Assembly (NCBI GenBank): GCA_002070215.1
Contig: MWCV01000025.1
Coordinates: 1-34,522 of the forward strand
Length of the DNA stretch: 34,522 bases
Source: Chloroflexi bacterium ADurb.Bin180
Lineage (GTDB): Bacteria > Chloroflexota > Anaerolineae > UBA2200
Direction of reading: 5' to 3'
Shown here in pieces: positions 1-34,522 of the stretch. The notes beneath the pieces were generated by a model. It saw nothing but the letters and a program-made list of their open reading frames with translations. It had not been told where the DNA came from and searched no databases. The translations under genes and the position numbers were made by a program. Each line of letters begins with the position of its first letter. The stretch's first letter is position 1.

Positions 1-1
1 C

Positions 2-118
2 GGCACTGGCGACGCGACGATCATGCTGGCGCAGCACCTGCACGATCGCGGCTGCCCGGCCGAGCTCGTCTATCTCGACCTCTCGCGCGCCTCGCGAATG
101 GTTTCGTCCTCACTTTGA
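2..118 (+). pseudogene. Stump of a class I SAM-dependent methyltransferase, cut at both ends
   Basis: The reading frame is open from the window edge and begins GTGDATIMLAQHL. This matches the glycine-rich SAM-binding motif I, with helix, of class I methyltransferases. About 20 residues later comes AELVYLDLSRASR, a typical motif II in which the acidic residue at the end of strand beta2 binds the SAM ribose. In the family the protein continues for over 100 residues. Here it runs into six unrelated residues (MVSSSL) and a TGA at 116-118, so the rest of the Rossmann fold is gone. The 5' part lies outside the window. The recognisable part ends near base 97, which marks the probable break or indel. 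Function is presumably lost; the substrate cannot be guessed. Confidence 0.6.
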
Positions 119-517
119 ACAACAGCGGCAAAAAGTGCTGGTTCTCTTTCCAGACGCACCCTGCCTCCTGGATTCCGGTCACAACGGTCTTGTTGGCAAG
201 AGTCCGCTTGGTGGCGGCAACAGCCTAAGCCTCGTTGCCCTCAACGGTCGCCCGCCTGACTCGGCGCATTGCACCGAATACCTGTCTGCTCCTCCATAGA
301 TTGGTCCATAGGCAGTGAGGACAAGGTCGAGCAGGGTGCGGCGAGGGCGGATTTGTCGGTCCTCTTGTCCTCCCTTCGAGAAAACAGCAATGAGGCCTCG
401 AGGCACTGCCGTCGGGGCGGCGCAGGTGCAAGGCGTACCTGCCTTATCATAGACACCAATGTGGTTGTGTCAACCTGACCGGGTGCGCGTTCTATCAAAT
501 GATAATGTCACCGAGCA
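119..517. other. Gene-poor, decayed stretch between the methyltransferase stump and the amylase promoter
   Basis: About 400 bases with only short, mutually overlapping frames on both strands. None has a ribosome-binding site, a recognisable domain or a plausible length. The only protein-like signal is a PIN-domain-style start motif at 440-475 (separate entry). The stretch looks like eroded coding DNA rather than a regulatory region. Confidence 0.5.
440..478 (+). pseudogene. Possible remnant of a PIN-domain (VapC-like) gene start
   Basis: The frame reads CLIIDTNVVVST followed by TGA. The segment IIDTNVVVS is the hallmark N-terminal strand of PIN-domain ribonucleases, whose Asp is the first metal ligand; intact genes read much like M-x-x-VIDTNVLVSAL. 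No start codon sits just before it and the frame closes three codons after the motif, so at most this is a relic. The match is nine residues long and could be chance. It gains some weight from lying in a stretch that also carries a broken methyltransferase gene. Confidence 0.3.
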
Positions 518-523
518 CGGGCG

Positions 524-551
524 TTGTGCCCGGCAAGATGTGAGCTATAAT
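524..551 (+). promoter_or_regulatory. Sigma-70-type promoter for the amylase-fold gene
   Basis: TTGTGC (524-529), a 16-bp spacer and a perfect TATAAT (546-551). The start of transcription would fall near 558, about 80 nt before the GTG start. A short inverted repeat CGGGC/GCCCG (518-522 and 528-532) overlaps the -35 box and could be an operator, but it is too short to be sure. Confidence 0.6.
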
Positions 552-554
552 GCG

Positions 555-572
555 GCCAGGCTTCCGCCTGGC
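555..572 (+). other. Leader hairpin at the predicted transcript start
   Basis: GCCAGGC (555-561), loop TTCC, GCCTGGC (566-572): a perfect 7-bp stem with a 4-nt loop. It falls at the very 5' end of the predicted mRNA of the amylase-fold gene. It may stabilise the transcript; no T-tract follows, so it is not a terminator. Confidence 0.4.
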
Positions 573-636
573 CCGGCGGTAAAGGGAATGAGCCGGACTC
601 GCAGGCAGGGAGGGCTCACTGACAAAGGAGGCACGA

Positions 637-3600
637 GTGCCGACAGAGGGATACGCCACGATGGAGTTCCACGTTTCACGCCAGGCTCGTGACCTCTACT
701 CGTTTGATCAAAGCCTGTTCTCGTTGAGCGGCAACGTCGTGCTGGCCAATTTCCTCGCGGCACGCAACTTTGCGCAAAAGATGAACGAGCGGCGGGACCT
801 GGTCCATTTTCCCGAGCGCGCGGTGCGTTCGGGCCAGATCAACGCCATGGGCCTGATTGACGAGATCCTGCACTATGTGGTGGGACTCTACCGCCAGCAG
901 AAGAACCCCGCAGTTATGCAGCAGGCCCTCCAGTTCCTCGACAGCCGGCTGGGCCAAGAGGAGGTGGAGCGAGTGCTGCGCGAATTCGCTGCCGAGTTCC
1001 CTCCGCTGACCGTCTACCGGCGCCAGGTCCCGCTTGACGACTATTTGCACGGCCAAACTGCCGGCGTGCCCAACCGGCAGCTCTTGCTGGAGGAGCTGTC
1101 GCTGCTCTGGCTGGCCAACTCGAACCCTGCCTTCTCTCCTTATGCCGAGCTGTTTGACGACGCCTCCCTCGAAAAGGAAACTGGCTATCGCTCGCTCATC
1201 GCTGCCCTGGGCCAGTTCTTTGAGCAGCAGCCGGGCTTTGGTCCCAACAATCTCCCTCTCATCGAGATGCTGCGTGAGCCGGCAGTGGCCGTGCCGCACT
1301 CGCTCACGGGACAATTGGAGTACATTCGGGAAAAGTGGGGTCAGCTTCTCGGGGGGCTGCGGTTTCGCTTGCTGAGCGGACTGGACCTGGTGGCCGAGGA
1401 AGAAAAGATGCGCCTGTGGGGAGGAGGCGGTCCTGGACCGGGGCCGATCCTCGCCTACGAGTTCTCAACGCAGCAACGCGAAGAGCCGGAACAGTACAGC
1501 CCCGACAAGGACTGGATGCCCCGCGCGGTGCTGATGGCCAAGAGCACCTACGTATGGCTGGACCAGCTCTCGAAAAAGTACCAGCGGCCGGTGAAGCGCC
1601 TGGACCAGATACCCGATGAGGAGCTGGACACACTGGCCAGGTGGGGTTTCACCGGGCTGTGGCTGATCGGCCTGTGGGAACGGAGCAAAGCCTCGCGGCG
1701 CATCAAGCAACTGTGCGGCAAGGCCGATGCGGTCGCCTCAGCCTACTCGCTGCTGGATTATCGCATCGCCGACGACCTGGGCGGCGAGCCGGCCTTTGAG
1801 AACCTGCGCGCCAGGGCACGTCAGAGGGGGCTGCGCCTGGCAGGCGACATGGTACCCAACCACGTGGGGATTGACTCTCCCTGGGTGGTGGAGCACCCGG
1901 ACTGGTTCATCGCCCGTGATGACTGCCCCTTCCCTTCCTACACGTTCAACGGAGAGGATCTCTCGTCTGATGGGCGAGTCGAGATCCATCTGGAGGATCA
2001 CTACTACGACCATACCGATGCCGCGGTGGTATTCAAGCGGCTGGACAGAGCCAGCGGCCACACGACCTACATCTACCACGGCAACGATGGTACGAGCATG
2101 CCCTGGAACGATACGGCGCAGCTCAACTACCTGAATCCCCGGGTGCGCGAGGCGGTGATTCAGACCATACTCCACGTGGCGCACCGCTTCCCCATCATCC
2201 GCTTTGACGCGGCCATGACCTTGAGCAAGAAACACTACCAGCGACTGTGGTTCCCCGAGCCGGGCACGGGCGGCGCCATTCCCACTCGGTCAGAATATGC
2301 ACTGACCCGCCAGCAGTTCGATGCAGCCATGCCGCAAGAGTTTTGGCGCGAAGTGGTGGACCGGGTCGCGCAGGAAGCTCCAGACACACTGCTGCTGGCC
2401 GAGGCCTTCTGGCTAATGGAAGGCTACTTTGTCCGCACACTGGGCATGCACCGCGTCTACAACAGTGCCTTCATGCACATGCTCAAAGCGGAAGACAACG
2501 CCAACTACCGCACCACGATCAAGAACGTGCTCGAGTTCGATCCGGAGATCCTCAAGCGGTTCGTCAACTTTATGAACAACCCGGATGAAGAGACGGCCGT
2601 TGCCCAGTTCGGCAAGGATGACAAGTACTTTGGCGTCTGCACGATGATGGTGACCATGCCGGGTCTGCCGATGTTCGGTCACGGCCAGATCGAGGGGTTC
2701 ACCGAAAAGTACGGCATGGAGTACCGCCGTGCCTACTGGGACGAGCAGCCTGACCCGCACCTCTTGTGGCGGCACGAACGGGAGCTCTTCCCGCTGCTGC
2801 ATCACCGCTACCTGTTCGCCCAGGTCAAGGACTTTTACCTCTATGACTTTTATGCCCCGCAGGGCCACGTCAATGAGGATGTCTTTGCTTACTCTAACCG
2901 TGCCGCCGGCGAGCGAGCGCTCGTGGTCTATCACAATCGCTTTGCCAGCGCGACGGGGTGGATCGGCAAGTCAGTGGCCTATCTCGACAAAGCCAGTGGC
3001 AACAAGGTGCAGAAGAGCCTGGGAGAGGGCCTCGGCCTGCAGAACCAGGACGACTACTTCTGCATCTTCCGCGACCAGGTCAGTGGGCTGGAATACGTTC
3101 GCAGCAGCCGCGAGCTGCACGAAAAGGGACTGTACGTCGAGCTGGGCGCCTACAAGCGCCACGTGTTCCTCGACTGGCGGGAGGTCAAGGACAACGAGTG
3201 GCACCACTATGCCCATCTGGCGGCCTATCTCGATGGCCGCGGTGTGCCCAGCATCGACGAGGCATTGAAGGAGACGTTCCTGCTGCCCATTCATCAGGCC
3301 TTTAAGGAGCTGGCTAACCCAACCAGTTTCCGCCGTCTTCGCCGGGCCCGTGTTTCCGGGACGGAGAAGCAGGTCGACAAGGCGCTGATCGCAGACATCG
3401 AGCACAAGGTTCGCGAACTACTGCGTCAGGCCAGCCGGTTTGCCGGAGTGGCGGACGATTCGGCGGCCCTGGCCGGTGAGATGAGCCGCGAGCTGCAGAC
3501 GATACTGCGCCTGAGTGCGGCCGACAGCAAGCCAACACCCAGAGGGCAACGGACCTGGGAGCGCGATGTTCTGCTGCGCCTGGACGGGGAGTGGGAGTGG

Positions 3601-4176
3601 TATTGTCTGCTCGGCTGGTGGTGCGTGCACTCGCTGGGCAAGATCGTCACGCGCGAGGGTTATGAGGCGCAGAGCCGGAGCTGGCTGGATGAGTGGCTGC
3701 TGGGCAAGGTGCTCGGCGGCGTGCTCCAGGATCTGGGGCTGGAGGAAAAGCTGGCCTGGCGCGGCGTAGCGGTGATCAAACTGGCTACCAGCCACCAGCG
3801 TCTGCTCGTGTCGGGAGAGCCGGATTCACCGGCCCCGTCTGCGCGGGGCGGTTCGGCCCGCGGCTATCAGGTGCTGACCGAGCTGCTGAAGGACGATGAA
3901 GTGCAGCAGTTCCTCGGCGTGAACCGCTATCGCGACGTGCTCTGGTTCAATAAAGAGGCTTTTGAGGATCTGCTGTGGTGGCTGCTGCTGGCGGCGGTTG
4001 TTGACCTCCGCTCGCGGACAGATGCCCCTGGTGGCCAGTTGGCACTGGGGCACGCTCATGCCGCGGTCGCGCGGCTCCTGGCCGAAGCGGAAGCGTCTGG
4101 CTACCAGTTGGAGGAGCTGCTGCGCCGGCTGCAGTCAGAAGAGCCGCGGGCAGCGAGACGGTCGGCCAGGCCCTGA
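637..4176 (+). CDS. Very large alpha-amylase-fold (GH13-like) protein, 1179 residues
   Basis: A cytoplasmic (no signal peptide) protein with a GH13-type barrel at roughly residues 330-780. Visible conserved regions: region I DMVPNH (404-409), region II IIRFDAA with Arg522 and the nucleophile Asp524, region III LLLAEAF with the acid/base Glu589, and region IV FMNNPDE with the transition-state Asp650. The barrel active site therefore looks complete for the catalytic triad, but the His that normally precedes the region IV Asp is replaced (NNPDE instead of HD). The ~330-residue N-terminal and ~400-residue C-terminal parts are predicted mostly helical and I do not recognise them. The protein is about twice the usual amylase length. 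The GTG start is chosen because AAAGGAGG (624-631) lies 5 nt upstream; ATG 661 is the alternative. Substrate is unknown; storage glucan or oligosaccharide rearrangement is plausible inference. Confidence 0.85.
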   Translation: MPTEGYATMEFHVSRQARDLYSFDQSLFSLSGNVVLANFLAARNFAQKMNERRDLVHFPERAVRSGQINAMGLIDEILHYVVGLYRQQKNPAVMQQALQFLDSRLGQEEVERVLREFAAEFPPLTVYRRQVPLDDYLHGQTAGVPNRQLLLEELSLLWLANSNPAFSPYAELFDDASLEKETGYRSLIAALGQFFEQQPGFGPNNLPLIEMLREPAVAVPHSLTGQLEYIREKWGQLLGGLRFRLLSGLDLVAEEEKMRLWGGGGPGPGPILAYEFSTQQREEPEQYSPDKDWMPRAVLMAKSTYVWLDQLSKKYQRPVKRLDQIPDEELDTLARWGFTGLWLIGLWERSKASRRIKQLCGKADAVASAYSLLDYRIADDLGGEPAFENLRARARQRGLRLAGDMVPNHVGIDSPWVVEHPDWFIARDDCPFPSYTFNGEDLSSDGRVEIHLEDHYYDHTDAAVVFKRLDRASGHTTYIYHGNDGTSMPWNDTAQLNYLNPRVREAVIQTILHVAHRFPIIRFDAAMTLSKKHYQRLWFPEPGTGGAIPTRSEYALTRQQFDAAMPQEFWREVVDRVAQEAPDTLLLAEAFWLMEGYFVRTLGMHRVYNSAFMHMLKAEDNANYRTTIKNVLEFDPEILKRFVNFMNNPDEETAVAQFGKDDKYFGVCTMMVTMPGLPMFGHGQIEGFTEKYGMEYRRAYWDEQPDPHLLWRHERELFPLLHHRYLFAQVKDFYLYDFYAPQGHVNEDVFAYSNRAAGERALVVYHNRFASATGWIGKSVAYLDKASGNKVQKSLGEGLGLQNQDDYFCIFRDQVSGLEYVRSSRELHEKGLYVELGAYKRHVFLDWREVKDNEWHHYAHLAAYLDGRGVPSIDEALKETFLLPIHQAFKELANPTSFRRLRRARVSGTEKQVDKALIADIEHKVRELLRQASRFAGVADDSAALAGEMSRELQTILRLSAADSKPTPRGQRTWERDVLLRLDGEWEWYCLLGWWCVHSLGKIVTREGYEAQSRSWLDEWLLGKVLGGVLQDLGLEEKLAWRGVAVIKLATSHQRLLVSGEPDSPAPSARGGSARGYQVLTELLKDDEVQQFLGVNRYRDVLWFNKEAFEDLLWWLLLAAVVDLRSRTDAPGGQLALGHAHAAVARLLAEAEASGYQLEELLRRLQSEEPRAARRSARP

Positions 4177-4233
4177 GGCAAAGCAAGGGCCGGTTGACCT
4201 GGCCCTGCGTGTGGTCAGGGTGTGGGAGGTGTT

Positions 4234-4773
4234 ATGGGTCACCGAATCATCCAGATCAACCGGGCGCCAGTTCTCACGCTCTGGGCGGCGGTGGTGGCTG
4301 AAAGGCTGGGCTTTGACGAGCCAGCGGCGCTGACGCTCGGGCGCGCCCTGGCAGGCCTGAACGCCCAGGCAAAGGGCCAGCGCCTGGGGATCTTTCACCC
4401 GCGGGAGCACGGTGACGCAGCCGAGCGCTCCCGCGAGCCCCCTCCGGGGGAGGTGTTTGCGGTCGAGCTGCTGGGGCGCCAGGTGCCGGCGATGAACACG
4501 GAGGAGGGAGTGAGGGCAAGCGCAGGGGGCAAGCCGGCCGACCCGCAGAGCGTGCGCCGCTACCTCGAATCCAAGTTCGGCGCGGATCTGGCCAGCGCGC
4601 GTGAGGCAATGGAGGCTCTGGCCGGTTCTCTGGAACCGGCGGAGCTGGCAGTGAAGGCGTACCCTCTTTATGAGCAGTTCCGCCCCGTAGTGCCGCAGGG
4701 CACAAAGGGCTGGGGCAAAGAGGGCGAACTGGACCTCGACCTCTTGGCTTCACTGGCGCGTAGCAAATCGTGA
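4234..4773 (+). CDS. Conserved-looking unknown protein, 179 residues
   Basis: Follows the amylase-fold gene by 57 bp on the same strand, so the two are probably co-transcribed. GGGAGG (4224-4229) lies 4 nt before this ATG; an in-frame GTG at 4222 would overlap that site and is less likely. The protein is soluble and has no signal peptide or membrane segment. It starts HRIIQINRAPVLTLWAAVVA, followed by an Ala/Leu-rich helical stretch (ERLGFDEPAALTLGRALAGL). A middle part reads as beta strands (VFAVELLGRQVPAM) and the C-terminal ~70 residues as helical, starting SVRRYLESKFG. I recognise no domain. A 6-bp inverted repeat, AGGGCC/GGCCCT (4186-4191 and 4201-4206), sits in the gap before it. Confidence 0.75.
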   Translation: MGHRIIQINRAPVLTLWAAVVAERLGFDEPAALTLGRALAGLNAQAKGQRLGIFHPREHGDAAERSREPPPGEVFAVELLGRQVPAMNTEEGVRASAGGKPADPQSVRRYLESKFGADLASAREAMEALAGSLEPAELAVKAYPLYEQFRPVVPQGTKGWGKEGELDLDLLASLARSKS

Positions 4774-4790
4774 GGCTTCTTTGCCTCACG
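4769..4790. terminator. Hairpin between convergent genes, probable bidirectional terminator
   Basis: CGTGAGGC (4769-4776), loop TTCTTT, GCCTCACG (4783-4790): a perfect 8-bp stem. The TGA of the plus-strand gene lies inside the left arm and the minus-strand gene ends at 4800. No clear T-tract follows on either side, so termination efficiency is uncertain. Confidence 0.5.
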
Positions 4791-4799
4791 GACGTCGTC

Positions 4800-5120
4800 T
4801 CAGGCAGTCCAGTGGCGATACAGCCAATTCGCGACTGAAAGCGCCGCTCCAGCAACGAACACCGCCGCGAACGCGATGAACCGGCAAAGCCACAGACCGT
4901 GGTAGGCCGCAACGGCAGGCAGGTGCGGCACATACTGCGTGTAGGCCACCAGATGGCCCATTATGAAGACGACTACTGCGACTGCCGCTACGACCAGCAG
5001 GACCCAGACAGGTGGTTTGCCAATGATGCGCAGCAGCTTGCGAAGAAGCAGCCCATACCACAGCATTGCGCCGGCTAGGAGAAACCATCCGATATCGCCA
5101 ATGATGACTTGGATTGGCAT
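4800..5120 (-). CDS. Small membrane protein, 106 residues, third gene of the roadblock unit
   Basis: Three clear hydrophobic segments: about residues 5-26 (VIIGDIGWFLLAGAMLWYG), 38-60 (VWVLLVVAAVAVVVFIMGHL) and 79-101 (FIAFAAVFVAGAALSVANWL). A basic loop (LLRKLLRIIGK) separates the first two. No catalytic motif is visible and I do not recognise the family. AAAGGAG before the ATG lies inside the end of the upstream gene, which stops only 3 nt earlier, so the two are translationally linked. It is the last gene of a minus-strand unit led by a roadblock/LC7 protein. A role as membrane anchor or sensor for that protein is inference. Confidence 0.7.
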   Translation of the reverse strand: MPIQVIIGDIGWFLLAGAMLWYGLLLRKLLRIIGKPPVWVLLVVAAVAVVVFIMGHLVAYTQYVPHLPAVAAYHGLWLCRFIAFAAVFVAGAALSVANWLYRHWTA

Positions 5121-5123
5121 GGT

Positions 5124-5486
5124 CTACTCGGCTCCTTTCATGATCTGCTCCGCGGTCTTTCTGAATACGTAGGCTCCCCGGAGACAGAGCACGCCGGACA
5201 CAAGGACCAGGGCATAGTTGACCCATTGCTCGGCGAGCGTGAGGCTCCCCCTCGTGGCATAGGCCAAGCCCTGCCAGATGGCATAAACCAGGATGCCCGA
5301 CGGTGCCAGCAGCAGGTACTGCCCGTTGGTTTTACGTCCAAATGTGGTTTCGTACCGAAGAGCGATCAGTCCGATCAGGAAGAAGCCGAACCAGACCAGT
5401 AGCCCGCCGACGACCGATAGCAGCGTCGTCAGGGGGAAGAACAGGAACCTGCCAAGACTCGACAGAGCCGCTTGTGCTTGTTGCAT
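5124..5486 (-). CDS. Small membrane protein, 120 residues, second gene of the roadblock unit
   Basis: The start is the ATG at 5486 because a perfect AAGGAGG (5497-5503) lies 10 nt upstream; a longer in-frame reading to 5543 has no such site and begins with a non-conserved-looking basic stretch. Hydrophobic segments lie at about residues 12-43 (a long one, starting FLFFPLTTLLSVVGGLLVWF), 56-76 (YLLLAPSGILVYAIWQGLAY) and 88-107 (YALVLVSGVLCLRGAYVF). The polar loop RYETTFGRKTNGQ sits between the first two, and the C-terminus is charged. No family is recognised. It lies between the roadblock gene (76 bp upstream) and the 106-residue membrane protein. Confidence 0.7.
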   Translation of the reverse strand: MQQAQAALSSLGRFLFFPLTTLLSVVGGLLVWFGFFLIGLIALRYETTFGRKTNGQYLLLAPSGILVYAIWQGLAYATRGSLTLAEQWVNYALVLVSGVLCLRGAYVFRKTAEQIMKGAE

Positions 5487-5562
5487 CGCTAAGAAACCTC
5501 CTTGCTCCGACGTGTGGCCATTTGATCTGCGCGGGGCGGGCATGCGCCTGACCGGCCCTGCG

Positions 5563-6168
5563 CTATGCGGGAACAGACAGTCTCCTCATCGCCTCTACCG
5601 CGCTCCTGGCCTTGGCCGACCCCACAAACACGGCGAAAGAGCTCTCCAACTGGGGTAGCACTGCCAACAGCTCTTCCCCGGTGAGTGTCTCAGCGGTATG
5701 CCCCTGCTTCTTGAGCAGGCCTTCCAACACTCGCTCCCCGGTAGGTCCCAGGACATCGCGTGCCACAGCGCTCAATGCCGTAACCGGGATGCCTTCCGTG
5801 GGCACCCTGGATGCAGGAGGGGCTGTGATCTTGAGCAGCGGTATGAGCGCCTTGGCGGCCGTCTCAGAGGTGAGGCTCAGCAAAGGGATGTTCACGGTGC
5901 GAACACAGACCATCACCAGGGCGCCCCTCGGCAGTCGTTTGATTAGCAGCCTGCCTTTGGCATAGAGAAGATCCAGATTGCTCACCCTGGCGTGTTTGGC
6001 AGTATGCAGAACGTCCAGCGTCTGGGTGATGGTCCGACACACGGTAGATAGCTGATGGGGGGCGATGGGATCGGTGAATGCGCTGGCGAGGACATCGCCT
6101 TCGTTGCTGCAGACGAATGCACCGAGTACCCCTGGCACATTGCTGATTCTCCTAAGGATGTCCTGCAT
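5563..6168 (-). CDS. Roadblock/LC7-domain protein with a C-terminal extension
   Basis: Residues ~1-105 have the roadblock/LC7 pattern: an N-terminal helix (MQDILRRISNVPGVLGAFVC), then SNEGDVLASAF, a long helix, a beta strand with LLYAKGRLLIKRLPRGALVM and a final helix (TAAKALIPLL). This family includes MglB-type regulators of Ras-like GTPases. After a short linker, residues ~125-200 form a second small helical domain (ARDVLGPTGERVLEGLLKKQ) that I do not recognise. The ATG at 6168 has AGAGAGG 8 nt upstream and starts right at the domain. A longer frame with ATG at 6249 exists, but that ATG coincides with a candidate -10 box. No Ras-like GTPase gene is in the window. It heads a minus-strand unit with two membrane proteins. 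Confidence 0.75.
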   Translation of the reverse strand: MQDILRRISNVPGVLGAFVCSNEGDVLASAFTDPIAPHQLSTVCRTITQTLDVLHTAKHARVSNLDLLYAKGRLLIKRLPRGALVMVCVRTVNIPLLSLTSETAAKALIPLLKITAPPASRVPTEGIPVTALSAVARDVLGPTGERVLEGLLKKQGHTAETLTGEELLAVLPQLESSFAVFVGSAKARSAVEAMRRLSVPA

Positions 6169-6244
6169 TTGGCCGTCCTCTCTGTGATCGAGAAGGGCTT
6201 GGATCTCAGGCGCCGCTGCGCGGCTCTCTTCTTGGTCTGGTGAA

Positions 6245-6273
6245 AGCATACACAAGAACTGCCAAAGATGCAA
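6245..6273 (-). promoter_or_regulatory. Candidate promoter for the roadblock unit
   Basis: On the minus strand, TTGCAT (6268-6273), a 17-bp spacer and TATGCT (6245-6250). Transcription would start near 6238, about 70 nt before the ATG at 6168. If real, it excludes the longer protein start at 6249. Confidence 0.4.
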
Positions 6274-6461
6274 ATTGGTTGCAGAATAGACGCGAGTTAG
6301 TTGCAGCCAGGGCGGCAATGGTCTGTCTGTACTGCGGGCTGCCTCGACAGAGGCGGTTTGACAATGGCCAGGTGCAAAGATAGAATCGAGATGGGCTGAT
6401 TCAGGTCACTGCGCAGGAAGCACACCTGACCAGGCAGCCCTTCTCGCCTGCCTCCCTTTCC

Positions 6462-6881
6462 GGTTCCACCTCAAGGACTCATCCGGACCAGAGCGGCACG
6501 TACGACGATAACGATGAGGCCAGGAAGGATACCATCGCGAACCTGGACCGGCTCTACGCTCTGCAGGAGATGATGTATGGCCAGAGGAGGAAGGCCCTGC
6601 AGAGCGTTCTTCAGAGTATGGACATAGCCGGGAAGGACGGGACGATCAAACGGGTAGTTGGTGCGTTCAACCCGCAGGGTGTTCAAGTACACGGGTTCAA
6701 GGTGCCGAGTGCCGACGAGCTGGCTCGCGACTAGCTTGCTCCCTGGTACGCAATGCCCGCCAACAACAAGTGGTATCGCACCCTGGCTGTGTCAACGATT
6801 CTGGTCAATACGCTGGACGAGATGGACCTGCGTTGCCCTGACCCCGCAAGTCCCACAAGATCAACAAGGCGGTGCCGATTG
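6462..6881 (+). pseudogene. Broken polyphosphate kinase 2 (PPK2) gene with its middle deleted
   Basis: The first part (about 6477-6731) reads through DRLYALQEMMYGQRRKAL, then the Walker A region MDIAGKDGTIKRVVGAFNPQ and FKVPSADELARD, all diagnostic of PPK2-family polyphosphate kinases. It then meets TAG (6732-6734). Directly after, in the same frame, comes the family's C-terminal end: LAPWYAMPANNKWYRTLAV and ILVNTLDEMDLRCPDP. In intact PPK2 roughly 120 residues, including Walker B and the lid, lie between these parts, so an internal deletion has joined them. No start codon is seen. An adjacent frame upstream reads FRFHLKD (6458-6478), like the family's N-terminal LKD segment, which suggests a frameshift near 6478 too. 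The Gly usually before MD in Walker A is Ser. The boundaries given are approximate. Confidence 0.8.
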
Positions 6882-7832
6882 ATGGCAGACGTAGGCTTGC
6901 TACTCGATTCGACTACAACGCTGCCTTCTGGCCTGGGCGCAGAACATGGGATCACCATGATCCCGGTGCCCATCTATGCTGGAGGCAGAGAGTACCGGGA
7001 CGGAATCGACATCGATGAGGAGGGTTTCCTGCGGCTGCTGGAGGGATCGAAGGACAGACCTTCAACGGCCGTGCCCGGGCCAGGAGAGTTTGTTTCCTGG
7101 TATCGGCAGGTGCTGCGCGATCACCTCTGTGTGGTCTATCCCATCGCCAGCAGGCGCCTGTCTGGCCTGTTCAACGCCGCGGTGCAGGCGGGCCTGAGCG
7201 TACCGGGAGCTGCGGTGGTCGCCATTGATCCGGCTGAGGGCGAGGTGGATGGGGTGGTGGCGGTTCATACTGATGCCGCGGATCTGAAACGGGAGTTGGC
7301 CAGGGTGGCTGCTCTTCCGCCGCCGGTGGTGGTTGTGCAAAACACCGACTCGGTGGCCGGAGGAGTAGGGCTGATTGTGATGCGCGCCTGCGAAGCCATC
7401 GCGTCGGGAGCTGCTCTGGACAAGGTCCTGGCAGAGATGATCGCCAGCAAGAGAACCCTGCAATTGCACTTTGTTCTCCCCACTCTGGACTATGTTGTGG
7501 ACCGGGTTGGCCACCTGCGGGCGTTTTTCGGCACTGTGCTCGACATCAAGCCGGTGATGGCTCTGGAGAACGGCCTGGTTGAGGACGTGGCCAGGGTGCG
7601 CGGGTGGGCCAAGGCCAAGCGAAAGATGTTGGAACTGGCGGCTCAAAGCGTGCATGGCAGACAGGTCGACCTGTCGATCCTCCATTCACTGGCTCCCGAC
7701 GAAGCCCAGCAGTTGCTGGAGGACGCCAGGGCCAGCTTCAACGTGCGTCGCTCCTGGCTGACGGGCATCGGCTGCACAGTGAGTCGCTATACTGGCCGGG
7801 GGGGACTGGGGATCGCTACTTCGGAAGTCTGA
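6882..7832 (+). CDS. DegV-family (fatty-acid-binding, FakB-like) protein, 316 residues
   Basis: DegV/FakB proteins bind a single fatty acid, and in Firmicutes present it to the FakA kinase. The N-terminal signature is DSTTTLPSGLGAEHGITMIP, followed by YRDGIDIDEEGF, a PSTAVPGPGEF segment equivalent to PTTSQPSPGEF, and ASRRLSGLFNAA, where family members usually have SSxLSGTYQSA. The C-terminal half carries DTDSVAGGVGLIV, LPTLDYVVDRVGHLRAF and a terminal fatty-acid pocket region. The start is the ATG at 6882, giving MADVGLLLDS, the normal family start. The frame is open further upstream only because the PPK2 relic happens to be in phase. Only a weak AAGGCGG site (6865-6871) precedes it. No fakA is in the window, so a kinase-dependent role is unproven. 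Its stop lies 1 nt from the end of the convergent ABC gene. Confidence 0.85.
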   Translation: MADVGLLLDSTTTLPSGLGAEHGITMIPVPIYAGGREYRDGIDIDEEGFLRLLEGSKDRPSTAVPGPGEFVSWYRQVLRDHLCVVYPIASRRLSGLFNAAVQAGLSVPGAAVVAIDPAEGEVDGVVAVHTDAADLKRELARVAALPPPVVVVQNTDSVAGGVGLIVMRACEAIASGAALDKVLAEMIASKRTLQLHFVLPTLDYVVDRVGHLRAFFGTVLDIKPVMALENGLVEDVARVRGWAKAKRKMLELAAQSVHGRQVDLSILHSLAPDEAQQLLEDARASFNVRRSWLTGIGCTVSRYTGRGGLGIATSEV

Positions 7833-7833
7833 A

Positions 7834-9696
7834 CTAGGGGCGCGTCGCCACGGTGTCCGAGCGGGCTGACTGACCCTCAGATCCAGGCTCGGCGAGATGG
7901 CGCGCCTGCTTCATGTACTCGATGGACTGGTGGCGGAAGTAGGTGTTGTACAGCTCGGCGTAGTGGCCGCGGGCTGCCAGCAGCGTCTCATGGTTGCCCT
8001 CTTCGATGATCTCGCCGTGGCGCAGAACGATGATGCGGTCTACGTTGCGCACGGTGGAGAGCCGGTGAGCAATCACGACGGCAGTGCGGTCTTTCATGAC
8101 CTCAGCCAGCCCCTCTTGAATCTGGGCCTCGGTGAACGGGTCCACGCTGGCTGTCGCCTCGTCCAGGATCAAGATAGGCGGATCCTTAAGCAGGACCCGA
8201 GACAGGGCCACCAACTGCCTCTGCCCGGTAGATAGTGATGCCCCCCTCTCACCGACGTCCGTATCCAGGCCATCGGGCAGGGCGCTCAGCCAGTCTCCGC
8301 CACCGATGCGGGTTGCAGCCTGCAACACCTGCTCGTCCGTAGCCCCTGCACAGCCGTAGCGGATGTTGTCCCTGATGCTGCCGGAGAACAGGAAAGGCTC
8401 CTGCGGTACCAGACCCACCCGCTGGCGGTACTCATGCAGGTCGAGCGTTCTAATGTCGCGGCCGTCAATCAGCAGTGAGCCGTCCTGGAACTCGTAGAAC
8501 CTGGCGAGGAGCCGCGCCAGGCTCGATTTGCCAGCGCCGGTATGCCCCACCAGAGCGACGGTCTCCCGAGGGCGAATGTGCAGGCTCAGGCCGGGCAGAA
8601 CCAGCTCACGCCCGGTATAGCTCAGGCGCAGTTGATGGAAGTCGATTTGACCCTCCAGCGCGCCCACCAGTTGGCGGTCGGACTGGATGACCTTGGGTTC
8701 GGCATCGACCAGGGCAAACACCCGCTCAGCGGCCGACAGGCCATCCTGAAACTGGCTCCAGAAGGACGAGATACTCATAATGGGCCACCAGTAAAAGCCT
8801 ACCGTCTGCATGAAGAGCAGCCAGTCGCCAGGGCTGATCCCCCCGCGTGTGGCCAGACCGCCAATGTAGACCAGGAGCGAGGTGGCGATGCCAGACGAGA
8901 TGCCCAGAATGGGAAAGATCGTGTTGAGGGTCAAGCCGCGCCGCAGGCCGACGCGGTAGGCCTCCTGATTGCGTTCGTGGAACGCATCGAAGATGGCCTG
9001 TTCCTGCCTAAAGCTCTTGGCCACCATAATGCCGCTGATGCTCTCCTGGATGTCGGCATTGATCTTGGCTGTCACCTGCTTGGCGTGCAGGGTAACGCGT
9101 CGCGCGACGCGACGAAAGCTGAGGGCAATGACAGCCGAAATCGGTGTCATGCCCATCAGCAGCAAGGCCAGACGCGGTTCGATCTTGACCAGCCAGAGCG
9201 TCAGCACCAGGACCTGCAGCACCTGGCTGGCCAGGTCGATCGTGAGGGTAACCACCGTGGAAAAGTCCTGCGTGTCCGAGGTGATCCGGCTGACGATCTT
9301 GCCCGAGGGATGCTCGTCAAAGAAGGAAAGGTCGTGCAATACGGTGGCACTAAAGACGTCCTGACGCAGCTTGAGCACCACATCGCCGACGACGCGCGCC
9401 GTGTACCACTGGCGCACAAAGTTGAGCGCCCATCCAGCGATACCAAGGGCGACAAGACTGACTGTGAGGACGACAATCGCCCTGGTGCTCGGCGCGACCA
9501 GCAGCGTATCGACAGTTCGTGATACCAGGATGGGACCGGCGGCGGTGGTGGCAGTGTTCAGGGCCAGTGCCAGGGAGACGAGCACCATTCTGCGCGTGTG
9601 GGGCCTGAGGTAGGCGGCAATGCGCCGCAGCAGGTCGCGGTCACGGTAGGTGCGGTCGTAGGCCTCCGTCTCGAGGCCGTCGAGCACAAAGCCCAT
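7834..9696 (-). CDS. ABC exporter half-transporter (6 TM + ATPase), degenerate signature subunit
   Basis: Fused transmembrane and nucleotide-binding protein of the type IV exporter class (MsbA/BmrCD-like), 620 residues. About six membrane helices lie between residues 35 and 310. The ATPase carries Walker A GHTGAGKS (384-391), Q-loop VPQEPFLFSG (430-439), signature LSTGQ (488-492; canonical LSGGQ), Walker B ILILDEATASVD with the catalytic Glu513, and H-loop IAHRLS. It is the second gene of a pair: its ATG overlaps the upstream gene's TGA by one base (TGATG at 9694-9698), so the two are translationally coupled and surely form a heterodimer. Substrate is unknown; multidrug or lipid export is typical of the class. 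Confidence 0.92.
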   Translation of the reverse strand: MGFVLDGLETEAYDRTYRDRDLLRRIAAYLRPHTRRMVLVSLALALNTATTAAGPILVSRTVDTLLVAPSTRAIVVLTVSLVALGIAGWALNFVRQWYTARVVGDVVLKLRQDVFSATVLHDLSFFDEHPSGKIVSRITSDTQDFSTVVTLTIDLASQVLQVLVLTLWLVKIEPRLALLLMGMTPISAVIALSFRRVARRVTLHAKQVTAKINADIQESISGIMVAKSFRQEQAIFDAFHERNQEAYRVGLRRGLTLNTIFPILGISSGIATSLLVYIGGLATRGGISPGDWLLFMQTVGFYWWPIMSISSFWSQFQDGLSAAERVFALVDAEPKVIQSDRQLVGALEGQIDFHQLRLSYTGRELVLPGLSLHIRPRETVALVGHTGAGKSSLARLLARFYEFQDGSLLIDGRDIRTLDLHEYRQRVGLVPQEPFLFSGSIRDNIRYGCAGATDEQVLQAATRIGGGDWLSALPDGLDTDVGERGASLSTGQRQLVALSRVLLKDPPILILDEATASVDPFTEAQIQEGLAEVMKDRTAVVIAHRLSTVRNVDRIIVLRHGEIIEEGNHETLLAARGHYAELYNTYFRHQSIEYMKQARHLAEPGSEGQSARSDTVATRP

Positions 9697-11489
9697 CAGT
9701 GTCCTCGCTCCCCGTTGCCCGACTCGTAGCGGGCAAAGATGCGGCGGTAGGCCTCAGAGCGGGCCATCAGCTCCTCGTGGGTTCCCTGATCCACGAGCTC
9801 GCCATGGCGCAGCACCAGGATTCGGTCGGCCCAGCGGATCTGGCTCAAGCGGTGCGTGATGAGGAAGGTTGTGCGCTGGCGGCTGATGCGCCACATTGCA
9901 CGCTGAATGAGGTCCTCGGTGGCACTGTCGATGGCGCTGGTGCTGTCGTCCAGGATGAGGATGCGCGGGTTGGTGAGGAAGGCGCGGGCAATGGCCAGCC
10001 TCTGCCTCTGACCACCGGACAGGTTGACGCCCCTCTCGCCAAGGAGGGTGTCGTACTGCTGGGGCAGTCGGGCGATGAACTCGTCGGCCTGGGCTTGCGC
10101 CGCGGCCAGTTCTACCTGGTCCTGGCTGGCACTGGCCCGGCCGAAGGCGATGTTGTCGCGCACGGTGCGGGAGAACAAGAAGATATCCTGTTCGATGGTT
10201 GAGATCTGCGAGCGCAGCGAGGCCAGGCTCCAGTCCCGCACGTCAATTCCATCCACGAGCACGCGGCCGCAGTCAGCATCAAAGATGCGGTTGATCAGGC
10301 GGGTCAGCGTCGTCTTGCCCGAGCCGGTTTCGCCGACGATGGCTACCGTCTCCCCGGCGTGCGCAGCGAACGAGATGTGCTTGAGGATCGGCTGCTCACC
10401 ATAGCCAAAGCTGACATCCTCAAAGAGCACCTCTCCGTCAACGGCACGGGCCGTGCCCTGCTTGTTCTCGTCCATCTCGGACCTGGCCTTGATGATGTCC
10501 AGCACTCGGTCGGCAGAGGCGAGGCCCATCTGTACCAGGTTGAAGGAAAAGATGGAAATGAAGGTGACAAAGCTCAGCGCGCGCATCAGGCCAAAGAAGC
10601 TGACCACCTGACCAAGGGTAAGCACCCCGACCTGCCAGAGCTGCAGGGCGTGGAGGAGGGCCGCTGCGGCAGCGATGGTGTGCACCAGCGGAGGAAGGTA
10701 AAAGGCCTCGATTTCTCCGCTGCGGACAAAAGAGTCTCTGTAAGAGCGGGCATCCTGGGTGAACTTGGCCCACTCGTACTGTTCCTGGACATTGGCCTTG
10801 ACTACCTCGATGCCAGCGATAGCTTCTTCCAGCCCGGCGTTCATTACGCCGAACTGGTCGCGCATGGCGATGGTCACCGGCTTGAGTCGTCGATTGTGGT
10901 CGATGACGGTAATGGCAAAGAACACCAGATAGATGGATGGTACCAGCAGCAGACGAGTGTTGATCCTGGCCATCAGAACAATGGGCAGGATCGTTCCGAG
11001 AAGCGAGTCCAGGATCAGCATCAGGCCCGGACTGAACATCAGGTTGATCATATGGACATCGTTGGTCGCGCGGGCCATGATATCGCCAACACGCTGCCGG
11101 CCGTGAAACGTTTGGTCTTTGCCCAGCAGGCTGACGTAGAGCTCTTCGCGCGCATCGCGCTCGACCAGTTGTGCCAGGAACTCCATAGAATAGTTGCGCA
11201 GCAGGCCGGTCAGCCCCTGCCCCACCCCTGCACCCAGGACAGTCAGACCGACTGCCAGAAGCGCTGCGCTGGTCCAGCCGGGGGTCGTAATGACGTCAAA
11301 GGCGCGCCCGACAAAAACCTGGAGCGAACTGTAAAAGGTGTTGTTCAGAATGGCCCCGGCCAGGGCGACGAGCGGGAAGAGCGGGTAGCGGAGGAGATGC
11401 GAGGCAATCCAGCGGACAGTGCCAGCGTGGTTGTAGGGGTATTCGTTTGCGACAGTAAACTCGCGTTTTTCCACAGGCTCTCGGAGCAT
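9696..11489 (-). CDS. ABC exporter half-transporter (6 TM + ATPase), degenerate Walker B subunit
   Basis: Partner of the neighbouring half-transporter, about 597 residues, with six membrane helices before residue ~330. Motifs (numbered from GTG 11504, five more than from the ATG chosen): Walker A GETGSGKT (391-398), canonical signature LSGGQ (495-499), Walker B ILILDD in which the catalytic Glu is Asp520, and H-loop His551. In heterodimeric exporters such as TM287/288 one composite site is degenerate. Here the Asp-bearing site pairs with the partner's LSTGQ signature, so both defects fall in the same site while the other site is canonical. The ATG at 11489 is taken as start; GTG 11504 is possible, and neither has a good ribosome-binding site. 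The gene is divergent from the helicase-associated gene. Confidence 0.9.
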   Translation of the reverse strand: MLREPVEKREFTVANEYPYNHAGTVRWIASHLLRYPLFPLVALAGAILNNTFYSSLQVFVGRAFDVITTPGWTSAALLAVGLTVLGAGVGQGLTGLLRNYSMEFLAQLVERDAREELYVSLLGKDQTFHGRQRVGDIMARATNDVHMINLMFSPGLMLILDSLLGTILPIVLMARINTRLLLVPSIYLVFFAITVIDHNRRLKPVTIAMRDQFGVMNAGLEEAIAGIEVVKANVQEQYEWAKFTQDARSYRDSFVRSGEIEAFYLPPLVHTIAAAAALLHALQLWQVGVLTLGQVVSFFGLMRALSFVTFISIFSFNLVQMGLASADRVLDIIKARSEMDENKQGTARAVDGEVLFEDVSFGYGEQPILKHISFAAHAGETVAIVGETGSGKTTLTRLINRIFDADCGRVLVDGIDVRDWSLASLRSQISTIEQDIFLFSRTVRDNIAFGRASASQDQVELAAAQAQADEFIARLPQQYDTLLGERGVNLSGGQRQRLAIARAFLTNPRILILDDSTSAIDSATEDLIQRAMWRISRQRTTFLITHRLSQIRWADRILVLRHGELVDQGTHEELMARSEAYRRIFARYESGNGERGH

Positions 11490-11515
11490 AGTCACGATTG
11501 GCACAGTGTCAAACG

Positions 11516-11545
11516 TTGGCCGGGTCAGGGCGGCTGGTTTATAAT
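11516..11545 (+). promoter_or_regulatory. Promoter of an apparently leaderless transcript
   Basis: TTGGCC (11516-11521), an 18-bp spacer and TATAAT (11540-11545). The expected transcription start, about 7 nt downstream, is the A of the ATG at 11552. No ribosome-binding site is present. It lies in the short divergent gap to the ABC pair. Confidence 0.6.
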
Positions 11546-11551
11546 CTGGCT

Positions 11552-13057
11552 ATGGTCAGGCTCCTGCGCCACACGCTGAGTGAATACCCGCTGGTGCTGC
11601 TCAAGGCAATTGCCGAAGGCTGGCGCTTGTCTCTGACCGATGAGCAAACGGACGAGATTGTGGCTCTGCTGGCGGGGGTGATGAGCGACCGAGCGGAGGT
11701 GGCTCGCGTCGTCGGAGCGCTGGGCGAGACCGAACGAGAGGCTCTTGGCTACGTAGCTGCTGCGGGACCGGTCAAGGCGCATATCTACCAGCGCAAGTTC
11801 GGGGCAATCCGCGGCATGGGGCCAGGGCGGCTCGAATGGGACCAGGCCTGGAAGCACCCCACTTCGCCTGCCGAGTCTCTCTGGTATCTGGGCCTGATCC
11901 AGCGTGAGATTGCCCGCCTCGGTGCTTACCACGGCGACGTGTTCTACGTTCCTCACGAAATTCTGTCCGAACTGCCCCCTCTGCCGGCTGATATACCGTC
12001 CTTTCGCCTCGCCTCCAGCCCGCCGCCGCCTTTAGTCGAGGACGACGGCGACGCCCTGGCGCGCGACGTTTTCCTGCTGCTGAGCTACCTGCGACGGCAC
12101 GACATCCGGCTCAAGAAGCAAGGCTGGTCGCGACGGGCATTTGCGGAGCTGCGGGCCAGGCTCTCCGGGTCGGCTGACGTCGAACGGTTGGCGCTGCTGG
12201 AGCGCGTATGTGTCAGGGCAGGCCTGGCGAGAATGACCGAAGGCGTGTGGCGGCCAACGGCCAGGGCGGGCTCGTGGCTGAAGAAGCCTCCCGAGGCCAG
12301 GCAGAGGCAGCTCTGTGAGGCGTGGCGGACAGAGCCGGACTGGAGCGAGCTCTGCCATCTACCGGGGCTGCGCTGTGAACAGACGGGTTGGCGCAGCGAT
12401 CCCCGGCTGGCCAGAGACGCGGTGGCCAGGCATTTGCGCCAGAATGCTGGCGAGACCTGGAGCACGCTAGCCTCGTTCATCGATTCGGTCCGTGAGGTAG
12501 ACCCCGACTTTCAGCGGCCCGACGGCGACTATGACTCGTGGTACATCAAGGACGCGCGGAGCGGTGCCTACCGGTCAGGATTTGCGCAGTGGGACGCTGT
12601 CGAAGGGGCGTTGCTGCGCTACTTGCTCGTGCGACCGCTGAGATGGCTGGGAGTGGTGGCTGTGGGACGCGCGGGAGCAGACCAGGAGCCCAGTAGCTTC
12701 CGCTTGACGCGACTGGGGGCATCCGTGTTGCAGCTGCCGGAGGCGGGGCTCTCCCTGGAGGAGGCCCGCCAGGTTGCACCGGAGGTGCCAAGCTTTGTGG
12801 TGCGTCCCGACCTGAGCGTCGCCGTAGCGGCTGGAGCGCAATGGTACGACCGGTGGCTCCTCGGCAGGTTCGCCAACTGGTCGGGAAGCAGACGCGGCAT
12901 GGCCATCTACCGCATTGATGGAACGGCGCTGCGGGCCTGTCTGCAGGAAGGGGCTACGCTGAGGCAAATCCTGGCTTTTCTCAAGCGGGTCTCGGGCGGC
13001 CGGCTTCCAGCAGAGACTGCCGAATCGCTGCGAGCTCTGGCAGAGGCCCGCGGTTGA
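11552..13057 (+). CDS. XPB/Ssl2-like helicase-associated domain protein without a helicase motor
   Basis: A 501-residue soluble protein. The last ~130 residues resemble the XPB/Ssl2-like helicase-associated domain (Helicase_C_3): VPSFVVRPDLSVAVAAGAQ, then a stretch with GMAIYRIDGTALRACLQEGA and ILAFLKRVSGGRLPAETAES. The N-terminal part starts LRHTLSEYPLVLLKAIAEGW and contains winged-helix-like segments. No Walker A or B motif is present, so this is not itself an ATP-driven helicase. The ATG at 11552 is chosen because a TATAAT ends 6 nt before it, making the mRNA probably leaderless; a longer frame to 11498 would put the promoter inside the gene. In actinobacteria similar stand-alone proteins are annotated helicase-associated; their role is unknown to me. 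Confidence 0.65.
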   Translation: MVRLLRHTLSEYPLVLLKAIAEGWRLSLTDEQTDEIVALLAGVMSDRAEVARVVGALGETEREALGYVAAAGPVKAHIYQRKFGAIRGMGPGRLEWDQAWKHPTSPAESLWYLGLIQREIARLGAYHGDVFYVPHEILSELPPLPADIPSFRLASSPPPPLVEDDGDALARDVFLLLSYLRRHDIRLKKQGWSRRAFAELRARLSGSADVERLALLERVCVRAGLARMTEGVWRPTARAGSWLKKPPEARQRQLCEAWRTEPDWSELCHLPGLRCEQTGWRSDPRLARDAVARHLRQNAGETWSTLASFIDSVREVDPDFQRPDGDYDSWYIKDARSGAYRSGFAQWDAVEGALLRYLLVRPLRWLGVVAVGRAGADQEPSSFRLTRLGASVLQLPEAGLSLEEARQVAPEVPSFVVRPDLSVAVAAGAQWYDRWLLGRFANWSGSRRGMAIYRIDGTALRACLQEGATLRQILAFLKRVSGGRLPAETAESLRALAEARG

Positions 13058-13069
13058 GCAAGACAGCCG

Positions 13070-14362
13070 CTACCAGGTCATACTCCTGACGTTGCCCCAG
13101 TCTCCGGCTTCGCAGTAGAGAATGGCCCCGGTAAAGCCCTGGACACGGTAGGTTTTGTTTTTCCAGGTAACGTCGAACTCGGGCGTTACGGGAGAACCCA
13201 GACGATACTGCCTGGCATATCTGGGGAAGCTGGCCTCCGGGTTGTAGGCGATGCCGCGACGATTCCAGGCCGCGTTGCGCAAGGCCTCGTCCAGGGGCAA
13301 AGGCGGTGGGGGAACGGGCTCTGCCGGCAGAGCCTTGAGGCTGGCCACCACGGGCAGGTCGCGGTCCAACTGATACCACGCTTGCTCTGACCATTGCGGG
13401 TCGATGTGCCCCATTCGCTCGTTGGCAATCAGCCACGGGCACATCGCGAAATAACAGTCCTCTGCGTTGCTCTGCAGCCAGCGGAACATGGCCACCGTCC
13501 GCTCGGCATGGCCATCGAGGTTGTAGCCAGGGTAGCGCGAGTCCAACTGCTCCCACCCGCCTCTGGGGGCGAACACTCCGCCTTCGGTCGAGATCACTGG
13601 TACCTGCACACCCAGGTTGTCCTGCAGCAGCTTGAGTGGTGCCTGATGGCCGATCAGCGAGTTGTCGTCATCCATGATGGTCTTGCCGGGCTGGTCCGCC
13701 TGGCAGATAGGATCGTAGGGGTACTCAAAGTGCCACTCCCCCTTTTCGTCACGGTAACAGTGGTTGAGGACCACATCGTGGACTGCCAGCCAGGCCCCGT
13801 TGCCGAACACGTCCAGCGCTTCAGACCGGGCATGCTCCCCAAGCCAGCGGAAGGCCTGGGTGTACCAGGGTATGCTGCCATGTTCGGCGTGGTGACCGCA
13901 CTGAGTTAGTGCGGGGAAGGCGGGGTATCCGCCCAGCTTGATCACGGCCCGGGCATCTTCCAGCCAGTGCTGCATCACGACCTCTGGCCGGCCGCCACTC
14001 TGCCACTCTCCGGGCAGCCACTCCTCCGGCAGGTTCGGCTCGTTGTTGACCTCAAAGTAGCGCACACCCACAGCGACCAGGTCGGCGACGGTGTTCTTCT
14101 CCCGGTCACCGAGGTGGCCCGGGTTGGGGCGGTCGCGGTACAGGCGCACGATGGGAATGATCTGGTGGGTGAGCAGACTCTGGCAGAGGTGGCGCGAAGA
14201 GCCTCCGCCGTCATCGAGCAGTTTGACCCAGCGGATGTTCATTGCACAGAGCTCGGACACCCACCAGTCAAGGGATGAGCCAAAGGGGTGAAAGACCGTT
14301 GCCGACCAGTGGATTCCACGTCGGCTGCCATTGGCCGGGCGAGGAAAGTCCTGCAGGTTCAT
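13070..14362 (-). CDS. Glycosidase-like TIM-barrel protein with a C-terminal LGFP-like tail
   Basis: A 430-residue protein with clan GH-A features: RYFEVNNEPNLPEEW, where Glu108 in the Asn-Glu-Pro motif would be the acid/base, and VPVISTEGGVFAP, where Glu260 would be the nucleophile. The barrel runs from about residue 15 to 330. After a Pro-rich linker (PAEPVPPPPLPLDEAL) comes a ~75-residue module with FPRYARQYRLGSPVTPEFDV and YRVQGFTGAILYCEAGDWG. This resembles LGFP-type repeats that bind cell-wall material in other proteins. No signal peptide is visible, so the location is uncertain. The ATG at 14362 has AGAGGAGG (14370-14377) 7 nt upstream; an in-frame GTG lies just before it. It converges on the helicase-associated gene with a 12-bp gap. 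Substrate unknown. Confidence 0.7.
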   Translation of the reverse strand: MNLQDFPRPANGSRRGIHWSATVFHPFGSSLDWWVSELCAMNIRWVKLLDDGGGSSRHLCQSLLTHQIIPIVRLYRDRPNPGHLGDREKNTVADLVAVGVRYFEVNNEPNLPEEWLPGEWQSGGRPEVVMQHWLEDARAVIKLGGYPAFPALTQCGHHAEHGSIPWYTQAFRWLGEHARSEALDVFGNGAWLAVHDVVLNHCYRDEKGEWHFEYPYDPICQADQPGKTIMDDDNSLIGHQAPLKLLQDNLGVQVPVISTEGGVFAPRGGWEQLDSRYPGYNLDGHAERTVAMFRWLQSNAEDCYFAMCPWLIANERMGHIDPQWSEQAWYQLDRDLPVVASLKALPAEPVPPPPLPLDEALRNAAWNRRGIAYNPEASFPRYARQYRLGSPVTPEFDVTWKNKTYRVQGFTGAILYCEAGDWGNVRSMTW

Positions 14363-14429
14363 CACGCATCCTCCTCTGTCGGGGGGTCAGCCGAATAGCA
14401 CAGTCGGCGGGCTTGCTGTCGTCCAGGCC

Positions 14430-14458
14430 ATTCTAGCGCCGAACGGCAGCTTTATCAA
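14430..14458 (-). promoter_or_regulatory. Promoter for the glycosidase-like gene
   Basis: On the minus strand, TTGATA (14453-14458), a 17-bp spacer and TAGAAT (14430-14435). The start of transcription would be near 14423, giving a leader of about 60 nt. Confidence 0.5.
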
Positions 14459-14557
14459 GGCCGAAGAGGAGAGTGTGGAAAAAGCGGGCGAGAGATGGGA
14501 GCACCCTGGTGCCTGTGCCTGGTAGTGCCAAGACTCCGGGCAACTACAGACCTCGAT

Positions 14558-14646
14558 AGGTTCGTAGTACAGGCTTTAGCCTGTCCCCACCCACTGACGC
14601 GGTGAGACCGTCCGGAAGGGGAGCGCTAAAGCGCAACTACGAACCT
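14558..14646. repeat. 89-bp palindromic REP/MITE-like element
   Basis: Perfect 11-bp terminal inverted repeats AGGTTCGTAGT (14558-14568) and ACTACGAACCT (14636-14646). Inside are two hairpins: the palindrome ACAGGCTTTAGCCTGT (14569-14584) and GCGCTAAAGCGC (14623-14634). The stretches TTTAGCCTGTCCCC and GGGGAGCGCTAAA are themselves nearly complementary, so the whole unit can fold into one long arm. It lies in the gap between the 5' end of the glycosidase-like gene and the 3' end of the GT39 gene. There is no coding capacity. Only one copy was noticed in this window; a dispersed family is expected but not shown. Confidence 0.65.
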
Positions 14647-14668
14647 GTCGTTCACGCTCCCTGGGCAG

Positions 14669-17083
14669 TTATTCCACACTCTCAAGAGGGAACGTCCCGA
14701 GAACGACGCGGTCGGCAGTGGGGCCGCCGGTGGCGGTGACTTTGAGTCGCTCCATCGTCTCCAGCAGATACATACCCACTTCCAGCTCGTAATCGCCGGG
14801 CGGCGCGTCTGGGGGCACGACCAGGGTGTGCCGGTCGAGAATCACCTGATCGACAAACCACTGCTGGGTGGGATAGCCGCCATTCACTGGCTCGCCGTCG
14901 TGCCCCGCCCATAGGGGACCATTGGTGGCCGGATTAAAGGCCGTGCCTATCAGGTGGGCAAAGACCGTGTAGCCCGGGCCGAGCTTGACGTTGGCGCGCC
15001 AGTACAGGTCGAGGGTCAGGGTCTGCCCGGGCCTTATCGCGTCAACTGGCTTGCCCTGTGTGTCAGACAGCGCGTAGCCCAGCAGCTCGATGCGCCCTCC
15101 AAGAGTGGCGCGGCGAGCGACGGGTACTGTTCTAATCTGCTGCAGAGCGGCAGTCCCGTTGATGATGACCTCGCCCAGATTGATGGCCTGTTCACCGTCT
15201 GACTGAATGACAAAATGGTACCGGCCAGCCGGCGTGGCTGGATAGACATGGAACTGGGCCAGCAGTCGGCCCTGTTCCGTCGCGGCGACGGGGACATTTC
15301 GCGATTCGAGTACGCGTCCTCTGACGTCGGCCAGACTCGCAGTCAACTCGACCGGCTGAGCGGCCGCATAGTAGACAGCGGCAGCGACGGTATCACCGGG
15401 CCGGAACTCACGCGTCAATAGGTCGTAGCCGGTGCAAGTCACGCCCGGGGCAAGCGCGGCGTTCATCGCGTGCTGTGGCGCGAGGTTGACGGCCTGCGGC
15501 TGGGCCACAGAGGAGTTGGAAGCATACAGGGTCAGGGAGTCGTAGCCGCTGTTGATCCGGATAGTGCTGGTGAGGTGCGCGTTCAGCCAGGCCACGGCCA
15601 GGGAATCGGGATCCTGCAACGTGGCGCCAACCTGAGCCAGCCAGAAACGGGAATACTGTGAAACCAGAGGCGCCAGCTCGGCGTCGACGTTCTGCGCGGT
15701 GATGAACAACGCTCCACTGGGCACCTGATGCACTGGCGGGAGGTAGGTGGACGCCGGTAGCCGGTAGTAGTAATACTCAAAGAGCGGGTAGCGGTTCCCT
15801 GAAAGGAGCAGCACGGCATCGCCTGGCTCAGCATAAGCGGCGATGGTACGCACCAGGGTCTGTCCCTCGTCACGCAGGTAGCGTCCCTGATAGTGACCGG
15901 GCAGGGTCCAGGCAAAGAGACCCAGGACGAGCACCACGGCCAGCAGGCCCAGTTTTGGTGCGTATTGGTGCAATGAGTGCAGGCTCCAGGCCAGCAGCAG
16001 GTAGAAGGCCGGCGCGAAGAGCACCAGGTAGCGGGCCTCAACCCGCGGTGCATAGAACAGCCCGCGAGGCAGGGTGAGCAAATAGACGATCAGCGCCGGC
16101 ACAGCCAGCATCATGAGCAGCAAGGCCACGATCAGGCGAGCCGATGGCGAGCCGGGGGCGACAGGGGCGGCGTTGTCTGCTGGAGCGACATCGTTCCTCG
16201 CCGGACCCTTCATCCACTGCAGCAGGACTCCCAGCCCGACAATGGCGACAAAAGGAGCGACCAACAGGGTATAGTGCTCTACATAAGTGGAGATGCCCAG
16301 GGTCAGCAGGGTCGCGTAGAGGCGCAGGAAGGTGCCAGAGGCGAACGGCTCAGCCACCGACCAGGAGCGCATGCTCCTGGTCGCCAGAACCAGCCACGGC
16401 AGAAAACTCAAGACCGCCACAAGCTGAGACGTTACCCAGGGACCGAGGATTCCCCACCGTCTGTGGCCCGGAGCCCTGAGCAGCAGGATCAGCAAGACCA
16501 GGTTCTGGACGAGGATGACCGTGACGAACAGGTAGAGCGAATAGAGCCCCAGCACGGTGAACAGAACATAGAGCAGAGGCCATTTCCAGGGACGGGCTGC
16601 ATTGGAGGGCGGGGTACCTGGCCACCAGCCGGCGCTCTGGCACCACCGGCAAAAGGCATAGAGCGAGAATACCCCCCACAGGGTCGCCAGGATGTACATA
16701 CGCAGCTCCTGCGACCACCATACGTGAAAGCGAGAGACGGCCATCAGGGCCGCCGCCAGCAGCGCAACCCGTTTGCCGAGCAGTGTCTTGCCCAGGAGGT
16801 AGAGCCCGGCCACGGTGATGACCCCGTAGATGAGGGACAGGAACCGGGCGGCAAGCTCGGTCTCTCCGACCAGAGAAACCCAGGCCTTGAGCAGCCAGAA
16901 AAAGAGCGGAGGGTGGACATCGGCGGCAGTCCACAGGGTCATCTCGGTCCAGCCGCGCCGGATGGCCCAGAAGGCGAGGCCTTCATCCCACCAGATGTTC
17001 TGACTACCGAGCAGCCAGACTCTAAGGGCGAAGGAAGCCAGGAGTATGGCGATGAGCCCCGCTAGTTCAAGCCGCCTGCTCAT
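14669..17083 (-). CDS. GT39/ArnT-like membrane glycosyltransferase, 804 residues
   Basis: Polytopic protein of the GT-C fold (dolichyl/polyprenyl-phosphate-sugar dependent mannosyl- or arabinosyltransferase type). The first loop after helix 1 has WWDEG with the catalytic acidic pair Asp33-Glu34, followed by DVHPPLFFW (55-63), both typical of the PMT/ArnT group. About ten to twelve membrane helices fill residues 8-400. The remaining ~400 residues are soluble and extracytoplasmic. They end in a beta-sandwich-like module (GYTVFAHLIG, AGHDGEPVNGGYPTQQW, PPGDYELEVGMYL) often seen at the C-terminus of such proteins. The ATG at 17083 lies inside the 3' end of the preceding gene (17-nt overlap), so translation is coupled; a longer frame to 17128 is less likely. 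Acceptor unknown; envelope glycan or protein glycosylation is likely. Confidence 0.85.
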   Translation of the reverse strand: MSRRLELAGLIAILLASFALRVWLLGSQNIWWDEGLAFWAIRRGWTEMTLWTAADVHPPLFFWLLKAWVSLVGETELAARFLSLIYGVITVAGLYLLGKTLLGKRVALLAAALMAVSRFHVWWSQELRMYILATLWGVFSLYAFCRWCQSAGWWPGTPPSNAARPWKWPLLYVLFTVLGLYSLYLFVTVILVQNLVLLILLLRAPGHRRWGILGPWVTSQLVAVLSFLPWLVLATRSMRSWSVAEPFASGTFLRLYATLLTLGISTYVEHYTLLVAPFVAIVGLGVLLQWMKGPARNDVAPADNAAPVAPGSPSARLIVALLLMMLAVPALIVYLLTLPRGLFYAPRVEARYLVLFAPAFYLLLAWSLHSLHQYAPKLGLLAVVLVLGLFAWTLPGHYQGRYLRDEGQTLVRTIAAYAEPGDAVLLLSGNRYPLFEYYYYRLPASTYLPPVHQVPSGALFITAQNVDAELAPLVSQYSRFWLAQVGATLQDPDSLAVAWLNAHLTSTIRINSGYDSLTLYASNSSVAQPQAVNLAPQHAMNAALAPGVTCTGYDLLTREFRPGDTVAAAVYYAAAQPVELTASLADVRGRVLESRNVPVAATEQGRLLAQFHVYPATPAGRYHFVIQSDGEQAINLGEVIINGTAALQQIRTVPVARRATLGGRIELLGYALSDTQGKPVDAIRPGQTLTLDLYWRANVKLGPGYTVFAHLIGTAFNPATNGPLWAGHDGEPVNGGYPTQQWFVDQVILDRHTLVVPPDAPPGDYELEVGMYLLETMERLKVTATGGPTADRVVLGTFPLESVE

Positions 17084-17756
17084 CAAACAGGTCCGTGAGA
17101 GCCTGAAGCGTGGTTGGGTCCACGTCACGACGGGTCATCCGCTCACGAAGAAAGGCCCTGAGCTCAGTCAGCGGCATGGCGGGAACAACCGGATTCTCGA
17201 GGTGCAGCTCCACCGAAGGGTGGGCAAAAACGATCACCGGTTGTATCGCGACCTCGACTCCAGGAAGGCGCGCCGCCAGCCATTTCTTGAGCGACGCCGC
17301 CTCCTTCTGGGCCTGACGAGTCGGATTGCCCAGGCGCGAACCAAACAGCGACCTCAGCAGCAACCTAAACGTCCAACGCCGGCTCCACTTGTCTCGGCGG
17401 CAGGTGATCTGCCCTTCCTGTGGCTTGAGGGTGAGCGTGATGAGGCCCGCCGGAGAGACAACAACCTGATCAGCGGGCGAAGCGAGACTGTATACTCGTG
17501 AGTTGCTCTCGAGGCCCTTGAGCACTTTGTCCAGGAGCTGGTCCACTCTTGGATTCTGAATGTACTTGCCGCCGACTGCCAGGGCGATGTTGATGACGAC
17601 CAAACCCGCCAGCATGACCCCGTAGGCGGCGACGATGGTGTATCGATTGAGAGACAGAACGACCGAAAACACCAGCATTGCCAGGCCAATGGTCATCACG
17701 CGGCGTGTGCGGCTGGCCATCTTGGTGACACGATTCTGGTTGACAATCACGCGCAT
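17067..17756 (-). CDS. Membrane protein with a NERD-like (nuclease-related) domain
   Basis: A 229-residue protein. Two membrane helices lie at about residues 20-38 and 42-62, then a cytoplasmic domain with the NERD layout: DQVVVSPAGLITLTLKPQEG, a CRRDKW stretch, NPTRQAQKEAASLKKWLAAR and VAIQPVIVFAHP. NERD belongs to the PD-(D/E)xK-like nuclease fold. Here the E-x-K core strand reads LTLKP, keeping the Lys but lacking the acidic partner, so nuclease activity is doubtful. The ATG is 6 nt after the plsX stop with AGGAG overlapping that stop, and its own end overlaps the GT39 start. It is thus the middle gene of a tight plsX/NERD-like/GT39 unit. Its role there is unknown. Confidence 0.65.
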   Translation of the reverse strand: MRVIVNQNRVTKMASRTRRVMTIGLAMLVFSVVLSLNRYTIVAAYGVMLAGLVVINIALAVGGKYIQNPRVDQLLDKVLKGLESNSRVYSLASPADQVVVSPAGLITLTLKPQEGQITCRRDKWSRRWTFRLLLRSLFGSRLGNPTRQAQKEAASLKKWLAARLPGVEVAIQPVIVFAHPSVELHLENPVVPAMPLTELRAFLRERMTRRDVDPTTLQALTDLFDEQAA

Positions 17757-17762
17757 GTTGGG

Positions 17763-18773
17763 CTACTCCTGAGCAGCGGTTGTGAGATGAGCGGCGATGC
17801 TCTCGCGGATGGAGGGCAGTACCTGCGCTTCGACGGCTTGCCTGGCGACACGAATGGCGTTCTTGATGGCTACCGAGTCGGAGCGGCCGTGCCCGACGAT
17901 GACCACACCATCCACTCCCAGCAACACTCCGCCGCCATATTCCCGGTAATCCAGCCGCTGGCGAACCCGGTCGAAGGCGCCCTTGGCCAAGGCTGCGCCG
18001 ACCACCGCCAGCGGCCGGGCCTTGATCTCTTCTTTGATCATGTCGAGCATGAACTTGGCTACGCCCTCGGACAGCTTGATGATGACATTGCCGGTGAACC
18101 CATCGGTGACCACCACGTCGGCCAGGCCGGCCGGGATGTCCTTGCCCTCCACGTTGCCCACAAAGTTGATCTGGCTGTTCTTGAGAAGCGGAACAGTGTC
18201 CTGCACGAGGATGCTGCCTTTGCCCTCCTCCTCGCCGTTGGAGACGATGGCCACGCGGGGGTTGGCAATGCCCAGCACGCTCTCAACGTAGATGCTGCCC
18301 ATGATGGCGAACTGCTGCAGGTAGACTGGCTTGCAGTCGGTGGTGGCGCCGATGTCGAGCATAAAGCAGGGCCCCTTGCGGGTGGGAAAGACGCTGGACA
18401 GTGCCGGGCGCTCGACGCCCTCGATGCGCCCCAGGTAAAAGATGGCCGTTGCCAGGCATCCGCCCGAGTTGCCCGCCGAGACAAACGCATCGACCTCGCC
18501 CCGCTTGAGCATCTGCATAGCGACAACCATCGAGGCATCCCGCTTGCTGCGAACGGCGGCAGCCGGATGCTCGTTCATCTCGATGATCTGGCCGGCGTGA
18601 ACGATGGAGATGGGAAGACCAGCGGTTGAGTGTTTGGCCAGCTCCGGTTCGAGCACCTCTTGCTTGCCAACCAGCACGATTTCGACGCCGTACTCTCTGG
18701 CCGCCAGCACCGCACCTTCGACATCCGGCTGGGGGTGGGCGTCGCTCCCCATCGCGTCAACAACGATTCTCAT
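17763..18773 (-). CDS. plsX: Phosphate acyltransferase PlsX
   Basis: PlsX converts acyl-ACP and phosphate to acyl-phosphate, which PlsY uses to make lysophosphatidic acid at the membrane. The 336-residue length is normal. Visible family features: start MRIVVDAMGSDAHPQPDVEG, HAGQIIEMNEHPAAAVRSKR, MVVAMQMLKRGEVDAFVSAG followed by NSGG, MLDIGATTDCKP, NGEEEGKGS, DIPAGLADVVVTDGFTGNVI and YREYGGGVLLGVDGVVIVGH. AGGAGGA lies 3 nt before the ATG. It heads a three-gene unit with its own promoter just upstream. A GC-rich imperfect hairpin (CCCCG/CGGGG) sits in the leader at about 18790-18811. The usual plsX neighbours fabH/fabD are absent, although fabF lies 6 kb away on the same strand. Confidence 0.95.
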   Translation of the reverse strand: MRIVVDAMGSDAHPQPDVEGAVLAAREYGVEIVLVGKQEVLEPELAKHSTAGLPISIVHAGQIIEMNEHPAAAVRSKRDASMVVAMQMLKRGEVDAFVSAGNSGGCLATAIFYLGRIEGVERPALSSVFPTRKGPCFMLDIGATTDCKPVYLQQFAIMGSIYVESVLGIANPRVAIVSNGEEEGKGSILVQDTVPLLKNSQINFVGNVEGKDIPAGLADVVVTDGFTGNVIIKLSEGVAKFMLDMIKEEIKARPLAVVGAALAKGAFDRVRQRLDYREYGGGVLLGVDGVVIVGHGRSDSVAIKNAIRVARQAVEAQVLPSIRESIAAHLTTAAQE

Positions 18774-18817
18774 TGGTCCTCCTGAGCACCCCGGGCGATT
18801 TGCCGCGGGGATAGGCG

Positions 18818-18847
18818 ATTATACTGGACACCTTGCCCGCCTCGCAA
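18818..18847 (-). promoter_or_regulatory. Promoter of the plsX unit
   Basis: On the minus strand, TTGCGA (18842-18847), an 18-bp spacer and a perfect TATAAT (18818-18823). It begins 18 bp after the stop of the NTPase gene, giving plsX a leader of about 38 nt. Confidence 0.65.
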
Positions 18848-18864
18848 CAGACGGGCGGCTAGAC

Positions 18865-19431
18865 CTAGGGCAGGCCAAGCAGCCGGGCTACCTGCGCGGA
18901 CGCAGCGGCACGGTTGTCCAGGGTGATCTCGAATTGCATTGTCGCGACGCCAGGCAGCTGTTGGTGGAAGAGCTGCAGCAATGGACTGCGCACCACAAAG
19001 ACTGAGAGAGGGAGGGCGTTGGACGCGAGAAGCGGAACGACGTCCAGTCCGGCGTCCTGCTCCAGCTCCAGCCGACCGATCTCGTCGATCACGAGCAGGT
19101 CGCAGCCGCGGGCGATGGCCCTGGCGAGAACGTTGTGCCCCCAGGTCAGGGTTCGCGCATCAAAGTGGTAAGGACCGAGACGAGGACCGTTCAGCTTACG
19201 GTCCAATCTGGCCAGGGTGCGCGTTCTGTTCGTCGAGAGGTCGATCATCTCCACGGCGACCCGCTCGCCGACTGAGTCGAGGACGGTGGGGCTGAGCAGC
19301 CCGGCCACCCGCCACCCGCGGTGCCGCGCCGCTGCGATTACCGACCGACAGACGGTGGTCTTGCCAATATGGATCTCGCCGGTGAGCAGCAGTACGCCCG
19401 GGGCCGTGGTTGCGGAGATCTGGTCAGTCAT
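18865..19431 (-). CDS. THEP1-like nucleoside-triphosphatase (P-loop NTPase)
   Basis: A 188-residue P-loop protein. Walker A is GEIHIGKT (18-25). Walker B is LLVIDEIGRLEL with Asp116-Glu117, the form characteristic of THEP1-type NTPases (VIDEIGxMEL). Between them are WRVAGLLSPTV, RTLARLDRKLNGPRLGPYHF and a helix before Walker B, in the family order. THEP1 proteins hydrolyse NTPs in vitro and their cellular role is not settled. The ATG overlaps the mfd stop by 4 nt (ATGA at 19428-19431), so it is translated together with mfd. The typical THEP1 glycine-rich P-loop (GxPGxGKTT) is changed to GEIHIGKTT; Lys and Thr are kept. Confidence 0.75.
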   Translation of the reverse strand: MTDQISATTAPGVLLLTGEIHIGKTTVCRSVIAAARHRGWRVAGLLSPTVLDSVGERVAVEMIDLSTNRTRTLARLDRKLNGPRLGPYHFDARTLTWGHNVLARAIARGCDLLVIDEIGRLELEQDAGLDVVPLLASNALPLSVFVVRSPLLQLFHQQLPGVATMQFEITLDNRAAASAQVARLLGLP

Positions 19432-22400
19432 TCTGCTCTTCCATGCTGTGCAGGTGCCTCGCCGAGCCGCTCCAGGAGGGCCAGCAGCAAGTCCTGCCAG
19501 TCAGTCTGATCCTCGGCCAGGGCCAGCCACATCTGGCCACGGCCAACCCAGGCGCGGCGTCCGAACCGGGCAACCATCGCCGAGGCGCGCTCCTGGGCGC
19601 GCTGGTTGAGCTTGAGCACCAGGCTGTTGTCGGCCCGGCCGACGGCCAGCACTCCGGCTCGTGAGGCCAGCAATCTTACCCGCAGCACATAGAGCAGGTT
19701 CTCCGTGGCTGAAGGCAGCAGGCCAAAGCGGTCTTCCAGTTCGCCGCGCAGCGAGTCGAGTTCCTCTTCGCTCTGGAGGCTGGTCATCCGTTGGTAGAGT
19801 CGGATGCGCAGGTCCTCCTCCTCCACATAGTCATCTGGCAGATAGGCCTGCAGGGGCAGTTCGATCACTGGCGGCAGCTCGACCGGTGGCAGCTCGGCCT
19901 TTTCCGCTGGTCCGGCTCTCTTGAGCGTTTCGACTGCCTGGGCCAGCAGCCGAGTGTAGAGCTCAAAGCCGATGGCGGCAATGTGGCCATGCTGGGTGGC
20001 TCCCAGTATCTCCCCCGCGCCGCGGATCTCGAGGTCGCGCATGGCGATACGGAATCCTGCACCGAGTTCGCTGGCTTCCAGAATGGCTTCGAGCCTGCGG
20101 CGTGCGACGTCGGACAGACGCAGGCGCTTCTCATGCAGCAGGTAGGCATAGGCCTGAGCAGCGCTGCGGCCAACACGGCCGCGCAGTTGGTAGAGCTGTG
20201 CCAAGCCGAACTGGTCGGCCCGATTGATGATGATCGTGTTGACGTTGGGAATGTCCAGACCGCTCTCGATGATCGAAGTGCACACCAGAACGTCATAGTC
20301 GCCCCGGGCAAAGTCCATCATCACATTGGACAGCTTGTCCTCTGGCATCTGACCGTGGCCGATCGTGATCGTCGCTTCAGGCACGATCTTTTGCAGGCGC
20401 TGGGCGATCTGTCTGATGCCCTGCACCCGATTGTGGACAAAGTACACCTGGCCGCCCCGGTTCAGCTCGCGCAGGATGGCCCGGCGGATAACGCCCTCGT
20501 CATACTCCGATACCTGCGTACGGATCGGCAGGCGCTCCTCGGGCGGCGTGTCGATGGTACTCATATCGCGCACGCCGCTCATAGCCATATACAAAGTGCG
20601 CGGAATGGGAGTGGCGGTGAGGGTCAGCACGTCCACTTGCTGTCTCATCTGCTTGAGCCACTCTTTGTGGCGCACGCCAAAGCGCTGCTCCTCGTCGACG
20701 ATCAGCAAGCCCAGGTCGTGGAAAGAGACGTCCTTCTGAAGCAGGCGGTGCGTGCCGACCACGACGTCCACCGTGCCTTCGCGCAGACCCTCCACGGTAG
20801 TCTGAGCCTCACGGGGCGAGCAGAAGCGGGAAAGCATAGAAACGCGGACAGGAAAAGCCGCGAGGCGCTGCTGGAACGTGAGCAGGTGCTGCTGTGCGAG
20901 TACGGTGGTCGGCACCAGGACGGCTGCCTGCTTACCGTCCATCACCGCCTTGAAGGCCGCGCGCACGGCCACTTCCGTCTTGCCATAGCCCACGTCGCCG
21001 CAGATGAGGCGGTCCATGGGCCTGGAGCTCTCCATGTCGGCCTTGACCTCGCCCAGGGCGCGCAGTTGGTCCTCGGTCTCTTCGTAAGGGAAGGAGGCTT
21101 CCAGTTCCTCCTGCCAGAGTACGTCCGGGGAGTAACGGTGGCCCGGAACGACGGAACGGGCCGCATACAGGGCCAGCAGCTCGCGGGCGATTTCCTGCAC
21201 TGCCTTCTGGGCTCGTGAGCGGGCCTGAATCCAGTCGCCAGAGCCGAGCCGGTGGACCGCAGGCGGCTGATCGCTGGCGCCGACGTACCTGCTGACCCGG
21301 TCCATCTGGCTGACGGGCACATAGACCCGGTCGCCTTCAGCGTATTCCAGCTCGATGAACTCGCGGGGGGTGCCGTCAACTACCTTGTGCACCAGGCCGC
21401 GGTAGATGCCAATGCCGTGATCAATGTGCACGACCGCGTCGCCAACGTGCAGCTCCGAAAAGAACGATTCGGGAGAGGCGGCCCTCTTGCGGGTGAAGGA
21501 GCGACGCTTGGGCCTGGCCCAGCCAAAGATCTCGGCATCGCTGAGCAAGGTAATGGCAGGAGTATGGGGCAGCGGCAGGCGAGAGCGGCGCGGCTGGGGG
21601 TCACACAGTGACCACCCTTCCGCCAGGGAGCCCTGCACCACGGTGAGGCTGCCGGCCGGCGGCAGCTCGAGGATGTCCTCCACCGGGGCGACTGTCTCTC
21701 CGTGCTCGGCGAACAGGTTGGACAGGCGCTGAGCCTGCCTGGAGACGATCACCACCCGCTGGTGTTCCGCTCGCAGGCGCACCGTGTCCTCAACCAGCCG
21801 CTCGATCCGTCCGGCATAAGTCAGTGGCACGTGGAAGGATGGGTCTTCCTCGGCCGCTGTGAGCTCGGCGGGAGCGGCGTTGCCGGCGGCAGGAAGCGAG
21901 TCATCCTTCTGCTCGGCTCGGCCGCCGGCCGAGAACTGCCCCAGGTGGATGCCTGGCAAAGAGTCGATGGCCCGGCTGAGCTCATCCCACGGCAGGTACG
22001 CAGAGGGCAAGTCTGCCGTAAGCTGGCCGCTCTCTACCAGCTCGGCGCGGATGTCCAGTGCCTGCTGTTCGAGGTTCCGGGCCGCGTCCTCTACTGCCGC
22101 CATGTCGTCGACGATCAGCAAGAGATGAGGGGGCAGATAGTCCAGCAGTGTGGCCGGGTGAGGGTGGAGGCAGGCCAGGTAGAACTCGGCGCCGCGAAAG
22201 TACGAGTTCTGCGGCAGACGTTCACGGTCGCGCTGCCAGCGGGCCAGAGCCGGGCTGTCGGACCCGGCTGGCAGGTGCTCCAGGTACTGCAGCGCCGGCT
22301 CGTAGTGAGCAAGGGCCTCGCTGGCGGGGTACAAGGTGATGCGGTCCAGCGGCTCGAGCGAGCGCTGAGAGAGCGGGTCGAATCGCCGCAGTGTCTCTAT

Positions 22401-23027
22401 CTCGTCGCCGAGCCATTCGATGCGCACCGGCTGGTCCATGTTTGGAGGGAAGACGTCGAGGATGCCGCCGCGCTGGGCGAACGTTCCCGCCTCTTCGACG
22501 ACGGGAACCGGCTCGTAGGCGCTGCCTACCAGCGAGCCGGCCAGGTCGCTGAGGCGGATCTTTTGCCCGACGTGGATGGTGCGGATCGCCGAGGCGAGCA
22601 GTGCCGGCGGGATGGTCTGGGTCATCAACGCCCAGACAGAAGTGAACAGAATCGGCGGCCTAGCATAGTCCTGGCTGGCCAGAGCGGAAAGCACGGACAC
22701 CCGCCGGTGGATCGTCTCGCCATCCCAGGGCGTACGGTCGTAGAACAGTGCGTCCGGGGCGGGAAAATACCACGATGGAGCCCGGGTGGACCAGACAGAA
22801 ACCTGCTCCTGCAGAAAATGGGCTCGCTCGGGCTGGGCAGTCAGCACCAACAGCGGCCCTACCCAGTCCTGCTGGAGTGCGCCCAGAATGGCCGGACGCG
22901 CCGCGTCCAGCAGCGGCCAGCGCAGCGAGAAGGCGGAATCGCCGCCCTGTGGAGTCCAGAGCCTGTTGAGTGTGCGCTTGTAGGCAGTGGACTGCTGGAT
23001 CAGGGGCAGGAGGCCGGCAAGCTTCAC
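19428..23027 (-). CDS. mfd: Transcription-repair coupling factor Mfd
   Basis: An ATP-dependent DNA translocase that removes RNA polymerase stalled at lesions and recruits UvrA. The 1199 residues match the family. The N-terminal UvrB-like module reads RGGILDVFPPNMDQPVRIEW and the RNA-polymerase-interacting (RID) region ESFFSELHVGDAVVHIDHGI. The helicase part carries RLICGDVGYGKTEVAVRAAF (Walker A, about residues 671-690), TTVLAQQHL, GTHRLLQKDV, IVDEEQRFGVRHKE (Walker B, about 772-785), LTATPIPRTL, and the TRG motif region GQVYFVHNR with QLRGRVGRS. The start is GTG, overlapping the pth stop by 4 nt (GTGA at 23024-23027). The stop overlaps the NTPase start, so pth-mfd-NTPase is one translationally coupled chain. 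Confidence 0.96.
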   Translation of the reverse strand: MKLAGLLPLIQQSTAYKRTLNRLWTPQGGDSAFSLRWPLLDAARPAILGALQQDWVGPLLVLTAQPERAHFLQEQVSVWSTRAPSWYFPAPDALFYDRTPWDGETIHRRVSVLSALASQDYARPPILFTSVWALMTQTIPPALLASAIRTIHVGQKIRLSDLAGSLVGSAYEPVPVVEEAGTFAQRGGILDVFPPNMDQPVRIEWLGDEIETLRRFDPLSQRSLEPLDRITLYPASEALAHYEPALQYLEHLPAGSDSPALARWQRDRERLPQNSYFRGAEFYLACLHPHPATLLDYLPPHLLLIVDDMAAVEDAARNLEQQALDIRAELVESGQLTADLPSAYLPWDELSRAIDSLPGIHLGQFSAGGRAEQKDDSLPAAGNAAPAELTAAEEDPSFHVPLTYAGRIERLVEDTVRLRAEHQRVVIVSRQAQRLSNLFAEHGETVAPVEDILELPPAGSLTVVQGSLAEGWSLCDPQPRRSRLPLPHTPAITLLSDAEIFGWARPKRRSFTRKRAASPESFFSELHVGDAVVHIDHGIGIYRGLVHKVVDGTPREFIELEYAEGDRVYVPVSQMDRVSRYVGASDQPPAVHRLGSGDWIQARSRAQKAVQEIARELLALYAARSVVPGHRYSPDVLWQEELEASFPYEETEDQLRALGEVKADMESSRPMDRLICGDVGYGKTEVAVRAAFKAVMDGKQAAVLVPTTVLAQQHLLTFQQRLAAFPVRVSMLSRFCSPREAQTTVEGLREGTVDVVVGTHRLLQKDVSFHDLGLLIVDEEQRFGVRHKEWLKQMRQQVDVLTLTATPIPRTLYMAMSGVRDMSTIDTPPEERLPIRTQVSEYDEGVIRRAILRELNRGGQVYFVHNRVQGIRQIAQRLQKIVPEATITIGHGQMPEDKLSNVMMDFARGDYDVLVCTSIIESGLDIPNVNTIIINRADQFGLAQLYQLRGRVGRSAAQAYAYLLHEKRLRLSDVARRRLEAILEASELGAGFRIAMRDLEIRGAGEILGATQHGHIAAIGFELYTRLLAQAVETLKRAGPAEKAELPPVELPPVIELPLQAYLPDDYVEEEDLRIRLYQRMTSLQSEEELDSLRGELEDRFGLLPSATENLLYVLRVRLLASRAGVLAVGRADNSLVLKLNQRAQERASAMVARFGRRAWVGRGQMWLALAEDQTDWQDLLLALLERLGEAPAQHGRAE

Positions 23028-23599
23028 CCGGTCTCTCCGTCAGGCAGGTTGAATCGGTTCATCGCGGCGTCGATCCCGTCTGCCAGAAAGGTCTCCACCG
23101 CTGCCACAGCCTGGTCAAAGGCCGCGTCCATTACGATGGACTCGTCGCGCGTAAAGTCACTCAGCACATAGTCTGGCGCTTCACCGTGGAGCGGACGCCC
23201 GATGCCAATGCGCAGTCGTGCGAATTCGTCGCTTCCCAGCTCCTGGATGATCGAGGTCATGCCCTTGTGACCGCCGGAGCTGCCCTTCTGGCGCAACCGA
23301 ATCTTGGCCAAAGGCAGGTCCAGGTCGTCGTAGACGACCAGCAGGTCCGAAAGCGACACGCGATACCAGCGCAAGAGCGGACGCACCGACTGACCGCTCA
23401 GATTCATAAAGGTGAGGGGTCTGGCCAAAAGAACCCGAGTTCCGTCGATGGAACCAGAGGCAATCATGGCCTTGAACATCATCCGGCCGAAACTCATTTC
23501 GTGTCGGGACGCCAGGCGCTCCAGGCACTGGTAGCCGACGTTGTGTCGGTTCCTGGCATAGCCTGGTCCCGGATTGCCGAGACCTACGATCAGTTTCAA
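23024..23599 (-). CDS. pth: Peptidyl-tRNA hydrolase
   Basis: Cleaves peptidyl-tRNAs that drop off the ribosome. A TTG start at 23599 gives the usual family N-terminus (M)KLIVGLGNPGPGYARNRHN. GGGAGG (23604-23609) lies 4 nt upstream. A GTG at 23620 would add seven residues of no family resemblance. Visible active-site features: Asn10 in GLGNPG, catalytic His19 in RHNVGY, Asn66 in TFMNLSG, and the Asp pair in VYDDLDLP (about 90-96). GSSGGHKGMTSI, about residues 109-120, is also typical. At 191 residues the length is normal. It is first in the chain with mfd. A short inverted repeat, GGGGCT/AGCCCC, lies upstream at 23629-23652. Confidence 0.92.
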   Translation of the reverse strand: MKLIVGLGNPGPGYARNRHNVGYQCLERLASRHEMSFGRMMFKAMIASGSIDGTRVLLARPLTFMNLSGQSVRPLLRWYRVSLSDLLVVYDDLDLPLAKIRLRQKGSSGGHKGMTSIIQELGSDEFARLRIGIGRPLHGEAPDYVLSDFTRDESIVMDAAFDQAVAAVETFLADGIDAAMNRFNLPDGETG

Positions 23600-23754
23600 C
23601 GTTCCTCCCGCCTGATGCACGCCAAGGAGGGGCTAACCGAGAAGCCAGCCCCTGACAGTGGTATCTCTACCTGATGACCGCACCGCACCGATGTGGCGCG
23701 ACCCAAGCTGGTGCTGCACCAGAGCGCGAGCAGCAGCCAGGTGTCTTGTTGCTG

Positions 23755-24408
23755 TTAGAAAAGCCGCCGCAGAAGGAAAATCAAACCCAGCACGACCAGA
23801 AACGCGCCCATGAGCTGCGCCCCGAGACAGACCGACTGGCGCCAGGCGGTCGGGTCCACGACGTCGGGCAGCGCCGAGCGGGTGGGGCGCGCCAGCGTCG
23901 GCGTGGGGCTGGGCTGGGTAAGGGGCGCCGTGGGAAGCATAAAGGTCGGAGTGGCGGCCGGAGTGCCTGTGGCTGTTGGTTCTGGCGTGCGCGTTGGCAC
24001 AGGGGTCTCGGTCGGAGCGGCGTTTGCCACCAGCACTCCGTTGGCAAAGAACTCGCGGTAGTTGCCGGTCCGATCGACCACCCTGAGCCGTATGGAGTAG
24101 GAACCATCAGGAACGATGGTGGTGTCCCAGGTCTCCAGCAGGCCGTCGGCCACAGATGACTCGTGGACGCCGCCAATGCCTGTCCACTGCTGAAGCGGGT
24201 TAGGATAAGGTGCATAGTGCACCTCGTATTTCCAGAACTGTGCATCTACGGCCGAGCCGACGATGGGTACGATGCCCCGGACGACGCTGTTTTCGCCCGG
24301 AGAGGCAATCCTGGACAATGCTTGCTGTGCGGGCAAGGCCGAGACAGTAGTCCAAAGCGATGCCAGGAGCATCGCCAGGAGCAAGGCTGGAATGAAAAGT
24401 CTCTTCAT
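23755..24408 (-). CDS. Secreted, membrane-anchored surface protein with Thr/Pro linker
   Basis: A 217-residue protein. The start at 24408 gives a classical signal peptide (MKRLFIPALLLAMLLASLW, cleaved near SALPAQQ). Residues ~30-130 form a beta-rich Ig-like module with IASPGENSVVRGIVPIVGSA and a fibronectin-type ending DGSYSIRLRVVDRTGNY. Then follow about 60 residues dominated by Thr, Pro and Ala (for example TPVPTRTPEPTATGTP), a typical extended, possibly glycosylated stalk. The end is a single membrane helix (LMGAFLVVLGLIFLLRRLF) with a basic tail. This is a type I, C-terminally anchored layout. A longer frame to 24507 overlaps the promoter. The biological partner is unknown. Confidence 0.75.
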   Translation of the reverse strand: MKRLFIPALLLAMLLASLWTTVSALPAQQALSRIASPGENSVVRGIVPIVGSAVDAQFWKYEVHYAPYPNPLQQWTGIGGVHESSVADGLLETWDTTIVPDGSYSIRLRVVDRTGNYREFFANGVLVANAAPTETPVPTRTPEPTATGTPAATPTFMLPTAPLTQPSPTPTLARPTRSALPDVVDPTAWRQSVCLGAQLMGAFLVVLGLIFLLRRLF

Positions 24409-24431
24409 GCTGGCAGTACTCTCCAGAGCCG

Positions 24432-24455
24432 TCAGGTATGGCTCTCCATACCTGA
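24432..24455. other. Perfect 10-bp hairpin in the leader of the surface protein gene
   Basis: TCAGGTATGG (24432-24441), loop CTCT, CCATACCTGA (24446-24455). It lies between the promoter and the ATG at 24408, so it would be in the 5' untranslated mRNA. There is no T-tract. It could be an operator (as DNA) or an RNA stem controlling translation. Confidence 0.5.
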
Positions 24456-24478
24456 GCGACGTATCTACAACCGCGGTC

Positions 24479-24507
24479 AGTTTAGCACAGAACGAGGGCC
24501 GTGACAA
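24479..24507 (-). promoter_or_regulatory. Promoter of the surface protein gene
   Basis: On the minus strand, TTGTCA (24502-24507), a 17-bp spacer and TAAACT (24479-24484). The predicted leader is about 65 nt and contains the 10-bp hairpin. Confidence 0.5.
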
Positions 24508-24574
24508 AGAAACTGGCTCGATGGACCCCGTGCCTGCGCCGGAGGTTTAGCTCCGCCGATAGATGACGCGAGAG

Positions 24575-25822
24575 CTAGGCTCCTGAATAGCGGCGAACCA
24601 CGATCACCGCGTTCTGCCCGCCAAAGCCAAAGGCGTTGGCCAGCGCCACATCCACGTGCATCTTGCGTGCCACGTTGGGCACATAGTCGAGATCACACTC
24701 TGGGTCCGGGTACTCGAGGTTGATCGTTGGCGGCACGATGCCGTCCCGGATGGCCAGAACTGCGGCCACAGCGGAGATGCTCCCCGCCGCCCCGAGCAAG
24801 TGTCCCAGCATGGATTTGATCGAGCTGATGGCGATGGCCGGTGCGTGGTCACCAAAGGCAAGCTTGCAGGCCTTGGTCTCGGCCACGTCGTTCAAAGGAG
24901 TGCCCGTTCCGTGGGGCACAATGTAGTCGACTCTGGAAGGGGCGATGTCGGCGTCAGCGAGGGCGCGGGAGATGGCCCGGGCGGCCCCTTCGCCAGTGGG
25001 TTCAGGTGCCGCGATGTGGTAGGCGTCCTCCGTCAGAGAGTAGCCGGCTACTTCGGCCAGGATCGGCGCACCGCGCTCGAGGGCATGGGGCAGCGTCTCC
25101 ATCACCAGCATCGCCGCCCCTTCGCCGAGCACCGTGCCGTCGCGCTTGGCATCGAAGGGCCGGCAGGCCTTTTGCGGCTCATCATTGCGTACCGAGAGAG
25201 CGCCGATGCGGCTGAAAGCCCCGATGTCCAGCGCGCTGAGCGCGGACTCAGCACCGCCGGCAAACATGACATCCGTCTCGCCATACTGCAGGCTGCGCAG
25301 GGCGTCACCGATAGCCGCTGTGCCGGTGGCACAGGCCGCTACCGGCGATGTGGTGGGCCCCTTGGCTCCCAGCAGAATGGCCAACTGACAGGCACCTGAA
25401 CTGGGCAGCAGAATCGGGACCATCACCGGATTGATGCGGCGGATTCCCTGATCGTGGAACACGATCGTCTGTTCTTCGATGAGATCCGCCCCGCCAATGG
25501 CCGTGCCCATAGCGACCCCGACGCGGGTGCGGTCTTCTTTGGCCAGGTCGAGTCCCGCCGCGTGGAGCGCCTCGTTCGTAGCAGCGATAGCAAACTGGGT
25601 GAAACGAGCGGTGCGCTTGGCGTCCTTAAAGTCCATGTACTTGACCGGATCGAAATCGGTGACTTCGGCCGCAATCTGGGTAGGCAGGTCAGCGGGATCG
25701 TAGCGCGTGATGCGCCTGACGCCCGACCGGCCGGCAAGCAGGGACTGCCAGGTGGCCTCGACGCCAAGCCCAAGCGGCGTGATGGCTCCCAGACCGGTGA
25801 CTACGACGCGCTTCTTTTCCAT
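24575..25822 (-). CDS. fabF: Beta-ketoacyl-ACP synthase II
   Basis: Condenses malonyl-ACP with acyl-ACP in fatty-acid elongation. The 415 residues are typical. The start reads MEKKRVVVTGLGAITPLG. The catalytic triad is in place: Cys164 in VAACATGTAAIGDAL, His304 in VPHGTGTPLNDVAE and His341 in SIKSMLGHLLGAAG, with the conserved Lys336. The N-terminal DFDPVKYMDFKDAKRTARF and the C-terminal NAFGFGGQNAVIVVRR also fit FabF. AAGGAG lies 8 nt before the ATG. It follows the methyltransferase gene by 60 bp on the same strand. No acpP, fabD or fabG is adjacent, which is unusual for fabF. The gap of ~65 bp after its stop holds only a weak 5-bp stem (24540-24555). Confidence 0.95.
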   Translation of the reverse strand: MEKKRVVVTGLGAITPLGLGVEATWQSLLAGRSGVRRITRYDPADLPTQIAAEVTDFDPVKYMDFKDAKRTARFTQFAIAATNEALHAAGLDLAKEDRTRVGVAMGTAIGGADLIEEQTIVFHDQGIRRINPVMVPILLPSSGACQLAILLGAKGPTTSPVAACATGTAAIGDALRSLQYGETDVMFAGGAESALSALDIGAFSRIGALSVRNDEPQKACRPFDAKRDGTVLGEGAAMLVMETLPHALERGAPILAEVAGYSLTEDAYHIAAPEPTGEGAARAISRALADADIAPSRVDYIVPHGTGTPLNDVAETKACKLAFGDHAPAIAISSIKSMLGHLLGAAGSISAVAAVLAIRDGIVPPTINLEYPDPECDLDYVPNVARKMHVDVALANAFGFGGQNAVIVVRRYSGA

Positions 25823-25844
25823 TTCGTTTCTCCTTCGTTGCCCG

Positions 25845-25861
25845 GGTGTTAGTACAACACC
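25845..25861. other. Small hairpin between the methyltransferase and fabF genes
   Basis: GGTGTT (25845-25850), loop AGTAC, AACACC (25856-25861): a 6-bp stem. It has no T-tract on the transcribed side. It may be a weak processing or pause site between the two co-directional genes. Confidence 0.3.
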
Positions 25862-25882
25862 ACCACGGCGCAGATGGTACCG

Positions 25883-26671
25883 CTAGATTCGCTCGAGAAC
25901 GAGCAGGTGCGACAACCCGAAGGCACGCAGGGGCGTGCTCTCGAGCGCGTAGGTCAGTGTGCGAAGCACCGACGCCAGCCGAGGGCGGCGGTGAGCGACG
26001 TTGTCGTAGCCGGGATAGATCTCGGTGAATACCAGCGGCCGACCGGGCAAGCCGGCGAACAACCGACGCAGCCCGCCAGAGGTGTAGGTCCGCACGTGGG
26101 GGCAAAGGCGATTGCGGAGGGGATCAGGAAGATAGTTCACCAGAGGAATGTTGCCGAAATGGTACTGGCCTCGCCAGTAGAACCCGTGTGTCTCAAACGG
26201 GAACAGGCGATTGGGCACAAAGACAATCACCCGTCCCGCCGGACGCGTCACGCGCAGGGCCTCAGCCAGAGCCGCCCGGTCGTCCTCAACGTGCTCCAGA
26301 ACCTCGTGCAGCAGGACGACGTCAAAGAACGAATCCGGAAAGGGCAGCTTTTCGGCCGGGGCCTGGTAGATGTTAGGCAGCTCTGTGCTGGCCTCGGCGA
26401 CCTTCTCAGCATCGATGTCCACTCCGTAGACCTGATCGCTGAAGGCGCCCATCTTGCGGACATAGGCGCCCAGACCGCAGCCAACGTCAAGGATTCGCTT
26501 GCCGGTCAACTCGGCGTAGTGATGAATGAGGTCGAGGCGCCGATCCTGGCCAAAGCGCCAGACATAGCTGGGATGGCCCAGGGTGATAGCTTTGTCTTTG
26601 CTGTCCATGCTCCGCATGCTCTTGCTGCCGCTGACGTGCAGCCGCATCTTATCGTCAATCCAGTGGATCAT
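25883..26671 (-). CDS. Class I SAM-dependent methyltransferase
   Basis: About 262 residues. Motif I is RILDVGCGLGAYVRKMG, motif II VYGVDIDAEKVAEA, then APAEKLPFPDSFFDVVLLHE (motif IV region) and HVEDDRAALAEALRVTRPAG with GRVIVFVPN (motifs V and VI). This is the Methyltransf_11/25 type acting on small molecules, lipids or quinones. The C-terminal ~90 residues have aromatic patches (HGFYWRGQYHFGNIPLVNYL) and HVRTYTSGGLRRLFAG, common in methyltransferases of envelope or lipid clusters. The start is uncertain: ATG 26671 is used, but a candidate promoter at 26646-26674 would favour ATG 26617 or 26608, still upstream of the fold. None has a good ribosome-binding site. Substrate unknown. Confidence 0.75.
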   Translation of the reverse strand: MIHWIDDKMRLHVSGSKSMRSMDSKDKAITLGHPSYVWRFGQDRRLDLIHHYAELTGKRILDVGCGLGAYVRKMGAFSDQVYGVDIDAEKVAEASTELPNIYQAPAEKLPFPDSFFDVVLLHEVLEHVEDDRAALAEALRVTRPAGRVIVFVPNRLFPFETHGFYWRGQYHFGNIPLVNYLPDPLRNRLCPHVRTYTSGGLRRLFAGLPGRPLVFTEIYPGYDNVAHRRPRLASVLRTLTYALESTPLRAFGLSHLLVLERI

Positions 26672-26674
26672 CAA
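26646..26674 (-). promoter_or_regulatory. Candidate promoter for the methyltransferase-fabF direction
   Basis: On the minus strand, TTGATG (26669-26674), a 17-bp spacer and TAAGAT (26646-26651), each matching consensus at four of six bases. It overlaps the annotated protein start. If used, translation must begin at a downstream ATG. Confidence 0.35.
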
Positions 26675-26682
26675 GCGTGGGT

Positions 26683-26709
26683 TTGGGCTGTGCGGAGAAA
26701 GCGCGTACA
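26683..26709 (+). promoter_or_regulatory. Candidate promoter for trxB
   Basis: TTGGGC (26683-26688), a short 15-bp spacer (16 bp if TTTGGG is the -35) and TACAAT (26704-26709). The start would be near 26716, about 25 nt before the ATG of trxB. Confidence 0.4.
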
Positions 26710-26740
26710 ATAGCCAGGATCAACCCGCAGGGAGCAGCGC

Positions 26741-27682
26741 ATGGAACAGGTGGTGATTCTTGGTTCTGGTCCGGCAGGGTGGACGGCAGCGATCTATGCT
26801 GGCCGTTCCCTGTTGTCGCCGGTGCTGATCACCGGCAACGCGCTGGGCGGGCAGGCAGCCACGACCAGCGAGATAGAGAACTATCCCGGCTTTCCGCAGG
26901 GAATCGGCGGGATGGAGCTGATGCAGTTGATGCAGCAACAGGCCGAGCGGCTGGGAACCAGGGTGTCCTTTGACGAGGTCACGGCCGTCGACCTGAGCCG
27001 ACATCCATTCCTGGTCCAGACTCACGGTGCGTCGTACGAGGCAGCCACGGTGATCATCGCTACTGGTGTTGCGCCGAGGCTGCTCGGGGTGCCGGGAGAA
27101 GCGGAGCTCAAGGGTCGTGGCGTATCCTACTGCGCAACCTGCGACGGCTTTTTCTACAAGGACAAGACCGTGGCGGTAATCGGGGGAGGCGATTCGGCGG
27201 TGGTCGAAGCACTCTACCTCACCCGCTTTGCGACCAGGGTGTACCTGGTTCATCGCCGCCACGAGCTGCGCGCCCAGAAGATCACCCAAGACAGGGCGCT
27301 CCAGAACGACAGGATCAAGCCAGTCTGGGATTCGGTGGTCACCGAGATCAAGGGTTCGGACAAGGTGACCGGCATCGGGCTCAAGAACGTCAAGACGGGT
27401 GCCAAGTCAACGCTGAAAGTCGATGGGGTCTTTTCGTACATTGGCAACCTGCCCAACACCCAGTTATTTCAGGGACAGCTTGAGCTGGACGAAACCGGCT
27501 ACATCAAGACCGACCGGGAGATGCACACCAGCGTTGCCGGGGTTTTCGCCGCGGGGGATGTGCAGGAGCGTACACTCAAACAGGTAGCCACGGCCGTCGG
27601 CAGTGGTGCGATGGCCGCAATGGAGGCTGAAAAGTTCATCGCCGAGCTGGAGGGTCATGCCTATCCGGCACGTCAGGGGTAG
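26741..27682 (+). CDS. trxB: Thioredoxin reductase (NADPH, FAD)
   Basis: Low-molecular-weight thioredoxin reductase of 313 residues. The FAD-binding GSGPAGWTAAIYAGR starts at residue 8, then GGQAATTSEIENYPGFP. The redox-active CATC is at 131-134 (YCATCDGFFY), followed by the NADPH-binding GGGDSAVVEALYL (148-160), HRRHELRAQKI and the C-terminal FAD motif GVFAAGDVQERTLKQVATAV. All key residues are present. GGGAG lies 9 nt before the ATG. It is probably co-transcribed with the DUF1858 gene 46 bp downstream. No thioredoxin gene is in the window. Confidence 0.95.
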   Translation: MEQVVILGSGPAGWTAAIYAGRSLLSPVLITGNALGGQAATTSEIENYPGFPQGIGGMELMQLMQQQAERLGTRVSFDEVTAVDLSRHPFLVQTHGASYEAATVIIATGVAPRLLGVPGEAELKGRGVSYCATCDGFFYKDKTVAVIGGGDSAVVEALYLTRFATRVYLVHRRHELRAQKITQDRALQNDRIKPVWDSVVTEIKGSDKVTGIGLKNVKTGAKSTLKVDGVFSYIGNLPNTQLFQGQLELDETGYIKTDREMHTSVAGVFAAGDVQERTLKQVATAVGSGAMAAMEAEKFIAELEGHAYPARQG

Positions 27683-27728
27683 GCGCGGCTGACCGGTTCT
27701 GGCCTCGTCAATCTGAAAGGGGGAAGCA

Positions 27729-27947
27729 ATGACAATCACGAAGGATATGCCCATTGGAGAGGTGGTGCAGAAACACCCGGAGACCGTTCCCGTGTTCCTG
27801 GCCCACGGATTGATGTGCTTTGGCTGTGCCATCGCGCGCTTTGAGAATGTCGAGCAGGGCGCGCTGGCACATGGCATCAACGTAGACGCGCTGATCAAGG
27901 ACCTGAACGCTGCGGTCCAACCGGCGCCCGAAGCCAAGCCGGCCTGA
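27729..27947 (+). CDS. DUF1858 small protein with a CxxC motif
   Basis: A 72-residue protein with the DUF1858 pattern: MTITKDMPIGEVVQKHPETV, then PVFLAHGLMCFGCAIARFEN with Cys30 and Cys33, and a final helical part (HGINVDALIKDLNAA). The domain also forms the N-terminus of ScdA/RIC-type iron-sulfur repair proteins and occurs beside redox genes. The pair of cysteines could bind a metal or be a thiol redox pair. AGGGGGAAG precedes the ATG. It sits after trxB and before a strong terminator. A role as a TrxB-linked redox protein is inference. Confidence 0.85.
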   Translation: MTITKDMPIGEVVQKHPETVPVFLAHGLMCFGCAIARFENVEQGALAHGINVDALIKDLNAAVQPAPEAKPA

Positions 27948-27970
27948 GTAGGGAATTGGCCAAGAGCAGA

Positions 27971-28003
27971 GGACGGGTCATGGGCTCCATGACTCGTCCT
28001 TTT
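27971..28003 (+). terminator. Intrinsic terminator after trxB-DUF1858
   Basis: GGACGGGTCATGG (27971-27983), loop GCT, CCATGACTCGTCC (27987-27999), then TTTT (28000-28003). It is a 13-bp stem with a single G-U pair and a 3-nt loop, followed by a short T-run: the clearest terminator in the window. Confidence 0.8.
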
Positions 28004-28029
28004 GCTGACAGGCGATAGAGAGGAAGACT

Positions 28030-28812
28030 ATGCCGGTCTACCTGGTTGCTGGGGAGCCGCTCTTTGCCGCCCGGCATCGCTCGGCCAGAGCTGGTGCAGT
28101 TGCTCTGGTGCTGATTCACGGGGCCGGAGGAAGCCATCTCCACTGGGGAGGGGCCGTGCGCGTCCTGCCCAAGGCTGAGGTGTTTGCCCTGGACCTGCCA
28201 GGGCATGGCCGGTCGGGTGGCGCTGGCCTCACGACCGTGGCGCAGTATTCCTCTGCAGTGATGAGCTTCCTGGATGTGATTGGCGTTGAGCAGGCCGTGC
28301 TGGCCGGCCACTCTATGGGTGGGGCTATCGCGCAGACCACCGCACTGGAATTCCCCGACCGGGTTCGAGGCCTGGTGCTGGTCGGTACTGGGTCACGCCT
28401 GCGCGTGCTGCCCAGAATCCTCGAGGGAACGCTCTCGGACTATGCTGCCACGGTGGAGCTCATCTGCCAGTCCGCGTATTCTGAGAATGCTCCGGCGGAG
28501 CTGGTTCGCATGGGGCGGAAGCAGATGCTGCGCGTACCTGCACAGGTGCTGCACGACGATTTCGCTGCTTGCAACGCCTTTGAGATCACGGACCGCCTGG
28601 GCGAGATTCGCTGCCCAACGCTGGTAGTGTGCGGCACGGAAGACCGCCTCACGCCGCCCAAGTACTCGACCTTTCTCGCTGAGCGCATCCCTGGCGCTCA
28701 GCTCGTTCTGGTCGAGGGTGCCGGACATATGGTCATGATCGAAAAGGAGCGGCAGGTCGCAGAGGCAATGTCGAGCTGGCTAACGGAACTCGAGCCGCCT
28801 ACGAAGCAGTAA
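28030..28812 (+). CDS. Alpha/beta-hydrolase fold protein
   Basis: 260 residues, cytoplasmic. Oxyanion-hole segment LIHGAGGSHLHWGG (about 29-41), DLPGHGRSGG (55-64), nucleophile elbow GHSMGG with Ser95, acid Asp205 in VCGTEDRLTPP and catalytic His233 in EGAGHMVMIEK. The triad is complete. The family covers esterases, lipases and C-C hydrolases; the exact substrate cannot be told. AGAGAGGAAG lies just upstream of the ATG. The following MaoC-like gene starts 38 bp downstream on the same strand, so both may act on acyl substrates. Confidence 0.88.
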   Translation: MPVYLVAGEPLFAARHRSARAGAVALVLIHGAGGSHLHWGGAVRVLPKAEVFALDLPGHGRSGGAGLTTVAQYSSAVMSFLDVIGVEQAVLAGHSMGGAIAQTTALEFPDRVRGLVLVGTGSRLRVLPRILEGTLSDYAATVELICQSAYSENAPAELVRMGRKQMLRVPAQVLHDDFAACNAFEITDRLGEIRCPTLVVCGTEDRLTPPKYSTFLAERIPGAQLVLVEGAGHMVMIEKERQVAEAMSSWLTELEPPTKQ

Positions 28813-28850
28813 TCGCGCCAGTGACCTGGAACTGGTGGTGGGAGGGGAGA

Positions 28851-29318
28851 ATGAGCCCGAAAGTGTACCAACCGCAAGGCCTGTTCTTTGAGGACTTTCA
28901 GGTGGGTGACGTGATGCTCACCCCGGGGCGCACTATTACCGAGTCGGACATCGCTCTGTTCTGCGGCCTGGCGGGCGATTACAACGAAGTGCACAGCAAC
29001 ATCGAGTACGCCAGAAACTCGATGTTTGGTCAGCCCATTGCACCAGGAATGCTGGTGCTATCCATTGCTTCTGGTCTGGCCACGAGACTGGCTCTGCTGG
29101 AAGGAACGGTGCAGGCCTTTCTGGGGATGGACTGGAAGTTCAAGAAGCCGACCTTTGCCGGAGATACCATCCACGTCCGCAGCGAGGTGAAGCAGAAGCG
29201 GGAAGTGAAGGCACTGGGCGGCGGCATGCTGCTGCTCGATGTGTCAATCACCAACCAGCGCGATGAGGTGATCCACGAGGGCCGGTGGACTGTCCTGATG
29301 AAAAGCCGGCCGGCGTAG
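28851..29318 (+). CDS. MaoC-like (R)-enoyl-CoA hydratase-type hotdog protein
   Basis: 155 residues of single hotdog-fold MaoC type. The start FFEDFQVGDVMLTPGRTITE and the hydratase motif FCGLAGDYNEVHSN, with Asp43 and His48, are canonical, followed by PIAPGMLVLSIASGL. The C-terminal beta strands carry KFKKPTFAGDTIHVRSEV, as in the family. The ATG at 28851 is chosen because GGGAGGGGAG (28840-28849) lies directly upstream; an in-frame GTG at 28821 is weaker. Likely hydrates 2-enoyl-CoA or a related acyl thioester. It is on the same strand as, and 38 bp after, the alpha/beta hydrolase. Confidence 0.88.
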   Translation: MSPKVYQPQGLFFEDFQVGDVMLTPGRTITESDIALFCGLAGDYNEVHSNIEYARNSMFGQPIAPGMLVLSIASGLATRLALLEGTVQAFLGMDWKFKKPTFAGDTIHVRSEVKQKREVKALGGGMLLLDVSITNQRDEVIHEGRWTVLMKSRPA

Positions 29319-29341
29319 GAGGCAGTCCTACGCGGCCGGCT
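29304..29341. terminator. Long hairpin between convergent genes
   Basis: Arm 29304-29320 pairs with arm 29326-29341 around the loop GGCAG, giving 16 bp with one bulged G. The stop codon of the MaoC-like gene lies in the left arm. No T-run follows. It probably ends transcription of the plus-strand pair, and may also block read-through from the minus-strand operon whose last gene ends at 29421. The remaining ~80 bases up to 29420 hold nothing else that I see. Confidence 0.55.
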
Positions 29342-29420
29342 AGGCCAAACATCACTCGCTGTTGGCGGCTACATCAAGGCCTGGCCCTGAATCGAGGGGC
29401 CGAAAATGGGACGGCCTGAA

Positions 29421-29756
29421 TCAGGCCGGGTTCTTGCCCGCTTCCGGTTCGAGCTCCTGCAGCAGTTCCTTCTTCTTCTTGGCAGCGGCCTTCTTGCCTT
29501 CCTCGATTGCTTCTTTGACACGGGCGGTCTGGCTCTGAACTGCCGTGCGGCCTTCAGCCTGCAGCTCTGCTGCCTTCTTGCGGGCCTCCTCGGAGAGCTC
29601 GACCATCCGGTCCTTGAGTTCAATACTCTTCTCGCGAAGCTGCTCGCGTGTTTCTTCGCCGGGCTGCGGCGCCAGCAGCAGGGCAACGGCAGCGCCTACC
29701 AGGCTGCCAAGCACTACACCGGCCAGAAACTCTAGTCCTCTGCCTTCATCACTCAT
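29421..29756 (-). CDS. YtxH-like small membrane protein with coiled-coil tail
   Basis: 111 residues. One N-terminal membrane helix, EFLAGVVLGSLVGAAVALLL, is followed by APQPGEETREQLREK, the typical YtxH-domain junction (APxxGxExR). The rest is a long, charged Glu/Lys/Ala-rich helix (KAAELQAEGRTAVQSQTARV, then KKAAAKKKKELLQ) likely to be a coiled coil. YtxH-type proteins are general-stress or envelope-associated; their molecular role is unsettled. AGGAGG lies before the ATG. It is the last gene of the cysteine desulfurase-mnmA operon. Confidence 0.85.
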   Translation of the reverse strand: MSDEGRGLEFLAGVVLGSLVGAAVALLLAPQPGEETREQLREKSIELKDRMVELSEEARKKAAELQAEGRTAVQSQTARVKEAIEEGKKAAAKKKKELLQELEPEAGKNPA

Positions 29757-29806
29757 CGGTATATCCTCCTGGAGGCCAGCCTTGCTGGTGTGTTGTGAAA
29801 AACGAC

Positions 29807-30109
29807 CTAGTCACTCTGCGGCGGCTTTTTGAGCGATAGGAGAACCTCGAGAGTGCGGCGAGCTCCGGCAGCAAAGCCGCCAATCCTGACAGCCGGAGTG
29901 ACGATCGTCTCGCTGACGATGGACGTGGTTCCTTTCACCGTGCCAACGGTCTGTCGCAGCGAATCGAGCATCGGTTTGACCTGCTCCTGCAGCAGCCGGG
30001 TGAGGCTGCGAATCTGCAGCAAGAGCACGGTCAGCACCACGCCGAGCACGATCGACTCGAGTGCCAGAACGACGATTGCCAGGTCACGAACCGTATCCAG
30101 TGTCAGCAT
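29807..30109 (-). CDS. Small membrane protein with one N-terminal helix
   Basis: 100 residues. The N-terminal membrane helix is DLAIVVLALESIVLGVVLTV, followed by a helical amphipathic stretch (LLQEQVKPMLDSLRQTVGTV) and a polar tail with a short hydrophobic patch. It resembles DUF948-type small proteins that accompany YtxH proteins, but I am not certain. GGGAG lies 3 nt before the ATG. It sits 18 nt after the 85-residue membrane protein gene and 50 nt before the YtxH gene. Confidence 0.75.
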   Translation of the reverse strand: MLTLDTVRDLAIVVLALESIVLGVVLTVLLLQIRSLTRLLQEQVKPMLDSLRQTVGTVKGTTSIVSETIVTPAVRIGGFAAGARRTLEVLLSLKKPPQSD

Positions 30110-30127
30110 GTTCTCCCTATGGCCATT

Positions 30128-30385
30128 CTACCACAGATGGAGTCGTCTGGCAAGAAGCAAGGCCAGCACGCTGCCGGCGAAAGAGCTCACCAGGCGTATC
30201 TGACCAATGACGATGTCAGGCCAGCCGGCAAGAACCGCCAGCAGTTGAAGGCAGAGAAACCCGATCAGCGAAGCCAGCCAGGAAGTGAGCAGTTCCCGCC
30301 AGCTCTCCCCTACCAGCAGGTGAAAGGCAGCGGCGTAGAGGGTGGACAGGATCAGCCATAAGACTACTGATGGAGACGATAACAT
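30128..30385 (-). CDS. Small three-helix membrane protein, 85 residues
   Basis: Almost entirely hydrophobic. Helices lie at about residues 7-26 (VVLWLILSTLYAAAFHLLVG), 32-54 (LLTSWLASLIGFLCLQLLAV) and 65-83 (VSSFAGSVLALLLARRLHL). No family recognised. The ATG is 3 nt after the mnmA stop, and a GGGAGGG site overlaps the end of mnmA, so it is translated with that gene. Confidence 0.7.
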   Translation of the reverse strand: MLSSPSVVLWLILSTLYAAAFHLLVGESWRELLTSWLASLIGFLCLQLLAVLAGWPDIVIGQIRLVSSFAGSVLALLLARRLHLW

Positions 30386-30388
30386 CGC

Positions 30389-31477
30389 CTAGCCCTCCCG
30401 GGGTCCAGGAGCGAGTATGAGGCCGCCGCCCAGGACGAGGTCATCCTGGTAAAAGACTACCCCCTGCCCCGGCGTGATGGCCGGCTGGGGTGAGTCGAAG
30501 GTGACTCGGGCTGTCTGATTGGGAAGCGCCTCAAGGGTCGCCGGTTGTTCTGCGGCATTGTAGCGTATCTTGGCCTGAATGGCCACAGGACCGGGCGGGG
30601 GGCGCCCGGAAACAAAGCTGACCTGGTGAGCCAGCAGGCTGCGACGGTACAGTGCGCTCTTGGCCCCGACGACTAGAGCGTTCCGAGCGGCGTCAATCTC
30701 CAGCACAAAGCTGGGAGCAGCACCATAGATCCCGAGCCCCTGGCGCTGGCCAACCGTGTAGAAGGCAATTCCCTGGTGCTGGCCAATCACCTTGCCGGCG
30801 ACGTCCAGAATCGGTCCCGGCCGAGCTGTGTCGGGGCGCAAGTGCGCGACGAGCTGCCGATAGTCGGTCCGGGCAAGAAAGCAGGCATCCTGGCTCTCTG
30901 GCCGGTGGGCGCTGGGGAGTCCCAGGTCGTCGGCCATTGCGCGCACTTGTTCTTTGGTCAGGCTGCCCACCGGGAAGCGGGTGCGGCGCAGGTCGTCCTG
31001 GCCCAGGGTGTACAGCACATAGGCCTGATCTTTGTGCCTGTCTCTGGCGCGCAAAAGCCGGTACTCACCCTGCTGGCAATCGATGCGCGCATAGTGCCCC
31101 GTCGCAAACTGGTCCGCCCCGAGTTCCAGCGCCGCATTGAGCAGCGCACCGAACTTGATCTGGCGGTTGCAGGTCAGGCAGGGGTTGGGCGTCCACCCGC
31201 GCTCATAGCTGGCACAGAAAGCGTCGACCACCTGGCTCTTGAACTGCTCGCGCAGGTCTACCACATGCAGCGGGATGCCGAGTCGGTCGCAGACAAGACG
31301 AGCATCATCGGCGGCGGAGACGGGCGGTTCACCGGTGGAGCTCGCCGACCAGACCAGCATAGTCACGCCAAACACGGCCAGTCCTTCGCGCAGCAACAGA
31401 GCGGCAGCGACCGAGCTGTCTACTCCTCCGCTCAACGCCACCGCGACCCGCCGGGGACGAGGACCGACAGAGGACAC
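30389..31477 (-). CDS. mnmA: tRNA-specific 2-thiouridylase MnmA
   Basis: Thiolates U34 of Lys, Glu and Gln tRNAs using sulfur from a cysteine desulfurase. 362 residues. PP-loop SGGVDSS (16-22) binds ATP. Catalytic Cys103 is in TPNPCLTCNRQIKFG, with Cys100 beside it, and the second conserved Cys199 is in RPESQDACFL. FATGHYARI, HKDQAYVLYTL and GQRQGLGIYG also match. The start is GTG, overlapping the cysteine desulfurase stop by one base (TAGTG). The direct fusion into one operon with its likely sulfur donor makes the assignment firm. The C-terminal beta-barrel domain is complete. Confidence 0.95.
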   Translation of the reverse strand: MSSVGPRPRRVAVALSGGVDSSVAAALLLREGLAVFGVTMLVWSASSTGEPPVSAADDARLVCDRLGIPLHVVDLREQFKSQVVDAFCASYERGWTPNPCLTCNRQIKFGALLNAALELGADQFATGHYARIDCQQGEYRLLRARDRHKDQAYVLYTLGQDDLRRTRFPVGSLTKEQVRAMADDLGLPSAHRPESQDACFLARTDYRQLVAHLRPDTARPGPILDVAGKVIGQHQGIAFYTVGQRQGLGIYGAAPSFVLEIDAARNALVVGAKSALYRRSLLAHQVSFVSGRPPPGPVAIQAKIRYNAAEQPATLEALPNQTARVTFDSPQPAITPGQGVVFYQDDLVLGGGLILAPGPREG

Positions 31478-32670
31478 TAACGCCCTACGGATGGCGGTTC
31501 ATTGTAGGAAGGTGACAGGGCCCGCAGCTTGTGGATGATGCCTGGCAGGACGGACAGGACATAGTCGATGTCCTCGGCCGTGTTCTCATTGCCCAGGGTC
31601 AATCGCAGGCTGCCATGGCACAGGATGGGTGCGAGTCCCATCGCCGTCAGCACATGCGATGGCTCCACCGAGCCTGAGGTGCAGGCTGAGCCGCTGCTCC
31701 CGGCAATACCCAGCAAGTCGAGATTCAGCAGGATGGACTCGCCCTCAACTCCCTCGAACACGAAACTGGCGTTGTTGGGCAGACGTTGGGTAGGGTGACC
31801 GGTCAGGGTAGTCTGTGGAATCGCCCGCAAAACGCCCTGGATGAGCTTGTCCCGCAGGGAGCGGATACGGTTGTTGTTGTGCTCACAGTGTTCATACGCG
31901 ATGGTCATAGCTTTGGCCAAACCCACGATGTAGGGCACGTTTTCGGTCCCGGCGCGCAGGCCACGCTCGTGTGCGCCTCCGGTCTGCGTGGGCAGAATTG
32001 GTGTCCCCTTGCGGCGGTAGAGCACACCCACGCCCTTGGGCCCGTAGAACTTGTGCGCCGACAGCGACGCCAGGTCCAGATTCAAGGCGTCTGCGTCGAG
32101 GCTCAGTGTACCGCCGGCCTGCACGGCGTCGGTGTGGAACGCCACTCCCTTGGCCCGGGCGATCCGCCCGATCTCAGCGATGGGCTGGATAGCGCCCATC
32201 TCGTTGTTTGCGTACATAATGCTGATCAACACAGAGCGCGGTGTGATCGCTCTGGCCACGTCGGCTGGGTCAACCAGACCCTGGCTGTCCACTGGCACGT
32301 AGGTGACCTCGCAACCAAAGTGCTTTTGAAGCTGCTCGCAGGTGTGGCTCACCGCATGGTGCTCGATGGTCGAGGTAATGAGGTGATTGCCTTTGCTGCG
32401 CAGGGCATGGGTTACGCCGCGGATCGCCAGGTTGTCGCTCTCCGTGCCGCAGCCGGTAAAGATGATTTCGTCCGGGTCGGCTTGGAAGAAAGAGGCCACG
32501 GTCCCCCTGGCCTGCTCCAGGGCTTGGTGAGCCTCTCGTCCGAAGGAATGTACGCTCGACGCGTTCCCGTAGACGCTGGTAAAGTAGGGCAGCATTGCTT
32601 CGACTACCCGCGGATCGACCGCGGTCGTTGCGGCATGATCGAGGTAAATCGGCTTTCTGGTTGGCGACAT
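31477..32670 (-). CDS. Cysteine desulfurase (IscS/NifS family)
   Basis: PLP enzyme that takes sulfur from cysteine for tRNA thiolation and Fe-S clusters. 397 residues from the ATG at 32670, chosen because GGAGGG lies 9 nt upstream and the family start IYLDHAATTAVDP follows. The PLP lysine is Lys207 (SAHKFYGPKGVGVLY). The mobile-loop catalytic cysteine is Cys330 in SGSACTSGSVEPSHVL. Also visible: FTGCGTESDNLAI, HHAVSHTCEQLQ, MYANNEMGAIQP and RAGTENVPYIVGLAKA. The short loop around Cys330 (no insertion) is of the IscS/NifS class I type. mnmA starts at its stop codon, so sulfur delivery to MnmA is the likely main job. No iscU or iscR is adjacent. Confidence 0.95.
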   Translation of the reverse strand: MSPTRKPIYLDHAATTAVDPRVVEAMLPYFTSVYGNASSVHSFGREAHQALEQARGTVASFFQADPDEIIFTGCGTESDNLAIRGVTHALRSKGNHLITSTIEHHAVSHTCEQLQKHFGCEVTYVPVDSQGLVDPADVARAITPRSVLISIMYANNEMGAIQPIAEIGRIARAKGVAFHTDAVQAGGTLSLDADALNLDLASLSAHKFYGPKGVGVLYRRKGTPILPTQTGGAHERGLRAGTENVPYIVGLAKAMTIAYEHCEHNNNRIRSLRDKLIQGVLRAIPQTTLTGHPTQRLPNNASFVFEGVEGESILLNLDLLGIAGSSGSACTSGSVEPSHVLTAMGLAPILCHGSLRLTLGNENTAEDIDYVLSVLPGIIHKLRALSPSYNEPPSVGR

Positions 32671-32697
32671 GATCAGAGTCCCTCCAATGTGCACGCA

Positions 32698-32713
32698 GCC
32701 CCGGCAGCGGGGC
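32698..32713 (-). other. Leader hairpin before the cysteine desulfurase gene
   Basis: GCCCCG (32698-32703), loop GCAG, CGGGGC (32708-32713): a perfect 6-bp GC stem in the predicted 83-nt leader. It may affect translation or mRNA stability; no riboswitch fold is recognised. Confidence 0.35.
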
Positions 32714-32759
32714 GGCAGGATATCCGTGGTTGTCTCGCGGCAGATGCCGACGCCAGAGG

Positions 32760-32788
32760 ATAATAGCGCCGCTTGCGGTGACTGTCAA
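32760..32788 (-). promoter_or_regulatory. Near-consensus promoter of the cysteine desulfurase-mnmA operon
   Basis: On the minus strand, a perfect TTGACA (32783-32788), the optimal 17-bp spacer and TATTAT (32760-32765). This is the strongest sigma-70-type promoter in the window. The predicted start is near 32753. Confidence 0.75.
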
Positions 32789-32814
32789 TTGCCAAGGCCA
32801 AAAACGCAGGTTGG

Positions 32815-32830
32815 CCGTGCTCAGGCACGG
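32815..32830 (-). terminator. Short hairpin at the end of rlmD
   Basis: CCGTGC (32815-32820), loop TCAG, GCACGG (32825-32830); the stop codon of rlmD lies in the loop and right arm. On the minus strand a T5 run follows only about 10 nt later, so this is a doubtful terminator. Confidence 0.35.
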
Positions 32831-34047
32831 TCCAGAACGGCGACCGTCTCGACGTGATAGGTCTGGGGGAACATATCGAACGGGGTCACGCTGCTGAGGA
32901 GGTAGCCTCCGGCAATCAACCCCTTGATATCCCGCGCCAGGGTGGCAGGATCGCAAGAGACGTAGACAATCCGCTCCGGCCGCATGCCGAGCAGGGTCGC
33001 CAGTGCTTTGGCTTCCAGGCCGTCGCGCGGCGGGTCCAGCAGCACCACTGGGAAATGGCCCTCGAGCGTCGGCAGCACATCCTCTACGACTCCTTCGAGA
33101 AAGGTGAGGTGGTCCTGCCCCTTTGCGTTGACCCGGGCGTCTTCCAGAGCAGAGGCGCTGCCCTCGATGCCCACCAGGCGTCTGGTGTGGGACGCCAGCG
33201 CCAGAGAGAATGTGCCCACGCCACAGTAGGCATCTACCACTGCGTCGAGGTCGTGACCCAACCGGCCACAGACGTACTCCACCAGGCGCTCGGCCTGGAG
33301 GGTGTTGACCTGAAAAAAGCTGGTCGCCGAAATGCGGTAAGTATGCTGGCCCAGCGTTTCGTGCAAGTGCGAGCTGCCCATCAGAGTAACCGCCGTACCA
33401 TCGGTGAGCTGCAGGAGACACGAAACAGGCAGAGTGACCTCGATATCGGGCGGCTCATCGTCCTCCATCTCCAGGATGATCATCCGCTCCCCGGTGCGCA
33501 CGCCGGCGCGCAGAGAGAACCGTTGCAGCCCGGGCAGCTCCAGCTCCAGGGAGTCGTACAAGTCCTGCAGCAGCGGGTGCATAATCAGGCATTGCTCTAT
33601 GGGCACCACGTTATGGCTCAAGGCAGCCATAAAGCCGGGCAGACCGTCCCGGGTGGCGTGGAACTGCACGTTGTTGCGGTAGCCCCAGGGGTCATCCGCG
33701 CCAACGGTCTCCTGCACCGGCACATCCTGCAGCCCGGCAATGCGGCGAAGCTGGCCGGCGACGATGCTGCGCTTGAACTCGAGCTGGGCCGGGTAGGCGA
33801 TGTGCTGCCAGTGACAGCCGCCGCAGCGGCCAAAATAGGGGCACCGGGGCGCCACGCGCGCCACCGACGGAGTCACGACCTCCACCAGTCTGGCGCGGGC
33901 AAAGCTGCTGCGCTTTTGGACCAGCTCGACGCGCACCGTCTCCCCGGCGATGGCGGCGGGCACAAAGATGACTCGTCCCTCGTGTCGACCCACGGCCTCG
34001 CCGCCGTGAGCCATATCGGTCAGTTCGATGGTTAGCTTCTCGCTCAT
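32821..34047 (-). CDS. rlmD: 23S rRNA (uracil-C5)-methyltransferase, RlmD/TrmA family with Fe-S cluster
   Basis: 408 residues. The N-terminal TRAM domain (1-60) has ELTDMAHGGEAVGRHEGRVI. A [4Fe-4S] cluster is indicated by Cys69, Cys75 and Cys78 (RCPYFGRCGGCHWQ) and Cys153 (EQCLIMHP). The methyltransferase fold carries DAYCGVGTFSLALA (about 272-285), LLDPPRDGLEAKAL, and the catalytic nucleophile Cys365 in YVSCDPATLARD. The ATG at 34047 begins MSEKLTIELTDMAHGG, a normal family start; the longer frame to 34179 would overlap gatB and adds a non-conserved Pro-rich stretch. It is called rlmD-like because of the cluster and TRAM domain. TrmA/RlmC/RlmD members cannot be told apart with certainty by eye. 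It follows gatB by 49 bp. Confidence 0.88.
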   Translation of the reverse strand: MSEKLTIELTDMAHGGEAVGRHEGRVIFVPAAIAGETVRVELVQKRSSFARARLVEVVTPSVARVAPRCPYFGRCGGCHWQHIAYPAQLEFKRSIVAGQLRRIAGLQDVPVQETVGADDPWGYRNNVQFHATRDGLPGFMAALSHNVVPIEQCLIMHPLLQDLYDSLELELPGLQRFSLRAGVRTGERMIILEMEDDEPPDIEVTLPVSCLLQLTDGTAVTLMGSSHLHETLGQHTYRISATSFFQVNTLQAERLVEYVCGRLGHDLDAVVDAYCGVGTFSLALASHTRRLVGIEGSASALEDARVNAKGQDHLTFLEGVVEDVLPTLEGHFPVVLLDPPRDGLEAKALATLLGMRPERIVYVSCDPATLARDIKGLIAGGYLLSSVTPFDMFPQTYHVETVAVLDRA

Positions 34048-34096
34048 CAATCCATCCACCAGTAGAGTTCGTGGGATGCTGCCGGAGGGCAGAGGC

Positions 34097-34522
34097 TCAT
34101 GGTCTGAGGCGCCGACGGAGCAACTCGGCCGCGGCGGTGGGATCTGCTGTGCCGTGGGAGGCCTTGACCACTGCGCCAACCAGAAAGCGCAGCACAGCGT
34201 CTTTGCCCGTTCGATACTGACTGACCGCCTCTGGATTGGCAGCGATCACCTGGGCCAGGAACTCACCGAGCGAGGCTTCATCGGCAATTCGCTCGATGTG
34301 CTTTTCGGCGCAGATCTGCCGCGCCGACTGGCCGCTTGCGAGCATCTCCTGCAGCACCTGTTTGGCCGAAGTCTGGGTGAGGGAGCCTGCCTGCTGCATC
34401 GCGATGAGTTCAACGAGCCGGTCCGGCGGAACGGCGCGTTCGACCTCCTGCCAGGCCGCCTGGCGCACATAGCGCAGAAGGTCGCCGCTCACCCAGTTGG
34501 CAATGGTCTTGGGCGAGAGCCC
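34097..34522 (-). CDS. gatB: C-terminal part of Asp/Glu-tRNA amidotransferase subunit B (partial)
   Basis: The window edge cuts the 5' side, leaving the last ~141 residues. They form the helical tail and YqeY-like domain of GatB: LSPKTIANWVSGDLLRYVRQ at the edge, LVELIAMQQAGSLTQTSAKQ, VLQEMLASGQSARQIC and the ending RFLVGAVVKASHGTADPTAA followed by LLRRRLRP and stop. This tail binds tRNA in GatCAB, which converts Glu-tRNA(Gln) or Asp-tRNA(Asn) to the amidated form. The catalytic cradle lies outside the window. rlmD follows on the same strand 49 bp later. Confidence 0.93.
   Translation of the reverse strand, partial: GLSPKTIANWVSGDLLRYVRQAAWQEVERAVPPDRLVELIAMQQAGSLTQTSAKQVLQEMLASGQSARQICAEKHIERIADEASLGEFLAQVIAANPEAVSQYRTGKDAVLRFLVGAVVKASHGTADPTAAAELLRRRLRP

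Follow-up and report, generated by a model that had tools for sequence, protein, structure and literature searches.

Upstream of an intact degV gene, the window (the whole stretch of DNA analysed, 34,522 nucleotides) carries what look like the two ends of a polyphosphate kinase 2 (PPK2) gene around a single TAG codon, which raises the question of whether a gene has been lost here, whether its tail now belongs to a DegV protein, and how the other polyphosphate enzymes of this bacterium have fared. Polyphosphate is a phosphate storage polymer. The window's own genome (G000) is a draft of 3.1 Mb in 170 contigs with a completeness of 95.36%, and the only genome of the same genus in the comparison list is that of Anaerolineales bacterium UBA2200 (G001; 88% complete, 3% contamination; PPK2 on contig DCVA01000048.1). 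Judged from sequence, we consider window positions 6426-6879 to be a PPK2 pseudogene, with a probability of about 0.9.

Identity of the two pieces and the same locus in relatives

The similarity of both pieces to PPK2 is far above chance. The part upstream of the TAG matches the family profile PF03976 with an E-value of 1.9e-12 over model positions 3-74, and the tail with 8.1e-4 over positions 196-226, a match that taken alone lies below Pfam's curated cut-off. With TIGR03709 (PPK2_rel_1) the first part gives 1.5e-21, the tail 8.3e-11 and both together 3.1e-33. Frame 0 of the window reads ...TYDDNDEARKDT...MDIAGKDGTIKRVVGAFNPQGVQVHGFKVPSADELARD, then TAG, then LAPWYAMPANNKWYRTLAVSTILVNTLDEMDLRCPDP; frame reading and profiles thus agree with the preliminary description of this locus, according to which the start half and the end of a PPK2 lie in one frame around one stop codon. 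A PDB search returned 16 distinct sequences at E-values up to 1, and three of the alignments each consist of two separate stretches that skip the middle (e.g., residues 30-105 and 220-254 of the 6aqe chain). Used as a query, the G001 PPK2 retrieves only two pieces from G000 (residues 3-105 and 223-260), both at this locus. The G000 assembly contains no second PF03976 match, and hence the missing middle of PPK2 does not lie on another assembled contig. Descent from PPK2 is evident from a significant profile match in two pieces, and the MDIAGKDG motif expected of a working enzyme, which we take to be the Walker A motif, is kept. The relic lacks a complete PPK2 domain, which would fill about 229 model positions in a single open frame: the TAG separates the pieces and the deletion spans PF03976 positions of about 75-195, so that nothing enzyme-like could be made from either half. 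The relic therefore resembles the PPK2 family (TIGR03709/PF03976, polyphosphate:nucleotide phosphotransferases) at both ends, Walker A included, but differs from it in having lost 117 middle codons, its start codon and, near either end, the reading frame.

Among the six members of the family in the comparison list, PPK2 is intact in G001 and G003, a relic in G000 and absent from G002, G004 and G005; PPK2 is thus often lost or missing in this group, and the locus in the window is one case with remains. The intact G001 gene encodes 268 aa (L014 1417-2223) and is followed 14 nt past its stop by degV (L014 2238), and that of G003, 70% identical, lies directly 5' of the G003 degV. Gene order is kept between the window and G001: a large amylase-like gene and the gene for a 183-aa protein precede the site, and two ABC transporters (83-84% identity) follow it, which identifies the two as the same locus. 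The comparison with close relatives that had been proposed as a check therefore finds an intact PPK2 before degV in both G001 and G003, and the relic is a PPK2 gene of the TIGR03709 group that formerly stood directly 5' of degV. Two hallmarks of a pseudogene are present, namely an intact copy at the equivalent place in relatives and more than one disabling change (deletion, TAG, indels and start position). Upstream of degV in G002 and G004, the search for PPK2 traces gave chance-level matches only. The idea of a general PPK2-degV operon finds no support outside the family: PPK2 accompanies 2 of 62 DegV loci, which are those of G001 and G003 themselves, and no DegV match lies in the flanks covered for the closest PPK2 loci at class level (about 47-56% identical). 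A first scan of the genome contigs with a single protein gave no match, and no prior description of DegV together with PPK2 was found in the open-licence literature.

The region directly upstream differs between the two genomes. In G001 the 183-aa gene and PPK2 are adjacent, with about 30 bases between them. Of the three ORFs found in the window at this place (Table 1), two have no Pfam match and the 251-aa ORF has a weak Roadblock/LC7 match; if they represent an insertion, PPK2-degV may thereby have been separated from an upstream promoter.

Lesions of the gene and the open frame into degV

The lesions were read from the alignment with G001, and the exact positions of the indels depend on this alignment. 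Compared to the G001 gene, 351 nt (117 codons) are missing in frame at about 6732/6733. Decay by an internal deletion, as claimed earlier, is borne out by the profiles, the PDB matches and the alignment, although its size, first given as about 120 residues, is corrected to 117 codons. At the deletion edges G001 has the codons GAC TAT (left) and GAG CAC (right), and the TAG is thus most simply explained as a deletion scar in which the TA- of Tyr was joined to the -G of Glu, which would account for the stop without a second event. Further upstream, a cluster of indels (about +1 at 6446, -2 near 6455 and -2 near 6480) places FRFHLKD (within 6455-6478) in another frame; the preliminary description had noticed this disturbance and ascribed it to one frameshift near 6478, where the alignment instead gives a cluster over 6446-6480. 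The trace of the gene, first placed from 6440, extends back to 6426, the start codon position, which is CTG in the window and ATG in G001. Beyond about 6844 the relic changes frame once more and the original PPK2 stop is gone, as a consequence of which the tail is open into degV by accident. In the proposed course of events, PPK2 would have been lost through the in-frame internal deletion, additional indels and the disappearance of its start codon. That the assembler or a mixture of strains produced the deletion and frame changes, the organism's PPK2 being intact, has in its favor that G000 is a draft in 170 contigs judged from the assembly alone. However, several independent lesions are spread across the gene, the flanking genes are intact and ordered as in G001, and the assembly holds no further PPK2 fragment, which makes such an error very improbable.

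Whereas PPK2 has decayed, degV is intact and still under selection. The 359-aa open frame that joins the PPK2 tail to DegV is read as an annotation artefact and not as a fusion protein. Its ATG at 6753 corresponds to an isoleucine position in G001, where a stop codon intervenes and degV has a start of its own, and relatives begin DegV at the position of ATG 6882. Rather than both domains complete in one frame, 6753-7832 contains only the last 30 or so residues of PPK2, and we know of no function for 30-odd PPK2 residues without the rest of the protein. A real fusion, translated with a co-opted tail, could draw on the 147 nt over which the tail is open into degV and on the 75% identity to G001 that the tail keeps across 36 codons. 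We nevertheless regard it as highly implausible, even more so than an assembly error, because relatives encode two separate proteins, the last tail codons 5' of degV are frame-shifted relative to PPK2, and the ORF matches DegV from residue 48 onwards, about the normal DegV start. That the tail lies in frame with degV and yields a misleading 359-residue ORF had been anticipated, and the ORF list, profiles and alignment agree. In the region 6200-7000 one promoter match was found where 0.1 is expected in shuffles. Transcription from this candidate promoter now likely runs across the relic into degV, the relic probably being just a transcribed leader between the two.

Table 1. Features at the degV locus of the window and at the rpsB locus of the genomes compared (positions refer to the window unless a contig is named)
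Feature	Position	Strand	Remarks
183-aa conserved protein gene	4222..4773	+	G001 counterpart directly 5' of PPK2; about 1.6 kb apart here
Three ORFs (106, 139 and 251 aa)	4800..6318	-	Absent between the corresponding G001 genes
Sigma-70-like promoter match (TTGACA-17-TAGAAT, 11/12)	6358..6386	+	39 bases 5' of the old start position
Putative PPK2 relic, N-terminal part	6426..6731	+	CTG at start position, indels 6446-6480, then open with Walker A (MDIAGKDG) to ELARD
In-frame TAG on the junction of the 351-nt internal deletion	6732..6734	+	From alignment with G001 and junction context
Putative PPK2 relic, C-terminal part (APWYAMPANNKWYRTLAV...DLRCPDP)	6735..6879	+	Frame change after about 6844, original stop lost
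359-aa open frame, PPK2 tail + DegV	6753..7832	+	Read as annotation artefact by comparison with G001
Intact degV (DegV family), 316 aa	6882..7832	+	68% identical to G001 counterpart
G001 block			rpsB, CYTH-CHAD, Ppx (exopolyphosphatase), phosphodiesterase-HD, PPK1, sugar transferase, SBBP-like, thiF-like
G003 block			thiF-like, sugar transferase, phosphodiesterase-HD, two PPK2 genes, CYTH-CHAD, rpsB
G000 CYTH-only ORF, 219 aa	contig C106 (3333 bases) 614-1273		PF01928 E 2.2e-14, no CHAD
G000 sugar transferase gene end	C106 1285-1986	-	11 bases past the CYTH ORF; then SBBP-like gene end

Age and tempo of the decay

Over 113 comparable codons, 53 of the 91 nucleotide differences between the relic and G001 fall at third positions, and the pN/pS of this pair is 0.30 (0.20-0.45), against 0.31 for degV and 0.30 for the intact PPK2 pair of G001 and G003. 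Because both measures resemble those of an intact gene pair, most of the divergence is older than the loss of PPK2, which supports the earlier description of the loss as recent, relative to the split from G001. With G003 as the outgroup, amino-acid changes in G000 and G001 number 18:8 in PPK2 and 15:26 in degV (Fisher p 0.013). For PPK2 (113 codons), 26 codons in which all three differ or only G003 differs and 61 identical ones were left out, and for degV (316 codons) 145 and 130, respectively. However, third positions are equally skewed (30:8 in PPK2 versus 44:52 in degV, p 0.0005), meaning that the G000 excess in the relic is not specific to amino-acid constraint and that the rate test does not distinguish an accelerated relic from an unusually similar G001-G003 pair. 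At synonymous sites of PPK2, pS is 0.50 for G001-G003 and 0.59 for G001-relic, and the lower value would also follow from a transfer of the PPK2 gene into G001. Base composition was also considered as a decay clock and is uninformative, the GC3 of the relic being hardly lower than that of G001 (0.752 versus 0.779).

The rpsB locus and the wider polyphosphate gene set

The loss of one polyphosphate enzyme, as first described, holds for PPK2 but is too modest an account, since PPK1, Ppx and CHAD are likewise unmatched in G000. Among seven genomes, PP_kinase (PF02503; PPK1) and Ppx-GppA (PF02541) match only in G001, PPK1 thus being without a match in the other relatives examined as well, and CHAD (PF05235) matches only in G001 and G003. 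In G001 these genes form a block near rpsB (Table 1; rpsB, tsf, pyrH, frr, SBBP-like and thiF-like are presumptive names). In G001, about 6.5 kb separate the end of the CYTH match (about 4643) from the sugar transferase (about 11131), and the corresponding CYTH-sugar transferase junction of G000 lies within one contig. The link between C106 and rpsB (contig C78, 75 identical bases) falls inside a repeat, and gene order is its main support. Given a CYTH stub in G000 where G001 and G003 have CYTH-CHAD, CHAD was lost in G000, whereas the absence of PPK1 and Ppx may have arisen through loss there or through gain in G001. In the former case, a stretch with CHAD, Ppx, phosphodiesterase-HD and PPK1 would have gone from the rpsB locus, leaving the CYTH-only stub. 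In the latter, the PPK2 relic alone would represent a private decay in G000, as the presence of PPK1 and Ppx in G001 only, among seven genomes, would suggest. This is the less likely course, though one to be reckoned with, because a fused CYTH-CHAD by rpsB, with phosphodiesterase-HD and sugar transferase nearby, is common to G001 and G003, and the CYTH stub at the equivalent place shows that G000 has lost at least CHAD. That the G000 lineage lost the known polyphosphate toolkit at two loci is thus the reading we favor, with some reserve. The most likely cause is obsolescence: with no polyphosphate made or managed by PPK1, Ppx and CHAD, a polyphosphate-spending PPK2 would have been without use.

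Several other observations concern these loci. In G003 (L059 6301-10297) a tandem PPK2 pair lies beside CYTH-CHAD near rpsB, where G001 has PPK1 and Ppx, and polyphosphate genes at this locus hence vary among relatives. A gene combining a calcineurin-like phosphoesterase with the Ppx/GppA HD domain III, without the Ppx catalytic domain, is found in G001 (L050 7540-8841) and G003 (L059 4855-6240); in both, this phosphoesterase-HD fusion sits inside the polyphosphate block. The window further contains a 216-base repeat with matching inverted ends (14469-14684, GAGAGTGTGGAA...TTCCACACTCTC) that agrees at 98% with bases 1-216 of C106 (L074) and recurs in part near either end of C78 (L058). The repeat coincides with contig breaks and has the appearance of a small non-autonomous mobile element.

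As such, the PPK2 relic is a case of ordinary gene loss, and pseudogenes built in this way are already known; a prior description was not found among the open-licence papers listed for PPK2 pseudogenes or for PPK1/PPK2 in Chloroflexi. Two papers provide a wider context. Bacteria without polyphosphate metabolism are described as exclusively host-associated (PMC5932413, accessible text). Like the bacteria without PPK1 and PPK2 in that text, G000 has no intact PPK1 or PPK2 that we could find, but at 3.1 Mb it is not obviously reduced (a statement on genome size, not habitat), and its loss remains visible. In Acidithiobacillus, ppk and CHAD are neighbors (PMC10892726, accessible text), an arrangement that G001 resembles in having CYTH-CHAD, Ppx and PPK1 together and from which G000 retains the CYTH part alone. 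For annotation, the locus carries a warning, as the 359-aa ORF may be recorded as a PPK2-DegV fusion. Moreover, PF03976 matches 27 of the 60 genomes compared, a count in which G000 figures through its relic; scoring above the cut-off, the relic makes G000 PPK2-positive and inflates PPK2 tallies.

In all, the evidence is about evenly poised on the broadest reading, in which one species of a genus related to Anaerolineales has PPK1, Ppx, CYTH-CHAD and PPK2 and a congener of ordinary genome size lost all of them by deletions at two loci that left scars, and would thus be a non-reduced bacterium without known polyphosphate enzymes. The main value of the finding lies in these two species, of which one has the known toolkit and the other lacks it, as a modest natural experiment that lets one ask what takes over the role of the polyphosphate toolkit.
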